A stretch of DNA of 64,000 bases from Phyllobacterium zundukense (GTDB lineage Bacteria; Pseudomonadota; Alphaproteobacteria; Rhizobiales; Rhizobiaceae): NCBI RefSeq assembly GCF_025452195.1, contig NZ_CP104971.1, forward strand, positions 124,001-188,000, given 5' to 3'. Below are positions 1-64,000 of this stretch, one piece after another; the first letter of the stretch is position 1; the number at the start of each line of letters is the position of its first letter. Position numbers and translations under genes: made by a program. Under the pieces are notes generated by a model, which searched no databases, was not told where the DNA came from, and saw only the letters and a program-made list of their open reading frames with translations.

Positions 1-77
1 AATAGATATATCGGCTTGTCACGTTATCGGCGATTGGTCAAATGAAGCTCTCTGCCAGGATTTCAGTCGAGCTGCCG
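1..77. repeat. 77-bp direct repeat, copy 1
   Basis: This stretch recurs at 1059-1135 in the same orientation with a handful of substitutions and two single-base indels. The window starts exactly here, so the repeat may extend further left. The two copies flank a roughly 980-bp segment holding a small gene and a permease-gene tail, as expected of a duplicated boundary or a tandem-duplication scar. No long open frame runs through it and I recognise no known element. Confidence 0.8.
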
Positions 78-283
78 ATCGTGGCACGGCCTTTCGTAGT
101 CGTCACTTTCCGAAACAGATGCCGCCGACCGAAGTCGAAATCCAGCGTCATGTGGGAAGAGGCGGTCGCGTGGCAGGACCCAGCTGTTTCGGCGACAATT
201 GGTTGCCGAAGATGGTGACGCTTATCGATCTCCCACTTGCCCAAGCAGCAAGATCGAGCTTAGCGTGGACGGAGGTCGTCAGT

Positions 284-769
284 TCAACGTTCCAGCAGCG
301 ACCTGGATTGGCGATTACCAGACTCGATTAAGTAAGCGGTGACTATATTACGCAGCCATGCGAACACACCGCGCTCTGGCCTGCCAACTGCCTTGCGAAT
401 GTAGTGGGCTGCGATCGCCGCACTGACGGTCGCGCCGAAATGACAGTAGCACGTGATCTTGTGCAATTGTCTGTCGGACAGTTCGAAAAATCGCTTCGCT
501 TCACCGTAACTGTCGTCTTTCAATCCACCTGCTCGGAAGACTGAATCCTCGAAGGCCACTGAGATCGGCGAACCCTCGCTGCGCATGGCCGTACGCTCTC
601 TGGCTGGCTGATACTCGGTCTCGGGCAGTGTCGCGAGGCGCCGTTCGGGTTTCTGTTCGAGGAGCTGTGCCCAGCGTTCAAGGCGTCCGTTGCGCGACAT
701 GGCTTGGTGCGGATAGTCTTGATCGACCTCGGCGACGCTCTGCAGTTGCTCGAGTACATGGTGCTTCAT
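284..769 (-). CDS. Hypothetical protein (161 aa)
   Basis: I do not recognise this protein. The ATG at 769 is preferred over an in-frame start 23 codons upstream because an AGGAGG sits six bases before it. The product is soluble-looking: a charged N-terminal half with many Glu, Arg and Gln, and a C-terminal half with an alanine/isoleucine helix followed by an Arg-Lys rich stretch (residues about 115-150) that could pack as a small helical domain. No signal peptide or clear membrane segment is visible. It stands alone between the two copies of the 77-bp repeat. Codon use and the strong ribosome site make it a credible gene; the function is unknown. Confidence 0.55.
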   Translation of the reverse strand: MKHHVLEQLQSVAEVDQDYPHQAMSRNGRLERWAQLLEQKPERRLATLPETEYQPARERTAMRSEGSPISVAFEDSVFRAGGLKDDSYGEAKRFFELSDRQLHKITCYCHFGATVSAAIAAHYIRKAVGRPERGVFAWLRNIVTAYLIESGNRQSRSLLER

Positions 770-861
770 TTTCGCCTCCTCTAACGATAGTTGGTCCGCC
801 CATTCCCGATTTATATCCTTGGCAAATGTGGCTCCCACGAATTTGGAAGTCCAATCACGAT

Positions 862-909
862 AATGCCGTCCACTCGCCGGAAGAAGAATTCGCCGTCAAG
901 CAGCGAAGG
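862..909 (+). pseudogene. Remnant of the 3' end of an APC permease gene
   Basis: Read in frame, this gives HSPEEEFAVKQR, nearly identical to the last residues of the intact APC permease encoded at 26509-28017 (YSPEEEFAVKQREGAGSI). The DNA differs at several third codon positions, so this is an old or divergent copy and not a fresh duplication. The coding match starts abruptly and the natural stop is lost. It is the tail of a related permease left behind by rearrangement, lying between the two 77-bp repeats. Confidence 0.65.
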
Positions 910-1058
910 CACTGCTCCCATCTAGGCGCCGCCCGTTGTTCTCGATAGCGCGAGTAAAGCCGACACAGATTCCCTTCCCATGGATTGTGCGGCTGAACAC
1001 AAAGACCGCCGCTTCTCAGTCCCGCGTCATGTTGGTCGGTCTCTTTCAGCCTCGCCTC

Positions 1059-1135
1059 AATAGGTATATCGGCTTGTCACGGTTATCGGCGATTGGTCAA
1101 ATGAAGCTCTCTGCTAGGTTTTCAATCGACTGCCG
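1059..1135. repeat. 77-bp direct repeat, copy 2
   Basis: Second copy of the sequence at 1-77, same orientation, with an extra G near position 1081 and one base fewer near the right end. The match stops sharply at both ends within the window. It lies upstream of the TAXI transporter genes and could mark the joint of a duplication or insertion. Confidence 0.8.
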
Positions 1136-1315
1136 TTATGTCTTTCACTTCGCCATGCCGTGCAGTCGGCAAATATGAATAGCAAAGGTTGGACGTTTGG
1201 TATGTGGTGGGTGCCAGTCGCGCGGTAGAGATCAACGCTTTCTCGCGCCGTGAGGTTGACAATCCCTTTCATGGTTACGATCCTTGCCTCCTTAATAAGG
1301 GATAAGGGGAACACA

Positions 1316-2302
1316 ATGAAATTCTTCAAAAACTTTCGATTTGTAGCCGCAATGCTCATTGTTGGCGCGGCAGTTGGATCAGGCCTCGCCATCGCGCAGA
1401 CACCGGCGTTTTTCCGTATCGGAACTGGAGGGACTGCTGGAACCTACTATCCCATCGGAGGTCTAATCGCGAATGCCATTTCCGGCAGCGGTGACAAAGG
1501 AGTTTCTGGCCTTGTGGCAACGGCAGTCTCGTCGAACGGTTCCGTCGCCAATATCAACGCGATTCAGGGCGGCGCACTGGAGTCGGGGTTCTCTCAATCC
1601 GACGTTGCCTATTGGGCGCATAGCGGTACAGGGCTCTATGAAGGCAAAGGTAAGGTCGAAGATTTGCGGCTGATCGCAACACTTTATCCCGAAACGATCC
1701 ATCTGGTTGCCCGTAAGGGCGCAGAAATAAAATCTGTGGCGGACCTCAAAGGCAAGCGAGTTTCGCTCGATGAACCTGGCTCTGGCACAATCGTCGATGC
1801 GCGCATCGTGCTAGGTGCCTATGGCCTTACCGAAAAGGATATCAAAGCCGAGTACCTCAAACCGGGACCCGCAGGGGACCGCTTGCGCGATGGCGCGCTC
1901 GATGCTTATTTCTTCGTCGGCGGCTATCCGACAGGGGCAATTTCGGAACTTGCGACCTCAAGCGGCATTTCGCTTGTGCCGCTAACTGGACCCGAAGCCG
2001 ATAAACTCCTTGCCGACAACAGCTTTTTTGCCAAGGATACCGTTCCTGCAGGGACGTACAAGGATGTCGGCGAAACGCCGACGATATCAGTAGCCGCGCA
2101 ATGGGTAACGAGCGCCAAGCAGCCAGACGATCTTGTCTACAATATTACGAAGGTCATGTGGAACGATGCCACGCGTGCGGCCCTGGATGCGGGGCATGCC
2201 AAAGGCAAGCTTATCACCCTTAAGAATGCCACGACTGGCCTCGGCATCCCCCTGCATCCGGGGGCCGAACGCTTCTACAAAGAAGCCGGAGTGTTAAAAT
2301 AG
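1316..2302 (+). CDS. TAXI family TRAP transporter solute-binding protein
   Basis: Periplasmic receptor of a tripartite (TRAP) uptake system of the TAXI subfamily, which typically takes up small organic acids. The 328-residue protein starts at the ATG at 1316, preceded by AAGGGGA; longer in-frame starts lack a ribosome site. Residues 1-28 form a signal peptide ending near AIAQ. The TAXI hallmark GTGGTAGTYYPIGG follows, then the conserved ligand-binding core and a C-terminal LHPGAERFYKE segment typical of the family. The fused membrane component follows 91 bp downstream, separated by a GC-rich hairpin that may set a higher level for the binding protein. The substrate cannot be told from sequence. 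Confidence 0.9.
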   Translation: MKFFKNFRFVAAMLIVGAAVGSGLAIAQTPAFFRIGTGGTAGTYYPIGGLIANAISGSGDKGVSGLVATAVSSNGSVANINAIQGGALESGFSQSDVAYWAHSGTGLYEGKGKVEDLRLIATLYPETIHLVARKGAEIKSVADLKGKRVSLDEPGSGTIVDARIVLGAYGLTEKDIKAEYLKPGPAGDRLRDGALDAYFFVGGYPTGAISELATSSGISLVPLTGPEADKLLADNSFFAKDTVPAGTYKDVGETPTISVAAQWVTSAKQPDDLVYNITKVMWNDATRAALDAGHAKGKLITLKNATTGLGIPLHPGAERFYKEAGVLK

Positions 2303-2332
2303 GCAAATAGGCAAAATTTCCGGACGGTACAG

Positions 2333-2354
2333 GGCGCGCCATCTTAGGCGCGCC
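2333..2354 (+). promoter_or_regulatory. GC-rich intercistronic stem-loop
   Basis: Two copies of GGCGCGCC separated by six bases can form a perfect 8-bp stem with a small loop. No T-run follows, so it is more likely a message-stabilising or attenuating hairpin between receptor and permease genes than a full terminator. Confidence 0.55.
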
Positions 2355-2393
2355 TGCGCTTTCAGAGCCATCGCACCAAGCAACGGAGCCAGC

Positions 2394-4454
2394 ATGAACC
2401 CTGAATCTGTAAAGAATGCGCCTTCGTCGCCGATGGAGCTTGACGAGGCGAAGGCGAGGGAACTCGAGGAACGGTTCGATTCGGAAATCCGGTTCAGGCC
2501 CCTTTCACAGGTAGCGGGCAGGCTGGTCGGTGCCCTGCTGATCGCCCTGTCGATCTTTCACTATTACACGGCTGGTTTCGGGCTGCTGCCCGAGATGGTT
2601 CATCGTGGCATTCATCTATCATTTGTGCTCGGTCTGGTATTCCTCGTATTCCCATTTTCACGCAAGGGCTATGATCAACCAGCCATTTCGAGCCTGCTGA
2701 GACCCTTGGGGATTTCGATCATTGACTGGCTTCTCGCCACTATCGCCGTGGTTGCCGTCCTTCACGTCCCTCTCATTCCTTTAGACGATCTTGCCTTCCG
2801 CGTCGGCAATCCAACGCAAACCGACGTGATCCTTGGCGGATTGCTTATCCTCATTCTTCTCGAAGCGACACGCCGTTCCGTTGGGTGGCCGCTGCCCATA
2901 ATCGCGGTTCTTTTTATGACCTATGCGATTTTTGGTCCGTCCATGCCAGGCATTCTCGTTCACCCCGGCGCCACCGTTCCGCAGCTTGTCAATCACTTGT
3001 ATCTTACGACCCAAGGCATCTACGGCATCGCCCTTGGCGTCGTCGCGACCTATGTCTTCCATTTTGTGCTTTTCGGCGTCTTCGCCACGCGCATAGGCCT
3101 CGGACAACTTTTCCTCGACTGCGCTGCCTGGATAGCCGGGCGCTATGCAGGCGGGCCCGCCAAAGTCTCGATCTTCGGCTCTGCGCTTTTTGGTATGATT
3201 TCCGGCTCGTCCGTTGCCAACACGGTGACGGTCGGCTCGCTGACCATTCCGGCAATGATCCGACTGGGCTATCAACGCCATTTTGCGGCTGCGGTCGAAT
3301 CCGCCTCATCCACCGGTGGCCAGATCACCCCGCCGATCATGGGGGCCGCGGCATTTCTGATGATCGAATTTCTCAACCTACCCTACACGACAATCATCCT
3401 TGCGGCGATCGTCCCGGCATTCATGCACTTTTTCGGGGTGCTCGTGCAGGTCCATTTCGAGGCCAAGCGCACGGGGCTTCGCGGTTTAAGGCCAGAGGAG
3501 ATGCCGGACCTCAAGGAGGCATTCAAACGCGACTGGCCCACCGTCATTCCGCTGATCGTGTTGGTCGGTATTCTGCTTGCTGGCTATACTCCTTATCTTG
3601 CCGCCTTTTGGGGCATCACCCTTTGTGCGCTTGTAGGGTTGCTCAACCCGCGCAAACGAATGTCCATATTGGAAGTTTTCGAAGGTCTGCGCGACGGCGC
3701 AAAGTACGCGCTTGCGGTCGGCGCAGCCGCAGCGACTGTCGGCATCGTCGTCGGCGTCGTGACCCTGACCGGCGTCGGGTTCAAGATTTCTTTCATTGTA
3801 ACATCGACCGCCGCGGAGATGGCGACATGGGTCGGCGCGATCTTGCCGGTCGCACTGTTTGCCCCACAAACCTTGACACTGCTTTTCACGCTGATCATGA
3901 CCGGTGTGGTCTGCATACTCATGGGATGTGGCATTCCGACGACTGCGAACTACATTATCATGGCGACGATCGCCGCGCCGGCGCTCGGTGTTCTCGGCGT
4001 AGAGCCGATTGTCGCGCACTTCTTTGTCTTCTACTACGGGGTTCTTGCTGACATTACCCCGCCGGTGGCGCTGGCCGCCTACGCTGCAGCGGGCATGGCA
4101 GGTGCAGATCCGTTTCGAACGGGAAATACGGCATTCCGGCTTGGGCTTGGCAAGGTTCTTGTGCCTTTTGTTTTTGTTTTTTCGCCTTCATTGCTTCTTG
4201 TAACAGCAAACTTCACATGGTTCGCGTTCTTCGTTGCCTTCATCGGCTGCACCGTCGGGATTGGCTGCCTTGGTGCCGCTTTGTCAGGTTTCATGCTGGT
4301 CAGGACAAGGATTTGGGAACAGGCATTGCTCATCATTGCAGCGATCCTTCTTGTTGTACCAGAAATCTATTCATCACTCATTGGCGGTCTGCTCATTATG
4401 CCTGTGCTGATTCGTCAATTCACTCGTTTGAAGAACTCTGCATCGGCTCAATGA
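2394..4454 (+). CDS. TRAP transporter fused permease, TAXI type
   Basis: A 686-residue inner-membrane protein in which the small DctQ-like and large DctM-like TRAP subunits are fused, as usual for TAXI systems. A hydrophilic N-terminus of about 45 residues is followed by four helices (DctQ-like, to about residue 165) and then the long DctM-like domain of ten or more helices. The conserved patches FGMISGSSVANTVTVGS and STGGQITPPIMGAAAFLM mark the DctM core, repeated later as GCGIPTTANYIIMA and DITPPVALAAYAA. It pairs with the receptor encoded just upstream, and together they would drive sodium- or proton-coupled uptake. No later gene clearly belongs to the operon. Confidence 0.92.
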   Translation: MNPESVKNAPSSPMELDEAKARELEERFDSEIRFRPLSQVAGRLVGALLIALSIFHYYTAGFGLLPEMVHRGIHLSFVLGLVFLVFPFSRKGYDQPAISSLLRPLGISIIDWLLATIAVVAVLHVPLIPLDDLAFRVGNPTQTDVILGGLLILILLEATRRSVGWPLPIIAVLFMTYAIFGPSMPGILVHPGATVPQLVNHLYLTTQGIYGIALGVVATYVFHFVLFGVFATRIGLGQLFLDCAAWIAGRYAGGPAKVSIFGSALFGMISGSSVANTVTVGSLTIPAMIRLGYQRHFAAAVESASSTGGQITPPIMGAAAFLMIEFLNLPYTTIILAAIVPAFMHFFGVLVQVHFEAKRTGLRGLRPEEMPDLKEAFKRDWPTVIPLIVLVGILLAGYTPYLAAFWGITLCALVGLLNPRKRMSILEVFEGLRDGAKYALAVGAAAATVGIVVGVVTLTGVGFKISFIVTSTAAEMATWVGAILPVALFAPQTLTLLFTLIMTGVVCILMGCGIPTTANYIIMATIAAPALGVLGVEPIVAHFFVFYYGVLADITPPVALAAYAAAGMAGADPFRTGNTAFRLGLGKVLVPFVFVFSPSLLLVTANFTWFAFFVAFIGCTVGIGCLGAALSGFMLVRTRIWEQALLIIAAILLVVPEIYSSLIGGLLIMPVLIRQFTRLKNSASAQ

Positions 4455-4935
4455 AGATTGTTGTGATGCCGGCTTATCGGATTAAACCCACGATGGAAAA
4501 TCTCGAAGAGAGTCGTGTAAAAAGGCGAGGATGAAGTGGATCAGAGCATGTTTGGCCCCCACGCGACGACGTTTTCCGGCCACAATACAAATTTTGGGCG
4601 AGGCCGTAATCAATGCAGCGTGCATTGGGCAATCTTGCCAAAGGCGAGGGGTTTGTCCTACTGATCGCGCATGGGCTCTCTTTTCCACTGGTGGATCTAT
4701 GTGCTGGTCATCATCGGCGTATCGGCAGTGTTTGGTCTTTTCGGTCCGCCCTGTCGCCCGAGGGATGACGAGGAGTGAACGTAACCCCGCGTCAGTATAC
4801 GCGATCTACAGGTTGTAGCATGCCTGCAGTAGAGTTTGTTGTCCGACCAGGAATGCTCCTGGGTGTGGCTTTACCAGTCGAACCTGCTGGTGATGGCAGA
4901 AGAAACCGACCAGTCGAGCACCCGCGGCGTGCAAG
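4455..4935. other. Intergenic region between TRAP permease and kup
   Basis: The TRAP and kup genes converge on this 480-bp stretch. Apart from a possible 35-codon frame at 4671-4778, I see no supported gene, and no clear terminator hairpin followed by Ts. Confidence 0.5.
4671..4778 (+). CDS. Possible small membrane protein (35 aa)
   Basis: This short frame would give a one-helix peptide: an aromatic start (MGSLFHWWIYVLVIIG), a hydrophobic stretch to about residue 25, then a short charged tail ending DDEE. The helix-plus-acidic-tail pattern is typical of real small membrane proteins. Against it, there is no good ribosome site just upstream and an in-frame stop lies two codons before the ATG. 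It could also be the tail of a lost membrane protein. Confidence 0.25.
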   Translation: MGSLFHWWIYVLVIIGVSAVFGLFGPPCRPRDDEE

Positions 4936-6894
4936 TCAAATTGTCGTTTGAATCCCCAGTTCGACCACGCGCCCGGTTGGCAGACGGAAATAGTCTGTCG
5001 CACTGCTGGCATTTTGGGCGAGCGCTACAAAAATGCGATCTTGCCAGAATGGCATTCCCCCTTTTGCGGCCGGTATCAGCGTGCGTCGCGACAAAAAGAA
5101 CGACGTCGACATAATGTCGAATTTCCAGCCAAGCTTCTTTGCAAGGACAAGGGCGCGCGGAACGTTTGGCGTCTCCATATAGCCGAACGTGATGATCACC
5201 CGGCTGAAATGCGGCGTGAAACTTTCATAAAATATCTTGTCGTTGTCTGCGACGAATGGCGAAGAGGATGTAACCACGCTCAATATCACGTTTTTCTCGT
5301 GCAACACCTTGTAGTGCTTGAGGCTGTGGAGGAGGGCGGTTGGTGCCCCCTCGACGTCGCTTGTGAGGAAGACTGCCGTTCCTGGAACCGTCAGCGGCTG
5401 CTTTTTCGTCAGGCTTTCGATCACAGTTCTCAAAGGAATTTCATCCGCCCGTGTTTTCGATATGAGTAATCGGCGTCCCGCCATCCAGGTTTGCATCAAG
5501 AAAGCGGCGCTGAGTGCGATCACAACAGGCACCCAACCGCCGTGGGCAAATTTCGCAACGTTGGCCACGAAAAAGCCGACGTCGATGATCGCAAGCGGAA
5601 TGATGACAAGCAGAGCGAACAGCAGAGACCACTGCCAGATCCTACGCATCACCACGAACAGCAGGGCGGCGGTGATGAGCATCTCTCCGGTAACCGCGAT
5701 ACCGTATGCTGCAGAGAGCGCACTGGAGCTTCTGAAACTGATGATGAGGACGACGACGCAGATCAAAAGCAGCGTGTTGATCTGCGGCATATAGATCTGA
5801 CCAGACTGCGTTTCAGACGTATGACGCACATGAAAGCGCGGCAGCAGATTGAGATGCATGGCCTGGCGGATGAGGGAGTAGGCCCCCGATATCACGGCCT
5901 GGCTGGCAATAACGGTGGCGGCCGTTGCGAGAATGACCATGGGTAATTGTGTCCAATCAGCCTGCATTTCAAAGAAGGGGTGCTCGGAAACAGGATTTGT
6001 CAGCACGTATGCTCCTTGCCCGAAATAATTCAACAGCAGACAGGGGAAAACTATAGCGAACCAGGCGACGACGATCGGTTTGCGGCCGAAGTGTCCAAGA
6101 TCGACATAGAGCGCTTCGGCACCAGTGACGGCCAGAAAAACAGCGCCCAGAACAGGAATCGCTATTTCCGCGTGCACGACAAGAAATCTGACGCCGTAGT
6201 AAGGATTAACCGCCGCCAGAACGGACGGCTGCTCGACGATATGAACCAGTCCTGAAACACCGAGGGCCAGGAACCAAAGCGCCGTTATCGGGCCAAATAT
6301 GGATGCAACGCGCTCGGTTCCAAATCTCTGCACGAGAAAAAGCGCAAGGATGATGGCGACTGTGATGGTGACGACCCATTCAGCCAAAGTGGGTGCTACA
6401 ACTTCAAGACCTTCAACGGCCGAGAGGACGGAAATCGCGGGTGTTATAATTGCGTCGCCAATAAACAGCGACGCTCCTATGACGCCAAGCACAAGTATCC
6501 ACACAGGTCTGCCTCTGAAACTCTCCCGGGCCAGCGCCGTCAGTGACAGTGTTCCACCTTCGCCCTTGTTGTCAGCCTTAAGCACGAAGCTCACATATTT
6601 TATCGTCACCACCATGGTGAGCGCCCATACAATCAACGAGAGCAAACCCAAGACCTCGAGGCGGGCGAATGAAACAGATGGGGAACCGGCAGCGTGCAGG
6701 GCCTCGCGAAAGGCGTAGAGCGGGCTGGTGCCAATATCGCCATACACAACGCCCAAAGCTCCGAGCACCAGAAGCGGAAGGCCCTGCGAACCATCGGCGG
6801 AACTTGGAATTTGCGGGTCGTTGGCGCGCAGCTGGGTCGAACTCAATGACACGTCCTCGTTTGATTGGGCAGTAAGTTCATTAGCCATCATGGT
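4936..6894 (-). CDS. kup: Kup family potassium uptake protein
   Basis: Low-affinity potassium/proton symporter of the KUP/HAK family in the inner membrane. The signature GVVYGDIGTSPLYAFRE lies near the N-terminus, followed by about twelve membrane segments (to about residue 450) and a soluble C-terminal domain containing [18 protein letters not shown], also typical of the family. Length, about 650 residues, is normal. The start is uncertain: two adjacent ATGs at 6894 and 6891 fit family alignments, while a TTG 17 codons upstream lacks a ribosome site. The gene stands alone. A diverged tail of another kup lies at 10580-10868, so this replicon once carried two. Confidence 0.93.
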   Translation of the reverse strand, partial: TMMANELTAQSNEDVSLSSTQLRANDPQIPSSADGSQGLPLLVLGALGVVYGDIGTSPLYAFREALHAAGSPSVSFARLEVLGLLSLIVWALTMVVTIKYVSFVLKADNKGEGGTLSLTALARESFRGRPVWILVLGVIGASLFIGDAIITPAISVLSAVEGLEVVAPTLAEWVVTITVAIILALFLVQRFGTERVASIFGPITALWFLALGVSGLVHIVEQPSVLAAVNPYYGVRFLVVHAEIAIPVLGAVFLAVTGAEALYVDLGHFGRKPIVVAWFAIVFPCLLLNYFGQGAYVLTNPVSEHPFFEMQADWTQLPMVILATAATVIASQAVISGAYSLIRQAMHLNLLPRFHVRHTSETQSGQIYMPQINTLLLICVVVLIISFRSSSALSAAYGIAVTGEMLITAALLFVVMRRIWQWSLLFALLVIIPLAIIDVGFFVANVAKFAHGGWVPVVIALSAAFLMQTWMAGRRLLISKTRADEIPLRTVIESLTKKQPLTVPGTAVFLTSDVEGAPTALLHSLKHYKVLHEKNVILSVVTSSSPFVADNDKIFYESFTPHFSRVIITFGYMETPNVPRALVLAKKLGWKFDIMSTSFFLSRRTLIPAAKGGMPFWQDRIFVALAQNASSATDYFRLPTGRVVELGIQTTI

Positions 6895-7256
6895 GTAGGT
6901 GACGAGGCCGCGAATGAAAAGCCACAAAGGACTTGTCACGCTCAAACGGCAGACCGTTTTTCCGCGTTATCGTCGTTTGCACCGAATCCTATGAAAGAAT
7001 TGCTATCGGCCAATCGTGTATCCCTTTTTCACAGTCGCGAAGCTCGTGAAGGTCAACAACAGCCATTCAGCCTGATAGATATCCGTTACTGGGCGGAAAG
7101 CCCTGACTGGTGCGCGGTAGTCCTCGGGGCGGTTCGTGAAGGGTGATTGGCAGGATCGCGACTGGCAGTGGCGGGGATGCGTGATTTCATGTCAATATTG
7201 ATGCGGTTGGTCGCCACAGTGTCGTGAACTCGGTGGCACAGGCTACGGAACATCGC
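6895..7256. other. Intergenic region upstream of kup
   Basis: About 360 bases between the kup start and the end of the small secreted-protein gene. It must hold the kup promoter, but I could not pick out convincing -35/-10 boxes, and see no gene or repeat. Confidence 0.4.
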
Positions 7257-7616
7257 CTACGGCCCTATTTCGTCGCCCATTTCGGCACATGTTTCGAAAA
7301 TCGTCTGCGTGTATTCCTCGGGACTGCTGGCGCTGAGCTTCAGCACATCATCGACGGCTTGTTGTTGGTTGCTCCAGCCGATAATCCAGTTTCCTCCGAA
7401 GTTTCCGTCCGCGACATAAGCTCTTCGCGCACGCTCCTTGTACGCGTCGATCCGTCCCTGGTCGATCTGGCAGATATCGGCTGCGATCCGCGCCATACCG
7501 CCCGACAACTGCGCACCTGTCACGGCCATCGTCTTCATTTGTTCCGCTGGTTGCGTATAGGCCGAGATCGGATCGGCGCAAAACACTCCGAGAGCGAGAA
7601 ACTTGGCGATTTTCAC
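7257..7616 (-). CDS. Small secreted protein of unknown function
   Basis: About 119 residues with a short lysine-containing N-terminus and a hydrophobic core (KIAKFLALGVFCADPISAY) that reads as a Sec signal peptide, so the product is probably periplasmic. I place the start at the GTG at 7616: the AGGAGG is 8 bases before it, whereas an ATG two codons upstream is only 2-3 bases from the same site. The mature part is mostly helical with two cysteines (in DICQID and FETCAEM) that could form a disulphide. It is a single gene between kup and nhaA. I do not recognise the family. Confidence 0.6.
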   Translation of the reverse strand: MKIAKFLALGVFCADPISAYTQPAEQMKTMAVTGAQLSGGMARIAADICQIDQGRIDAYKERARRAYVADGNFGGNWIIGWSNQQQAVDDVLKLSASSPEEYTQTIFETCAEMGDEIGP

Positions 7617-8189
7617 GCGCATTTCCTCCTTGCAATCGAACGCCGCAGTATAATACGAATTGCTTGCGATGGCATCTACTAACGCGCCATGTCTGATTTG
7701 TGCGAGACGGATTATAGGTGTGATCTGATGTGCGAACGTGATGACAAGGGCAGTCCATGCCGGCGTCAGGGCAAAGCGGCATTACAACGCGATGTCGTCC
7801 GTGGATCCCACGGACTCTGCCGCCGATCATTGCGACCATCAGCTAAATCTTGTTTGCGGACATAAGAGTTGAGGCCCGGCGGTATGGATCCGTGATGACA
7901 ATCGCATAACACCGAGCCTCTGTCCTCTGGGGGAGAGGTAAACTGTAGCGTGATCCCCCCGATGCAGACTGTCAAATCAAAAACATTTGGCGCGACAACC
8001 CTTTTGCATACCAGGGCTTTGGGTCTACTGGGAGAAGAGCGTAGCCAAAACTATCCCCAGTCTTGCCAGTTTCCCTCTCAGGAATTCCGACATTAAACGC
8101 GCTCTCGCCAACAGCTAAGAGCGGTCGTCGGTGCAACTCGTCTTTGGAAGACCGCTAGCATTTTGCATTTCAGGATTCTATCAAGACCC
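7617..8189. other. Intergenic region upstream of nhaA
   Basis: About 570 bases between two divergently read genes, holding both promoters. Several short frames exist in all directions, but none has both a ribosome site and a protein-like composition. I see no clear riboswitch-like structure or repeat. Confidence 0.4.
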
Positions 8190-9362
8190 ATGGATATAAA
8201 ACCCGCCCGTCGAATCCGGCTGTCATCGTCTTTTCGTTCGTTCATTGAGAGTGAGGCTGCCGGCGGCATCATTCTGATGGCCGTTGCTGCTCTGGCGCTG
8301 ATTGTTGCCAACTCTTCGTTGAGGGAAGGTTATTTCGCTCTTCTCAAAACCGATCTCGGCAGCCTGAGCATTCTTCACTGGGTCAACGATGCGTTGATGG
8401 CCGTATTCTTTCTTCTGGTCGGCCTTGAGATCAAGCGGGAGATGGTCAATGGTCAGTTGTCGAACTGGTCGCGCCGCGCATTGCCGGGATTTGCGGCGCT
8501 TGGCGGCATGGTCGTACCAGCTTTGATCTTCCTTGCCCTCAATGAAGGGGAAACCCTGCGCGGCTGGGCGATCCCGTCGGCCACGGATATTGCCTTTTCG
8601 CTCGGCGTCCTGTCGCTGCTCGGATCGCGCGTTCCGCTGTCACTGAAGATTTTTTTGACGGCGCTCGCCATCATTGATGATCTGGGCGCGGTCATCATTA
8701 TCGCCTTTTTCTACTCAGACGGCCTGAACATTCCCGCTGTTGCCGGTGCCGCTGCTGTCTTCGCCATTCTTATCGCGATGAACCTTTTGGGTGTGGTGCG
8801 GCTTTGGGCCTTTCTCATTCTCGGTTTGATCCTGTGGATACTGGTGTTCAAGTCCGGAATCCACGCGACCATCGCCGGTGTGCTGCTTGCCCTTGCTATT
8901 CCGATGCGTGGCGACAAGGGGCGATCGGATGCACCGCTGCTTACGCTTGAACACGCCATTCAGCCCTGGGTCGTTTTTCTCATCGTCCCGATCTTCGGTT
9001 TTGCCAATGCCGGCGTGTCGTTCGGCAACGTGTCATTGTCTAATCTCGCCGACCCGGTTCCGCTCGGTGTGGCGGCCGGCCTTTTCATAGGCAAGCAGAT
9101 CGGTGTGTTCTCCTTTGCATGGCTTGCAATCAAGCTGCGCCTGGCCGAACGTCCGGCCGGAGCAACCTGGCTACAGTTATACGGTGTGGCGATCCTTTGC
9201 GGCATCGGCTTCACCATGAGCCTTTTCATCGGCTTGCTTGCCTATGCCAATTCACCCATGCTGCAGGACGAAACCAAGCTTGGCGTGCTGCTGGGTTCGC
9301 TGCTGTCGGCCGTGTTTGGCGCAATCTTGCTGCGCTTGTCGCCGTCACCGGCAAGGGCGTGA
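8190..9362 (+). CDS. nhaA: Na+/H+ antiporter NhaA
   Basis: Inner-membrane antiporter that expels sodium in exchange for protons. The 390-residue protein has the normal family length and about twelve helices. The paired aspartates essential for ion binding are present in [20 protein letters not shown], and the helix IV unwinding region reads [18 protein letters not shown]. The early [21 protein letters not shown] and [12 protein letters not shown] segments are also diagnostic. The ATG at 8190 is preferred to an upstream TTG because the family begins close to this residue. It is monocistronic as far as can be seen. With Kup and Kdp in the same window it gives the replicon an ion-homeostasis theme. 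Confidence 0.95.
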
Positions 9363-9750
9363 CACGCGGCACTTGCCGATCAGAGCGTCAGCAGGAGAAT
9401 AAGCCAGTCGAGCCCGAGCTGGAAATTGAAATTTAGGACATAAATTCAAATTTGGCGCATAATTATGAAGTTATGGCATCTCGCGATTAATTGTCGCGAC
9501 GATGGTCCTGTCCGAGGAGTTCTTGTCGTAGAAGTTAAGTTTCTGTCGGCTCTCGTTTGCTGTTTCAGGGGAAAGTCCCACGGAAGCTTTGCTTCCAACG
9601 TTGCTGCAAAAGAACACCATGATAAATTTCTCATTAGCCGTGCATTCGCATGTGCGACAGGGAGCGATGCTAGGTTGGACCGTCCGGCGCAGCTGCAGCC
9701 GCGAAGATGCAAGCGCGTGTCAGCCTCACCAGGAAACAGTAGGAGGGAAT
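9363..9750. other. Intergenic region after nhaA
   Basis: Roughly 390 bases without a supported gene. A 105-codon frame at 9465-9782 has low-complexity, shadow-like composition and overlaps the zinc-ribbon reading frame, so I do not call it. No hairpin terminator is obvious after nhaA. Confidence 0.4.
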
Positions 9751-9987
9751 GTGGCAGACAGCACAATAAATGGCAGCTTTGAATGCCCTGCCTGTAGAGG
9801 CGTAGTTGGGGCCTAATCGGATGCCGACGACGCCATGGCCGTTTGCCGCGATTGCGGACACGTGTTCGGCACATGGGCGAGCGCTCAAGCAATGGCCCAG
9901 GCCTCGATCAAGAAGCAACTTCTGGCTATAGTGAAAGCGAATATCAGCAAATCGATCAAAGCAGCAAATCGCAAGATGAGGCGCTAA
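9751..9987 (+). pseudogene. Zinc-ribbon protein gene with internal TAA
   Basis: A GTG start at 9751 has a clean AGGAGG four bases before it. The frame reads a short lead, then FECPACRGVVGA, then TAA at 9814-9816. The same frame then continues with an acidic linker and AVCRDCGHVFGTWASAQAMA, followed by a lysine-rich helical tail to a stop at 9985. The two CxxC pairs on either side of the TAA make one zinc ribbon, so the natural product was about 78 residues and the stop is a nonsense change. The back part could be restarted at the ATG at 9835 to give a 50-residue peptide with half the ribbon. The function is unknown. Confidence 0.6.
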
Positions 9988-10404
9988 ATCCGTCACGCCC
10001 TTGCCGACCCTGTGGTGCTATTTGTTCAACGGAGCGAGGAAGCTGCCGAGGGTCCAGTCACGGCCGAGCATTAATACAGCCATTACAACAAATTGTTTGA
10101 AGTCGATTAAACCGTCAGGTTCCACATGCTTTTCCCCTATGGGTGGAGATATGCCAACGGCGACTGAGAGCTAACATGGAAGGGTGGCATCAACATTTCA
10201 TAACATAGCGATTTCTGTGGGGCAAAAGCTATAATCTAATCAATACTGTTTAAGCCTGCTTATCAATCCAGCCGCCTCCGGCAGTTGCAACAGCGTGCCG
10301 GATTATTCTATGGCTCTCTATAATCGGTGCACATGCTTCGGATTTCGCAGCGCAGGAACGCATTCGCAACTACGCTATCCCAAGCTTCCGCCCACAGGCA
10401 TGTT
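9988..10404. other. AT-richer spacer with no gene
   Basis: About 415 bases between the broken zinc-ribbon gene and insertion-sequence debris. Composition is more AT-rich than the neighbouring genes. Nothing coding is supported on either strand. Confidence 0.4.
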
Positions 10405-10497
10405 GCGGTCGGCAAACTTAAAATGGTCACTCGTATCGCCTCCGCCAGAAAACTCCTGACGATCCTCGATGCCATCTTGCGATGCGAGATACCATGA
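10405..10497 (+). pseudogene. Remnant of IS110-type transposase C-terminus
   Basis: In one frame this gives GKLKMVTRIASARKLLTILD followed by AILRCEIP and a stop. From memory of the family, this resembles the conserved C-terminal helix of IS110-group transposases (pattern GKPxKVAxxAxARKLLxILNAxxRD). The upstream part of the same frame does not look like transposase, so only the tail survives. It sits 80 bp before the broken kup tail, marking this spot as a site of past transposition. Confidence 0.5.
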
Positions 10498-10579
10498 CCG
10501 CTCGACAAACGAATACAGTCGTTCGCTTTGGCCCGCTTCACTTTGTGAAACACCGCTATCTGGATTTGGTTGCTGCCCC

Positions 10580-10868
10580 TTGAACAATGATCTGTTCAAG
10601 CGTGTGACGATGACCTTGGGGCTATATGGAAAGGCCGAATATTCCGCGTTCACTGGCCATTTACCGGAAACTAGGCTGGAAATTCGACATCATGACCACC
10701 TCTTTCTTCCTTTCGCGCCGTTCGCTCAAAGCCGCAGCACAGTCAGGCATGCCGTTTTGGCAGGACAAATTGTTCATCGCCTTGGCTAATAGCGCGAGCG
10801 ATGCAACAGAATATTTCCAGATTCCGACTGGGCGCGTTGTGGAAATCGGAACACAGGTCAACGTCTGA
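10580..10868 (+). pseudogene. kup C-terminal fragment with a frameshift
   Basis: The last 80 codons encode [20 protein letters not shown] and end [12 protein letters not shown], clearly the C-terminal domain of a Kup potassium transporter. It is similar to but diverged from the intact kup at 4936-6894. The coding signal continues upstream in another frame (LFKRVTMT). The two frames join at about 10622, where a G-run has gained a base. Everything upstream is missing. The fragment cannot make a transporter. Confidence 0.8.
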
Positions 10869-10995
10869 TGGCGCTTTCCAAATGATTATTCAGTTTGATC
10901 GATGCTGATGAATGGGCAGCAGGGGCCTGCTTGCCACATTGCGTCCAATTGATGAAATCGGCCGATGGACACTTCACGGCGAGCGGGGTTTTCGC

Positions 10996-11691
10996 TCAGC
11001 TTGATTCCACCGAGATCAAGGCACGCGCGAAGCCTTTTTCCGCCATCTCGATCGTCCCGTCGGGCAGTTTGAGAACCCTGTCGATGGCGAGGCCATAAAG
11101 GCGCAGCCGTTCCTCCAGTGCTTCTGCCGCCGCATCGACATTGCCGGCTTTTGCCTGTTGCAGGGCATCGTTCATCACTGCGCCGAGGCTCAAACGGAAC
11201 TGCAGCAGCATCTCAGCGAAGGCGAGGGGATCCGGTGCATCGAAAACGCCCTGCGCGTTGCCTTGTCTTAGAATCTCCGCGAGCGCGGGGGTGACGACGG
11301 CCGTTACCGCTTGGTCCATGCGGTGGAAAAGGACAATGTTTTCAGGACGAAAGATAACCTCGAACGTATTGCGAATATGCGGGGCATACTCGATCTTCAA
11401 CCGTCGCGATCCGGCAAAGAGGCCGTTGAGGCGGCTGATCGGATCAAGTGTGGGATCATCCAGAACGGGTTGGAGATCGGTCATGCTGTCGCGCGCCATC
11501 CGCACCGCGAGCGCCTCCAGCAATGCCGCCTTCGAATCGAAATAATGATAGAAAGCGCCCTTGGAGAGGCCGGCCTCGCGGATGATGTCGTTGACGGTCG
11601 TGTTATCGTAGCCGCGACTGAAGAACAAACGTTGCGCGCAATCCAAAAGTTCAGCGAACCTGATCTTCGGCGCTTTGATGGTTCGAACCAC
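10996..11691 (-). CDS. TetR family transcriptional repressor
   Basis: A 231-residue regulator with an N-terminal TetR helix-turn-helix (NDIIREAGLSKGAFYHYFDS) and a helical ligand-binding C-terminal domain. I place the start at the GTG at 11691, seven bases after a GAGGAG, in preference to a TTG five codons earlier. It is divergent from an adaptor-permease-ATPase efflux operon. Between them lies a perfect palindrome that is its likely binding site, so it probably represses both itself and the pump until an effector binds. The effector is not predictable from sequence. Confidence 0.88.
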   Translation of the reverse strand: MVRTIKAPKIRFAELLDCAQRLFFSRGYDNTTVNDIIREAGLSKGAFYHYFDSKAALLEALAVRMARDSMTDLQPVLDDPTLDPISRLNGLFAGSRRLKIEYAPHIRNTFEVIFRPENIVLFHRMDQAVTAVVTPALAEILRQGNAQGVFDAPDPLAFAEMLLQFRLSLGAVMNDALQQAKAGNVDAAAEALEERLRLYGLAIDRVLKLPDGTIEMAEKGFARALISVESS

Positions 11692-11783
11692 GAATAGGCT
11701 CCTCAATAAACTTGATTGAAATCTTTATCTTCCCAAGCGGACGACGGAAACGGTCTTTCGCTCTAGCTCGCATTTCTATGATA

Positions 11784-11798
11784 GACCGACGGTCGGTC
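11784..11798. promoter_or_regulatory. TetR operator palindrome
   Basis: GACCGAC G GTCGGTC is a perfect 7-bp inverted repeat around one central base. It is centred in the spacer between the TetR gene and the divergent efflux operon, about 48 bp before the adaptor start. Repeats of the ACCGACCGGTCGGT type are common TetR-family operators. Confidence 0.7.
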
Positions 11799-11845
11799 GA
11801 TTGCTATAGTCAGTTGTAAACACCATCCGCGCCGGAGATTCAATC

Positions 11846-12847
11846 ATGCGATTATCGCGTTTATCGATTGCCATTGCTGTTGCTTTGGCGATTGCCGCTC
11901 CTGGCATCTGGTACATGCAGCGGCCACAGACCGTCACGACAGTCATGCCGAAGCGCGGAAATGTAGCAGAAATTGTCTATGCCAATGGGGTGGTCGAGCC
12001 GCGCACCTGGGCTAAGGTGACGGCGCTTGTGCGCGAACGTATTGTCGAGCAATGCGAGTGTGAGGGCCAAGCCGTGGAGCAGGGCGCTATATTGGCCCGT
12101 CTCGACACCAGTGAGGCGCAGGCGGCGCTTGTAGAGCTCGATGCACGTCTGCGCCTCGCCCGCGACGATCATCAGCGCCTGGCCGTACTGGTCGAACGCA
12201 ACGCCACCAGTCAACAGTCTGTCGACCGGGCCAGCAGCGAGGTGGCGCAGCTTGAAGCGCTGGTCGCCGGACAGAAGGCAAAGCTGGAAAGCTACATTTT
12301 GAGAGCTCCGGCCACCGGAACAGTGTTGCGGCACGATGGAGAGGTTGGTGAGATCACCGAACCTGGAACCATATTGTTCTGGGTCGGCCAGCCATCGCCG
12401 CTTATTGTCGTTGCCGACGTCAACGAGGAAGACATTCCGCGCGTAAAGGTTGGCCAGCGCGCGCTCTTGCGTTCCGACGCGTTTGCGAACCGCAACCTGG
12501 AGGCGACCGTCGATAGCATAACGCCGAAGGGCGATCCGGTGACCAAGACCTACCGGGTCCGTTTCAAGCTGCCCGACGACACGCCGCTGATGATCGGCAT
12601 GTCGACGGACGTCAATATTGTCATTCGCGTTGCTGAAAATGCGCTGACTGTCCCGTCACTCGCGCTTCGGGGCAATGCGATTTATACCGTTGATGGTGGC
12701 AAGGCCTTCCGGCACGAACTCGTCACCGGGATTCGTGGCATGAAGGACGTCGAAGTCCAATCAGGCCTGACTGCCGATGCACGCGTCATCTCGCCATTTC
12801 CGGAAGATATTGCCGATGGTGCCCGCGTGACGTCTGCAAAGGAGTGA
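11846..12847 (+). CDS. Periplasmic adaptor (HlyD/MacA-type) of an ABC efflux pump
   Basis: A 333-residue membrane-fusion protein anchored by one N-terminal helix (residues about 5-24). The order is anchor, a first barrel strand (VYANGVVEPRTWAKVTALV), lipoyl half-domains split by a short coiled-coil hairpin (residues about 85-145, rich in Glu/Ala/Leu), a second lipoyl half (RAPATGTVLRHDGEVGE) and a beta-barrel. It would link an inner-membrane ABC transporter to export across the envelope. It overlaps the permease gene by 4 bp (GTGA), so the two are translationally coupled. A TetR operator lies upstream. A distinctive CEC pair (residues about 69-71) is unusual for the family. Confidence 0.87.
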   Translation: MRLSRLSIAIAVALAIAAPGIWYMQRPQTVTTVMPKRGNVAEIVYANGVVEPRTWAKVTALVRERIVEQCECEGQAVEQGAILARLDTSEAQAALVELDARLRLARDDHQRLAVLVERNATSQQSVDRASSEVAQLEALVAGQKAKLESYILRAPATGTVLRHDGEVGEITEPGTILFWVGQPSPLIVVADVNEEDIPRVKVGQRALLRSDAFANRNLEATVDSITPKGDPVTKTYRVRFKLPDDTPLMIGMSTDVNIVIRVAENALTVPSLALRGNAIYTVDGGKAFRHELVTGIRGMKDVEVQSGLTADARVISPFPEDIADGARVTSAKE

Positions 12848-14094
12848 GAGACGTGCGGCTTATTCTCGATCTCGCTGTTACGCACATTGCCGGCCGCGGC
12901 CGGCAAACTCTGGTCGCAATCATTGGCGTTGCCGTGGGTGTTGGCTTTTCCGTTGCCATGGCTGCGCTGATGCAGGGCGGTCAGGACGATTTTGTCGAGC
13001 TGCTGATCAACACTATGCCGCATGTCCAGATCACCGATGAGCATCGGACACCGCCGCGTCAGCCGGCGGAAGAGGTTTTCGATACCGCTGCCATTTCCGG
13101 GCTCCGTCCCCGGGATGATCGCCGAGGCATCATCAATCCGACGGCCGCCCTGACGTGGCTCAACGGTTGGGTTCCCGGGCGGCTGGCACAAAGCCTCAAG
13201 ACACAAGGTGTCATTCGTTATTCAAGCCGTGATGTCGGCGCTTCGATCATCGGGATCGATCCCGAAATCGAGCAGGGTGTATCCCCGATCGTCGATGATT
13301 TCAAGGCGGGCAGCTTCGCCGGCCTCAGGGCCGGCGGCAACAATATCATCATCGGTGACACGATGGCGGGGCGTCTCGGGGCAGGGCTTGGCGATACGAT
13401 CACGGCGGTGTCATCGACCGGGCAGTCGCGCAACTTCAAGATCGTCGGGCTCTTCCATACCGGCACCACTGCACGCGACGAAGGCGAAGCCTATGTTCTT
13501 CTCAAGAACGCACAGATCCTGAGCGAGCGGGCAAATGCCATCAATGAAATTTGGATCAAGCTTGATGATCCGAACACGGCTCCTTCGGTTGCACACCGAG
13601 CGGAAGCCGAACTCGGATACAAGGCCGTCGCCTGGCAGGAAGCAAACGAGGCGATCCTCGAGGCGCTCGTTGTGCGCAATATCATTATGTACACTGTGGT
13701 CGCCGCCATCATGCTGGTTGCCGGCTTTGGCATTTTCAACATCATCTCCACGATAACCCATGAAAAGGCACGTGACATCGCCATTCTGAAGTCGCTGGGG
13801 TTTCGGGAACATGACATGCGGCGGCTGTTCCTGATCGAGGGTGTGGCTATAGGCGCTGCCGGTTCTGCCATTGGATGGCTCTTGGGGTTCTTGCTCGTCT
13901 ACGCGCTGGCGCAGGTGCGCTTCGAACTCGCCGCCACCGGTCAGGAGATGACCAGGCTGCCGATTGCCTGGAGTATTCTCCACTATCTTCTAACTGCGGG
14001 CTTCGCCCTCGCTTCCGCCGCAGTTGCGGGTTATCTGCCGGCGCGCCGCGCCGCCAAGCTCAATCCTGTCGACATTATCCGGGGGGCGACATGA
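12844..14094 (+). CDS. ABC transporter permease, FtsX/MacB type
   Basis: A 416-residue inner-membrane permease. One N-terminal helix (near GVAVGVGFSVAMAALMQG) is followed by a large periplasmic domain of about 230 residues and three C-terminal helices, the standard FtsX/LolC/MacB-core layout. The segment FNIISTITHEKARDIAILKS is the typical coupling region before the final helices, and the end [19 protein letters not shown] is diagnostic. The start is a GTG overlapping the adaptor stop, with a second GTG three codons later. It overlaps the ATPase by 4 bp (ATGA). The three genes form one tripartite efflux or lipoprotein-type transporter; the substrate is unknown. Confidence 0.9.
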   Translation: MRDVRLILDLAVTHIAGRGRQTLVAIIGVAVGVGFSVAMAALMQGGQDDFVELLINTMPHVQITDEHRTPPRQPAEEVFDTAAISGLRPRDDRRGIINPTAALTWLNGWVPGRLAQSLKTQGVIRYSSRDVGASIIGIDPEIEQGVSPIVDDFKAGSFAGLRAGGNNIIIGDTMAGRLGAGLGDTITAVSSTGQSRNFKIVGLFHTGTTARDEGEAYVLLKNAQILSERANAINEIWIKLDDPNTAPSVAHRAEAELGYKAVAWQEANEAILEALVVRNIIMYTVVAAIMLVAGFGIFNIISTITHEKARDIAILKSLGFREHDMRRLFLIEGVAIGAAGSAIGWLLGFLLVYALAQVRFELAATGQEMTRLPIAWSILHYLLTAGFALASAAVAGYLPARRAAKLNPVDIIRGAT

Positions 14095-14768
14095 CAGTGC
14101 TGATTGAAGCGGAAAACCTCACGCGGATCCTGCCGGAGACCGTGCCGGTGACCCTGGTCAAGGATGTATCCCTGTCCGTCATGGAGAAGGAATTCGTTGC
14201 AGTCACGGGTCAGTCCGGCTCGGGCAAATCTTCGCTGCTCTATTTGCTTGGCCTTCTCGACCATCCAACGAGCGGTACCTTGAAAATTGGTGGAAATGAT
14301 ACCGGACCGATGAATGAGACAGAGCGGGCCGGCACGCGCCTTGCCACGCTTGGATTTGTCTTCCAGTTTCACTTTCTCCTGCCTGAGTTTACGGTCCGCG
14401 AGAATGTCGAAATACCAATGCGCAAGCTGGGGAGACTATCGCGACCGCAGATGCGAGAGCGTGCCACGGAACTGCTTGAATCCCTGGGGCTGGAAGGCCA
14501 TCTCGACAAGCTGCCGGAGCAGCTGTCCGGCGGGCAGCGGCAGCGCGTTGCCGTGGCGCGATCCCTTGCCAATGATCCGCCGATTGTTCTGGCCGACGAA
14601 CCGACCGGCAATCTTGACACGAAAAATTCTGATCAGGTCTTTCAAATCCTTGAAGCGCTTGTACGCGAGCGCGGCAAGACCGTCATCGCCGTGACCCATG
14701 ACGTCGACATGGCCGCACGCATGGACCGGCAAATCCATTTGGTGGATGGAAAGATCGCGAAGCCCTGA
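14091..14768 (+). CDS. ABC transporter ATP-binding protein, LolD/MacB type
   Basis: A 225-residue ATPase that powers the preceding permease. Walker A is [14 protein letters not shown], the Q-loop lies in [14 protein letters not shown], the signature is [14 protein letters not shown] and Walker B is [12 protein letters not shown] followed by the H-loop in VIAVTHD. The family normally has FQ-F-NLLP here, so the HF in place of the usual residues is a minor variation. The start is the ATG at 14091 overlapping the permease stop. It is the third and last gene of the TetR-controlled operon. Confidence 0.93.
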
Positions 14769-15013
14769 AACGGCGCAGGTCCGATCAACATCGTTCAAAC
14801 ATGTCGCAGACCGCTATAGGTTGCGAATGCTTCGTCAAAACCATCCGGGCAAGTTCGCTCTCCGCAATACGTAAATCATCGAACCCAATACACACATCAT
14901 GATCGCGGCGCCTGCCATTTCTGGCAGGGCGAGCCACTGATGATGCAGTCTCGTCGTCAGGTTTTCGCAAAAAATTCACTTAACGTCACCACAGTTGGTA
15001 AACATCGCCGAAA

Positions 15014-15115
15014 TCATTTGTCATCTCGTTCCATTTTTTTCAGCAACAGTACGAGCACGCCAGTCAAAATCAGCGCCACTGCCACCACCAGAAGAAGTAA
15101 AGTGTGATCGTTCAT
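15014..15115 (-). CDS. Small single-helix membrane protein (33 aa)
   Basis: The frame reads MNDHT, then an almost pure Leu/Val/Ala/Ile helix of about 20 residues, then the charged tail KKMERDDK. GGGAG lies ten bases before the ATG. Composition and topology are those of genuine small membrane proteins (N-out or N-in with a positive juxtamembrane tail). It lies between the efflux operon and the hydratase-like gene, read leftward downstream of the latter. No homologue is recognised. Confidence 0.5.
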   Translation of the reverse strand: MNDHTLLLLVVAVALILTGVLVLLLKKMERDDK

Positions 15116-15170
15116 TTTGCTTAATCTCCCTTCCAGAGGAGCGCGCGGCGCGTTCCTCATGAATGCCCCG

Positions 15171-15941
15171 CTATTCGAATCTGCACGAGACTTGTCCGAG
15201 ATATCCGAAATCCGCGATCATGTGCTGACCGGGCAAAACCTGAACGATCGGCGTGCACGAACCGGACGTCACAATATCTCCTGTACTGAGCTGGTTGCCG
15301 TGCCGGGAAAGCTCTTGCGCCAACCAGACAACTGCTTCGAGCGGATGTCCCATGATTGAGCTTCCGGTAGCGCTCGCCACAACGTTCCCATCCAATCGAG
15401 CGGATACCTCGACCGCGTCCAATTCATTTAGATTGGCGTTTTGGTCAAGCGTTCCGCAAATGGTTGCAACATGCAGGCCAAAGTCCGCAACGGCAGCAAA
15501 GTGATTGAGGCCGCCGTGGTGAGACCGCCTGCCGAGGATGCCGATGGCAGACTGACAGCCAAGAATGCATTCAGCCGCTGTGGCTCGCGTAATTGGTTCA
15601 TGATGAGCCGGATAGGGGCGAGCGATAATAAAGGCGAATTCACATTGTGCTCCGAGGACGCCTTGCGCCAGAGATAGTCGGTGACCGTCTCCAAAATGGG
15701 CATTACTTGCAATTGGTGCAAAGATCGGTTGGGCAAGTGCGAGGCTGACCTGGGAGCTTTCGCTTGTACCAGCCAAAGCGAAACCATCCAGATCGCTGGA
15801 ATAAGTTTCGATTGCTATAGACTGAATTTCGAAAGCTTCGGTCAAAGAAAGAATCTGTGTCAATGGCAGTTCGGAAACCCTGCCTCTGGCACGGTTATCT
15901 GCCAAAAGACTCCCCAGATCCGCGATTAGTTCCGGTTGCAT
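15171..15941 (-). CDS. 2-keto-4-pentenoate hydratase / FAH family protein
   Basis: A 256-residue protein resembling MhpD-type hydratases and related decarboxylases (fumarylacetoacetase superfamily), which add water to 2-oxo-pentenoates in aromatic-ring degradation. Support comes from an N-terminal all-alpha lead, a GAQCEFAFIIARPYPA segment that corresponds to the metal-binding ExE region (here a single E is clear), and HPLEAVVWLAQELSRHGNQL with STGDIVTSGSCTPIVQV near the end, which is very typical. The start is the ATG at 15941, six bases after a GAGG. No other aromatic-degradation genes are nearby, so its job here is unclear. Confidence 0.75.
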   Translation of the reverse strand: MQPELIADLGSLLADNRARGRVSELPLTQILSLTEAFEIQSIAIETYSSDLDGFALAGTSESSQVSLALAQPIFAPIASNAHFGDGHRLSLAQGVLGAQCEFAFIIARPYPAHHEPITRATAAECILGCQSAIGILGRRSHHGGLNHFAAVADFGLHVATICGTLDQNANLNELDAVEVSARLDGNVVASATGSSIMGHPLEAVVWLAQELSRHGNQLSTGDIVTSGSCTPIVQVLPGQHMIADFGYLGQVSCRFE

Positions 15942-16298
15942 ATGAGACCTCACCTTTGATCGCGAGCAGAGCAAAGTTACCGGCTAAGTCAAATAAATAT
16001 TCATTTATAGGCGCGGGCTCATATACATATAACTTTTTGATATCTTTCCTTTTTATACGAGGCCGAATACCTGATGTCGCAGGCAATGGCCCGGGTTCGC
16101 AAATTCAGAATCTTTATAGGAATCCTATATCTTTCCTATTTGGGCCGTCTCGAATTTTTATGCCGTTTTGAGTCATACTTCGCGCGATCTTGGAAGCTGG
16201 TCAGCGTGAGCGATCACGGTATCTCATTAGTTTCACTTGCGTTCGCGTCTGCATGGTCAATTGCGCACTATGCAGGGATTAAAAAAGGAGTTTTCTCC
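15942..16298. promoter_or_regulatory. kdp promoter region with T-rich tracts and a palindrome
   Basis: About 357 AT-rich bases lie between the divergent hydratase gene and the kdp operon. A perfect inverted repeat TATAGG AAT CCTATA lies at 16115-16129. Similar T-rich stretches (CTTTCCTTTTTATAC near 16045, CTTTCCTATTT near 16131) occur around it. KdpE sites in enteric bacteria are T-rich, so these are candidate KdpE targets, but that is inference. No gene is seen here. Confidence 0.4.
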
Positions 16299-16379
16299 AT
16301 GGACATTGTTGTTCTCGGGATAGGCATTTTATTCTTCGTCCTGGCGCTGGCCTACACCAAAGCCTGCGACAATCTTTGA
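16299..16379 (+). CDS. Small membrane protein leading the kdp operon (26 aa)
   Basis: The peptide MDIVVLGIGILFFVLALAYT plus KACDNL has one helix and a short polar tail. AAGGAG lies nine bases before the ATG, and kdpF starts 16 bp after its stop. Small peptides with a helix followed by a tyrosine and a cysteine-containing tail often precede kdpF but are rarely annotated. By position and shape it could be a KdpF-like stabilising peptide of the K+-ATPase; that is inference. Confidence 0.7.
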   Translation: MDIVVLGIGILFFVLALAYTKACDNL

Positions 16380-16395
16380 CCGGAAGGAGTGCCAG

Positions 16396-16485
16396 ATGAC
16401 TATCGATTACCTTCTCGGCGGCGCTGTGACCCTGTTCCTCCTCGCCTATCTCACCTATGCCCTCGTGCGCCCGGAGCGCTTCTGA
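16396..16485 (+). CDS. kdpF: K+-transporting ATPase subunit KdpF
   Basis: A 29-residue single-helix peptide ending in the diagnostic YALVRPERF, which is the KdpF signature. It stabilises the KdpFABC complex in the inner membrane. A GGAAGGAG precedes the ATG by six bases. kdpA follows 34 bp later. Confidence 0.95.
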   Translation: MTIDYLLGGAVTLFLLAYLTYALVRPERF

Positions 16486-16519
16486 TCGCATCTGACGCCA
16501 GGCGCGGAAAGCTATACCC

Positions 16520-18223
16520 ATGACTCTCAACGGTTGGATACAGATCCTCGTATATTGCGGGATCATCATTTTGCTCGTGAAGCCTGTTGGCGGCTACATG
16601 ACGCGTGTCTTTAACGGCGATCGCACGTTGCTTTCGCCTTTGCTCGTTCCTGTCGAGCGATGTCTCTATCGCATCTCCGGAACGAATGAGCGCGAGGAGC
16701 AGCATTGGACCACCTATACGGCCGCGCTGTTGTTCTTCAATCTCGCCGGGTTTCTCCTGCTCTATTTTCTGCAGCGCTTCCAGGGGGCGCTCCCCTACAA
16801 TCCCGCGGGAATGACGGCGGTCGGCCCCGAACTGGCGTTCAACACCGCCGCCAGCTTCATGACCAACACCAACTGGCAGAACTATGGCGGTGAAAGCACG
16901 ATGTCCTATCTCGTGCAGATGGCTGGCCTGACGGTGCAGAACTTTCTTTCGGCGGCGACGGGTATTGCCATCGGGATCGCGCTCATCCGTGGTTTTGCCC
17001 GAGCGTCGGGCCGCTGGATCGGCAACTTCTGGGTCGATATGACCAGATGTACCCTCTATATCCTGCTGCCACTCTGCATTGTTCTCACACTTGTCTATGT
17101 CTATCTTGGCGTTCCACAAACGCTTGGTGCCTATGTCGATGCCACGACGCTGGAAGGAGCCAAACAGACGATTGCTGTCGGCCCGGTTGCCTCGCAGCTC
17201 GCCATCAAGATGCTCGGCACCAATGGTGGCGGCTTCTTCAACGCCAATTCGGCGCATCCGTTCGAAAATCCCGACGCTATCTCCAACCTCATCCAGATGG
17301 TTACGATCTTCGTCCTCGGTGCCGGACTGACCAATGTCTTTGGTCGGATGGTCGGAAATGAGCGTCAGGGTTGGGCCATCTTTGCCACCATGGGCATTTT
17401 TTTTCTTGCTGGCGTTATCGTTTGTTATTGGGCTGAAGCAGCCGGCAATCCGCTGATCCATGCTCTCGGAATCGACGGCGGCAATATGGAAGGCAAGGAG
17501 ACGCGCTTCGGTATCGCCCTGTCGGCATTGTTCGCCGTGATCACGACGGCCGCGTCCTGCGGTGCCGTTAATTCAATGCATGACAGTTTCACGGCACTCG
17601 GCGGCATGATCCCGCTGATCAACATGATGCTGGGCGAAGTGATTGTCGGCGGCGTTGGTGCAGGCTTCTACGGCATTCTTCTTTTTGTTGTCATTACGGT
17701 CTTTGTGGCAGGCCTGATGGTTGGCCGCACACCCGAATATCTCGGCAAGAAGATCGAGGCCAAGGAAGTCAAGATGGCCATGCTGGCGGTACTGTGTCTG
17801 CCTTTGGCCATGCTCGGCTTTACTGCCGTCAGTTCAGTTCTCCCTTCCGCGACGGCCTCGATTGCCAATGCCGGCCCTCACGGCTTCTCCGAAATACTCT
17901 ACGCCTACACCTCGGCTGCGGCCAACAACGGTTCGGCGTTCGGCGGCCTCTCCGGCAATACGCCCTGGTACAACATCACAATCGGCATTGCGGTTCTGTT
18001 GGGCCGGTTCTTTGTCATCATCCCAGCCCTGGCGATCGCCGGTTCTCTTGTAGCAAAGAAGACCGTTCCGGAATCCGCAGGCACGTTCCCAACGCATGGC
18101 CCTCTGTTTGTTGGTCTGCTCGTCGGTGTCATCCTGATCGTCGGCGGTCTCACCTTCTTCCCGGCGCTGGCCGTCGGACCGATTGTCGAGCATCTCGCGA
18201 TGACGCTCGGTCAGACATTCTAA
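16520..18223 (+). CDS. kdpA: K+-transporting ATPase subunit KdpA
   Basis: The potassium-binding and translocating subunit of the Kdp P-type ATPase complex, distantly related to K+ channels. The 567-residue protein has the normal length and about ten membrane segments. The pore loops are recognisable, including [37 protein letters not shown] and the C-terminal [20 protein letters not shown]. It selects K+ and passes it on to KdpB. It is in an operon with kdpF, a small unnamed gene, kdpB and kdpC. Confidence 0.98.
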
Positions 18224-18233
18224 GGAATATGCG

Positions 18234-18401
18234 ATGCGTAACGGATACCTGCAATTCGACATTCACTCCCGCGCCGGCAAGCTGGCACAGGGAGCAGAAA
18301 AACGCATGCGCGCGTCCGACATCATCCTCGGCATGACGGTAATCATGTTGCTTGTGTGGCTCGCCGCGTACGCGTTCCTCCATCTGTTTGCAGCGGCCTG
18401 A
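18234..18401 (+). CDS. Small membrane protein between kdpA and kdpB (55 aa)
   Basis: This frame sits between kdpA (10 bp upstream) and kdpB (44 bp downstream). It gives a 55-residue protein with an amphipathic N-terminal half (residues 1-30, six basic residues) and one C-terminal helix ([20 protein letters not shown], residues about 31-50). A weak AAGGA lies seven bases before the ATG. The spacing and reading direction fit a translated operon member. It is not one of the named Kdp subunits; it might be an accessory or assembly peptide. Confidence 0.7.
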
Positions 18402-18445
18402 ACGATCGCCGTGCAAGCATAAGCCTTTCAAAACTGGAGTCTCAC

Positions 18446-20545
18446 ATGAGCCATTCCAAATCCGCGAGTCTGATGGACCCATCGATATTGTTCCCCGCGA
18501 TCGGGGGCGCTTTCAAAAAGCTCAATCCGCGCAGCCTCGCCAGAAATCCGGTGATGTTCGTTGTCGCAGTGGTCTCCACGCTGACCACAGTGCTTTTCTT
18601 GAAAGACATCGTGATCGGCGGACACAGCCTTGGTTTCACCTTCCAGATCATCCTGTGGCTGTGGTTTACGGTGCTCTTTGCAAATTTTGCCGAAGCCGTG
18701 GCCGAGGGACGTGGCAAGGCACAGGCGGATTCGCTGCGCAAGGCCCGGACCGAGACACAGGCAAAGCTGCTTACCAGTGAGAAAGACACCAGATTCAAGC
18801 TTGTGCCAGGCACCAGCTTGAAGGTTGGCGACCTCGTCCTCGTGGAAGCCGGTGACATCATCCCGTCTGATGGTGAAGTTGTGGAAGGTGTCGCTTCGGT
18901 TAATGAATCGGCGATCACCGGTGAATCTGCTCCGGTCATTCGGGAATCCGGTGGTGACCGCTCTGCCGTTACCGGTGGCACGCAAGTTCTGTCCGACTGG
19001 CTGCGTGTCCGCATCACGGCGGCGGCGGGTTCGACCTTTATCGACCGGATGATTGCGCTTGTCGAAGGTGCGCAGCGTCAAAAGACACCAAACGAGATTG
19101 CCCTCAACATTCTCTTGGCAGGCATGACGCTGATCTTCGTCCTTGCCACGGCAACCATTCCGAGCTTTGCCAGCTATGCGGGGGGCGCTATTCCCGTGGT
19201 GGTGCTTGTCGCGCTGTTCGTGACATTGATCCCGACGACGATCGGCGCGCTTTTGTCGGCCATCGGCATCGCCGGCATGGACCGGCTTATCCAGTTCAAT
19301 GTACTTGCCATGTCAGGACGCGCCGTGGAAGCAGCCGGTGACGTTGATACGCTGCTCCTCGACAAGACCGGCACGATCACCTTTGGCAACCGTCAGGCTA
19401 CGGAGCTCCTTCCGGTCAAAGGCGTGAGCGAACAGGAACTGGCCGATGCCGCCCAGCTTGCCTCACTTGCCGACGAGACGCCGGAAGGCCGTTCAATCGT
19501 CGTCTTGGCAAAAGAGAAATACGGCATCCGCGCCCGCGACATGCAAACCCTGCATGCCCACTTCGTGCCGTTCACTGCACAAAGCCGCATGAGCGGTGTC
19601 GACATCGATGGCTCATCGATCCGCAAGGGCGCGGTCGATGCGGTTCTCGCCTATGTCAAACAGCCGACGCTTGCGGCCGTTGCAACGGGTGGAACAGCCG
19701 TTGCGGGCGCGCCGCGCGCGAGCGGCGAGACCGTGCGCGATCTGCAGGCTATTGCCGACCAGATCGCCAAAGCAGGCGGTACACCGCTTGCGGTCGTGCG
19801 TGACGGCAAGCTACTTGGGGTGGTTCACCTCAAGGACATCGTCAAGGGCGGTATTCGTGAGCGTTTTGCCGAGCTGCGCCGCATGGGTATCCGCACGGTG
19901 ATGATCACCGGCGACAATCCGCTGACGGCGGCAGCCATCGCGGCGGAAGCCGGCGTCGATGATTTCCTCGCGCAGGCGACACCCGAGAACAAGCTGACCC
20001 TCATTCGCGACGAACAGGCGAAAGGCAAGCTTGTTGCCATGTGCGGTGACGGTACCAACGACGCGCCAGCGCTGGCGCAGGCGGATGTCGGCGTAGCGAT
20101 GAACACCGGTACGGTGGCTGCACGCGAAGCCGGCAACATGGTCGATCTGGACAGTGATCCGACCAAGCTGATCGAGATCGTCGAGATCGGCAAGCAGTTG
20201 CTGATGACTCGCGGTGCGTTGACGACGTTCTCCATCGCCAATGACATCGCCAAATACTTTGCCATTATCCCGGCAATGTTCCTGGCGTTCTACCCGCAGC
20301 TCGGCGCGCTGAACATCATGGGACTGCAGACGCCGCAGAGCGCCATCCTGTCGGCGATCATCTTCAACGCGCTGATCATTATCGCGCTGATCCCGCTGTC
20401 GCTGAAGGGCGTCAAATACCGAGCCGTCGGTGCCGGCGCGCTTCTGAGCCGCAATCTCCTCATCTACGGCCTCGGCGGCATCATTGTCCCCTTCGCCGGT
20501 ATCAAGGCCATCGATGTGGTCATCACCAGTCTTGGCCTCGCTTAA
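18446..20545 (+). CDS. kdpB: K+-transporting ATPase subunit KdpB
   Basis: The catalytic P-type ATPase subunit, 699 residues. The phosphorylated aspartate lies in [13 protein letters not shown], the actuator motif in [13 protein letters not shown], and the hinge in [23 protein letters not shown] hydrolysis here energises K+ uptake through KdpA. The ATG at 18446 follows TGGAG by six bases and matches the family start; longer in-frame starts overlap the small gene upstream. kdpC follows 12 bp after the stop. Confidence 0.98.
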
Positions 20546-20557
20546 AGGATCATTCCC

Positions 20558-21127
20558 ATGCTGAAACAACTCAAACCTGCGATCATCATGACCATCGCCT
20601 TTACGGCTATCACGGGCCTGATCTATCCTTTGGGCATGACCGGGATCGCGCAAGTGCTGTTCCCGCGCCAGGCCAATGGCAGCCTTATCGAGAAGAACGG
20701 CACCGTCATCGGTTCGGAGCTGATCGGTCAGGCCTTCTCAAGCGACAAATACTTCCACGGCCGTCCGTCAGCGGCGGGCGACGGTTACAATGCTGCCAGC
20801 TCCGGTGGCACCAATCTCGGGCCGACAAATGCCAAATTGATTGAGCGTATTAAGAATGACGAGGCAGCATTGAAGGCGACCCATCCGAACGCTCCGGTAC
20901 CCATGGATCTGGTCACCACGTCGGGCAGCGGTCTCGATCCGCATATCTCACCGGAAGGGGCCTATTTCCAGGTGCCAGGGGTCGCCAAGGCGCGCGGTCT
21001 TGATGAAAAACATGTCCGCGAACTCGTCGATCAGAATGTCAAGGGCCGTAAACTGGGCTTCATCGGTGAACCCGTCGTCAACGTCCTGGCACTGAACCAG
21101 GCACTTGATGGCCTGAAGGCACAGTAG
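20558..21127 (+). CDS. kdpC: K+-transporting ATPase subunit KdpC
   Basis: A 189-residue subunit with one N-terminal helix and a periplasmic domain, needed for high-affinity binding in the KdpFABC complex. Diagnostic stretches are [20 protein letters not shown] and [19 protein letters not shown]. The length is normal. It ends the structural part of the operon; the sensor gene follows after 60 bp. Confidence 0.97.
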
Positions 21128-21187
21128 TTGAATGGGTGCCGGGGATCTGCAGCTGGAGTTCCCCGGCCCCTGGAGGTGGCTTTACCA

Positions 21188-23893
21188 ATGCCTGATGACA
21201 GCCGCGATACCGAAAGAAGGCCATCGCCCGATGCGCTCCTCGAAAATGCGGAGCGCGAGACCCGCGGGCGGTTGAAGGTTTTTCTTGGAGCTGCGCCCGG
21301 TGTCGGTAAGACCTACGAAATGCTTATGGCGGGCCGCGCGGCACTCGCTGACGGCAAGGATGTGGTGATCGGTGTCGTCGAGACCCATGGCCGCAAAGAA
21401 ACACAGGCCCTGGTCGACGGATTTGAAGTCATCGCCCGCAGACAGGCCACTTACAAGGATCATCACCTCCAGGAGATGGACCTCGATGCAATCCTCGCGC
21501 GCCGGCCAGAGCTCGTTCTGGTTGACGAACTTGCACATACGAATGCCCCAGGCACGCGCCATCCGAAGCGATACATGGATGTGCAGGAGATACTGGCACA
21601 CGACATCGATGTCTATTCGACGATGAACATCCAGCACGTCGAAAGCCTGAATGATGTCGTGGCACAGATCACCAAGGTGCGGGTTCGGGAAACGGTGCCG
21701 GATTCTGTCATCGATCAGGCGGACGAGGTCGAGATCATCGATCTGACGCCGGCCGATCTGATCAAGCGCCTGCAGGAAGGCAAGGTCTACGTTCCGGCCA
21801 ACGCCAAGCGCGCCATCGAAAACTATTTTTCGCCGGGCAATCTGACTGCTCTGCGCGAGCTTGCCCTGCGCCGCACGGCGCAGCGCGTGGACGATCAGCT
21901 TCTGACCCATATGCAAGCCAACGCCATATCCGGCCCTTGGGCAGCAGGTGACCGCGTACTGGTCTGCATCGATGAGCAGCCGGGAGCAGCTTCGCTTGTC
22001 CGCTATGCAAGGCGACTGGCTGATAGACTGCGCGCGCCCTGGACGGCCGCATATATTGAAACACATCGCTCGACCCGGCTGTCGGAAGCGGACAGGGACC
22101 AAATAGCGTCGACCTTGCGGCTTGCGACCCAGTTGGGAGGCGAGGCCATAACCTTGCCGGGACGGGATGTAGCCGAGGAAATTGCGCGTCGTGCGCGGGA
22201 GAATAACGTTACTCATATCGTCACCGGCAAACCGCACAAGCCACACTGGCGCGAACTGATCGAAGGTTCAGTAGCGCATGATCTGATCCGCCGCGCCGGA
22301 GACATCAGCGTCCATGTCATTTCGGGAAGCGAACGCGACGCTGTTTCACCGCAACGCGGCGTTGTGAACGCCCCAATACAGACTTTCCAGATCAAGCCCT
22401 ATTTGCTCAGCACCGCATACGTCGTCAGTGCACTGGCGTTCGGCTTGCTGCTGTCACGGGTGCTCGATGTGCGCAACATCGCCCTCGTTTTTCTCATGGC
22501 CGTGCTTGCTTCCGCTGTTTCAGTCGGTCTCTGGCCCGCCTTGTTTGCTTCTGTTTTAAGCGCCACTGTGTTCAATTTTTTCTTCCTGGACCCGTTGTAT
22601 ACCTTCGTCATCAGCGATCCGGAAAGCGTGGTCGCCCTCGGGTTCTTTTTCGGTGTCGCGGTGATTGCCAGCAATCTGACTGCACGGGTGCAGCGTCAGG
22701 CCGCGGCGGCACGTCAGCGCGCAAGAACGACCGAAGATCTTTATCTCTTCAGCAAGAAGCTGGCTGGAACCGGCACGCTCGACGATGTGTTGTGGGCGAC
22801 GGCGTTCCAGATCGCATCCATGTTGAAGGTGCGTGTGGTCTTGCTCCTGCCGGATCATGGCACGATCGAGGTGAAGGCCGGCTATCCGCCAGACGATACG
22901 CTGGACGATGCAGATATCGCCGCTGCGCGCTGGGCCTGGGAGAACAACCGTGCTGCAGGGCGGGGAGCCGATACGCTGCCGGGTGCAAAGCGGCTCTATC
23001 TGCCGTTGCGAACGGGACGCATGGCCGTCGGCGTCATCGGCCTGGACAGCGACAGGCAAGGCCCGCTGTTGACGCCGGAACAGCAACGCCTCCTGGATGC
23101 ACTGGCTGATCAGGCAGCGGTCGCCATTGAACGGACACAGCTTGCCGCAGACGTCGACCGGGCCAAGCTAGCGGCGGAAGCTGACCGGCTTCGCTCGGCG
23201 CTCCTGACCTCGATCTCCCACGATCTGAAGACGCCGCTTGCCGCGATTTTGGGGGCCGCGGGCACCTTGAAGGAGTTTGCGCCCGCGCTTCCCGATGCGG
23301 CGAGGGCTGAACTGCTCTCGACGGTAATTGATGAGTCCGAAAGGCTCAATCGGTTTATCGCCAATCTGCTCGATATGACCAGGATAGAGTCCGGTGCGAT
23401 GGAACCCAACTTCGGCTTGCACTATACCGGCGACATCGTGGGAACGGCATTGAGCCGGGCCAAGAAAATTATTGGCCTGCGCAAGACGGAGGTCGCCATT
23501 CCAACCGACTTGCCGATGCTCAGAGTGGATCCGGTTCTGTTCGAACAAGTGCTGTTCAATCTGCTGGACAACGCCTCGAAATATGCACCGGAAGGGTCTT
23601 TGGTGCGAATTCAGGCCTGGGCGGATGACGGCTGGGTGAGCCTTCAGGTCATGGACGAGGGGCCGGGCGTGCCCGCCGAGGATCTGGAACGGGTATTTGA
23701 TACGTTTTATCGCGTAAGCAAGGGCGATCAGGTCACCGCCGGTACGGGGCTTGGCCTGTCGATATCACGCGGCTTCATCGAAGCCATGGGCGGCACCATC
23801 ACGGCACAGCGTCGGGCGGATCGTTCGGGAGCAATTTTCACGATCAGAATGCCCATACCGAAAGAAACGCCTGAACTGGAAGAACATCCATGA
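21188..23893 (+). CDS. kdpD: Osmosensitive K+ channel sensor histidine kinase KdpD
   Basis: A 901-residue membrane sensor of potassium need that phosphorylates KdpE. The order is an N-terminal KdpD domain with Walker A (GAAPGVGKTYEML) and GRKETQALVDG (to about residue 215), a universal-stress-like domain (about 235-370), four closely spaced helices (about 400-500), a GAF-like domain (about 520-645), then the dimerisation/phosphoacceptor region (SISHDLKTPLAAILGAAG, His near 680) and an ATP-binding domain (NLLDNASKYAPEG and GTGLGLSISRG). The ATG at 21188 follows GGAGGT by ten bases. It overlaps kdpE by 4 bp. Confidence 0.97.
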   Translation: MPDDSRDTERRPSPDALLENAERETRGRLKVFLGAAPGVGKTYEMLMAGRAALADGKDVVIGVVETHGRKETQALVDGFEVIARRQATYKDHHLQEMDLDAILARRPELVLVDELAHTNAPGTRHPKRYMDVQEILAHDIDVYSTMNIQHVESLNDVVAQITKVRVRETVPDSVIDQADEVEIIDLTPADLIKRLQEGKVYVPANAKRAIENYFSPGNLTALRELALRRTAQRVDDQLLTHMQANAISGPWAAGDRVLVCIDEQPGAASLVRYARRLADRLRAPWTAAYIETHRSTRLSEADRDQIASTLRLATQLGGEAITLPGRDVAEEIARRARENNVTHIVTGKPHKPHWRELIEGSVAHDLIRRAGDISVHVISGSERDAVSPQRGVVNAPIQTFQIKPYLLSTAYVVSALAFGLLLSRVLDVRNIALVFLMAVLASAVSVGLWPALFASVLSATVFNFFFLDPLYTFVISDPESVVALGFFFGVAVIASNLTARVQRQAAAARQRARTTEDLYLFSKKLAGTGTLDDVLWATAFQIASMLKVRVVLLLPDHGTIEVKAGYPPDDTLDDADIAAARWAWENNRAAGRGADTLPGAKRLYLPLRTGRMAVGVIGLDSDRQGPLLTPEQQRLLDALADQAAVAIERTQLAADVDRAKLAAEADRLRSALLTSISHDLKTPLAAILGAAGTLKEFAPALPDAARAELLSTVIDESERLNRFIANLLDMTRIESGAMEPNFGLHYTGDIVGTALSRAKKIIGLRKTEVAIPTDLPMLRVDPVLFEQVLFNLLDNASKYAPEGSLVRIQAWADDGWVSLQVMDEGPGVPAEDLERVFDTFYRVSKGDQVTAGTGLGLSISRGFIEAMGGTITAQRRADRSGAIFTIRMPIPKETPELEEHP

Positions 23894-24582
23894 CGAACTC
23901 GAGTGTCAAAATACTGGTGGTCGATGACGAGACCCCAATCCGCAAATTGCTGCGGGTTGGCCTCAGCACGCAAGGCTATGCCATCTTTGAGGCCGAGAGT
24001 GCCCGTTCAGCGATCGAACAGGTGCGGAGCGTACAACCCGACCTCATTCTGCTCGATCTCGGACTTCCCGACATGTCAGGCCACGACCTGCTGCGCCGGT
24101 GGCGCGATGAAGGATCGGAGCTTCCGGTTGTCATCCTCTCCAGCCGGACGGATGAAAAGGGTATCGTCGAGGCGCTCGAGCTTGGTGCAGACGACTATGT
24201 AACAAAGCCTTTCGGCATGAATGAACTTGTCGCCCGGATTCGGGTTGCCTTGCGTCACCGGCTGCAGCAACAGGGCGAGAGGCCGATCTTCGAGACGGGT
24301 GGTCTTTCGGTCGATCTGGTCAAGCGCATCGTCAAGATCGACGGGAAGGAAGTCAAACTGTCGCCGAAGGAGTATGAAATCCTGCGCGTTCTTGTACAGC
24401 ACGCGGGCAAGGCCCTGACGCACCGGTTTCTGCTGGACCGGGTGTGGGGCGATACGACAGACGTGCAATATTTGCGTGTTTATGTGCGCCAGCTGCGGCA
24501 GAAAATTGAGCGTTTACCCGATCAGCCGCAATACATTACAACTGAGACGGGCGTCGGCTACCGTCTGCGTGAAATGGAATGA
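23890..24582 (+). CDS. kdpE: Response regulator KdpE
   Basis: A 230-residue OmpR-family regulator of the kdp operon. The receiver domain has the phosphoacceptor aspartate in LILLDLGLPDMSG and the lysine in DDYVTKPFGMNEL. The C-terminal winged helix contains LSPKEYEILRVLVQHAGKAL and YLRVYVRQLRQKIE. It starts inside the kdpD stop (ATGA overlap), so kinase and regulator are made together. It probably acts on the T-rich region before the kdp operon at about 16.0-16.3 kb. Confidence 0.96.
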   Translation: MTNSSVKILVVDDETPIRKLLRVGLSTQGYAIFEAESARSAIEQVRSVQPDLILLDLGLPDMSGHDLLRRWRDEGSELPVVILSSRTDEKGIVEALELGADDYVTKPFGMNELVARIRVALRHRLQQQGERPIFETGGLSVDLVKRIVKIDGKEVKLSPKEYEILRVLVQHAGKALTHRFLLDRVWGDTTDVQYLRVYVRQLRQKIERLPDQPQYITTETGVGYRLREME

Positions 24583-24634
24583 TCGTGATGCGCAATGCAC
24601 ACGGCCACTCACAGATGCTGCAGTTTAAGTTTGA

Positions 24635-25096
24635 ATGAGCAATAGAATGAACTTGGCCGAATACATTGATCTTCAGAATGTGATTATCGATCCAGATGTC
24701 TCCACCAAAGCGCGAGCATTGCAGCTTGCGGCCGCCACCGCGGGCAAATTCCTGGCAGTTCCGGCCGACGCGATCTTTGATGCGCTCTATAAGAGGGAGA
24801 AACTCGGTTCAACGGGGATGGGCGAAGGCGTTGCGATCCCGCATACGCGTATTCCGGGGATAACCAAGACCACAGGCCTCCTTCTCCGATTGAAAACGCC
24901 TATCGACTTTGAATCCATAGACAATCTTCCGGTTGATATCATTTTTGTGCTGCTCACCTCGGAACAGGAGCAGAGCCAGAATCTGAATATCCTTGCATGT
25001 GTAGCCAGACGACTCCGGTCTCCAAAGGTTCTGGAACGAATGCGGGCGGCTGACGGAGCGCAGGCGCTATATGACTGTTTTATCGCCGACACATGA
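24635..25096 (+). CDS. PTS EIIA (nitrogen-type, PtsN-like) protein
   Basis: A 153-residue EIIA domain of the PTS-Ntr branch. The phosphorylatable histidine lies in GVAIPHTRIPGI, in the expected context, and the fold-typical LLTSEQEQSQNLNILACVARRLR follows. In enteric bacteria and rhizobia EIIA-Ntr is known to touch KdpD and Trk to couple nitrogen status with potassium. This copy stands 52 bp after kdpE, so it may be a dedicated partner of this Kdp sensor. The housekeeping ptsN normally lies next to rpoN, so this is probably a second copy. An ATG at 24635 and another at 24647 are both possible; neither has a strong ribosome site. Confidence 0.85.
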   Translation: MSNRMNLAEYIDLQNVIIDPDVSTKARALQLAAATAGKFLAVPADAIFDALYKREKLGSTGMGEGVAIPHTRIPGITKTTGLLLRLKTPIDFESIDNLPVDIIFVLLTSEQEQSQNLNILACVARRLRSPKVLERMRAADGAQALYDCFIADT

Positions 25097-25354
25097 GGAC
25101 GTACCGGCCAACACCATACTGACTTACCCATCACACTAGAATCTGGATCCGAAATGATCGTGCCGTTATCTTGTCTACGTCTCACTTGGCTCCTGTGATC
25201 GTCGGAGGCAACTAATGATCCGCGGCGAACTAGTTCGAACGTCTTCCCACAATTGAGGGAGGTCTGAATTGCCAGGCAAGGGGCAGGATGACTAAAGTTG
25301 AGACGACGTGTTTGAATGTTTTGGACAAGAGACCGGTGATCGGGGGGAAAGAAC

Positions 25355-25750
25355 GTGAAGGCTCCACTACAACAAAAAACAATTGGCGAAACCACGCAAA
25401 AATTCGGGCTTCCTGAACTGATTGGTGCGGCCGTCTTGGCGCTTATTCTTGCGTCAATCTTTTATGCGCTGATCAAGTCCAAATGCACTTGCTTCTCTGA
25501 AGCACAATCGGAGTTCTTTGACGTTAGGACCGGTCGCAGCTACAATTTACTCGAGGTCAAAGATATGCGCGATCTTAACTTATTATTGGCAGTAATTGCG
25601 ATCGTTTTGGTTTTGTTCCAGACGGTACCGACCAATCGGCCGCCTGTTTCAAATAGACATTGGATAGGGCTGAAGGATGCGGATTTGGCAGTATTTGTCT
25701 TCACAGCGGCGCTAGCCGCAATAGTGGCAGCAATGGCTGTGTCGCTATAA
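25355..25750 (+). CDS. Hypothetical membrane protein (131 aa)
   Basis: I do not recognise this protein. It begins at a GTG after a purine-rich GGGGGGAAAG. Three hydrophobic stretches are visible: LIGAAVLALILASIFYALI (about residues 22-40), LLLAVIAIVLVLFQTV (75-90) and AVFVFTAALAAIVAAMAV (about 111-128), with a cysteine pair (KCTCF) after the first. It lies 260 bp after the PtsN-like gene and has no clear partner. The frame is open and protein-like, but conservation cannot be judged. Confidence 0.5.
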   Translation: MKAPLQQKTIGETTQKFGLPELIGAAVLALILASIFYALIKSKCTCFSEAQSEFFDVRTGRSYNLLEVKDMRDLNLLLAVIAIVLVLFQTVPTNRPPVSNRHWIGLKDADLAVFVFTAALAAIVAAMAVSL

Positions 25751-26508
25751 TACTTTACGCCAGTTGCGGTTGCGGTTGCGCGCCTTTCTCGGGTCCGACG
25801 CATTGGTCGTCTGGAAGGCAGGCCGAGCCGCGTGCTCAAACCGTTGAAATACTTGTGCTCCCCGCCGCCTCAGAGACCAAGTTCTTGACTTCAAACAAAA
25901 TTTTGCTTTGAGCGCCTCCCAATTTTCTACCTGTCCTGCGCAAGAATATTTGCAAACTTTGCGAATATGTATGAAAATGCTTCGTTGAGGCCAATGAAAA
26001 CAGAAAATTCGCCTCAAGGAATCGCGATACTATGGACGCTGTACGGCCTGCTGAGCCTAAGCAGTCGAATTCCGACCGGATGATGAACCGCGCCGGGCAC
26101 AATCTAACCGGTCGCCACCTTTGGTCTCGCCTGGAATTCACGACCGGTCGAATTTGGCACGCTCGTCCCCAATGCAATAAACAATGTCGCTACATCACCT
26201 CGCGTCGTGGCGCGTTGCCACTCGATACAAACTTCGCCAAGGCCTGCGGTTCGTGCCTCGTGGTCGATACCTGCCGCTTGATCCGTTCCATCTCGAGCCG
26301 CCGGGTGGCAAAATCGCGGTTATTCACGGCAGTGCTGCGAGAAACTGGTCTTGGCATATCAGTGTCAACCGTGACGAAGATCAGGAGTTCGCTGCTGCCC
26401 CGCTGCCCGGCATCTGTCAACGAACCCTGTTCGCCAGCCGGCCGTACCATTTCATTCTGGCCATTGAATACCGACTCAATAGCCAAGCTTTGAGAGAGGG
26501 AAAAAACC
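25751..26508. other. Spacer without supported gene, upstream of APC permease
   Basis: About 760 bases. Overlapping frames of 110-150 codons occur on both strands between 26032 and 26534, but they contradict each other and none has a ribosome site plus protein-like composition. The minus-strand one at 26190-26525 is the least bad. The last 30 bases carry GAGAGGG, the permease ribosome site. Confidence 0.4.
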
Positions 26509-28017
26509 ATGTCAAACGAAGCCAAGAAGCATGAAGGAGGGGTCTCCTATCACATACCGGGCTCGGACTACTTCGAAAAACGCGAACTGAGTCGCCACGC
26601 CGGTGTCTTCTCATTGTGGGCCCTCGGCGTCGGCGCCGTTATCTCCGGTGACTTTTCAGGATGGAACCTCGGGTTCGCCGTCGGTGGCTGGGGCGGCATG
26701 TTCGTCGCGACCCTCCTGATCACTATCATGTATTTAGGCCTTACCTATTCCATTGCTGAAATGAGCCCGGCCCTGCCGCATACCGGCGGCGCCTATTCCT
26801 TCGCCCGTACGGCTTTCGGTCCCTGGGGCGGGTTCGTCACCGGCCTCGCCGAAAACATCGAATATGTGCTGACACCAGCCGTGGTTGTGTTCTTCATCGG
26901 CACTTACCTCACATCGATCTTCGGCACACCCACCGCGTTTCAACCGCTGTGGTGGATCGTCGGCTATCTGGTCTTCGTCGGGCTGAATGTCCGCGGTGTT
27001 GCACTGTCGTTCCAGGTCACCGTGTTCGTGACGCTGCTGGCTCTCGCTATCCTTGTCTTCTTCTTCATCAGTGCGGCACCCTTCATGGAGTTCAGCAAAT
27101 ACGCGATGAATATCGGCGTCGGCCCGGATGGTACTGCTGTCGAACTTCCCGACGGTGGCGGACCGTTCCTGCCTTTCGGCACGTATGGTGTCCTCGCAGC
27201 GATGCCATTTGCCGTTTGGCTGTTCCTGGCGATCGAGCAACTGCCGCTCGCTGCGGAAGAATCCGTCGATCCCAAGCGTGACATGCCGAAGGGCATCATG
27301 CTCGGCATGTTCACGTTGATCGCAACGGGCTTCCTGATCCTGATCACCAATCCGGCCATTCCGGAGGGTGCGTTCAAGCTCGGGTCGTCCGGCGAGCCGA
27401 TTCTTGATGGCTTCCGCGCCATTTACGGATCGGGTGCCGCCAAGCTGCTCGCGCTCGCCGCCGTTGCCGGTCTGGTCGCCAGCTTCCACGCGATCATTTT
27501 CGCTTTCGGGCGGCAAATCTACTCGCTGTCGCGCGCCGGTTATTTTCCGCATTTCCTGTCGGTCACGCATGGCGACCACAAGACGCCGAACGTCGCGCTG
27601 ATCGCAGGTTCGTTGCTCGGCCTGGGGGTGATGCTGGTGGTGTGGCTCACGCAGGGCGGCCAGGCGGCCGGTTCATTCATCGGCGGCGTGCTGCTCAACA
27701 TGGCCGTGTTCGGGGCGATGATTTCCTATCTGTTTCAAGCGCTGTCTTTCATTCGCCTGCGGCGACGCTTCCCGGATATCGAGCGGCCTTACCGCAGTCC
27801 GCTCGGCGTTCCGGGAGCTGCAGCGACCGTCGTGATCGCTTTGATCACGATCTACTTCCAGCTGACCGACCCGGTCTACCAGACCGGCGTAATTGGCGTG
27901 GCGATCTGGTACGCCCTCGGCATTATTTATTTCGGCGCCTATGGACGCAGAACGCTCGTCTATTCGCCGGAGGAGGAGTTCGCCGTCAAGCAGCGCGAAG
28001 GGGCAGGTTCGATCTAA
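26509..28017 (+). CDS. APC family amino acid / ethanolamine permease
   Basis: A 502-residue inner-membrane transporter with about twelve helices. The N-terminal SLWALGVGAVISGDFSGWN and GGAYSFARTAFGPWGGFVTG match the ethanolamine-permease branch of the APC superfamily. LFLAIEQLPLAAEESVDPKR in the middle is also typical. It would import ethanolamine or an amino acid by proton symport. No ethanolamine ammonia-lyase genes are seen nearby. A ribosome site (GAGAGGG) precedes the ATG. The tail, SPEEEFAVKQREGAGSI, is echoed in a gene remnant at 862-909. The final 32 bp overlap an opposed small gene. Confidence 0.85.
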   Translation: MSNEAKKHEGGVSYHIPGSDYFEKRELSRHAGVFSLWALGVGAVISGDFSGWNLGFAVGGWGGMFVATLLITIMYLGLTYSIAEMSPALPHTGGAYSFARTAFGPWGGFVTGLAENIEYVLTPAVVVFFIGTYLTSIFGTPTAFQPLWWIVGYLVFVGLNVRGVALSFQVTVFVTLLALAILVFFFISAAPFMEFSKYAMNIGVGPDGTAVELPDGGGPFLPFGTYGVLAAMPFAVWLFLAIEQLPLAAEESVDPKRDMPKGIMLGMFTLIATGFLILITNPAIPEGAFKLGSSGEPILDGFRAIYGSGAAKLLALAAVAGLVASFHAIIFAFGRQIYSLSRAGYFPHFLSVTHGDHKTPNVALIAGSLLGLGVMLVVWLTQGGQAAGSFIGGVLLNMAVFGAMISYLFQALSFIRLRRRFPDIERPYRSPLGVPGAAATVVIALITIYFQLTDPVYQTGVIGVAIWYALGIIYFGAYGRRTLVYSPEEEFAVKQREGAGSI

Positions 28018-28183
28018 ACTTCTCGCTGCAAGTGAAGTTACTGTCCGGCGCTTCGACGGCTGGACAGACTACAGTTCGCTCGCTGGCCGCGATAAGTGCC
28101 ATGAGGGACTGCAGGTAGAACTGAGCGCCGTGAAGCAACGAGGTGAACGATCCGGAAAAAAGATCACCAATGGACGTGATCAT
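27986..28183 (-). CDS. Small protein overlapping the permease 3' end (65 aa)
   Basis: The start at 28183 has AGGAGG eleven bases upstream, inside the end of the preceding small gene. The product starts MITSIGDLFSGSFTSLLHGA and has an amphipathic or membrane-associated helix to about residue 35, then a polar tail with two cysteines. The last 32 bases overlap the convergent permease gene, so the tail may be partly shaped by the permease code. It is the third member of a tiny leftward operon. The function is unknown. Confidence 0.45.
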   Translation of the reverse strand: MITSIGDLFSGSFTSLLHGAQFYLQSLMALIAASERTVVCPAVEAPDSNFTCSEKFRSNLPLRAA

Positions 28184-28188
28184 CGCCG

Positions 28189-28272
28189 TCAATTCCTCCT
28201 GAAGAACACATCGACGAAGGCCCAAGCGAATAGGCATGAAGCGATAATGACAACAGCGTTTTCCCAACTCAT
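28189..28272 (-). CDS. Single-helix small membrane protein (27 aa)
   Basis: The peptide MSWENAVVIIASCLFAWAFV continues DVFFRRN: one membrane helix with a basic end. GGGAG lies seven bases before the ATG. The next small gene starts five bases after its stop, which indicates coupling. Topology and ribosome site favour a real gene. No family is known to me. Confidence 0.55.
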   Translation of the reverse strand: MSWENAVVIIASCLFAWAFVDVFFRRN

Positions 28273-28303
28273 GTCAAGCTCCCGTGCGGGTGCCCGCGTT
28301 CGA

Positions 28304-28515
28304 CTACAACTTGTCGGCCAGGTTAGTTCCGACGCTCAAAACAATTCCCACTGCCACAACGAACATTCCGATCCGGAATGTTCTTGTATCCCGCCTTACA
28401 AGCTCTGCACGTGCCTTGAGGGCGTAGGGGCAATCGTCGCGAGTGGCAATTTCGATTATTCGCCTTTTGGAAGCTCGCGTAACGTGGCTTCCATCTCCAT
28501 TGAGTTACCGTTCAT
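28304..28515 (-). pseudogene. Small membrane protein gene with one-base frameshift
   Basis: A textbook GGAGG lies four bases before the ATG at 28515. The frame reads MNGNSMEMEATLRELPKGE and then stops, but from the A-run at 28465-28468 (T-run on the plus strand) the next frame continues with IIEIATRDDCPYALKARAEL, then a basic patch, a helix (FRIGMFVVAVGIVLSVG) and ends NLADKL. One missing base in the A-run would restore a 70-residue protein with a soluble N-terminal half and one helix. It heads the three-gene leftward set. It could be a mutation, a sequencing slip, or less likely a programmed shift. Confidence 0.5.
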
Positions 28516-29174
28516 CTTTCCTCCAAAAAGGGAGGACAAAGGCTCGGGAATGGCTTAGCCGTCCTCCCCAAGAGGCTGAGGGAAGGAGCACGGGGAAGTG
28601 GAGAGCCTTCGCATTCAGCCACGGGAATATAATACACCAAGGCGGGCGGTCTGACCAATTGTTCTCGGATTTGTTTGGTTTACCAGGTTCGTCGAGGAGT
28701 TTGGGATGAGACCGGTAATTTCTCCGGGTTATGCAGGTCGGAGTAGTGGCGGTTTGGGCTTGAACAGCGACGGCACTTGAGGCTCCGGGTCCCGAAATCT
28801 TGCACGGGGCCGATCGCCGACTTCGCAGCTATTGCGATCATCGGTCTATGGATTTGCGCATCGCTCCCTGAGGTCTTTGGGAGCTTACGGGGAATAGAAA
28901 ATCGCATAACCGCGAACTGACTCGGCTTATTGCTTTTCGAGGCTTATTGATCAGATTGCCCGCACTGATGCGCTCGAGTCCGCGATCTTAGAAATCTACA
29001 CGTCGGACGAGCCTGCTTACGCGCAAGAGCGTAGGGGAACCATGGTGCGCATGCAACGTTAATATATATGGCGGCTCCGCCTTTGGCCGCCGTTATTCGG
29101 CTAATGACCCTACGCAGCGGCGGCGTGTACGCTTTGGAAGGGTTCTTCGCGCGCGCTTATTAGCGGAGGAAACT
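28516..29174. other. Spacer upstream of universal stress gene
   Basis: About 660 bases with no supported gene. A GC-rich hairpin (GGCGGC with GCCGCC, about 29070-29091) lies 85 bp before the usp start and could be a terminator-like or leader structure. The divergent small-protein operon and usp must both start here, but I see no convincing promoter boxes. Confidence 0.4.
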
Positions 29175-29957
29175 ATGTCGTACAAAGATATCATCGTCTA
29201 TCTGGACGCTAGTGACCTAAACGAGCCCAGGGTCGAGACTGCGATCAAAATAGCCGCGCAACACAAGGCGAAGTTGACCGGCGTTGACATCAGCACAGCC
29301 GCAGCTTTCGAAGGCGAAAGGCGCGAACAGGTACAAGCTATCCAGCGCATGTTTGAGAACATGGTTCGGAGAGCGGGACTGGAGGCGGAGTACCGTCTTG
29401 CGGGTCCTTCAGCCAAGACTGCTCAGGAACTCTTCTCGCATTGCGCCGATCTCATCGTCGCGAGCCAGCCCGGTCCGGACAGCGCTCATCTTGCGTCCGC
29501 GGCAGTCCCCAAAAACGTGCTGCTCGCGTCGGGCGTCCCGATGCTCATCCTGCCGGCCGCTTGGGAAGCCAGGCAGCCTATCGGGCGAAGCATCCTCCTG
29601 GCGTGGAATTTCAGCCGGGAATCGACACGCGCTCTCCATGACTCAATGCCGATACTCATCAAGGCCGAGAATATCGCGCTGTTCGTCTTCGACGCCAGCT
29701 TCCATCCACACCGTTCCGACGTGCTGGACGTTGTGGCTCACCTCGAACGACATGGGGTCAAAGTGAAGGTCGATGGTTGGCGGGGCACCGGAGAGGTCGA
29801 CGTGATCAGCGCGATGTTCGCATGCCTGGATCGCGAGGAAGCCGACTTGATCGTCGCCGGAGCCTACGGGCATTCGCCTCTATTGGAATCCCTGTTTGGA
29901 GGTGTCTCCGAACAGCTACTCAACAACGTCTCGATGCCGGTCGTGATGTCCCATTGA
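29175..29957 (+). CDS. Tandem universal stress protein (UspA family)
   Basis: A 260-residue cytoplasmic protein made of two UspA-like halves (residues about 3-125 and 140-260). The first begins YKDIIVYLDASDLNEPRVET, and the second has GRSILLAWNFSRESTRAL and ends LIVAGAYGHSPLLESLFGGV then MPVVMSH. The second half retains most of the nucleotide-binding G-x2-G-x9-GS region in altered form (GAYGHSPLLESLFGG). Such proteins support survival under stress or anaerobiosis. GGAGG lies seven bases before the ATG. A MITE-like repeat begins 20 bp after the stop. Confidence 0.9.
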   Translation: MSYKDIIVYLDASDLNEPRVETAIKIAAQHKAKLTGVDISTAAAFEGERREQVQAIQRMFENMVRRAGLEAEYRLAGPSAKTAQELFSHCADLIVASQPGPDSAHLASAAVPKNVLLASGVPMLILPAAWEARQPIGRSILLAWNFSRESTRALHDSMPILIKAENIALFVFDASFHPHRSDVLDVVAHLERHGVKVKVDGWRGTGEVDVISAMFACLDREEADLIVAGAYGHSPLLESLFGGVSEQLLNNVSMPVVMSH

Positions 29958-29977
29958 TCCAGCAACGTCGATCTGAA

Positions 29978-30165
29978 TTGTGAATAAGCACCCAAGGATG
30001 ACCCTATCGGAAAATTCTCTATACTATTGAAATTGCAATGGTTATTAACGATGCAGCAGGGCACATCGGCGCGGATCGTGCCCCTCTGATTCTTCAAAAA
30101 ACGAATCGAAATCAACTCATTATACAATTGTTGGGTAGGGTCATCCTTGGGTGCTTATTTACAAA
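29978..30165. mobile_element. MITE-like element with 23-bp perfect terminal inverted repeats
   Basis: The 23 bases at 29983-30005 (core AATAAGCACCCAAGGATG) are the exact reverse complement of 30137-30159, and the match extends outward for about 5 more bases with one mismatch (TTGTGAATAAG against TTTGTAAATAAG). The whole is about 188 bp, AT-rich inside and has no transposase. That is the pattern of a miniature inverted-repeat element moved in trans. It landed just after the usp stop. Target-site duplication is not clear. It could alternatively be a long-stem bidirectional terminator. Confidence 0.6.
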
Positions 30166-30254
30166 TAGATGGAGATCTTGATGATAGGGGCATCTCGCCC
30201 CCACTGGCTCGGCGGCTTAATTGAAAGGGGGCGTAGAGGCCTGACACACGACCC

Positions 30255-30914
30255 CTATTGGGGCATCATTGTCTTAATACAGCGTCCGAATGACCGGATC
30301 GCTTCATCTGATCTTTGGCGCTGGCCAGAATCTGAAACGGATTTGACGTCGAGTTCTAAAGGAAGTCGGATGTCCTTGTCTCCCCCATCGCGGTTAAATG
30401 CGATGGTGATTTTACCCCTTCTTATTCCATTCATGAGGATCCCGAACGATGGATGAAATTGAAACAGCGATACCAGGGCACCGGGTGTGTCAGAAGGCAC
30501 AGTCGCAATGAGACTGGATAAATTTGTTTGAAAGTCCTGACCGACGAGATAAGCCCGGGATGGCGCAGACGGTTTGAGCACGAAAGACGACTTTGATGAG
30601 TCTATGTCAAAGATGACGACCTTGAGGTCGATGCCGAAGTTGTTATTTGCTTTCCTTACGCCAACATTGCCAGAGACCCCGATGTAGGCTCCTTGGCGAT
30701 AGATCAAATCCTGAGCAACAGCAGTAAACATAAAATGACAACCGGACAGGCTACCGCTGCTCATCTCCGTTTCGGCATCAACACTCATAGTGCCAACCAT
30801 GGCTGAAAGCGATTGCATTGCACGCTCGGAATTTTGGGCATTCGAACCAGTGATCGATAGCCAGAGCAGAATTGGTCCTGCGGCAGCCGCGCGTTTCAAG
30901 TTCGACGACAACAT
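30255..30914 (-). CDS. Secreted hypothetical protein (219 aa)
   Basis: A signal peptide is visible (MLSSNLKRAAAAGPILLWLS, cleavage near SNAQ), so the product is probably periplasmic. The mature 195 residues are predicted mostly beta, with polar and Ser/Gly-rich strands and two cysteines that could pair (GCHFMF and RCIKTMM). The ATG at 30914 follows a GGGAAAAC. I recognise no domain. It stands alone downstream of the MITE-like element, convergent with usp. Confidence 0.6.
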   Translation of the reverse strand: MLSSNLKRAAAAGPILLWLSITGSNAQNSERAMQSLSAMVGTMSVDAETEMSSGSLSGCHFMFTAVAQDLIYRQGAYIGVSGNVGVRKANNNFGIDLKVVIFDIDSSKSSFVLKPSAPSRAYLVGQDFQTNLSSLIATVPSDTPGALVSLFQFHPSFGILMNGIRRGKITIAFNRDGGDKDIRLPLELDVKSVSDSGQRQRSDEAIRSFGRCIKTMMPQ

Positions 30915-31143
30915 GTTTTCCCGATGCCCATGTTAGGCAGCCCGCCGACGTCGTCGGCGCAAATCACCATCAACCTGGTCCATATTTATTTTGCCTATGG
31001 AACCGCCGCAAATTTACGACGATTTGAAGCATCGTGCAAAAAGAGCATTGTAGGTTACAAAGCTCGCGCGCATGTCCCATTCCTCGGGGTTATTACTGCT
31101 AGTTAGACGGCTTGAATGATGCTGCTGGCAGAACGCTGCCTAG

Positions 31144-31494
31144 TTACTGAAAGGGCATTGCAGGGCCCCAATCAAAATGCGCGTTTATCGGCATTTGCTC
31201 CAAGGGCGAGGGGTCCTTTGCGCGCCGCCAGGTCTGGATCGAGTATCCGGCTATGTCTTCGACACCGGGCTTTTCCGTGGCTACAGTGATACGCACGATA
31301 GCGAACGATTCTTTCTGATTGAGCGCCGATAGTTTCACTACTTCCTCCTCGAGCCCAATAGGGTACCTGGGACCGATTATTACTAGCCCTGAAGATTCCA
31401 GTGTCCGGCCGACATCGGGTGTAGGAGTAAACGTGAGCTTACGCGCAATGCCTTCGAAGAGGGCAAGTTTAGTCCTAATGAGGCAAACAGCCAT
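31144..31494 (-). CDS. Hypothetical protein (116 aa)
   Basis: I do not recognise this protein. The ATG at 31494 is chosen because a longer start at 31620 would overlap the zinc-finger gene upstream. No strong ribosome site is present for either. The product is mixed alpha/beta with no signal peptide or helix-spanning stretch; RTKLALFEGIARKLTFTPTP and VVKLSALNQKESFAIVRITV read as folded protein. It lies 28 bp after the DnaJ-type zinc-finger gene, so the two may be co-transcribed. Confidence 0.4.
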   Translation of the reverse strand: MAVCLIRTKLALFEGIARKLTFTPTPDVGRTLESSGLVIIGPRYPIGLEEEVVKLSALNQKESFAIVRITVATEKPGVEDIAGYSIQTWRRAKDPSPLEQMPINAHFDWGPAMPFQ

Positions 31495-31522
31495 TTCGAT
31501 TGAAGGATTATGACCATGGCAA

Positions 31523-31744
31523 TCAGCTCTGGTCCCCGGCGGCGTCCCGTTTTTTCCTTTCATGGAAGAATTTCGCACCGCTACAACGCGGGCAAGGGCG
31601 CGGTGCAGTGTCATCGGCATTGTCGGTCATGACCATTCCCGTGCCTTCGCACGACGGACAAGCCGTCACGCTCTTTCTTGCCAGCCGCCGCTCGCTTACC
31701 CAAAGCTCCAGTTCGTACAGCTGCTTGGCGCTTAGATCGGTCAT
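31523..31744 (-). CDS. Small DnaJ-type zinc-finger protein (73 aa)
   Basis: A helical N-terminal stretch (SAKQLYELELWVSERRLARK) is followed by two CxxCxG repeats, CPSCEGTG and CPRCSGAK, that form one DnaJ-like zinc-binding unit, and a basic tail. There is no J-domain, so this is a stand-alone zinc finger, perhaps an RNA- or protein-binding adaptor. The ATG has only a weak ribosome site. It precedes a 116-residue unknown gene on the same strand. Confidence 0.6.
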   Translation of the reverse strand: MTDLSAKQLYELELWVSERRLARKSVTACPSCEGTGMVMTDNADDTAPRPCPRCSGAKFFHERKKRDAAGDQS

Positions 31745-32357
31745 TGCAAACTAAACACCCCCCGATCTCTAACCAGTCAAACAATACTCGGATGCCAACG
31801 GCTTGGCAAAGTGCGCTTTTTGGGGCAGGCTTTGCCTATGCGTCATTCGCGCTCGAGGGCGGCAGCGGTCGGACCGGGAACATCGTTGCCGCGAACAACC
31901 TGGTTGTTCACGTGCTCCCGCAGCCCCATTGGTGTGCCAACGAGGCAAAAACGTCAAGGCTGCCAACGGAATGGCGGATCAGGGTCGGTGACAAACGGCA
32001 GGGCACGCCGGAAGTGCTCATGCGGGCACCATGCCAAGCTTGCAGCACATTGTGAGTCTGGAAACGACCAGCTATTGTCGGCTTCGCGTCACGCAGACGA
32101 CCACAGCATCGATCTGGTTGCACGCCCTATCCATTTTCGAAAGGGACCGTGGCCAAAATGCGCGTTGTCTGTTAACTGTGGCCAAGTCCTGAGATTGCCC
32201 CTCACGCAAAGCCTGGTTAAGTTCAATGTTCGTTCGATCTTGGCGTTGTTCAGCGGGAAATTAACGCTATGTCCTCATGCAGACGTTTGACGCATCGGCC
32301 ACCAAGCACCGCGCTCGGCGCCGCCAAAGCGAACATTCAAACAGTAATTCCTTGCCC
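31745..32357. other. Spacer without supported gene
   Basis: About 610 bases of mixed composition. Frames of 60-160 codons exist on both strands at 31769-32290, but their translations are Arg/Cys/His-rich and overlap each other, as expected of non-coding GC-rich DNA. No repeat or hairpin stands out. Confidence 0.4.
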
Positions 32358-32750
32358 TCAGGCGCGCCGCCAGTAACCCTTGAAGCTCAGGAAGGCGCCC
32401 AGAGTACCGGTTATCAGCGCCGCCACGATGGTAGAGGCGCGGCCGCTATAAATGGTCGAACCTACCGCAATTGCGATCTGTGGCAAGACGATGCGGATGA
32501 TTCCACCGATTGTCATGAGCCAGCCCAGCACTGTGATGATCACGCGCCAGTCCGTCTGCCATCTATTGTGCAGGTTGACGATTGCAAGGCCAGCAATCAG
32601 CGACAGTAAACCGGACAGATAGAACAGGATGCCAAGGTGCAGCGCCTCAGCGATCATGCTCTCATACATGCCAAGATTGATCAGCATGCCAAGCGCGACC
32701 GCGACGAATGTCGGCCCTAGGAGTCTGGCGAGAAATAATGATCGATCCAA
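32358..32750 (-). CDS. Four-helix membrane protein of unknown function (130 aa)
   Basis: The TTG at 32750 is chosen because GGAGG lies six bases before it and a near-ideal promoter lies 31 bp upstream; a longer frame runs into an IS6 remnant. The product has four hydrophobic stretches (GPTFVAVALGMLINLGMYE, LGILFYLSGLLSLIAGLAIV, WRVIITVLGWLMTIGGIIRI, TIVAALITGTLGAFLSF). HNRWQTDWRVIITVLGWL is a recognisable conserved-looking core. I know of similar uncharacterised rhizobial proteins but no function. It is monocistronic. Confidence 0.6.
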   Translation of the reverse strand: MDRSLFLARLLGPTFVAVALGMLINLGMYESMIAEALHLGILFYLSGLLSLIAGLAIVNLHNRWQTDWRVIITVLGWLMTIGGIIRIVLPQIAIAVGSTIYSGRASTIVAALITGTLGAFLSFKGYWRRA

Positions 32751-32780
32751 GAGCCACCTCCGCCCCCGCGCCGACCAATC

Positions 32781-32810
32781 ATTATATAGGTTTAGGAGCC
32801 AGCGCGTCAA
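32781..32810 (-). promoter_or_regulatory. Sigma-70 type promoter for the four-helix protein
   Basis: Read on the minus strand, TTGACG (32810-32805), an 18-base spacer and TATAAT (32786-32781) form a near-consensus promoter. The expected start of transcription (about 32774) lies 24 bp before the TTG start codon, with GGAGG in between. Confidence 0.7.
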
Positions 32811-32882
32811 ATGTAGTGAGCGGCGAACCCTAGAGACCAACAAACGGGTTAGCGAGCGAAGTCGGCCAACGTCGGCACTTGG

Positions 32883-32945
32883 GGTGCCGGCGATGGAGAT
32901 CACGACTTCATCCAGATGCCAAATATCGTTGGGCGAAGAAGGGAA
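32883..32945 (-). pseudogene. IS6-family transposase remnant
   Basis: In one frame this reads PNDIWHLDEVVISIAG, matching the catalytic-core stretch KWHLDEVVITIAG of the full IS6-type transposase at 35277-35993. Only about 20 codons survive. It abuts the end of the RND pump fragment (homology ends near 32947), so the two were joined by an insertion or by recombination between IS6 copies. Confidence 0.65.
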
Positions 32946-33696
32946 GCGACAGGCTGCGAACCTGGAGGATGATGACGATCAACATCGCTGCAATCATGGC
33001 CGGGAATATCTTGACGAGTGCGACATTGGCCTTGAGGGATTCCTCGATGTTGCCGCCCATTTCGATGCGGTACCCGACGGGAAGCGATGCGATCAGTGGC
33101 TGAAGCGCCTTCATGACCTGCTGGGAGACCTCCGGAGGTTGTGTCGCCTCGTTGATGTCAGAGCGTATCGTGATCACAGGGGTGCGGTCGCGGCGTTTCA
33201 GGATCGGCTCCTCAAACCGGATCTCGGAATGGCCGATCTGATCGAGGGGGACCTGTCGGCCATCCCTGCTCATTAGCGAGAAATCGCCCAGCCTTGAAGG
33301 ATCAAGCCGGTTGTCACCTGCGCTACGTGCGACAACGGGGACGTTGCGGATGTTGTCGCGCACCTGGGTGACAGGGATGCCGCTAAGCAGCAACTGCATC
33401 TGCTGAGCTGCCTCAGAGGGTGAGAGACCGATCAGATTGAGCCGATCCTGGTCGGGGACAAACCGCAGCACCGGTGTGCGGTTACCCCAATCCCGGTTGG
33501 CCTGTCGGACATCTGGAACACTTTTCATGATAGCAAGAGCCTGCTCGGAGATTTTGTAAAGTTCATCCGGATCCGGTCCCATGACCCGAAACTCGACCGG
33601 AAACGGCGTGTAGGGCCCAAAGACAAGCTGCGTTACGCGCACGGATGCCTCAGGAACAAGCCCGCCCGAAACGGCGGCTCGTAGGCGAGTTGTCAT
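32908..33696 (-). pseudogene. Internal fragment of an RND efflux pump
   Basis: About 250 codons encode the porter-domain region of an inner-membrane RND multidrug pump, from RLRAAVSGGLVPEASVRVTQ through NWGNRTPVLRFVPDQDRLN and TPVITIRSDINEATQPPEVS to the start of a membrane helix (MIAAMLIVIILQVRSLS). A full pump is about 1,030 residues, so the first half and the last 500 residues are missing. The 5' side is cut near 33690, and the 3' side ends at the IS6 remnant. It cannot function as a pump. Confidence 0.85.
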
Positions 33697-33825
33697 TAAT
33701 GTTTCAAGAAACGGAGATACTGAAAAAGTCAGAATAGTTTTTAAGCAAAGTCAGATGTTCCAAACTCTTTGAAGCGAAAGCGCTGAACCTTCGTCCACCT
33801 TTAATTGATCATGTGTGAGGTACAA

Positions 33826-34899
33826 ATGATGAAACGTTCCGTGCTGCTTATGCGCCAAAAAATATCGTGCGTTTCAGGTATTTTTGTTTCCGCGATCATG
33901 ATCTTCATCGTTCTGATGTGCCCTGCTGCCAGAGCTGAACCAATTCGCGGCGCAGGCTCGACATTTGCAGCGCCTATCATTGCGAAATGGGCTGAAAACT
34001 ACAGGGTATCGCGCACGGATGGCGGCGACTTCACCTCGCCGGACTGGACGGTGGACTATGAGGTGGTGGGATCGCTTGCAGGCGTCATGCGCCTTGGCCA
34101 GCCGGAGATGGATTTCGCGGCAACGGACGTTCCTTTATCGCATACGGAACTTGTCAAACATGGGCGCCAGCAATTTCCGATTGTTTTGGGCAGCGTTGCC
34201 ATCGCAATTAATCTGCAAGGCATTGGCCAGTTGAATTTATCGGGTCCGCTCCTCGCAGATATCTACCTCGGCAAAATACAATCATGGTCTGACCCGGCGA
34301 TAAAGCAGTTAAACCCGGAATTGAACCTCCCGGACGTCAAGATCACTCCCATTCATCGTAAAGATGGATCCGGCACCACCTACATGTTTACCGACTATCT
34401 TTCGTCCACCAATGATGAGTGGAAAACAAAATATGGGGCGGACACCCTGATAACTTGGCCGTGGGGGACCAGCGTCGAAGGAACGCAAGACCTTATCCTT
34501 GCCGTGAAAGCCACAAAAGGCGCAATTGCCTATGCGGAATACGGGCAGGTCGAACGGGCCAATCTAACGGTTGCCTCTATTCAGAACAAATCAGGCAAAT
34601 TTGTTTTGCCCGGTCCAGAGGGTGTCAGGGCCGCTCAAGCGGCGGTCGACTGGACGAAAGTGGAAGATTTTGCCCTATCGCTAACTAACCAACCCGGCGA
34701 CGATACATACCCCATCTGTGGAGCCACTTATGCCGTCGTGCCAATGGCAGGTCAGTCGTCTGGCCGCTATCGCCGGGTTCATGACTATTTTCGCTTGGCA
34801 TTCGAGACCGGTGGCAAGGATGCCGAAGCACTTCGTTATGTTCCGATTACGGAGCCTCTGTTGAGCCAGATCAAGCAATATTGGCTGAGAACCCCTTAG
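33826..34899 (+). CDS. PstS-like phosphate-binding protein (second copy)
   Basis: A periplasmic phosphate receptor of about 357 residues, of the type that feeds the PstCAB importer. A long signal peptide ends near ARAEP, followed by the PstS motifs IRGAGSTFAAPI, EMDFAATDVPLS and the phosphate-contact HRKDGSGTTYMFTDYLS. The ATGs at 33826 and 33829 follow GAGGTACAA. It is unlike the PstS encoded at 48188, belonging to the branch with the DGSGTT loop. No pstCAB follows. A truncated Na/Pi cotransporter gene comes next, so this was a second phosphate-uptake locus. Confidence 0.9.
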   Translation: MMKRSVLLMRQKISCVSGIFVSAIMIFIVLMCPAARAEPIRGAGSTFAAPIIAKWAENYRVSRTDGGDFTSPDWTVDYEVVGSLAGVMRLGQPEMDFAATDVPLSHTELVKHGRQQFPIVLGSVAIAINLQGIGQLNLSGPLLADIYLGKIQSWSDPAIKQLNPELNLPDVKITPIHRKDGSGTTYMFTDYLSSTNDEWKTKYGADTLITWPWGTSVEGTQDLILAVKATKGAIAYAEYGQVERANLTVASIQNKSGKFVLPGPEGVRAAQAAVDWTKVEDFALSLTNQPGDDTYPICGATYAVVPMAGQSSGRYRRVHDYFRLAFETGGKDAEALRYVPITEPLLSQIKQYWLRTP

Positions 34900-34995
34900 A
34901 GGCAGGCTCAATTCAACGTGCAGGACTCAAAGCAAGGCCTGCAATGGAATGCAGTAATTATGTATCGCGCCTTGGCGCTGTGCGGATAAGGCACA

Positions 34996-35289
34996 ATGAA
35001 CATAGATATTTTCAAGGATATTCTCGTACCGGTCATCGGCGGACTCGGGATATTCATGCTTGGTCTGGAATTCATGTCGAACGGCATCCAGGCGCTTTCC
35101 GTCAACAAGATGCGCGCTTTTCTCACCAAAGCTGCCGGAACTCCGATAAAGGGCGTCGTTGCAGGCACGCTGATCACCGGCGTCATCCAGTCGTCGACAG
35201 CAATGACCGTCATGGTCGTGGGCCTTGTAAATCAACTTAACGTTCCGAAGACAGGATTTGGGATTATGCCTTTGGATCAGGCGGCATGA
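34996..35289 (+). pseudogene. Na/Pi cotransporter, truncated by an insertion sequence
   Basis: The N-terminus of a sodium/phosphate cotransporter (NptA/YjbB type). IGGLGIFMLGLEFMSNGIQA and LITGVIQSSTAMTVMVVGLV contain the QSSTA motif of the first repeat. Homology stops after about 80 residues, and the frame then runs into the IS6 element (last ten codons, PLDQAA, are not natural). A full protein would have over 500 residues and a second QSS repeat, and neither appears on the other side of the element. Confidence 0.8.
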
Positions 35290-36014
35290 AGGCGTGCGAT
35301 CTGGCGCCATGTTTCCAAGGCCGTTGCTTGCAGCTCGCGATGATGGGCGGACGGGATGTCATGGCGGGGAATGTGAAAGAGGTTTGCGATCGGATCGTGG
35401 ATGGAAACAAAGCGTTGAAGCTGCCTCGCTGACTTGAAGCGTTTCATGATCTTCTCACGCCGTCGGATAGGCTGATGGGAGTTTTCCGCCCGATTGTTCA
35501 AGCCTTTGTGCGAGCGATGCTCGACGCCGGGCATGATATCGCGTTTTGCGGCGCCATAGGACCGGAGCTTGTCGGTGATCATCACACGCGGCGAACGGCC
35601 TTGTCCTCTCAGGAGCTTCCTCATCAAACGCTTGGCAGCCTTTCCATTGCGGCGGCTCTGGACCAGGACGTCAAGGACAAAACCATACTGATCGACGGCA
35701 CGCCATAACCAGTGTTTCTTGCCGGCGATGGTGATGACAACCTCGTCGAGGTGCCATTTGTCACCAAGCTTGCCGGCTGACCGCTTGCGGATATCATTGG
35801 CGAAATGCCGACCGAACTTCTCGACCCAAAGCCTCACGGTCTGGTGAGAGACAATGATACCACGGGCTGCCAGCATATCCTCGACCATGCGCAGACTGAG
35901 CGGAAACCGGAAATAGAGCCAAACGGCGTGGGCAATCACGTCCGCGGGAAATCGGTGGCGACGATAAAGTGGATCACGGGCAAGTCTGGTCATACGGCCA
36001 GATCCCACATTTTT
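35262..36014. mobile_element. IS6-family insertion sequence
   Basis: An insertion element of about 750 bp filled by one transposase gene on the minus strand. The ends are approximate: TTTGGGATTATGCC on the left and (reverse complemented) TGTGGGATCTGGCC on the right look like imperfect terminal repeats. The two flanks belong to different genes, and no 8-bp target duplication could be matched, suggesting that recombination has deleted DNA on one side. Confidence 0.7.
35277..35993 (-). CDS. IS6-family transposase
   Basis: A 238-residue DDE transposase. The N-terminal part has a helix-turn-helix-like LRMVEDMLAARGIIVSHQTV, followed by the catalytic D in WHLDEVVITIAGKKHWLWRA, the second D in VMITDKLRSYGAAK and the E in KGLNNRAENSHQPIRRREK. 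The C-terminal end is typical of the family. It appears intact, so the element may still be active. The start is the ATG at 35993, with a longer frame five codons upstream lacking a ribosome site. A short relic of a related transposase lies at 32883-32945. Confidence 0.93.
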   Translation of the reverse strand: MTRLARDPLYRRHRFPADVIAHAVWLYFRFPLSLRMVEDMLAARGIIVSHQTVRLWVEKFGRHFANDIRKRSAGKLGDKWHLDEVVITIAGKKHWLWRAVDQYGFVLDVLVQSRRNGKAAKRLMRKLLRGQGRSPRVMITDKLRSYGAAKRDIMPGVEHRSHKGLNNRAENSHQPIRRREKIMKRFKSARQLQRFVSIHDPIANLFHIPRHDIPSAHHRELQATALETWRQIARLHAA

Positions 36015-36349
36015 ATCGATGCTCGGTTAACGTTACGATGCCGGCCGACGAGCGCCACATAGGCGAAGGCCGCCATCAGTGGCACGATCAGCAGGAGTTT
36101 TGTGGCGCTCACAACAGCATGTCCACCCGCAGGTTCGTCAAAGTCCAGAACTACAGGTCTTGGGTGGAGACAACAATGGATCATTGCTCGGTGCCAGCCA
36201 ACTTTATTCGTTACGTCATTGCCGAAAGTTCGCAAAGCGGACACCACGACCCAACGATCTTGTTGCAGACTTGGGTCGTTCCGGCGCCGCCATTCATCGA
36301 TGGTTCAGGATCGACAGCTTAATTTAGTAGCCAGCAAAGGAGAGAGGCC
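36015..36349. other. Right flank of the IS6 element
   Basis: About 335 bases. On the minus strand a GTG at about 36111 opens MSATKLLLIVPLMAAFAYVA and then runs into the IS at 36014, so this may be the first 32 codons of a lost one-helix protein. Otherwise nothing coding is supported. The last 20 bases contain the AAAGGAG of the next gene. Confidence 0.4.
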
Positions 36350-36622
36350 ATGCGGATCAAGATGGTTCTGTTAGCTGTCGCGGCTGCCTTGGTCACCGGC
36401 ACGGCTCATGCGGGAAGCCAATCGTCGAATACAAGCTCGAATAACTCATCCAACAACGGCGTGGTACGCGAGCGTGTTGTCAAAACGTATTGCGAAGACG
36501 GCTATTGCGAGCGCTACGTTAAGCGTCGGGTATATATTGAGGATTGGAGCCGTGATCGCCAACGCGAACGCAAGCGGAGCCGCCACCGGGACCGCTACGA
36601 CGATGACGATGACGACGATTGA
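36350..36622 (+). CDS. Small secreted protein with Arg-rich core and poly-Asp tail
   Basis: A 90-residue protein. A Sec signal peptide (MRIKMVLLAVAAALVTGTAH, cleavage near AHA) is followed by an Asn/Ser-rich linker, a segment with two cysteines (YCEDGYCERY), a strongly basic stretch and a final run of seven aspartates. AAAGGAG lies nine bases before the ATG. The acidic tail could bind cations. It is downstream of the IS element and upstream of the XRE regulator. The family is unknown. Confidence 0.65.
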   Translation: MRIKMVLLAVAAALVTGTAHAGSQSSNTSSNNSSNNGVVRERVVKTYCEDGYCERYVKRRVYIEDWSRDRQRERKRSRHRDRYDDDDDDD

Positions 36623-36835
36623 TGACATTGCTCAACTGTGTCGGGGATACAACAGACCTGGGTGCTGATCGATCCAGCCCGTCAGGGGAGGGCGGCAACC
36701 ATCCCATCTCGACTGGAACCTTTCCCCTATCCAGGCGTTCATTCGAAATCGCTCAATCCGATATACTCTAAGAATAATTGTAGAATTCTAGGACCAATCG
36801 AAAATCCGCTATTAATCGGCTCGGTCATATGGCGA

Positions 36836-37099
36836 TTAACAAGGATTGAATTTCTGCCTCGCGACGATCGAAGTCGGCAATCGCATGCCCGGGCCATAGC
36901 CCTTGCCGCCCCTGACGAACGTGACGCCCATTTCTTCGAGCGCACCCTGCACTTGCTCCATGGTGCTCCTGGCGACTGGATGTCCGTTTTCTATTTGACG
37001 GACGGCTCGGGTACTGACGCCGGCCCGTTCCGACAATTCGTCTTGTCTGAGATCGAGTGCAACCCTGGCTGCGCGGATAAGTTGATATGGTGCGAACAT
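36836..37099 (-). CDS. XRE family transcriptional regulator
   Basis: An 87-residue regulator consisting of little more than one Cro/CI-type helix-turn-helix (LRQDELSERAGVSTRAVRQI). Small proteins of this sort often autoregulate or control a divergent neighbour. AGAGG precedes the ATG by eight bases. It is divergent from aioX with a 170-bp spacer, so it may influence the aioXSR operon; that is inference. Confidence 0.8.
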   Translation of the reverse strand: MFAPYQLIRAARVALDLRQDELSERAGVSTRAVRQIENGHPVARSTMEQVQGALEEMGVTFVRGGKGYGPGMRLPTSIVARQKFNPC

Positions 37100-37269
37100 G
37101 CCAATATCCTCTCACAGGTTCCCGATTGCGGAAAGAAATAAGACGTTTAGTCACCGAACAATGAACAGAAATCGACGTCGACAAAGACGCACTCGGCGCT
37201 AGCAAAATATCGGCGAAATTATTCGTGGCATCGGGTAATGTGCGCTGAGGGTCGTTCCAGGGAGGAAGC

Positions 37270-38166
37270 ATGCCCGCAAATAAGCTCCGTTACAAACGGA
37301 CTGGCCTCATTGCGAGGCGGTCGATAATTTTGGGTGGTCTCAGCGGAATTGCCGCCTTGGTTTCTCCCGCGGTGCTACGCGCCCAAACGGATACGTTCCG
37401 TTTCGGCTTGACCCCGGTTTTCCTCTCGAATGACCTGGAACTTCTGCGAAGCCTCCAGCTGTATCTCTCGGCGAAACTCAAGGCCCCGGTCGAGTTGGTC
37501 GCGCGGAGGACCTACCAAGAGATTACCGCACTCTTGGTCTCCAGCCAGATCCATTCCGCCTGGATATGCGGCTATCCGTTTGTTCAGTTCCGTTCCGCGC
37601 TCGATCTTGTCGCGACACCGATTTGGCGAGGCAAACCGTTGTACCAATCGTACATCATTGCAGGGCACGATCGGAAGGTGGACGACTGGCAACAATTGCG
37701 CGGCGACATCCATGCCTACTCCGATCCGGATTCGAACTCAGGGTACTTGGTCACGCAAGCGCTGTTGACGGAAAATGGATTGGGAAAAGGCAACTTCTTT
37801 TCACGTTATTTCTTCACTTACGGCCACAGGAACGTCATTCGCGCAGTTGCGCGCGGTCTCGCACAATCGGGCAGCGTTGACGGTTACGTGTGGGAGGTCA
37901 TGCGCCAGCTTGAACCGGAATTGGTCGACCAAACCAAGATTGTGCGTCGTTCCGAATGGCTGGGCTTTCCTCCCATCGCGTCGCCGAAGCTGCTGGCTTC
38001 AGACGCCCGAATTGCAAAGCTGAGGGCTGCCTTGATCGACATGAAGACCGATGAACAGGGCAGGATGATCTTAAGTATGCTGAAGTTGGATGGGTTTGCC
38101 GTTGAGGACGAAGCGCTGTTCGATAAAATCGCTGCGAAGATGGCGATCGTGAGAGCCGCAACGTGA
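37270..38166 (+). CDS. aioX: Arsenite-sensing periplasmic protein AioX
   Basis: A 298-residue periplasmic binding protein of the PhnD-like type that senses arsenite and passes the signal to the AioS kinase. The N-terminus (ARRSIILGGLSGIAALVSPA) looks like a twin-arginine-type signal. One cysteine in the mature part, Cys100 in HSAWICGYPFVQF, is placed where the arsenite-binding cysteine of known AioX proteins lies. GGGAGG is six bases before the ATG. It overlaps aioS by 4 bp (GTGA), so the three regulatory genes form an operon. Confidence 0.92.
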   Translation: MPANKLRYKRTGLIARRSIILGGLSGIAALVSPAVLRAQTDTFRFGLTPVFLSNDLELLRSLQLYLSAKLKAPVELVARRTYQEITALLVSSQIHSAWICGYPFVQFRSALDLVATPIWRGKPLYQSYIIAGHDRKVDDWQQLRGDIHAYSDPDSNSGYLVTQALLTENGLGKGNFFSRYFFTYGHRNVIRAVARGLAQSGSVDGYVWEVMRQLEPELVDQTKIVRRSEWLGFPPIASPKLLASDARIAKLRAALIDMKTDEQGRMILSMLKLDGFAVEDEALFDKIAAKMAIVRAAT

Positions 38167-39614
38167 TGACGTGGCTCCATCGGGTGAAATCGAGCCGGGT
38201 CGCCCTGAGAGTGCCGCTGCTGGTCGCCCTGTTGATGATCATTATAAGTGCTGTGATCTCCGACCAGGTGCTGAGGCGATTGTCGGAAATGCAGGAAAGA
38301 AACCTTCAAGGGCTGGTCGAGAGCTACCTCGACGGGGTGAGCGCCTCGATCCTGCCATCAATCATGCGCGGCGACGTCTGGGAAGTCTTCGACGTTCTCG
38401 ACAGATCCGCTTCCAGTTACGCCTCGCTCGATTTGAAGGAAACCATAGTCACGGGATCCGACGGTAGCGTCATCGCATCCAACCACCCCGGGAACCGCCC
38501 GTCGTTTTCGCAATTGCCGCAGGAGTTCTTGGACCAGTTCCGCTCCCGCATGGTCGAGGTGAACCAAAAAACGATGGAAGGGTTCGTGCGGCGCGACCTG
38601 CTTTATCAGGGACAGAACGTCGGGACGATCTTCACAATTCTTGACGTATCCCATTTGATGGGCGAGCGGCGGAATGTCCTCGTCACGCTGCTCATCACCA
38701 ACGGTATTCTGGCGTGCCTTTTCGCAGCGGGCGGCTTCTGGCTCGTGAGCTATATGATCCGGCCCATGCGGACGCTCGAGAACCACATGCGAAACTCCTC
38801 CGGAGGCATGATCAGTTTGATCGACAGCAGCGAGATTCCCAAAGGCGATCCTGAAGTGTCGCGGCTGTTCCATCGTTTCAATGAACTGGTCAAGTCAGAG
38901 CACGAGCAGCGCGAGTTCGCACGCCGGCTGGCGGAAGAGGAAAAGCTGGCGAGCCTCGGCAGGCTGTCCTCCTCGATGGCGCATGAGATCAATAACCCGC
39001 TGGGTGGACTGTTCAATGCGATCGACACGCTGAAGACCCATGGCTCGAAACCGGGCGTGAGGGAAACTTCGCTTGTGCTGATAGAGCGAGGTCTAATCGG
39101 GATCCGGGACGTGGTGAAGGCGATGCTGGCCACCTACAAATACGAACGGTCCCAGACCAAACTCAGCCGCGACGACCTCAACGACATCCAAATATTGGCT
39201 TTGCCGGAGCTACGGCGCAAACAACAGGAGTTGGTTTGGGAGGTCGACTTTGACGGGACTTTTTCTGTGCCGGCAGGTCCCATCCGACAGGCTGCGCTCA
39301 ACCTCATGCTGAATGCGATTGCAGCAACGCCGGAAAAGGGCTGCGTGTCTTTTGGGGCTACGTCAAACTCGGAATTCCTGAAGATCGAGGTGACGGACGA
39401 GGGGCCCGGTATCAGCGATGCTCTTGCGCCGATGTTGACCAACCTCGATCTTCGGAATCAAATGAATCCGGGCCATGGATTAGGTCTTTGGGTCATTCGG
39501 CAGATATTAATCGAACTCGGAGGATCGGCCACTATCGAACGCCTTTCGGCTGGGACCAAAGTTTGCCTTATTTTCCACCAACAGGGAACCTTTGCGCATG
39601 CAAATGCTGCCTGA
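38163..39614 (+). CDS. aioS: Sensor histidine kinase AioS
   Basis: A 483-residue membrane kinase that works with AioX and AioR to switch on arsenite oxidase. Two helices (about residues 18-35 and 178-200) frame a periplasmic domain, then a HAMP-like linker, the phosphoacceptor region (RLSSSMAHEINNPLGGLFNA) and an ATPase domain with NLMLNAIAATPEKG and GHGLGLWVIRQ. The start is either the GTG at 38163 or the adjoining ATG at 38166, both inside the aioX stop. It overlaps aioR by about 17 bp. Confidence 0.93.
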   Translation: MMTWLHRVKSSRVALRVPLLVALLMIIISAVISDQVLRRLSEMQERNLQGLVESYLDGVSASILPSIMRGDVWEVFDVLDRSASSYASLDLKETIVTGSDGSVIASNHPGNRPSFSQLPQEFLDQFRSRMVEVNQKTMEGFVRRDLLYQGQNVGTIFTILDVSHLMGERRNVLVTLLITNGILACLFAAGGFWLVSYMIRPMRTLENHMRNSSGGMISLIDSSEIPKGDPEVSRLFHRFNELVKSEHEQREFARRLAEEEKLASLGRLSSSMAHEINNPLGGLFNAIDTLKTHGSKPGVRETSLVLIERGLIGIRDVVKAMLATYKYERSQTKLSRDDLNDIQILALPELRRKQQELVWEVDFDGTFSVPAGPIRQAALNLMLNAIAATPEKGCVSFGATSNSEFLKIEVTDEGPGISDALAPMLTNLDLRNQMNPGHGLGLWVIRQILIELGGSATIERLSAGTKVCLIFHQQGTFAHANAA

Positions 39615-40936
39615 TTTAGCCCGAATTGGGCTTGTCGAAGACGATCCGATCATGGGCGAGTCCATTGTCCAGCGACTGGAGCTTGAAGGCTGGTGTGTAA
39701 CTTGGTGGAAGTCGGGCAATGAAGCCATTGCCGCCATCGAGACACAGCCTCTGACATTGGATCTGGTCATCTGTGACATCCAGTTACCCGATGTTTCCGG
39801 AGAAGCCGTATTCCAGAGCTTGTCCAAACTATCCGGCACTCCGCCTTTCATGTTTATCACGGGTTATGGCGAGATTGATCAGGCAGTGCGGCTCATGCGC
39901 TACGGCGCTGTCGATTTCATGACTAAGCCATTCGCGATGGACGATTTTCTCAGACGCATCAGTAGCGGATGCCGTCCACATCATTCGTCGGCGGCGGACC
40001 CAACCGCGCTCGGCATCAGCTCAGCCATGCAAGCTGTAGCCAGTATTTTAAGCCGCTACGCCAACAACGATCTTCCTGTGCTCATCACTGGTGAAACAGG
40101 TGTCGGCAAGGAGGTGGCCGCGAGATTTCTCCACGATGTCTCTCACCGAGCAAACGAACCGTTCGTCGCGGTCAACTGCGCTGCCATTCCCGCCGAACTG
40201 ATGGAAAGCGAACTCTTCGGTCACGAGAAAGGTGCCTTTACCGGAGCGACCCAGCGACACCTGGGTTACGCTGAGCGCGCAGGCAAGGGGACATTGTTCC
40301 TCGACGAAATTGGCGACATGTCGGCGGGGCTGCAGGCCAAGCTGCTGCGTTTGATCGAACAGAGGACCTTCACGCGTGTCGGCGGCGAGGCGACGGTGCA
40401 CTTTAACGCCCGAATTGTGTCTGCGACCCACCGAATCTTGAACGTCAAATCACCGAGCAACCATTTCCGCGACGATCTCTATTTCAGGATTTCCGTCCTT
40501 CCGGTGGAGATCTCGCCCATTGCGGGAACGCGTGGACGACATCATCGGATTGATGGATCATTTCCTTGATGAGGCAACCCAACGAACCGATACCGACATC
40601 CGCGGCTTCAGCTCCTTGGCCGAAGACGCAGCCATCTCTCACCCGTGGCCTGGAAACGTGCGTGAACTCCGCAATAGGGTCGAGCGCGCTGCTGCTTTGG
40701 CCCGCGGTGAATGGATCATGCCGGCCGATCTATTCCCGGAGGGCGGTGACGTAAAGGCATCATCGGGCTTCACTCCCTTGTCTGACGTCCGTGATGCGGC
40801 GGAAAAGCGGCAGATCGAGCGGGCGCTCGACCAAACGGGCGGTCAGATTTCGAAAGCCGCAAGCCTGTTGGCCATTTCGAGAACCACATTGTGGGAAAAG
40901 ATGGCCCGCTTTGGAATGGTTCCGAAGGAGCGCTAG
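39598..40936 (+). pseudogene. aioR: Sigma-54 activator AioR, frameshifted
   Basis: The response regulator that would activate aioBA. The receiver domain has its aspartate in LVICDIQLPDVSG. The AAA+ domain has GETGVGKEVAARFL, the sigma-54 contact loop GAFTGA and TLFLDEIGDMS. The C-terminal Fis-like helix-turn-helix (QISKAASLLAISRTTLWEKM) follows. The reading frame breaks at 40519: ISP should continue LRERVDDII but an extra base sends it to IAGTRG and a stop at about 40569. Removing one base (total 447 residues) restores everything. The N-terminal product would keep receiver and most of the ATPase but lose DNA binding. Confidence 0.85.
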
Positions 40937-41070
40937 CAAACGATCAAACTCATTGTCAAAAGCGGCGGGGATTGGCATTGCACCAGCACCTGACTCTTTG
41001 GCCGAACTGTCTGGGCGTCAAACGTGGCGTAGGTCAGCCGCGACGGGCCTCCGACCGTGTAAACGGTTCG

Positions 41071-42090
41071 TTACGGCAGCAGCAGCCATATTGCTGCGAA
41101 GGCATATCCGATCGCTAACGAACCGAGCACGGCAAGCGTTGCGAAAAGAGCGACAGTTGGCGCCCGGAGGACCGGCAATACCGCCAGAATTCCCCAAATG
41201 CTGACCGCACTGCCAGAAACAAGGAACGCCATCGCCGCACCCGGCGACATGCCGAGGTCGAGCAATCCCCTGACCAACGGCAGCGCGGCATAACCGTCTA
41301 GATACATCGGCGCGCCGACCATGACCGCGAGTGGAATCGCATAAAGGGAATCCTCACCGACATAAGTCGCCAGAAGATGCGGCGGCAGAAGATCACGCAG
41401 GAGGAACTCTGCCGCAAACGCAAAGGTCAGACACAATACGACAAGCTTGGTCATGGAAAAAAGATCGGCACGGAAGGCCCGCATACGAACCCGGTTCTGC
41501 CAGATGCTGAATGAGAATTCTGTTGGTGTGCCGGTGCCACATTGCCCCGGATTCCGTCTTCGCAACGCGCGAAGCGGATTTCGAACCATGCTGGTCCCGG
41601 TCAGGAGCGCCGTTCCCGCACCAGCAAAAATTCCGAGCGCGAACGCCGCTACGGTCTTACCGATAGCGAAAGCAGGGCCAAGCACTGCCCATGTCACAGC
41701 AAACATTGCCGGATCAGTGACGGGGGACGAAAGCCAGAATGCCATAATGGGAGCGAGCGGTACGCCGGAGGCAAGCAATCCGGTCATCAACGGAAGCACG
41801 GTCACGCCGCAAACTGGCGTCACGGCACCAACCGCCGACGCGATCACGATTGTCGAGACCGGACGGCCCCTGAACCATTGCGCGGTAACAGTTCCGGCTC
41901 CGCTTGCCGCGACCCATGCCGACAGGATAAGCCCGATGGCTATCGTCGGGGCCACATCGATTAAGCTCTCTATAACAAAACGCAAGGTTTCCTGCGCCTT
42001 TTGCGGCCACGCCATCGAGACGGTCGCGAAGAGGACGGCAACCGCCGTCCAGATGACTGGCCTTCGAAGTCTAGGAAGCGCAACGAACAT
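41071..42090 (-). CDS. DUF318-type permease (COG0701, ArsP-like)
   Basis: A 339- to 341-residue inner-membrane permease with two sets of four to five helices around a soluble linker. The duplicated core motifs TPVCGVTVLPLMTGLLASGV and GAPMYLDGYAALPLVRGLLD are those of the DUF318/PF03773 family, which includes the organoarsenical exporter ArsP. The start at 42090 has AAAGGA eight bases upstream; a second ATG at 42096 is only two bases from it. It is divergent from a LysR gene and lies inside the aio cluster, so an arsenic-related export role is plausible but unproven. Confidence 0.85.
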   Translation of the reverse strand: MFVALPRLRRPVIWTAVAVLFATVSMAWPQKAQETLRFVIESLIDVAPTIAIGLILSAWVAASGAGTVTAQWFRGRPVSTIVIASAVGAVTPVCGVTVLPLMTGLLASGVPLAPIMAFWLSSPVTDPAMFAVTWAVLGPAFAIGKTVAAFALGIFAGAGTALLTGTSMVRNPLRALRRRNPGQCGTGTPTEFSFSIWQNRVRMRAFRADLFSMTKLVVLCLTFAFAAEFLLRDLLPPHLLATYVGEDSLYAIPLAVMVGAPMYLDGYAALPLVRGLLDLGMSPGAAMAFLVSGSAVSIWGILAVLPVLRAPTVALFATLAVLGSLAIGYAFAAIWLLLP

Positions 42091-42161
42091 CGGCATAATC
42101 CTTTAACGGCATCATACTGGGTGCACTTCCATGAATGAAACGAATAGTGTAAATATGAGGT

Positions 42162-43040
42162 ATGAGTTTACACGATATCCTACCCCAACTCGACAGTGAT
42201 CTGCTGCGCAGTTTCCTTGCCGTTGCCAAGGCTGGAAGCGTCAGCCGGGGTGCGAGCCGCCTACTTCGAACGCAATCCGCGGTTAGCCTTCAGGTACAGA
42301 AATTGGAGGGTATAGTCGGACAGCAGCTGTTCGAACGCCATGGGCGCGGTGTTTCACTGACCGCGCGCGGCGAGCAGCTGCTGCCTACCGCCCGCCAGGT
42401 CGTTGAAACGCTCGATCAGGCGGTAATTGCCATGCGCGAAGCTCAGACAAGGGGAGAAATCCGTCTTGGCATTCCGGAGGAATATGGTGACACCCTCCTG
42501 CCCTCAATCCTGTCCGGGTTTTCGGAAGTGCAACCGGGGGCACGTATCCTGTTGCGATGCGGCTCAAGTGTGGAGTTCCCGGCCGCGCTCGCCGCCGGCG
42601 AACTAGACCTCGCCCTCCATACGCCAGAGAATGTCATGGCGCAGGACGTTGTTGTCCATCGCGAAGCGGCCGTTTGGGCTGGCTCCGCCTTTCATGACGT
42701 CGAGAAACGCAGGCCGCTACCTGTGGCCCTGTTCGACAAGGCGTGCTGGTGGCGGGAACGCTGTCTCAATCTCCTTCAAAAAACCGGGCTGAACTATGAG
42801 ATCATCTGCACTAGCGAGAGTGTGGCCGGTGTTCGCGCTGCCATATCGGCCGGGATCGCCGTCGGAGTCCTGCCGCAATGCTCTTTAACCGATCGCCTTA
42901 GGCGCTTGTCGGGTGCTGAACTGCCGCACCTCGGTGAAACCGCCCTGGTGCTAAGCCGATCGTCTGGCGCGGTGGCGAAGCTTGCGGATAGCTTGATCGC
43001 GATAATAACAACAACGCTTCGTGCAGCTTCAAAAACCTAA
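42162..43040 (+). CDS. LysR family transcriptional regulator
   Basis: A 292-residue regulator with the N-terminal LysR helix-turn-helix (AKAGSVSRGASRLLRTQSAV) and a C-terminal effector domain of periplasmic-binding fold. It reads divergently from the permease, 65 bp away, and would typically control that gene with its own. Its end lies 213 bp before aioB, so the aioBA control region sits directly downstream. The effector is unknown. Confidence 0.9.
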   Translation: MSLHDILPQLDSDLLRSFLAVAKAGSVSRGASRLLRTQSAVSLQVQKLEGIVGQQLFERHGRGVSLTARGEQLLPTARQVVETLDQAVIAMREAQTRGEIRLGIPEEYGDTLLPSILSGFSEVQPGARILLRCGSSVEFPAALAAGELDLALHTPENVMAQDVVVHREAAVWAGSAFHDVEKRRPLPVALFDKACWWRERCLNLLQKTGLNYEIICTSESVAGVRAAISAGIAVGVLPQCSLTDRLRRLSGAELPHLGETALVLSRSSGAVAKLADSLIAIITTTLRAASKT

Positions 43041-43090
43041 TACACCAACCGCGCCAATACTTTGCCAGCGTTTTCTACAGAACGGCGAAT

Positions 43091-43108
43091 GGTTCGGAAA
43101 ACCGAACC
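43091..43108. promoter_or_regulatory. Candidate AioR enhancer, site 1
   Basis: GGTTCGGAAAACCGAACC is a perfect 7-bp inverted repeat with an AAAA spacer. It is centred about 105 bp upstream of the sigma-54 box, which is where enhancer-binding activators normally bind. AioR is a GAFTGA-type activator encoded upstream. The assignment is inferred from placement. Confidence 0.6.
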
Positions 43109-43123
43109 CCAAATCTCGTTATG

Positions 43124-43137
43124 TTCGACTTTCCGGA
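43124..43137. promoter_or_regulatory. Candidate AioR enhancer, site 2
   Basis: TTCGACTTTCCGGA resembles the core of site 1 (TTCGGAAAACCGAA) in its outer bases, with imperfect symmetry. The centres are 31 bp apart, about three helical turns, a spacing typical of paired enhancer sites. Confidence 0.45.
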
Positions 43138-43202
43138 CACGCTCGGCTTTCGAGATCGGGGACTGGCCGTGTTTCTGCTGATTTCCGTTACAATTGTAAT
43201 GT

Positions 43203-43218
43203 TGGCACGGGTCTTGCT
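43203..43218 (+). promoter_or_regulatory. Sigma-54 promoter of aioBA
   Basis: TGGCACGGGTCTTGCT matches the sigma-54 consensus (TGGCACG-N4-TTGCW) at every defined base. The predicted start lies near 43229, about 25 bp before the aioB ATG. A palindrome TTACAATTGTAA abuts it at 43188-43199. Confidence 0.92.
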
Positions 43219-43253
43219 CCTTAATTGTCAGTTCAACGGTTTGGGAGGTACAG

Positions 43254-43787
43254 ATGTCTCGTTGCAGCAAACTGGTCGACATGGGTCGACGTCAATTTCT
43301 CAGAGGCAGCACATTCGCGGTGGCGGGTGCGGCTGTCGCGGTTTCAATGCCCGGCGAAGCCACTGCCGCCGCTCCGGCCAACAGTGGGTCAGCTAGGGTC
43401 GAATATCCGTCAAACAAGCTAGGGAACGTGAAAGACCTGAAGGTCAACGAGCCGTTGGACGTCACTTACCCTGACGCTGACGCGCCTGGCGTTCTTTTGA
43501 AACTCGGTAAGAAGGTTCCAGGGGGCATGGGCCCGGACGGGGATATCGTAGGGTATTCCGTCACATGCCCGCATAAAGGATTTCCCCTCAATTACTCGCC
43601 CGACAAGCGCACTTTCAACTGCCCCGGACATTATTCGGTCTTTGATCCGGAGGTGGGGGGACAGCAAATCTGGGGCCAGGCCACTTCCAACTTACCGCAG
43701 TATTCGCTTCGCATCGACGACAAGGGCGACATCTACGCCGAAGGTCTTGACGAGCTATTGTATGGCCGTTTGAGCAACGTTCTTTAG
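43254..43787 (+). CDS. aioB: Arsenite oxidase small (Rieske) subunit AioB
   Basis: A 177-residue Rieske [2Fe-2S] subunit of periplasmic arsenite oxidase that takes electrons from AioA. Residues 10-35 are a twin-arginine signal (GRRQFLRGSTFAVAGAA), so folded protein is exported together with AioA. The cluster ligands are in Cys105-Pro-His107 and Cys123-Pro-Gly-His126 (C-x-H-x15-C-x2-H). GGGAGG lies five bases before the ATG. It follows a sigma-54 promoter, and aioA starts 13 bp after the stop. Confidence 0.95.
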   Translation: MSRCSKLVDMGRRQFLRGSTFAVAGAAVAVSMPGEATAAAPANSGSARVEYPSNKLGNVKDLKVNEPLDVTYPDADAPGVLLKLGKKVPGGMGPDGDIVGYSVTCPHKGFPLNYSPDKRTFNCPGHYSVFDPEVGGQQIWGQATSNLPQYSLRIDDKGDIYAEGLDELLYGRLSNVL

Positions 43788-43800
43788 GGAGGATATAATC

Positions 43801-46267
43801 ATGGCATTCAAGAGCCAAATTGACCGTTTGCCGATTATTCCGGCCGATGCAAAGAAGCACAACGTGACCTGCCACTACTGCATCGTAGGATGCGGTTATC
43901 ACGCCTATTCGTGGCCGGTAAACAAACAGGGGGGTACCGATCCGGCAAATAATGTGTTCGGCGTTGACCTCGCAAAACAGCAAGCCGCCGAAACCGATGC
44001 ATGGTATGCGCCCGCGATGTACAACATCGTCCAGCAGAACGGCGAAGACGTACACATCGTCATCAAGCCAGACCACGAGTGCGAAGTGAACTCCGGACTT
44101 GGGTCTGTGCGCGGTGCGCGGATGGGCGAAACCCGGTTCAGCCGCGCTAGAGGAACCCAACAGCAGCGGCTAACCACACCGATGGTATGGCGTTATGGCC
44201 AGATGCAGCCGACCACATGGGAAGATCTCGCTCGATCTCGTCGCGCGGGTCACCGCCGCGGTCATCAAGAAACAGGGAGAGGACGGCCTTTTCGTCTCGG
44301 TCTTCGATCATGGCGGCTCGGCCGGCGGTTATGAAAACACTTGGGGTACGGGCAAACTCTATTTCGAATCCATGAAGATCAAGAATATCCGGATTCACAA
44401 CCGCCCCGCCTACAATTCCGAGGTTCATGCGACGCGCGATATGGGGGTCGGTGAGCTTAACAATTGTTACGAGGACGCCGAACTGGCCGACACGCTCGTC
44501 TCGGTCGGCAACAATCCGCTGGAAACACAGACCAACTATTTTCTGAATCACTGGATCCCCAATCTGCGCGGGACCTCGATGGATAAAAAGAAGGCCCAGT
44601 TGCCCGACGAGCCCCACGACAGTGCCCGGATCATTTTCGTCGACCCGCGGCGCACGGTCTCCGTAAACGCAGCCGAAGCGGAAGCCGGTTCGGACAAGGT
44701 CATGCACCTGGCGATCAACTCCGGAACGGACATGGTCCTGTTCAATGCATGGCTGACTTATATTGCCGAGCAGGGCTGGACGGACAAGGACTTCATCGCC
44801 AAATCGACGAGCGGCTTCGACGATGCCGTAACGAAGAACAAGACGACGCTCGAAGAAGCGGCCTCCATAACGGGTCTGACGGTCGACCAGATCAAACAGT
44901 CCGCGTCCTGGATCGCCGAACCCAAGGAAGGTGGTAAGCGTAAGCGCACTATGTTCGCCTACGAGAAGGGTCTGATCTGGGGCAATGACAACTACCGCAC
45001 CAACGCCTCTCTCGTGAATGTTGCGTTGGCGACCGGCAATGTCGGCCGTGAAGGCGGCGGTTGCGTGCGTATGGGTGGCCATCAGGAGGGCTATGTCCGT
45101 CCGTCAGATGCGCATGTCGGGAAGCCCGCCGCCTACGTCGACAAGCTGCTGATCGAAGGCAAGGGCGGCGTCCATCACATTTGGGCTTGCGATCACTACA
45201 AGACAACGCTCAACGCCCATGAGTTCAACCGCGTTTACAAAAAACGCACCGATCTCGTGAAGGATGCCATGAACAGTGTTCCTTACGGCGGCAAAGAGGC
45301 TCTGGTGAACGCGATCGTCGCGGCTATCGATGCAGGCGGCCTGTTCTCGGTCGACGTCGACATCATTCCCACGAAGATCGGCGCTGCAAGTCATGTATGG
45401 CTCCCTGCCGCTGAATCGGGGGAGATGAACCTGACGTCGATGAACGGCGAACGGCGCATGCGTCTCGTCGAGCGGTACATGGACCCTCCCGGCGTTGCCA
45501 AACCCGACTGCATGATCGCTGCCGGAATCGCCCAAAACTTGGAGAGGGTCCTTCGCGAGATGGGGGATGCCAAGTACGCCGACCAGTTCAAGGGCTACGA
45601 CTGGAAGACGGAAGAAGATGCGTTCATGGACGGCTACAATAAGAACGCCAAGGGCGGTGAGTTCGTCACCTACGACCGTCTTCGCGCCATGGGCAACAAC
45701 GGCTTCCAGGAACCGGCGACGGCGTTCGAAGGGGACAAGATCGTCGGTACGAAACGTCTGTACACCGACGGGAAGTTTGGGACGAAGGACGGCAAGGCAA
45801 CTTTCCTCGAAACCAAGTGGAGAGGCCTGCAGGCTCCGGGAAAGGAAGAGCAGAAAAAGAACAACAAGTACCTCATCAATAACGGACGAGCGAACTTGAT
45901 CTGGCAGAGTGCGTTTCTCGACCAGGAAAACGACTTCGTGATGGATCGATGGCCGTATCCGTTCATCGAAATGAGTCCCGACGACATGAAGGAGCTCAGC
46001 CTCGGCAACGGTGACCTCGTCGAAATCTACAACGAGAGCGGCTCGACCCAGGCCATCGTCTATCCGACACCGACGGCCCGGAAGGGAGAGACGTTCATGT
46101 TGTTCGGCTTCCCGACAGGGGCGGTAGGCAATGTGATCAATGGTGGAACGAACGAGTTGATCCTTCCCAACTACAAGCAGACCTGGGCAAACATCCGGAA
46201 GATTTCGGACGCGCCCGAAAATGTGAAGCATATGACATACAAGTCGAAGGAGTATTCGGCGACTTGA
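43801..46267 (+). pseudogene. aioA: Arsenite oxidase large subunit AioA, frameshifted
   Basis: The molybdopterin subunit that oxidises arsenite to arsenate. The [3Fe-4S] ligands are present as Cys24, Cys27 and Cys31 (CHYCIVGCGYHAYSW), and the rest of the Moco fold can be followed to NVKHMTYKSKE at the end (about 821 residues, normal length). The frame breaks near 44227-44230: TTWED should continue with LDLVARVTAAVIKKQ, but an extra base shifts it and the first frame stops at 44334. The rest is open in the next frame from 44195. As written only 144 correct residues are made. Either the enzyme is dead or one base is wrong. Confidence 0.9.
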
Positions 46268-46278
46268 TCAGGAGATAT

Positions 46279-46313
46279 GTCCGCGCGCCCGCCAACTAGC
46301 AGGGCGCGCGGAC
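46279..46313 (+). terminator. Strong hairpin between aioA and cytochrome c
   Basis: GTCCGCGCGCCC (46279-46290) and GGGCGCGCGGAC (46302-46313) form a perfect 12-bp stem around an 11-base loop. There is no T-tract after it, so it probably attenuates or protects the aioBA message rather than ending it fully; the next gene starts 37 bp further on. Confidence 0.65.
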
Positions 46314-46349
46314 GCTACCACGTCCATTTTATTCAACCGGAGCTCCTTT

Positions 46350-46730
46350 ATGGTAAATGCACGGTTGGCCTTGGCCATCGTTTCCCTCCTTACGATCAAC
46401 AGCACCTCTCACGCACAAGACATCACGGCCGGGGCCACGGTCTTTAAGAAATGCACGGCATGCCATTCCGTCGAGGAAGGGCAGAACAAAGTTGGCCATT
46501 CGTTGCACAAGGTGATTGGCAGGACTGCCGGAACCCTTGCGGGCTACCAATATTCGCAGGCCATGAAGGCAGCCGGTGCTGGCGGATTGGTCTGGGACGA
46601 GGCGACAATCGAAGACTATCTTGTTGCACCCAAAGACAAGGTCAAAGGCACAAAGATGGCGTTTGCCGGATTGAAAAATCTAAAGGACATCAAGGACTTG
46701 TACGCCTATCTTCAAAGCGTTTCCCAGTAG
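46350..46730 (+). CDS. Class I cytochrome c (likely AioBA electron acceptor)
   Basis: A 126-residue periplasmic cytochrome c. A signal peptide ends near SHAQD, and the haem site is Cys35-Thr-Ala-Cys38-His39 (KKCTACHS), with a distal methionine in GTKMAFAGLK. The PxVGHSLHKVIGRTAGTLAGYQYS stretch is common in c-type cytochromes of the c550/c552 kind; here the proline is replaced. Such a gene after aioA normally passes electrons from the oxidase to the respiratory chain. GGAG precedes the ATG, and moeA follows seven bases after the stop. Confidence 0.92.
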   Translation: MVNARLALAIVSLLTINSTSHAQDITAGATVFKKCTACHSVEEGQNKVGHSLHKVIGRTAGTLAGYQYSQAMKAAGAGGLVWDEATIEDYLVAPKDKVKGTKMAFAGLKNLKDIKDLYAYLQSVSQ

Positions 46731-46737
46731 GAGCAAA

Positions 46738-48024
46738 ATGGATCACACGCCAGAAGCGCTCAAGGTCAGATGGCAGGTAGACGACGGTTGTCAGGCTGGC
46801 TCCTTCGAGAAGCCTGTCAGCATCGAAACGGCGGTCACCATCGCGGTGGCTATGTCGCAGCCGCTTCACCGCTTTGAGGTCGTTCCGCTCCTCCAGGCCC
46901 GATCGCGTGTCTGCTCGAGCGACATTCGCGCACCGATTTCGATTCCCCCGTTCGACAATTCGGCGATGGATGGTTTCGCAATCCATTCCTCGATGATCGC
47001 CACCGGGACGGGGCCTTGGATGTTCGACATCGCTGGCACCGTTGCCGCGGGTGATCGAGCTCCCGACGACGTCGACATATCTCTCGCTTTGCGCATCTTC
47101 ACGGGCGCATCCATGCCGAAGGGATTTGACACCGTCATAAGGCAGGAAGACTGCGACGTCGCCGGCGACAGGCTGACGGTACTTTCCCGACCCCGTGGAA
47201 GCGCAAACGTGCGGCATTCAGGCGAGGACGTCGCTTCAGGCAAGCTCGTTTTGCGCAAGCGAGAGTTCATAACACCGAACAAGATTGCACTGCTGGCGGC
47301 GCTCGGGATTTGCGAGGTTGAAGTCTATGCGCCCGTCCGCGTTGGTTTCTTCACGACGGGCAGTGAGCTCGTCGAGCCGGGGCAACATCTATTCAATGCG
47401 CAGATATTCAACTCGAACAAGTATTTTTTGGCGGCGTCCCTGGCTGAACCGTGGGTGGAACTGATTGATTTTGGACAGGTCCGGGACGACAGGAAATTGA
47501 TCAGCGCCATGATCGCCGCTGCAGTGGCTCGATGTGACGTTTTGCTTACGACCGGAGGCGCGTCTGCCGGAAGGGAGGACCATCTTTCAGCCGCTTTTCG
47601 GGAGAACGGCGGGCAGTTTGAGGTTACGAAGGTGGCTATGCGGCCGGGAAAGCCGCTCAAGATGGGCCGACTTGGAAACGTCATCTTTGGGGCACTTCCC
47701 GGAAACCCGTATGCCGCTGCCATTACGTTCAGCCAAATCGTCATGCCGGCGATTAAGCGCACGGCGGGCTTGTCTACTGTGCGTTCCGACCCGCAGGTCG
47801 GCGTCGCAGCGTTCACATATCGCAAGACCTCAGGACGTTCGGAATTCATCCCGGTAAGCATTGCAGGGTCAGATTCTTTGGGGAGACCCAGCCTCCAAAT
47901 GCTCGATAAAGGGTCCGCCGGGCGACTTTTCCCGCTTTCCGTCGCGGACGGGGTCGCGCATCTTCCGGAGGATGTAATTGAAATCGTTGAAGGTTTGCCG
48001 ATGCCCTTTTTTCCGTTGAGCTGA
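46738..48024 (+). CDS. moeA: Molybdopterin molybdenumtransferase MoeA
   Basis: A 428-residue enzyme that inserts molybdenum into molybdopterin. The motifs IPPFDNSAMDGFAI, TTGGASAGREDHL, MRPGKPLKMGRLGN and ALPGNPYAAAITF are all in order. In aio clusters a moeA copy makes cofactor for AioA. AGGAG is just before the ATG. It is the last gene of the aioBA-cytc-moeA set. moaA lies at 62.1 kb, also serving cofactor synthesis. Confidence 0.95.
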   Translation: MDHTPEALKVRWQVDDGCQAGSFEKPVSIETAVTIAVAMSQPLHRFEVVPLLQARSRVCSSDIRAPISIPPFDNSAMDGFAIHSSMIATGTGPWMFDIAGTVAAGDRAPDDVDISLALRIFTGASMPKGFDTVIRQEDCDVAGDRLTVLSRPRGSANVRHSGEDVASGKLVLRKREFITPNKIALLAALGICEVEVYAPVRVGFFTTGSELVEPGQHLFNAQIFNSNKYFLAASLAEPWVELIDFGQVRDDRKLISAMIAAAVARCDVLLTTGGASAGREDHLSAAFRENGGQFEVTKVAMRPGKPLKMGRLGNVIFGALPGNPYAAAITFSQIVMPAIKRTAGLSTVRSDPQVGVAAFTYRKTSGRSEFIPVSIAGSDSLGRPSLQMLDKGSAGRLFPLSVADGVAHLPEDVIEIVEGLPMPFFPLS

Positions 48025-48095
48025 TTTCGCCCGGCAGTAATCCATTTTATTTAATGATTTCAATTTGATGCGGTCGTCAAGGCCCCGCACGGCAT

Positions 48096-48135
48096 CTGTG
48101 ATCAAACCGTAATATAAGTGTCACACGACTGTTAT
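48096..48135 (+). promoter_or_regulatory. Tandem PHO box upstream of pstS
   Basis: Four 7-mers in 11-bp steps, CTGTGAT, CCGTAAT, GTGTCAC and CTGTTAT, each followed by an AT-rich 4-base spacer, fit two adjacent PHO boxes (consensus CTGTCAT). They lie 53-92 bp before the pstS ATG. Binding of PhoB, encoded at the end of this operon, would activate it under phosphate starvation. Confidence 0.85.
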
Positions 48136-48187
48136 AAAAGCTCTGTAGATAGCGGTTACTTTAACAGTTTCCACAGGGAGTATTACC

Positions 48188-49237
48188 ATGAAAAAGCTTC
48201 TATCTACCGTAGCAGTGACGGCAATTGCCGTTGCCGCATCCCTCGGCGCGGCTTCAGCCCGCGACCAGATCCGCATCGTCGGATCATCCACCGTTTACCC
48301 GTTCACAACGGCAGTTGCTGAAAACTTCGGCAAGACCTCGGGTATGAAAACCCCGGTCGTCGAATCGACGGGCACCGGCGGCGGCATGAAGCTGTTCTGC
48401 GAAGGCGTCGGCGAGAAGTTCCCGGACGCAACGAATGCTTCGCGCCGCATGAAAAAAGGCGAGTGGGCCGATTGCAACAAGAACGGTGTCAAGGACATCG
48501 TCGAGATCCTGATCGGCTTCGATGGCTTGACTTTTGCTCAGGCAAAGTCCGGCATACCGATGAAGATTTCGCGTAAAAACTTCTTCCTCGCGCTTGCCAA
48601 GGAAGTGCCGGGTGCCGATGGCAAGCTGGTTCCAAACCCATACAAGAACTGGTCCGAAATCGACCCTTCACTGCCGAATGAGAAGATCGAAGTCCTCGGC
48701 CCGCCTCCAACATCCGGTACACGCGATTCCATGCATGAACTTTTCATGGAGCCAGGTGCCGCCGAGATTCCAGCGCTGAAGGAACTGAAGGGTAAAGACG
48801 CCAAGGCGTTTGAAGCTGTCTGGAAGAGCGTTCGCGAAGACGGTGCATACGTCGAGGCTGGTGAAAACGACAACGTGATCGTTCAGAAGCTGGAAGCCAA
48901 TCCAAAGGCATTCGGCGTGTTCGGCTACTCCTTCCTTGAAGAAAACGCATCGAAGCTTGAAGGGGTGCCGGTCGATGGCGTCGTACCGTCATTTGAGACC
49001 ATTGCCGATGGCACATACAAGCCTTCGCGTGAAATGTTCGTTTATGTGAAGAAGGCGCATGTCGGCGTCGTTCCGGGTCTGGACAAGTTCGCAGCCGAGT
49101 ACGTCTCAGACACCGCTACGGGCGAAGACGGCTATCTGTCCGAGAAGGGCCTGGTTCCCCTTCCGGCCGAACGTCATGCGGAAGTCTCCAAGGCTGTTGT
49201 TGCGCTTGAGCCAATGAAGGGTGACGAGCTGAAATAA
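48188..49237 (+). CDS. pstS: Phosphate ABC transporter substrate-binding protein PstS
   Basis: A 349-residue periplasmic phosphate receptor with a signal peptide ending near ASARDQ. The motifs IVGSSTVYPF and VESTGTGGGMKLF are hallmarks of the rhizobial PstS branch. A PHO box lies upstream. The next gene, pstC, starts 95 bp on, past a hairpin. In arsenic islands such a Pst system is thought to favour phosphate over the look-alike arsenate. Confidence 0.96.
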   Translation: MKKLLSTVAVTAIAVAASLGAASARDQIRIVGSSTVYPFTTAVAENFGKTSGMKTPVVESTGTGGGMKLFCEGVGEKFPDATNASRRMKKGEWADCNKNGVKDIVEILIGFDGLTFAQAKSGIPMKISRKNFFLALAKEVPGADGKLVPNPYKNWSEIDPSLPNEKIEVLGPPPTSGTRDSMHELFMEPGAAEIPALKELKGKDAKAFEAVWKSVREDGAYVEAGENDNVIVQKLEANPKAFGVFGYSFLEENASKLEGVPVDGVVPSFETIADGTYKPSREMFVYVKKAHVGVVPGLDKFAAEYVSDTATGEDGYLSEKGLVPLPAERHAEVSKAVVALEPMKGDELK

Positions 49238-49254
49238 GCTCCATCCGTGGGTTT

Positions 49255-49287
49255 GGGGCGATCGGAGATTTCATTTCCGGCCGCCCC
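49255..49287 (+). promoter_or_regulatory. Hairpin between pstS and pstC
   Basis: GGGGCGATCGG (49255-49265) and CCGGCCGCCCC (49277-49287) form an 11-base stem with two mismatches around an 11-base loop. Such a structure often makes the binding protein more abundant than the membrane genes that follow. Confidence 0.6.
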
Positions 49288-49331
49288 TTCTTCGCACGAG
49301 GCAAAAGCTTCTGACCGGGATTGGTGGGCCG

Positions 49332-50705
49332 ATGACCACAGCATATTTTCTGATTCTTGCTCTTCTGACTGTCTCTTGGTTCCTCGTGGGACGACAAAGG
49401 GCGTCATCCCTCGCCGGGGCTGATCCAGCTTCTCTCCACTCCCTCCCTTCGTATCATGGGATGTTTCTGGCGGCTCTGATCTTCCTGCCCATGATCCTCA
49501 TTTTCATTGTAGGAGCGCCTCTGGCTGAAAGGTACATTGAGGCCAGGGCCTTTTCGGGCCTGGATCCTTCGACAATCTCCGATGAACTCGGCCGCAGCGC
49601 TGTCCTGCGGGATATCCACTCGGTCATTGCAGGTACCTACGCAGGCACCGCATCTCCGGAACTGACCACAGCCGCCTCCGCCTATTCAAGCGCTGCAAGC
49701 ACCACCAGTTGGCTCTTGCTGATAGCTGGAATAGCTGCTGCCCTCGTTGCCGCCATGTTCGGCTTCCGCCTGATCGGGCCGGAATTCCGTGCGCGAAACA
49801 GCGTCGAGCGCCTGGTGAAGTACATCCTTCTTGCCTGCTCGGCGATTGCCGTTTTGACGACGCTCGGCATCGTGTTCTCGGTTGTGTTTGAGACCATCCA
49901 GTTCTTCAGCAAAGTAAATCCGATCGATTTTCTGTTTGGTCTTCAGTGGTCGCCACAAACGGCGATCCGCGCTGATCAGGTGGGATCCTCGGGCGCATTT
50001 GGCATCGTTCCTCTCGTGACCGGGACGCTGTTGATTACCGTTATCGCCATTGCTGTTGCCGGACCGCTCGGGCTGTTCGCCGCAATTTATATGGCTGAGT
50101 ATGCGAGCCCCAGAACGCGCAGCATCGTTAAGCCAATTCTCGAAATTCTCGCCGGCATACCCACCGTGGTTCTCGGCTTCTTCGCTGCGCTGACTGTAGC
50201 CCCGTTCATTCGAGGCTCCGGCGAGTCAATAGGTTTGTCCGTGTCGTCCGAGTCGGCGCTCGCCGCCGGCGTGGTCATGGGCATGATGATCATTCCATTC
50301 GTCTCGTCTCTTTCAGACGACGTCATCAATGCAGTCCCGCAAAGCTTGCGCGACGGTTCCTTTGCAATGGGGGCCACCAAGTCCGAGACCATCAAGAAGG
50401 TCGTCCTGCCGGCCGCTCTGCCGGGCATCGTTTCCGCCTTCATGCTCGCCATCTCGCGAGCGGTCGGGGAGACCATGATCGTCGTCATGGCTGCGGGACT
50501 GGCTGCGAACCTCACGTTCAACCCGCTTGAAGCCGTCACCACCTTCACCGTCCAGATCAAGACCATCCTCGTGGGTGACCAGGAATTCGACAGCGCCAAG
50601 ACGCTTTCTGCCTTTGCCCTCGGCTTCGTCCTCTTCTTCTTCACACTCGTGCTCAATTTCATCGCGCTTCAGATCGTCAAGAGATATCGGGAACAATATG
50701 ACTGA
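49332..50705 (+). CDS. pstC: Phosphate ABC transporter permease PstC
   Basis: A 457-residue inner-membrane permease. An extended N-terminus with three helices, typical of alphaproteobacterial PstC, precedes the ABC core. LFAAIYMAEYASPRTRSIVK and FAMGATKSETIKKVVLPAAL mark the core and the cytoplasmic coupling (EAA) loop. Its end overlaps the pstA start by 8 bp. Confidence 0.96.
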   Translation: MTTAYFLILALLTVSWFLVGRQRASSLAGADPASLHSLPSYHGMFLAALIFLPMILIFIVGAPLAERYIEARAFSGLDPSTISDELGRSAVLRDIHSVIAGTYAGTASPELTTAASAYSSAASTTSWLLLIAGIAAALVAAMFGFRLIGPEFRARNSVERLVKYILLACSAIAVLTTLGIVFSVVFETIQFFSKVNPIDFLFGLQWSPQTAIRADQVGSSGAFGIVPLVTGTLLITVIAIAVAGPLGLFAAIYMAEYASPRTRSIVKPILEILAGIPTVVLGFFAALTVAPFIRGSGESIGLSVSSESALAAGVVMGMMIIPFVSSLSDDVINAVPQSLRDGSFAMGATKSETIKKVVLPAALPGIVSAFMLAISRAVGETMIVVMAAGLAANLTFNPLEAVTTFTVQIKTILVGDQEFDSAKTLSAFALGFVLFFFTLVLNFIALQIVKRYREQYD

Positions 50706-52437
50706 CATCGCCTCAACCAATGACATCCCCGTCACCGACACACCGCGCGATGCGTTGGTCAAGAAGCGTTACCGCGCAGAGCGTCGCTTCAAATTCTATG
50801 GCATCGCGGCGATCATTCTCACCGCAATATTCCTTTCCATTGTCCTTCTCGATGTCTTGTTCAAGGGAATTCCTGCGTTCTCCGAATACCGTCTTGATTT
50901 GAAAGTAGTCGCCGATCAGGCGCTTCTGGATCCTCAGAAGACCGGCGATCGGACCACCTTGTTGGCCGGCAACTACGACAAGATAATTCGCGATGCATTG
51001 GCAGCCAAGTTTCCGGACGTAACCACTCGTGCCGACCGCAGGGCCCTCAACGGACTGTTGAGCTCAGGTGCTGCGGATGATTTCAGGCGCATGGTTTCAA
51101 ACAACCCATCGCTGGTAGGCCAGGAACTCACAGTTCCCGTTTTGCTTTCGGACGATGCAGACCAATTCTTGAAGGGCTATCAGACGGACGAGATTGTTCT
51201 GAAAGGGACAGGCACACTCACCGAGACACTGAATGGTGACGCCTACTCGCTTCGTTCGTCCGGGGATGACTTCGCGAAGGCATTCCAGGAGATACAAGCC
51301 TTCTTGTTCCAGCGTCTCGATCGACTGCACACTGAAATTGCCCGCCTCGAGAATTCGTTGCAGGGGATGGAGGGCGACGCCGCGGCATCGCTGCGCGGTC
51401 AGGTCGATATTTATAAGGCTGAAGCCGAGACACTTAACGCCCGCATCAGCGACGCCAATACGGCGATCGAGTTGGACGACAAACTGCCGAGCCTTCTGGT
51501 CAATGTGAACGGTGGGACCATCAAGGCCACACAGATCAGTCCCGCAGGTATCGATGGAACAAGACTGATCACGCCAAAGAGCGCCGAACCTGCGAACGCT
51601 GGCTCGTGGTCGATCTTGACTCTGGTCACCCCTGAATCCAATCGCCGTGTTCAGGATCAGGCAGCGACGTGGCTCGAACAGCTGAAGGCCTCAGGAACAG
51701 TTGAGCGAGCCTTCGCTACACGTTTCTTTACCTCTGGAGATTCCCGCGAACCGGAATTGGCGGGTATTCGCGGAGCTCTCGTCGGGACCCTCTGGACGCT
51801 GGCCGTAACGCTGATTTTATGTCTGCCGCTTGGGGTTGGCGCAGCCATCTACCTTGAAGAATTTGCTCCGAAGAACCGTCTGACAGAGGTCATCGAAATC
51901 AACATCAACAATCTTGCCGCTGTGCCGTCTATCGTGTTCGGCCTGCTTGGCTTGGCGATGTTCCTCAACTTCTTCGACCTTCCGCGGTCAGCACCATTGG
52001 TGGGTGGTCTCGTGCTTGCCCTTTTGGTAATGCCGACGATCATCATCGCGTCACGAGCGGCGTTGCGGTCGGTGCCGCCATCGATCAAGGAGGCAGCGCT
52101 TGGTGTCGGCGCTTCGCACCAGCAAGCGATCTTCCATCACGTGCTTCCCTTGGCCATGCCGGGTATCATGACCGGCACCATCATCGGCATGGCGCACGCA
52201 CTGGGCGAGACAGCACCCTTGCTGATGATCGGCATGGTTGCCTTCATCGTCGATATTCCTGGAGGAATCACGGATGCATCGACGGTTCTACCGGTGCAGA
52301 TCTATCTTTGGTCCGATCTTCCCGAGGTTGCCTTCCAGGCCAAAACAGCGGCCGCCATTCTGGTGTTGCTGGTGTTCCTTTTTGTCATGAATGCTGCGGC
52401 GATTATGCTGCGTCGACGCTTCGAACGTCGCTGGTAA
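50698..52437 (+). CDS. pstA: Phosphate ABC transporter permease PstA
   Basis: A 579-residue permease starting at the ATG at 50698, which lies inside the pstC stop. One N-terminal helix is followed by a periplasmic insert of about 300 residues that is common to rhizobial PstA, then the ABC permease core with AALGVGASHQQAIFHHVLPL as coupling loop and APLLMIGMVAFIVDIPGG near the end. It forms the channel with PstC. pstB follows 16 bp later. Confidence 0.95.
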   Translation: MTDIASTNDIPVTDTPRDALVKKRYRAERRFKFYGIAAIILTAIFLSIVLLDVLFKGIPAFSEYRLDLKVVADQALLDPQKTGDRTTLLAGNYDKIIRDALAAKFPDVTTRADRRALNGLLSSGAADDFRRMVSNNPSLVGQELTVPVLLSDDADQFLKGYQTDEIVLKGTGTLTETLNGDAYSLRSSGDDFAKAFQEIQAFLFQRLDRLHTEIARLENSLQGMEGDAAASLRGQVDIYKAEAETLNARISDANTAIELDDKLPSLLVNVNGGTIKATQISPAGIDGTRLITPKSAEPANAGSWSILTLVTPESNRRVQDQAATWLEQLKASGTVERAFATRFFTSGDSREPELAGIRGALVGTLWTLAVTLILCLPLGVGAAIYLEEFAPKNRLTEVIEININNLAAVPSIVFGLLGLAMFLNFFDLPRSAPLVGGLVLALLVMPTIIIASRAALRSVPPSIKEAALGVGASHQQAIFHHVLPLAMPGIMTGTIIGMAHALGETAPLLMIGMVAFIVDIPGGITDASTVLPVQIYLWSDLPEVAFQAKTAAAILVLLVFLFVMNAAAIMLRRRFERRW

Positions 52438-52453
52438 ATGAGGTATAAGGAAT

Positions 52454-53269
52454 ATGAATATGCTCTCTGAAGTCGATGTGGAAAAGAAATTGCACGGCGC
52501 TCCTGATCAAACCAAGGCAAAAATGAAGGGCGACAACGTCTCGGTCTTCTACGGTGCGAAGCAGGCGCTGTTCGGGGTCAGCCTCGATGTGCCCGAGAAG
52601 ATGGTAACTGCGTTGATCGGTCCGTCCGGTTGCGGCAAGTCCACCTTCCTGCGTTGCCTCAACCGGATGAACGACACCATTTCCATATGCCGTGTCACCG
52701 GCAACATCACGCTCGACAACCGTGACATCTACGATCCCAAGATCGACGTCGTCCAACTGCGCGCGCGTATCGGGATGGTGTTCCAGAAGCCCAATCCCTT
52801 CCCGAAGTCGATTTTCGAGAACGTGGCTTATGGCCCGCGTATTCATGGTTTGGTGAAGGACAAACACCATCTGGATGAGATCGTGGAAAAAAGCCTCCAG
52901 AGAGCAGGGCTCTTCTCCGAGGTGAAAGACCGTTTGCATGAGTCCGGTACGGGTCTTTCCGGCGGCCAGCAGCAACGGCTGTGCATTGCGCGCGCCATTG
53001 CCGTCAGCCCGGAAGTCATCCTGATGGATGAGCCGTGCTCGGCGCTCGATCCCATTGCCACCGCCAAGGTGGAGGAGCTGATCGACGAATTGCGCGAGAA
53101 CTATACGATCGTCATCGTGACGCACTCGATGCAGCAGGCGGCACGCGTATCGCAGCGCACAGCCATGTTCCATCTTGGCAACATTGTTGAAGTAGGTGAT
53201 ACGGAAATGATGTTCACCAGCCCGACGGAAAAGCGCACGCAAGACTACATCACCGGACGCTTCGGTTGA
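52454..53269 (+). CDS. pstB: Phosphate ABC transporter ATP-binding protein PstB
   Basis: A 271-residue ATPase for phosphate import. Walker A is [13 protein letters not shown], the signature [14 protein letters not shown] and Walker [14 protein letters not shown], with the H-loop IVTHSM. The [20 protein letters not shown] stretch is specific to PstB. Upstream spacing shows it is part of the pst operon. Confidence 0.97.
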
Positions 53270-53292
53270 TCGTAGGGAACGAGGAACAGAAC

Positions 53293-54024
53293 ATGCCCGA
53301 CCAGACAGCACAGCACACCGTCCGTTCCTACGACGATGAATTGAAATTCCTGACGCATAAGATTGCCGAGATGGGCGGACACGCGGAACGTATGGTCGAG
53401 CAGGCCGTCGCTGCGATGGTCAATTCGGATAATGCCTTGGCACAGCGGGTGATCTCGGACGACTTGATCCTCGATGCCGGTCAACGCGAGATCGACGAAA
53501 AGGCGATAACCATCATCGGCAAGCGCCAGCCCATGGCGATCGACCTGCGTGAAGTCATCGGCACGATCCGCATATCATCGGATCTGGAACGCATCGGCGA
53601 CCTCGGCAAGAACATTGCCAAGCGGGTGGTTGCGGTCACCGACACAAGGCAGACGCTTTCGGTCTATCGCGGATTGCAGACGATTGCCGAACTGGCCTTG
53701 ACGCAGCTCAAGGACGTTCTCGACGCCTACGCCACACGTTCGGTCGCGCAGGTCAATATCGTCCGCGAGCGCGACGATGAGATCGATGCACTCTATACGT
53801 CATTGTTCCGCGAACTCCTGACCTACATGATGGAAGATCCGCGCAATATCTCGGCCTGCACGCATTTACTTTTCTGTGCAAAGAATATCGAACGTATCGG
53901 CGACCATGCGACGAACATAGCAGAGACAGTTTATTATATTGTGACGGGAACGCAGCTTCCGGCAGAACGCCCGAAGGAAGACCAATCCCATACGATCGTG
54001 GTGGATGAACCTCTCGCATCCTAG
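53293..54024 (+). CDS. phoU: Phosphate transport regulator PhoU
   Basis: A 243-residue all-helical protein made of two PhoU repeats, each with an E(D)xxxD metal motif. It moderates Pst transport and PHO signalling. The ATG at 53293 is preferred to a TTG nine codons upstream; GAGGAA precedes it. ISSDLERIGDLGKNIAKRVV and CAKNIERIGDHATNIAETVY are diagnostic of the two halves. phoB starts 17 bp later. Confidence 0.95.
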   Translation: MPDQTAQHTVRSYDDELKFLTHKIAEMGGHAERMVEQAVAAMVNSDNALAQRVISDDLILDAGQREIDEKAITIIGKRQPMAIDLREVIGTIRISSDLERIGDLGKNIAKRVVAVTDTRQTLSVYRGLQTIAELALTQLKDVLDAYATRSVAQVNIVRERDDEIDALYTSLFRELLTYMMEDPRNISACTHLLFCAKNIERIGDHATNIAETVYYIVTGTQLPAERPKEDQSHTIVVDEPLAS

Positions 54025-54040
54025 TTTTCAAAGGTAGAAA

Positions 54041-54727
54041 ATGGCTATAGCTCCCAAAATCACCGTTGTGGAAGACGAGGAAGCCCTAAGCGTCCTCCTC
54101 AGGTACAATCTTGAAGCTGAAGGCTATGCAGTCGAGACTATCGCACGCGGCGACGAAGCAGAGATAGCTTTGCGGGAGAAGGTGCCGGATCTGTTGATCC
54201 TGGACTGGATGCTGCCAGGCCTTTCCGGTATCGAATTGTGCCGGCGGCTTAGAGCCAGACGCGAAACCGAAATCCTGCCGATCATCATGCTGACGGCACG
54301 CGGCGAGGAAAGCGAACGGGTGCGTGGCCTTGCGACCGGCGCGGACGATTACATGGTCAAGCCGTTCTCTACGCCGGAGCTGCTTGCACGCATCAAATCC
54401 ATGCTGCGCCGGGTCAATCCGAGCCTTCTGGCTCATGTGCTGAGCTTTGGCGACCTCAAGCTCGACCGCGAACAACACCGCGTCTACCGCAAGGAACGCG
54501 AACTTAAACTTGGTCCGACGGAATTCCGCCTCCTGGAATTCCTGATGCAGTCTCCCGGTCGTGTCTTTTCGCGCGGTCAACTGCTCGACAATGTCTGGGG
54601 CGCCGACATCTATGTGGATGACCGCACCGTCGACGTACATGTCGGGCGCTTGCGCAAGGCCATCAATATTGGCCGCTCCATTGATCCCATCCGTACAGTG
54701 CGCGGCGCAGGATACTCATTCGGCTAG
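54041..54727 (+). CDS. phoB: Phosphate regulon response regulator PhoB
   Basis: A 228-residue OmpR-family regulator. The receiver domain has its aspartate in LLILDWMLPGLSG and DDYMVKPFSTPEL, followed by a DNA-binding wing (GPTEFRLLEFLMQSPGRVFS, VHVGRLRKAIN). It would bind the PHO box before pstS. No phoR kinase gene is present; in rhizobia phoR usually precedes the chromosomal pst operon, so this system may rely on a kinase encoded elsewhere. Confidence 0.95.
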   Translation: MAIAPKITVVEDEEALSVLLRYNLEAEGYAVETIARGDEAEIALREKVPDLLILDWMLPGLSGIELCRRLRARRETEILPIIMLTARGEESERVRGLATGADDYMVKPFSTPELLARIKSMLRRVNPSLLAHVLSFGDLKLDREQHRVYRKERELKLGPTEFRLLEFLMQSPGRVFSRGQLLDNVWGADIYVDDRTVDVHVGRLRKAINIGRSIDPIRTVRGAGYSFG

Positions 54728-54863
54728 GACCAATCCAAAGACCGCGTCCGCCAGGCCGTCGCGCAATACAGCAGACGGGCTATGCAGTCGTCACCGAACG
54801 AACCGATCGTTTTTGCGAAGCACGCTGCCGGGGGAGGGACGATCGAATAGCTCGGTCGGAGGG

Positions 54864-56090
54864 CTATGATGGTTCGCGTACCAAAACTCGCTGCATAGGG
54901 CGGCCGATCAACGCAAAGGATACCAGCCCAACAAAGCCGAGAGCGGCAAAGATCACCAATGTGGCGACCGTGCCAACGTGTTGCATCATGAATGCAAAGG
55001 CAAACGGAGCGGCAGCAGACGACACCAACCGCGCCGAGGTGACCTTACCCATGCGCCTTCCGTAACCGTTGCTGCCAAACAGGGCAAGGGGCAACGTGCC
55101 TTGCACGATGCTTGAAAGTCCAACGCCCAAGCCGAACAGGATCGCAAATCCCACCGCCCCGACCATCCATGTGCCGTTCCAAAGCAACACGGCGATCGAC
55201 ACCGGAACCAACAAGCTCGAAATCAGTGCCAGGCCAAGCGGTTGGATCCGGTTCCCGGTCAACATGCTGAGCAGTCGGCTTGTGACCTGAGCGGGCCCGA
55301 AGAGAGTTCCGACAAGAACGCTCACGCTTCCAAGTCCAAGAGCGCCAAGCATCGGCAGCATGTGGATCAGGATGGCAGCGTCGATGAAACTGATCAGTGC
55401 AATACCGGACACCATCAAGACGAAGGCCGATCGAGTTCGCCCGGCAGGAACACTTCCAACGACGAAATGGCTTGCAGCGGTTGCTTGTTCTGCCGAGGAA
55501 CTCGAATTTCCAGACATTCGTGACAGCCAAAAATGTACCGGCAAGCAGACAAACAGATGGGCAGTGGCGAAGACAAAGTAGACTTCCTGCCAGGTCATGT
55601 TTTGATGGAGCGCCGACGTCAGCGGCCAGAAAATGGTTGAAGCGAACCCCGCGATCAGCGTCAGGTGGGTTATGCTTCGCTGTGCCGTCTTTGGATTGAT
55701 CTGTACAAGCAGGGCGAAAGCAGCGTTATAGAGGACGAACGTCGATGCCAGTTCGACGGCCATCAGCCCTATCCCAAACGTGAATGGGGTAGGAGCGAGC
55801 GCACATGCTGCGAGAGTTACGGCGGCGGCGATTGAGCCGAGGGCCATCACCCTACCGGCTCCATACCTGTCGATCCAGCCTCCTGCGATCGGAGCAGCCA
55901 GCCCTCCAGCAAGGAGCGAGATCGAGAATGCTGCGAATACCCATTCTGACGACCACCCCACATCTTTTGCCATGGAGTCGGCAAGAGCGCTGAAGCTATA
56001 GTACAGCGTGCCATAGCCGATTATTTGGGTCAGGCCGAGCGCGGCGACGGCGAGGCGACTGTCGGTGGCAGAGATTGTTGATGTCGTCAC
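54864..56090 (-). CDS. MFS transporter, ArsK-like arsenic efflux pump
   Basis: A 408-residue major facilitator with twelve helices. The first loop (GGWIDRYGAGRVMALG) is the family's 2-3 loop motif. Proteins of this sort next to an ArsR gene in Agrobacterium relatives are the ArsK group, exporters of arsenite, antimonite and trivalent organoarsenicals. It starts five bases after the arsR stop, so the two form an operon. The substrate assignment rests on context and resemblance; a generic MFS role cannot be excluded. Confidence 0.75.
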   Translation of the reverse strand: MTTSTISATDSRLAVAALGLTQIIGYGTLYYSFSALADSMAKDVGWSSEWVFAAFSISLLAGGLAAPIAGGWIDRYGAGRVMALGSIAAAVTLAACALAPTPFTFGIGLMAVELASTFVLYNAAFALLVQINPKTAQRSITHLTLIAGFASTIFWPLTSALHQNMTWQEVYFVFATAHLFVCLPVHFWLSRMSGNSSSSAEQATAASHFVVGSVPAGRTRSAFVLMVSGIALISFIDAAILIHMLPMLGALGLGSVSVLVGTLFGPAQVTSRLLSMLTGNRIQPLGLALISSLLVPVSIAVLLWNGTWMVGAVGFAILFGLGVGLSSIVQGTLPLALFGSNGYGRRMGKVTSARLVSSAAAPFAFAFMMQHVGTVATLVIFAALGFVGLVSFALIGRPMQRVLVREPS

Positions 56091-56095
56091 TTGTT

Positions 56096-56425
56096 CTACG
56101 CCTCGCAGGTTTCGGCGCAGGTATCGACCGTTGGATCGCAGCGTCCCTGACAGCAGTCCTTCATAAGGAACTCGATCAAGCCGGAGAGGGCGGGATAGAC
56201 GGCGCTGTAAATGATCGAACGTGCTTCACGACGGGACTGGATCAATCCGGCGCGTTCGAGATGGCTGAGGTGGAAGGAAATCTTCGACGACGAGGCTCCC
56301 ATCGCTTCGCCGACTGCACCGGCTGGCATGCCGTCAGGTCCGGCCATGACAAGCAGACGGACGATGCGGAGCCGGGTTTCCTGGGAGAGCGACGCAAATG
56401 CATCGAGGGCTTGCAATTCGTTCAT
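56096..56425 (-). CDS. arsR: ArsR family arsenic-responsive repressor (copy 1)
   Basis: A 109-residue winged-helix repressor. The DNA-reading part is MGASSSKISFHLSHLERAGL. The C-terminus carries a cysteine cluster (KDCCQGRCDPTVDTCAETC) that would bind arsenite and release DNA. It lies 5 bp before the MFS exporter and reads away from a DUF6428-type gene; an inverted repeat in the gap is its likely operator. Confidence 0.93.
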   Translation of the reverse strand: MNELQALDAFASLSQETRLRIVRLLVMAGPDGMPAGAVGEAMGASSSKISFHLSHLERAGLIQSRREARSIIYSAVYPALSGLIEFLMKDCCQGRCDPTVDTCAETCEA

Positions 56426-56432
56426 AATTACC

Positions 56433-56454
56433 TCAATATCTCAAAAGATGTTGA
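56433..56454. promoter_or_regulatory. Candidate ArsR operator
   Basis: TCAATATCT CAAA AGATGTTGA is a 9-bp inverted repeat (8 of 9 matched) with a 4-base spacer. It lies in the 46-bp gap between arsR and the divergent DUF6428-type gene, where a repressor would block both. Confidence 0.65.
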
Positions 56455-56471
56455 AATGAGGATAGACCACC

Positions 56472-56996
56472 ATGGACGCCATGACCAGCCCATCTGTTGC
56501 TAATTTTTACGACGACGGTTCTCTTGGAGTTGTGCTTGCCGAACTGGAGCCGCACGCTGACAAATCCCTTGTCATCGAATACGGCGGGCGCTCCATCCAA
56601 TCCGGCTACCACGTCACGGAAGTCAAGGCAGGGTCCTTTGTCACGCTCGACTGCGGCGGCAATCCCGACCAATGGCACGAAACGATTCTCCAGGTTGAAG
56701 ACATTCCCTCGCAGGACGGTCGTGATTTCATGAAGGTTGAAAAATTTCGCAAGATTCTCGCCCAAGTAGCAACCAAGATCGAGCTTGAAGCTGAGGCCCG
56801 GTTAACCTTTGAGGTCGGCGTGCCGGGTACCCCGATGCAGGTGTTCGACGTACACGCGCTCGAGATCGACGGGGAACGTGCTCTCTTGCGCCTTGCTCCA
56901 CGTCCTGCCATCTGCAAGCCGAGGCATCGGGCAGCGCAGGTTGCCAACGCGGTCTCCTATTGTGCCTCACCGGCAAAACCTGGATGTTGTGCTTGA
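56472..56996 (+). CDS. DUF6428-type protein linked to arsenic genes
   Basis: A 174-residue protein that I place with the DUF6428 family found beside arsR in rhizobia. The N-terminus (VLAELEPHADKSLVIEYGGR) and the LDCGGNPDQWHETILQVEDI stretch are typical. The C-terminus ends in a cysteine-rich tail (SYCASPAKPGCCA), which could bind arsenite. The start could be the ATG at 56472 or the next at 56481. The role is not known; context makes it part of the arsenic response. Confidence 0.75.
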   Translation: MDAMTSPSVANFYDDGSLGVVLAELEPHADKSLVIEYGGRSIQSGYHVTEVKAGSFVTLDCGGNPDQWHETILQVEDIPSQDGRDFMKVEKFRKILAQVATKIELEAEARLTFEVGVPGTPMQVFDVHALEIDGERALLRLAPRPAICKPRHRAAQVANAVSYCASPAKPGCCA

Positions 56997-57034
56997 GGAA
57001 CATGCTGTCCACCAAGGACGGTCCGACAAGATCG

Positions 57035-57787
57035 TTAGGCATGCTGCCAAACCTTGTAGGCTGAGATGACCAAAATTACCGCAAGCGCAGGAAGTAGGAG
57101 AGCCTCCGGAACGACGCCGAGCAATTGACCGCCAATAAACGTTCCGACAATGGATCCTGCGGCCATGATAAGGACGAACGTTTTGTTTTTGCCTAAGACG
57201 GTGAAACTCTGGTCTCGACTGTACCGGGTGAATCCCACAAGCATGGTCGGCAAGCTCACGGCGAGGGATAGGCTTCCAGCCAGTTTTATGTCCGCGCCAA
57301 ATAGCAGTACCAAAGTTGGGATGAGAAGCTCGCCACCTGCTACCCCCAATAGTGCCGCTACTATGCCGATGATGAAGCCACCTATGATCCCTGCGACAAG
57401 GAGGTACCCATCAGTCAACGCTGGACCATCTGAGACTGCACCATGACCAAGCACCAACACGGCCGCAATTGCGACGAGCATTAAGGCAATTACACGGTAG
57501 CCCGCGCCGAACCAGGCTCCGAGCAGGCTTCCCGCGAGGAGATTGAAGACAATCGGCCATTGTGCGGCGACATCTGTTATAGGGACGGACGTGGCCCGGA
57601 ACGGCAGCGCCGTCGCAACGACGACCAAGCTCATCGCCTTGTTGAGGATCACCGCTTCCAGAGCGCTAAACCGAAACATTCCGATCAGTAGCGGCAAGCG
57701 GAACTCCGCTCCACCAAGGCCGATAAGGCCCCCAAGCGCACCAATCAAGGCCCCTCCACCCGAGGCAGCACTCTTACTCTGTTCCAT
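57035..57787 (-). CDS. TauE/SafE family membrane protein
   Basis: A 250-residue membrane protein with about eight helices in two repeats, each starting with a glycine-rich segment (GALIGALGGLIGLGGAEFRL and GIVAALLGVAGGELLIPTLV). The family is usually linked to export or uptake of sulfite or other sulfur compounds. The ATG at 57787 follows GAGGG; a longer frame has no ribosome site. It lies between two arsenic units and is convergent with the DUF6428-type gene; a link to arsenic is unproven. Confidence 0.85.
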   Translation of the reverse strand: MEQSKSAASGGGALIGALGGLIGLGGAEFRLPLLIGMFRFSALEAVILNKAMSLVVVATALPFRATSVPITDVAAQWPIVFNLLAGSLLGAWFGAGYRVIALMLVAIAAVLVLGHGAVSDGPALTDGYLLVAGIIGGFIIGIVAALLGVAGGELLIPTLVLLFGADIKLAGSLSLAVSLPTMLVGFTRYSRDQSFTVLGKNKTFVLIMAAGSIVGTFIGGQLLGVVPEALLLPALAVILVISAYKVWQHA

Positions 57788-57981
57788 TTTCGCACCCTCG
57801 ATTGGATCTCGAAATCTGCTCCAGCCAAAATGTTGCAAACTTTCAGGAGGGCACTACTCCGGGTCACCCAAGGCAGGTTACTGACGTGCAGGGGGTCAGC
57901 GCTGAAATAATGCGCACATCTGGGTCGAAGACAAGAGGTGAATTCTTCGAGGACTGAGAGAATTTAGTTGGTGCCGCACTC

Positions 57982-58581
57982 CTACGGATCCCTCAGCGGT
58001 TCGGGCTCTCCGTTCCGCCTGAACATGCGGCATCCGTCGCCCACTGCAGCTTCGTAAAGCGAATCACCGGGTTTGATGTTTGCCCACGTCGAGTAGACTT
58101 TGCCCACGGTGATATAGATCTCGCGACGTGCATCGGCGTGGGCAAACCGATCTACATAACGATCCGCCAAAGCCATGCAGTTGCGGAAATACGAGGGAGT
58201 GCCCATGACGCGGTTTTCAGACAGATGCGGATCCAGTACGCCGAGGATAAGTTCGGCGCAAACCTCGATCAGTGCTCCGGCGTAGGGGAGTTCCGGTATG
58301 AAGATTTCATGCTTGGCCGTAGCAAATCCCCGGGCATGGTTATTCGCCGGAATACATTTGACGAAGGGCCTGGGAACGCCGGCGTCGTCGAATATTCGGT
58401 GCGCGAGATCCTTGGCTCTCGTAAACGACATTTGGTTGTGAACAAGGCCGCGTCGGCTGCGCCATACCTCTTCGAGGCGCGCAGCGGGATCTTCCATCTC
58501 CTGCGGAGTTGCCACCAGCGATGCTGACTCCCGGAGTGTCTGCTCGTTGCAACCTTCATCTGAAGTGAAACCTCTTCCCAT
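57982..58581 (-). CDS. Unknown protein with ArsR-type operator (199 aa)
   Basis: I recognise no family. The protein is soluble and mixed alpha/beta, with a Glu/Arg-rich N-terminal half and an aromatic C-terminal half (YFRNCMALADRYVDRF, REIYITVGKVYSTWAN). The start at 58581 is chosen because the ATG lies in a 23-bp sequence that recurs, inverted, over the start of the divergent arsR gene (58801), implying shared control. Other in-frame ATGs upstream lack this and a ribosome site. It is probably an arsenic-regulated gene whose function is not known. Confidence 0.65.
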   Translation of the reverse strand: MGRGFTSDEGCNEQTLRESASLVATPQEMEDPAARLEEVWRSRRGLVHNQMSFTRAKDLAHRIFDDAGVPRPFVKCIPANNHARGFATAKHEIFIPELPYAGALIEVCAELILGVLDPHLSENRVMGTPSYFRNCMALADRYVDRFAHADARREIYITVGKVYSTWANIKPGDSLYEAAVGDGCRMFRRNGEPEPLRDP

Positions 58582-58600
58582 ATATCGAGATTTACCGATG
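58578..58600 (-). promoter_or_regulatory. Operator over the start of the unknown gene
   Basis: These 23 bases match 58782-58804 in inverted orientation at 21 of 23 positions (core ATATATCGxGATTTAxCGATG). The ATG of the leftward gene is inside it. Likely the binding site of the ArsR encoded at 58801. Confidence 0.65.
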
Positions 58601-58781
58601 GAAATGCTTGGTGTCAATGCCCACGCAGTCAGCGGCAGTTGTTGATGCGCCAATCAGACAACGGATGCTGCGACTGTTCACAGTGATCAACCGGAATTGT
58701 CCGGTGTAGTTTCAAGACCGCCGAGCCTTATTCCTACAAATTGATCGGATCGAAGAGAGAACCGTTGACAGAATTCCGAAA

Positions 58782-58804
58782 CATCGATAAATCCCGATAT
58801 ATGG
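58782..58804 (+). promoter_or_regulatory. Operator over the start of the second arsR
   Basis: Inverted counterpart of 58578-58600, two mismatches in 23, with the arsR ATG at 58801 inside it. Bound repressor would cover the ribosome start region as well as the promoter end. The two copies are about 200 bp apart, and a repressor could bridge them. Confidence 0.65.
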
Positions 58805-59157
58805 ACAAAAACGAGACAATAGAAGCCTTTTCGGCACTTGCGCAACCGACGCGAATGGACGCGTTCAAACTCATCGTCATGCACGAACCCGACGGTATCG
58901 CCGCAGGTGAGGTGTCCCGGATACTCGACGTTCCGCAGAACACGATGTCAACCCATCTCGCGATCATGACAAGGGCCGGGCTGATCTCTTCTGAGCGACA
59001 AAGCCGTTCCATCATCTATCGCGCCAATTTCGAAAACCTGCGCGAGGCGATCAATTTCCTCCTGAAGGATTGCTGCGCTGGCCATCCCGACATCTGTGCA
59101 CCTCTCATTGCCGACATCGTCCCTTGCTGTCCTCCCAAGGAGAATTTCAATGTCTGA
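58801..59157 (+). CDS. arsR: ArsR family arsenic-responsive repressor (copy 2)
   Basis: A 118-residue repressor of the second ars operon. The HTH is VPQNTMSTHLAIMTRAGLIS. The C-terminus has a cysteine pair (KDCCAGHPDICAPL) and a second (VPCCPPKE) that are likely metalloid ligands. The start is the ATG at 58801, inside the conserved operator; an in-frame start 20 codons upstream has no such support. Its stop overlaps the next gene by 8 bp. Confidence 0.93.
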   Translation: MDKNETIEAFSALAQPTRMDAFKLIVMHEPDGIAAGEVSRILDVPQNTMSTHLAIMTRAGLISSERQSRSIIYRANFENLREAINFLLKDCCAGHPDICAPLIADIVPCCPPKENFNV

Positions 59158-60082
59158 CCGCGTCTACAACGTCCTCTTTCTTTGCACCGGGAATTCAGCC
59201 CGGTCTATTCTGGCTGAATCCATCCTCAATGCCGAAGGTAAGGGTCGCTTCCAGGCATTTTCCGCAGGAAGTCAGCCGAAAGGTGAGGTTAATCCTCTCG
59301 CGCTTAAAGTCCTTGCGGCGCTGGGATACCCCACGGAAGGATTCCGCTCCAAGAGCTGGGACGAGTTTGCGGTTGAAGGCGCACCCCAGATGGATTTCAT
59401 CTTTACCGTCTGTGACAGCGCGGCAGGAGAAGCGTGCCCGATTTGGCCTGGCCATCCCATGACGGCTCATTGGGGTATCGAAGACCCCGCAGCCGTCGAG
59501 GGCGCGGACATCGAAAAGGAAAGGGCGTTCTCGCTGGCCGCCCGCTACATGAAGAACAGGATCATGGCATTCCTCAACCTTCGCCATGATGCCGTGGACC
59601 AACTGTGGTTGACCACAAAGCTCCAGGCGATCGGCCGACGTGAGGGACTGGAACCCGAGGAAATCGACAATGTCGATAGCGGACTTGAATCGGCTTTGCG
59701 GTCTGCCGATCTTCCAACGGAGGATCTCGGTCAGTCGAGCGGCAAGTTCTTCCGTTTTTCAGACCGCGAAGGCAAACCCGTCGGATACGGCGGCGTCGAG
59801 TTCTACGGAAAGGATGCGCTCCTGCGCTCGATCGCAGTGCCGGCCGAGGCGCAAAAGCACGGACACGGCAGCGCCATCACACGGCTGTTGCTCCGCTATG
59901 CCGACATTCAGGGTGCGGAGGCAGGATATCTTCTGACGACCGACGCTGCCCCGTTCTTCGGCAAGCTGGGCTTTCGCCCGGTCGAGCGGACGGCCGTACC
60001 GGATGCGATCCTGTCTACACCACAAGCATCGGGCCTTTGCCCGTCGACGGCGTCAATCTTGACGCGTTCGGTTTCCATCTAA
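59150..60082 (+). CDS. Fused arsenate reductase / ArsN2 acetyltransferase
   Basis: A 310-residue fusion. The N-terminal domain (about 1-145) is a low-molecular-weight-phosphatase-type arsenate reductase, with the P-loop Cys12 in FLCTGNSARSILAE and the catalytic CDSAAGEACPIWPGHPMTAH. The C-terminal part (about 185-290) is a GNAT fold of the ArsN2 type (LLRSIAVPAEAQKHGHGSAI, PFFGKLGFRPVERT). The first reduces arsenate to arsenite. The second's target in vivo is unsure. AAGGAG lies seven bases before the ATG, inside the arsR end. Confidence 0.9.
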   Translation: MSDRVYNVLFLCTGNSARSILAESILNAEGKGRFQAFSAGSQPKGEVNPLALKVLAALGYPTEGFRSKSWDEFAVEGAPQMDFIFTVCDSAAGEACPIWPGHPMTAHWGIEDPAAVEGADIEKERAFSLAARYMKNRIMAFLNLRHDAVDQLWLTTKLQAIGRREGLEPEEIDNVDSGLESALRSADLPTEDLGQSSGKFFRFSDREGKPVGYGGVEFYGKDALLRSIAVPAEAQKHGHGSAITRLLLRYADIQGAEAGYLLTTDAAPFFGKLGFRPVERTAVPDAILSTPQASGLCPSTASILTRSVSI

Positions 60083-60091
60083 GGAAAAACC

Positions 60092-60202
60092 ATGTCCGTT
60101 TTGGAACATTATCTCGGGCTCGGCGGAGCCAGCGTCGTCGGTATCGCACTCGGCTCCGCCGAAATTAGCTGCAATCTACCGAAGGTGGGTCAATGGCCGT
60201 GA
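60092..60202 (+). CDS. Possible small protein before aqpS (36 aa)
   Basis: AAGGA lies six bases before the ATG, and the frame runs to a stop inside the aqpS start. The peptide reads MSVLEHYLGLGGASVVGIAL then GSAEISCNLPKVGQWP. It has a Gly-rich hydrophobic stretch but no clear helix. It could be a leader for translational coupling to aqpS, or chance. Confidence 0.3.
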   Translation: MSVLEHYLGLGGASVVGIALGSAEISCNLPKVGQWP

Positions 60203-60900
60203 CACCGGATCTGGCCCGTCGCCTCGCGGCAGAAGCGCTCGGCACGGCGATGCTCGTGGCCACCGTCGTCGGTTCCGGGATCATGGCCGACCGACTGACC
60301 AACGATGTGGCGCTTGCCCTGCTCGGGAATACCATCCCCACTGGCGCGATCCTGGTGGTACTGATCACCATTCTGGGACCAATTTCAGGCGCACACTTCA
60401 ATCCGGCAGTGACGATGGTCTTCGCACTTCGCAGGGAGATCGAGGCGAATGCAGCGCTCTTCTACATCGTGGCGCAGATCGCGGGCGGCATAGCCGGATC
60501 GCTCATAGCCCACGCGATGTTCGAGCTTCCAATCATCGAACTTTCGGCGACAGTTCGCACCGGGACGGGACAGTGGATTGCGGAAGCGGTAGCGGCCTTC
60601 GGTCTCGTCTTTACTATCCTGGCCGGCCTTCGCTTTCGGCCGGATGCAATTCCCTGGCTGGTCGGGCTCTACATTACCGCCGCCTACTGGTTCACCGCCT
60701 CGACATCGTTTGCCAATCCAGCCGTCGCGATCGCGCGAGCGTTGTCGAACACCTTCGCAGGCATCCGTCCCGCCGACTTACCCGGCTTTATCATCGCCGA
60801 GGTCCTCGGCGCATTGCTGGCAATGGCGCTGGCCAGTTGGATGCTGTCGGAACAGAATCCCGCGCCCCAAGCACTTAGCAAACTGAAAGGTGCTGAATGA
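60193..60900 (+). CDS. aqpS: Aquaglyceroporin-type channel AqpS
   Basis: A 235-residue MIP-family channel with six helices. The two half-helix motifs are HFNPAVT and FANPAVAIAR. The usual arginine straight after the second NPA is valine, as in AqpS of Sinorhizobium, whose wider pore lets out arsenite made by ArsC. AAGGTGGG precedes the ATG. It overlaps arsC by 4 bp (ATGA). This gene replaces an arsB pump in the operon. Confidence 0.93.
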   Translation: MAVTPDLARRLAAEALGTAMLVATVVGSGIMADRLTNDVALALLGNTIPTGAILVVLITILGPISGAHFNPAVTMVFALRREIEANAALFYIVAQIAGGIAGSLIAHAMFELPIIELSATVRTGTGQWIAEAVAAFGLVFTILAGLRFRPDAIPWLVGLYITAAYWFTASTSFANPAVAIARALSNTFAGIRPADLPGFIIAEVLGALLAMALASWMLSEQNPAPQALSKLKGAE

Positions 60901-61325
60901 CCATGAACGTTACCATCTACCACAATCCGTCGTGCGGCACGTCACGCAACACGCTGGCGCTGATCCGCAATGCCGGCATCGAGCCGACAATCATCGAATA
61001 CCTGAAAACGCCCCCGAGCCGTCAGGAGCTGAAGGACCTGATCCAGAAAGCCGGGCTGACAGTTCGCGAAGCCATTCGCGAAAAAGGCACGCCTTACGCC
61101 GAACTCGGCCTGGATAACCCGTCATTGACCGACGAAGAGTTGCTGGACGCCATGGAGACACATCCAATCCTCATCAACCGTCCCTTTGTCGTCACCGAAA
61201 AAGGCGTCCGTTTAAGCCGGCCTTCGGAGCTGGTTCTCGATATTCTGCCTGCACCGCAACAAGGAGCGTTCGCCAAGGAAGACGGTGAGCTCGTCATCGA
61301 CGCCAAAGGAAAGCGTGTTGTCTGA
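60897..61325 (+). CDS. arsC: Arsenate reductase ArsC, glutaredoxin type
   Basis: A 142-residue cytoplasmic enzyme that reduces arsenate with glutaredoxin/glutathione. The active-site Cys13 is in [17 protein letters not shown], and the [20 protein letters not shown] stretch contains the arsenate-binding arginines. The ATG overlaps the aqpS stop. It provides a second reductase beside the fused one. Confidence 0.96.
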
Positions 61326-62028
61326 TCTGCCCAATGCAATCCCCGATGCGCTGGAGGTGCCGGAACATTCGAAGCTTTCCGGACCACGTTCCACGCATCG
61401 TCCGCGTATCCTTCTGCTCTACGGCTCGTTGCGGAAAGTCTCCTATAGCCGGCTGCTGACCCTAGAGGCGGCGCGGCTGCTGGAGCATTTCGGGGCGGAG
61501 GCTCGCATCTACGATCCATCCGGGTTGCCGCTTCCGGACGACGCACCGATTGACCATTCCAAGGTGCAGGAACTGCGCGAGCTTTCTCTGTGGTCAGAGG
61601 GCCAAGTCTGGACCAGTCCCGAACGCCATGGGGCGATGACTGGCGTCATGAAGTCCCAAATCGATTGGATACCGCTCGCGATGGGTTCGATCCGGCCCAC
61701 ACAGGGGCGTACGCTTGCCGTCATGCAGGTGTCTGGCGGTTCGCAATCCTTCAACGCGGTGAACCAGATGCGGGTGCTCGGGCGCTGGATGCGTATGATC
61801 ACCATCCCGAACCAGTCCTCGGTGGCGAAAGCCTATCAGGAATTCGACGAGCACGGACGTATGAGACCTTCGGCTTATTACGACCGGGTCGTTGACGTGA
61901 TGGAGGAGTTGGTCAAGTTCACCTTGCTGACGCGGGATGTCTCCGGTTATCTCACCGACAGGTACAGTGAACGCAAAGAGAGTGCAGCGGAACTGGAGAA
62001 ACGCGTCAATCTCAAAAGTGCCGTTTAA
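61315..62028 (+). CDS. arsH: ArsH, NADPH-dependent FMN reductase
   Basis: A 237-residue flavoprotein that oxidises trivalent organoarsenicals and is common in rhizobial ars operons. The flavin site is [18 protein letters not shown], followed by [19 protein letters not shown] and [20 protein letters not shown]. The start is a GTG at 61315 (or TTG at 61318), behind AAAGGA and overlapping the arsC stop. It is the last gene of this operon. Confidence 0.93.
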
Positions 62029-62069
62029 GCAAGAAGTTCAACGTCTTAGACGCGATCATTTGAAACTGT

Positions 62070-63104
62070 TTAACCGCCTGTGACGCTCATGTGGCGGGAG
62101 ACGGCAGGGCGATTGTGACGGCGGTCGATGATGAAATCATGACCCTTCGGCTTGCGGCCAATTGCTTCGTCAATGGCATTATTCAGAAGTTCGTTCCCTT
62201 CTGACGCGCGCAATGGTTCACGCAGGTCAGCCGCGTCTTCCTGACCGAGGCACATATAAAGCGTACCGGTGCAAGTCAGACGTACCCGGTTGCAACTCTC
62301 GCAGAAGTTATGCGTCATCGGTGTGATGAAGCCGACACGCCCGCCGGTTTCCTCGATCTCGACATAGCGGGCAGGACCGCCGGTCTTGTAAGCGATGTCG
62401 ATCAAGGTGAACTCTTCGCTGAGTTTGGCCCGCAGCAGCGACAGCGGCAGGTACTGGTCTGTACGATCGAGATCAATCTCACCCATTGGCATGGTTTCGA
62501 TCAGCGTCAGATCCATACCGCGTCTATGAGCCCAGCGAATCATCTCTGGAATCTCCTGATCGTTGAAGCCCTTAAGGGCGACTGCGTTCAGCTTGACCTT
62601 GATGCCGGCATCTTGCGCAGCATCGATGCCTTCCATAACCCGGTTGAAGTCACCCCAGCGGGTAATGGCGCGGAATTTATCAGGATCAAGCGTATCGAGC
62701 GATACGTTGATACGCTTGACGCCATGACCGGCCAATTCAGGCGCAAAGCGTGCGAGCTGCGAGCCATTCGTGGTGAGTGTCAACTCTTCGAGCGCACCGG
62801 ACTGCAGATGACGCGAAAGCTCGCCGATCAAATGTATGATATTCTTGCGGACCAGCGGCTCGCCGCCGGTAAGACGCAGTTTTTTCACGCCCTTCTCGAT
62901 GAATGCAGTGCAAAGCCGATCCAACTCCTCAAGCGTGAGCAGATCCTTCTTCGGCAGGAATGTCATATGTTCCGACATGCAATAGGTGCAGCGGAAGTCG
63001 CAACGATCCGTCACCGATACGCGCAAATAGCTGATCGTTCGCCCGTAAGGGTCGATCATGGGGGCCTGATGGATCAAGCCGCCAACCAGTATCGTGGGGA
63101 CCAA
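62070..63104 (-). CDS. moaA: GTP 3',8-cyclase MoaA
   Basis: A radical-SAM enzyme that starts molybdenum cofactor synthesis from GTP. The first cluster motif is [11 protein letters not shown] and the second [18 protein letters not shown]. The TTG at 63104 lies six bases after GGAGG and gives 344 residues; a longer TTG start at 63122 has no ribosome site, and an ATG at 63056 is also possible. With moeA it supports the molybdenum-containing AioA. It reads toward arsH. Confidence 0.94.
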
Positions 63105-63231
63105 GATTTTCCTCCGTGGCAATGAGAATGCGCCACACAGATTGACGCGTCAATGGCTGTGCCAGCAGTGTTTTGGCGAGAATTTAATGAGAAGCGCGTC
63201 CTTAAATCAGCCTGCATGGCGCTGGAGAATG

Positions 63232-64000
63232 TCAGCCGTTTGGACCACCAATAAACCGGTACCGCACGAACTTCGAGACGTAGTCGATGATGCTCACGGT
63301 GACGATGATGAGCACGACAATGTATGCGACCTCGTCATAGCGGAGAACATTCCACCGTGAAATCAACTCAAAACCGATACCTCCGGCACCGACCAGCCCA
63401 AGGATGGCAGCAGAACGGGTGTTCGACTCGAAGAAGTAGAGCGCCTGGGAAATGAGCACTGGAAGGACTTGAGGCAGCATTCCCCACCGCTGAACCAGGA
63501 GCGGCCCCGCGCCCGTTGACCGCACGCCTTCGATTGGCTGTCGTTCGGCGTTTTCCAAGGCTTCGGAGAAAAGCTTTGCGAGTGTTCCGGTGTCGCTGAT
63601 GAAGATCGCCAGAATCCCGGCCATCGGCCCAAGCCCCACGGCGGAAATGAAGATGAGTGCCCAAATGACTTGGTCGACGCCGCGCGCGACGTCGAACAGA
63701 CGCTTGCCGGCAAACCGCACCAGAAAGACGGGCATAACGTTGCGTGCGGTCATGAAGGCGAGGGGAACCGCGACAAGCGTTGCCAGCGTCGTGCCCAACA
63801 ACGCCATGGCAACCGTTTCCAATATCGAAGACAGGATTGCCGTGTGATCCCACTCCGCAAACTTGGACCAGTCGAAAAAATGGGAAATAAGTGCGCCGGC
63901 CCGCGGATCGGGTTGGGCAAGCCGGAGCGGGGTCAGGTCAAAATGCACGTGCAACCAGATGATGATGCCGACGAACAGTGCCCAAGCGCAGTAAATTCCC
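63232..64000 (-). CDS. phnE: Phosphonate ABC transporter permease PhnE (partial)
   Basis: An inner-membrane permease that runs off the right edge, its start lying beyond the window. The visible part begins in a helix (IYCAWALFVGIIIW), then RLFDVARGVDQVIWALIFIS and the coupling loop with VLPVLISQALYFFESNTRSA typical of PhnE. It would import phosphonates or phosphite with a PhnC ATPase and PhnD receptor. It ends 128 bp from moaA and probably belongs to an operon extending to the right. Confidence 0.92.
   Translation of the reverse strand, partial: GIYCAWALFVGIIIWLHVHFDLTPLRLAQPDPRAGALISHFFDWSKFAEWDHTAILSSILETVAMALLGTTLATLVAVPLAFMTARNVMPVFLVRFAGKRLFDVARGVDQVIWALIFISAVGLGPMAGILAIFISDTGTLAKLFSEALENAERQPIEGVRSTGAGPLLVQRWGMLPQVLPVLISQALYFFESNTRSAAILGLVGAGGIGFELISRWNVLRYDEVAYIVVLIIVTVSIIDYVSKFVRYRFIGGPNG

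Follow-up and report, generated by a model that had tools for sequence, protein, structure and literature searches.

A putative ArsR operator abutting predicted leaderless starts of two divergent genes in a Phyllobacterium ars locus

In the betaproteobacterium Cupriavidus metallidurans CH34, transcription of arsR has been mapped to begin at a distance of 0 bp from the gene (PMC9045368), and the mRNA is called leaderless (PMC7563307). This resembles the start that we propose for arsR1 of Phyllobacterium zundukense, and a leaderless arsR is thus not new in itself; the likeness is one of description, and the consulted text of the two reports describes no operator at the start codon. The Mesorhizobium nreAXY operon, leaderless by 5′-RACE, is likewise a metal-response operon whose first gene encodes its own repressor and whose promoter contains the operator, but NreA belongs to the CsoR/RcnR family and its operator lies at -30 to -12, in the spacer (PMC12724321). 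The acuR-acuI-dddL operon of Rhodobacter sphaeroides is also leaderless and autorepressed with an inverted repeat over its promoter, whereas it involves a TetR-family regulator, acrylate and the dyad TAATAGAC-n6-GTCTATTA (PMC3017554). Among ArsR proteins, that of Synechocystis is described as using short dyads in the promoter-operator, ATCAA-N6-TTGAT, but these are two direct repeats of a 17-bp site with other bases than ours (PMC4585019). Leaderless starts number 171 in S. meliloti (PMC3616915), and the promoters of O. tritici were predicted together with RBSs (PMC2440759).

A rhizobial parallel is Agrobacterium tumefaciens 5A, in which arsR1 is autoregulated, mutation of arsR1 derepresses the phn1 locus, and control by ArsR1 extends to phn1 and to pst/pho genes that adjoin ars genes (PMC7965956). 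Most of the motifs reported there are 100-150 nt or more upstream, and the motifs depart from the 12-2-12 repeat form named in that report, whereas the dyad described below has the form 6-8-6 and abuts the ATG. This comparison is by description, the main text of PMC7965956 being without the words 'leaderless' and 'start codon'. Arsenic islands with ars, pst and phn operons also hold ars, pst and phnCDE genes close together as here, but they are defined around aioBA, and the consulted text describes no shared ArsR operator (PMC3834237).

The window analysed here is a stretch of 64,000 nt of P. zundukense (C3:124001-188000 of a genome of 6,413,776 bases in five contigs). The genes that concern us are the following:

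56096-56425, minus strand: second arsR, divergent from the DUF6428 gene
56472-56996, plus strand: DUF6428 gene, divergent from the second arsR
57035..57787, minus strand: TauE/SafE-family permease gene (PF01925; search query with two extra N-terminal codons)
57982..58581, minus strand: gene of a 199-aa protein, proposed ArsR target, promoter module upstream
58801..59157, plus strand: arsR1, 118 aa, ArsR/SmtB repressor, leaderless start proposed
59150..60082, plus strand: ars operon, LMW-type arsenate reductase domain fused to ArsN2 acetyltransferase (domain matches)
60193..60900, plus strand: ars operon, MIP-family aquaglyceroporin, aqpS-like (PF00230)
60897..61325, plus strand: ars operon, arsC of the glutaredoxin type (TIGR00014 over cut-off)
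61285..62028, plus strand: ars operon, arsH (TIGR02690 over cut-off)

The arsR1 product has the winged helix-turn-helix of the ArsR/SmtB family, with 44.5 bits against HTH_20 (cut-off 27) and 59.8 against NF033788 (cut-off 55); against HTH_5 it scores 20.8, under the cut-off of 22. Its nearest solved structure is 6j05, named Transcriptional regulator ArsR, and the CC of its C-terminal CC...C aligns with the CC of 6j05, the spacing to the third Cys being off by one. The arsenate reductase domain and ArsN2 share a single ORF here, and some relatives' records annotate ArsN2 alone. At 60092-60202 lies a 36-codon ORF. By eye, its start is like that of a 353-aa ORF which P. trifolii has at the same place (L085 5413-6474) and which we took for ACR3 efflux; in the window the aquaglyceroporin gene follows instead. 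Between the second arsR and the DUF6428 gene, a different dyad, TCAATATCT-CAAA-AGATGTTGA, can be seen by eye at 56433-56454 (arms 8/9), and the inverted-repeat finder returned no pairs in that gap.

A sequence-only reading of this DNA had pointed to a 23-nt inverted repeat holding the start codons of arsR1 and the 199-aa gene. Both observations are borne out: 58578-58600 and 58782-58804 are complementary at 21/23 positions with 181 nt between the arms, and the arms contain the ATG of arsR (58801-58803, plus strand) and that of the 199-aa ORF (58579-58581, minus strand). The 23-mer is best divided into a dyad at -20..-1, centred at -10.5, followed by ATGG. Ahead of both copies stands a TTGACA at -36..-31, which was absent from the earlier reading. 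The elements are:

58782..58804, plus strand: putative ArsR operator copy 1, dyad up to -1 of arsR1 plus ATGG, 5/6 outer pairs complementary
58765..58770, plus strand: TTGACA, -35 element of arsR1
58578..58600, minus strand: putative ArsR operator copy 2, dyad up to -1 of the 199-aa gene plus ATGG, 4/6 outer pairs complementary
58612..58617, minus strand: TTGACA, -35 element of the 199-aa gene

The arsR1 and 199-aa promoters are identical at 6/6 positions of the -35 element, 17/19 from -19 to -1 and 4/4 of ATGG (21/23 for dyad plus ATGG), and near chance elsewhere, with 2/11 in the spacer (-30..-20) and 4/24 upstream (-60..-37). The likeness is therefore limited to the parts that would be read by RNA polymerase, a repressor and the ribosome, and the diverged spacer and upstream sequences argue that the two promoters are no recent copy of one another. 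A consensus for rhizobial promoters is CTTGAC-N17-CTATAT, words that are absent from the main text of PMC3616915. The -10 region is weak by this measure, both promoters agreeing with the consensus at 9/12 positions at a spacing of 17 and at 8-9/12 at other spacings, and an E. coli-type promoter scan gave no site.

The motif does recur in related ars loci, the same layout lying ahead of 33/33 arsR homologues chosen by protein similarity. These are the closest homologues, with at least 55% identity, and comprise 30 best-match loci (from 199 family genomes searched and 124 matched, the window included) and three plasmid records. In all 33 the ATG abuts the dyad; a dyad centre at -10.5 gives a mean outer-arm pairing of 0.90, and the next best centre 0.57. 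TTGAC starts at -36..-34 in 30/33 and is missing in 3/33, and no SD-like 4-mer was found upstream of arsR in any of the 33. The pair -15/-6 is C-G in 18 homologues, G-C in 6, T-A in 2 and unpaired in 7, and the pair -18/-3 is A-T in 28, G-C in 4 and unpaired in 1. Both pairs covary beyond 2000 shuffles; because the shuffles ignore descent, this covariation is supportive and not proof. The arsR promoters thus carry an imperfect dyad of the form 6-8-6, as expected of an ArsR-type operator, and their spacing would put +1 at the ATG, with no SD, as in a leaderless autorepressed promoter of the nreA and acuR kind. In our view, each copy in the window is most likely an ArsR operator on a leaderless promoter.

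Scans by pattern extended this picture. An ATCC-type pattern gave 39 sites in 37/199 genomes (none for the backwards control), and all 30 sites examined start ORFs whose first 45 residues were judged ArsR-like by reading. In five further named records (S. meliloti, two Agrobacterium, Microvirga and Sphingomonas) the dyad is flush with the ATG in 5/5 with 4-6/6 outer pairs; TTGAC is present in 2/5, and the other three, S. meliloti included, have TTGC. A further pattern scan gave 32 sites in 28/297 genomes, against 3 sites for the backwards control. Among the 28 loci of that scan (L022-L049), 15 are exact ArsR-like starts, L024, L031, L032, L033 and L037 lie at or beside an ArsR-like gene with a shifted or opposite start, and 8/28 have no ArsR-like gene in the frame read. 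A link between the operator half-site and the ArsR recognition helix was dropped, being confounded by descent, and the 66-row set used for it, partly picked by pattern and with a few outliers, is left out of the counts.

The dyad might be bound by another regulator, such as the second ArsR or another ArsR-type protein of the genome. The genome has 21 HTH_5 matches and the second ArsR is encoded 2.4 kb away. We hold this to be improbable, since the dyad accompanies arsR1-type genes from genome to genome, which is how an autoregulatory site would behave, and the sequence upstream of the second arsR differs.

We combined the two copies into a pattern of 20 fixed bases and searched the whole genome with it, allowing up to 3 mismatches. 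Four matches were obtained, at arsR1, its 90% paralogue, the 199-aa gene and phnC; the backwards pattern gave none. The two matches beyond the original pair likewise end on gene-start ATGs. The arsR paralogue is part of a sister ars locus (L017, C5:2408000-2418000) of the largest contig, where the gene order is similar and the 199-aa and TauE-type genes are missing. The remaining site is:

C3:190944-190965 (window coordinate 66944-66965, 2.9 kb past the window): at the ATG of phnC, dyad imperfect like the other two, 3/6 outer pairs

By ORF reading, phnC heads a phnC-D-E-E operon; no TTGACA stands at the usual distance. A general role of phnC as a target in the family was rejected, as 29 of 30 phnC loci scanned from the 199 genomes are without a site at up to 4 mismatches, only the phnC of this genome having one, and an Ensifer phnC adjoining ars and pst genes has no dyad of the form sought. 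In Phyllobacterium, 18/20 genomes hold 27 sites, which by reading fall at arsR (23, one truncated and one from the other strand), the 199-aa gene (2) and phnC (2). The phnC target would thus be a Phyllobacterium case, found here in this genome and in G310, which we take as P. trifolii because its sequence here matches L085.

The earlier suggestion that a repressor covers the start codons is recast by these data. The dyad would span the -10 region to the transcription start, with the ATG directly behind it at +1. Contact between the sites and the start codons is explained by transcripts that probably lack a leader, and no special start-codon repression is needed. Although the ATG does lie inside each repeat, a mechanism in which ArsR, or an mRNA form of the dyad, chiefly hinders translation at the AUG is very unlikely: the dyad stops at -1, the constant spacing of the -35 elements speaks for transcription, transcription from the AUG would leave the dyad outside the mRNA, and P. 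trifolii retains the phnC site even though the ATG there is not in the reading frame of phnC.

The 199-aa protein belongs to no known family found: no match was obtained in Pfam, NCBIfam, PADLOC or among PDB sequences, and the best PHROGs match had an E-value of 0.29. A sequence search found nine homologous proteins, and a profile search, which scored 7,997 candidates, found 30; those named by organism are all from Phyllobacterium. At the gene level, 8/20 genomes of the genus matched, one by fragments only, and 3/297 in the family search, one of these a weak match in another genus (E 1.4e-4). A first structure model, from 7 sequences, had a pLDDT of 40 and was dropped; a second gave only weak matches, many of them to zincin peptidases, below the tool's 'common' Z. 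The protein was not filed as a zincin or ImmA-IrrE-like metallopeptidase, as HExxH is absent from the alignment of 7 by reading. A degenerate homologue with several stops lies at C4:913634-914254 (L012, L019) and genome G311 has several copies and fragments, which suggests that the family multiplies and decays in the genus.

The P. trifolii homologue is 86% identical and has the same gene order and module, including the TauE/SafE-family gene that in the window lies 194 nt downstream in the same direction and may be co-transcribed. Between the window and P. trifolii the operators agree at 18/20 and 19/20 positions and the -35 elements at 6/6 and 6/6, and the sequence between at 79/163 columns. 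The other homologue loci examined are without the site, so that the arsenic tie belongs to the locus and not to the protein family. The start of the 199-aa ORF itself is less sure: codons 1-29 count 10 non-synonymous and 5 synonymous codons, a fast-evolving stretch with little coding signature and no indel between the window and P. trifolii, these codons are largely missing in 5/7 aligned rows, and the protein database has a 177-aa version (P0001).

That module in two species only and the weak coding signal of codons 1-29 would suit a relic, in which the left copy is a promoter fragment left by an old inverted duplication and has no present function for the 199-aa gene. We think this improbable as well, because only the functional parts match between the copies and P. 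trifolii conserves these same parts within surroundings that have diverged. A place for the 199-aa gene in the ArsR regulon, put forward by the sequence-only reading, stands as a reading of sequence, resting on the promoter/operator module that it shares with arsR and that P. trifolii has kept, and membership of the regulon is the best reading of this gene.

Looping between the two sites, also proposed earlier, fared worse. In this genome the centres are 199 bp apart, which is close to a whole number of turns (18.95 at 10.5 bp), as would suit ArsR bridging both sites to co-repress the divergent promoters. In P. trifolii, the second of the two species compared, the distance is 215 bp or 20.48 turns, a change of 16 bp, and in the genus scan close site pairs occur only in this genome and G310. 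It is highly improbable that repression depends on such a bridge.

Local ArsR operators on compact leaderless promoters at both divergent genes remain the best explanation, which we hold with good confidence. From the anatomy, conservation and covariation seen in the sequences we infer ArsR binding, a leaderless start and a response to arsenite. ArsR1, and perhaps also its 90% paralogue on contig C5, would act as repressor at both 23-bp copies, each promoter consisting of a -35 TTGACA, an operator dyad across the -10 region and a transcript starting at the AUG. When arsenite is absent, one ArsR dimer per dyad would shut out RNA polymerase at both divergent promoters. Arsenite would free ArsR and so turn on the rightward arsR-arsC/arsN2-aqpS-arsC-arsH genes and the leftward 199-aa gene, perhaps with the TauE-type permease gene, and the further copy at phnC would place a phosphonate-type ABC transporter in the same regulon. 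On balance, we lean slightly towards the view that in Phyllobacterium this operator has acquired two new targets, namely phnCDE and a protein centred on the genus that has no known family and would add a new component to the response to arsenic.

In the open-access literature, searched by titles and abstract starts, we found no leaderless rhizobial arsR and no operator at its ATG, nor, in the open-access literature, a position-locked ArsR operator at leaderless Rhizobiaceae starts or its use on the 199-aa gene or phnC. The position-locked operator and its new targets therefore appear to be new. The ArsR1 regulon of A. tumefaciens 5A was inferred from expression, the motifs as reported lying mostly off promoters (PMC7965956). 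An operator locked in position would let ArsR targets be read from sequence, and it predicts leaderless starts; it also names a candidate arsenic-response protein, the 199-aa protein, and the phnCDE operon for testing. A rare protein thus looks to be linked to arsenic control through a layout that seems common to the arsR genes of many rhizobia.
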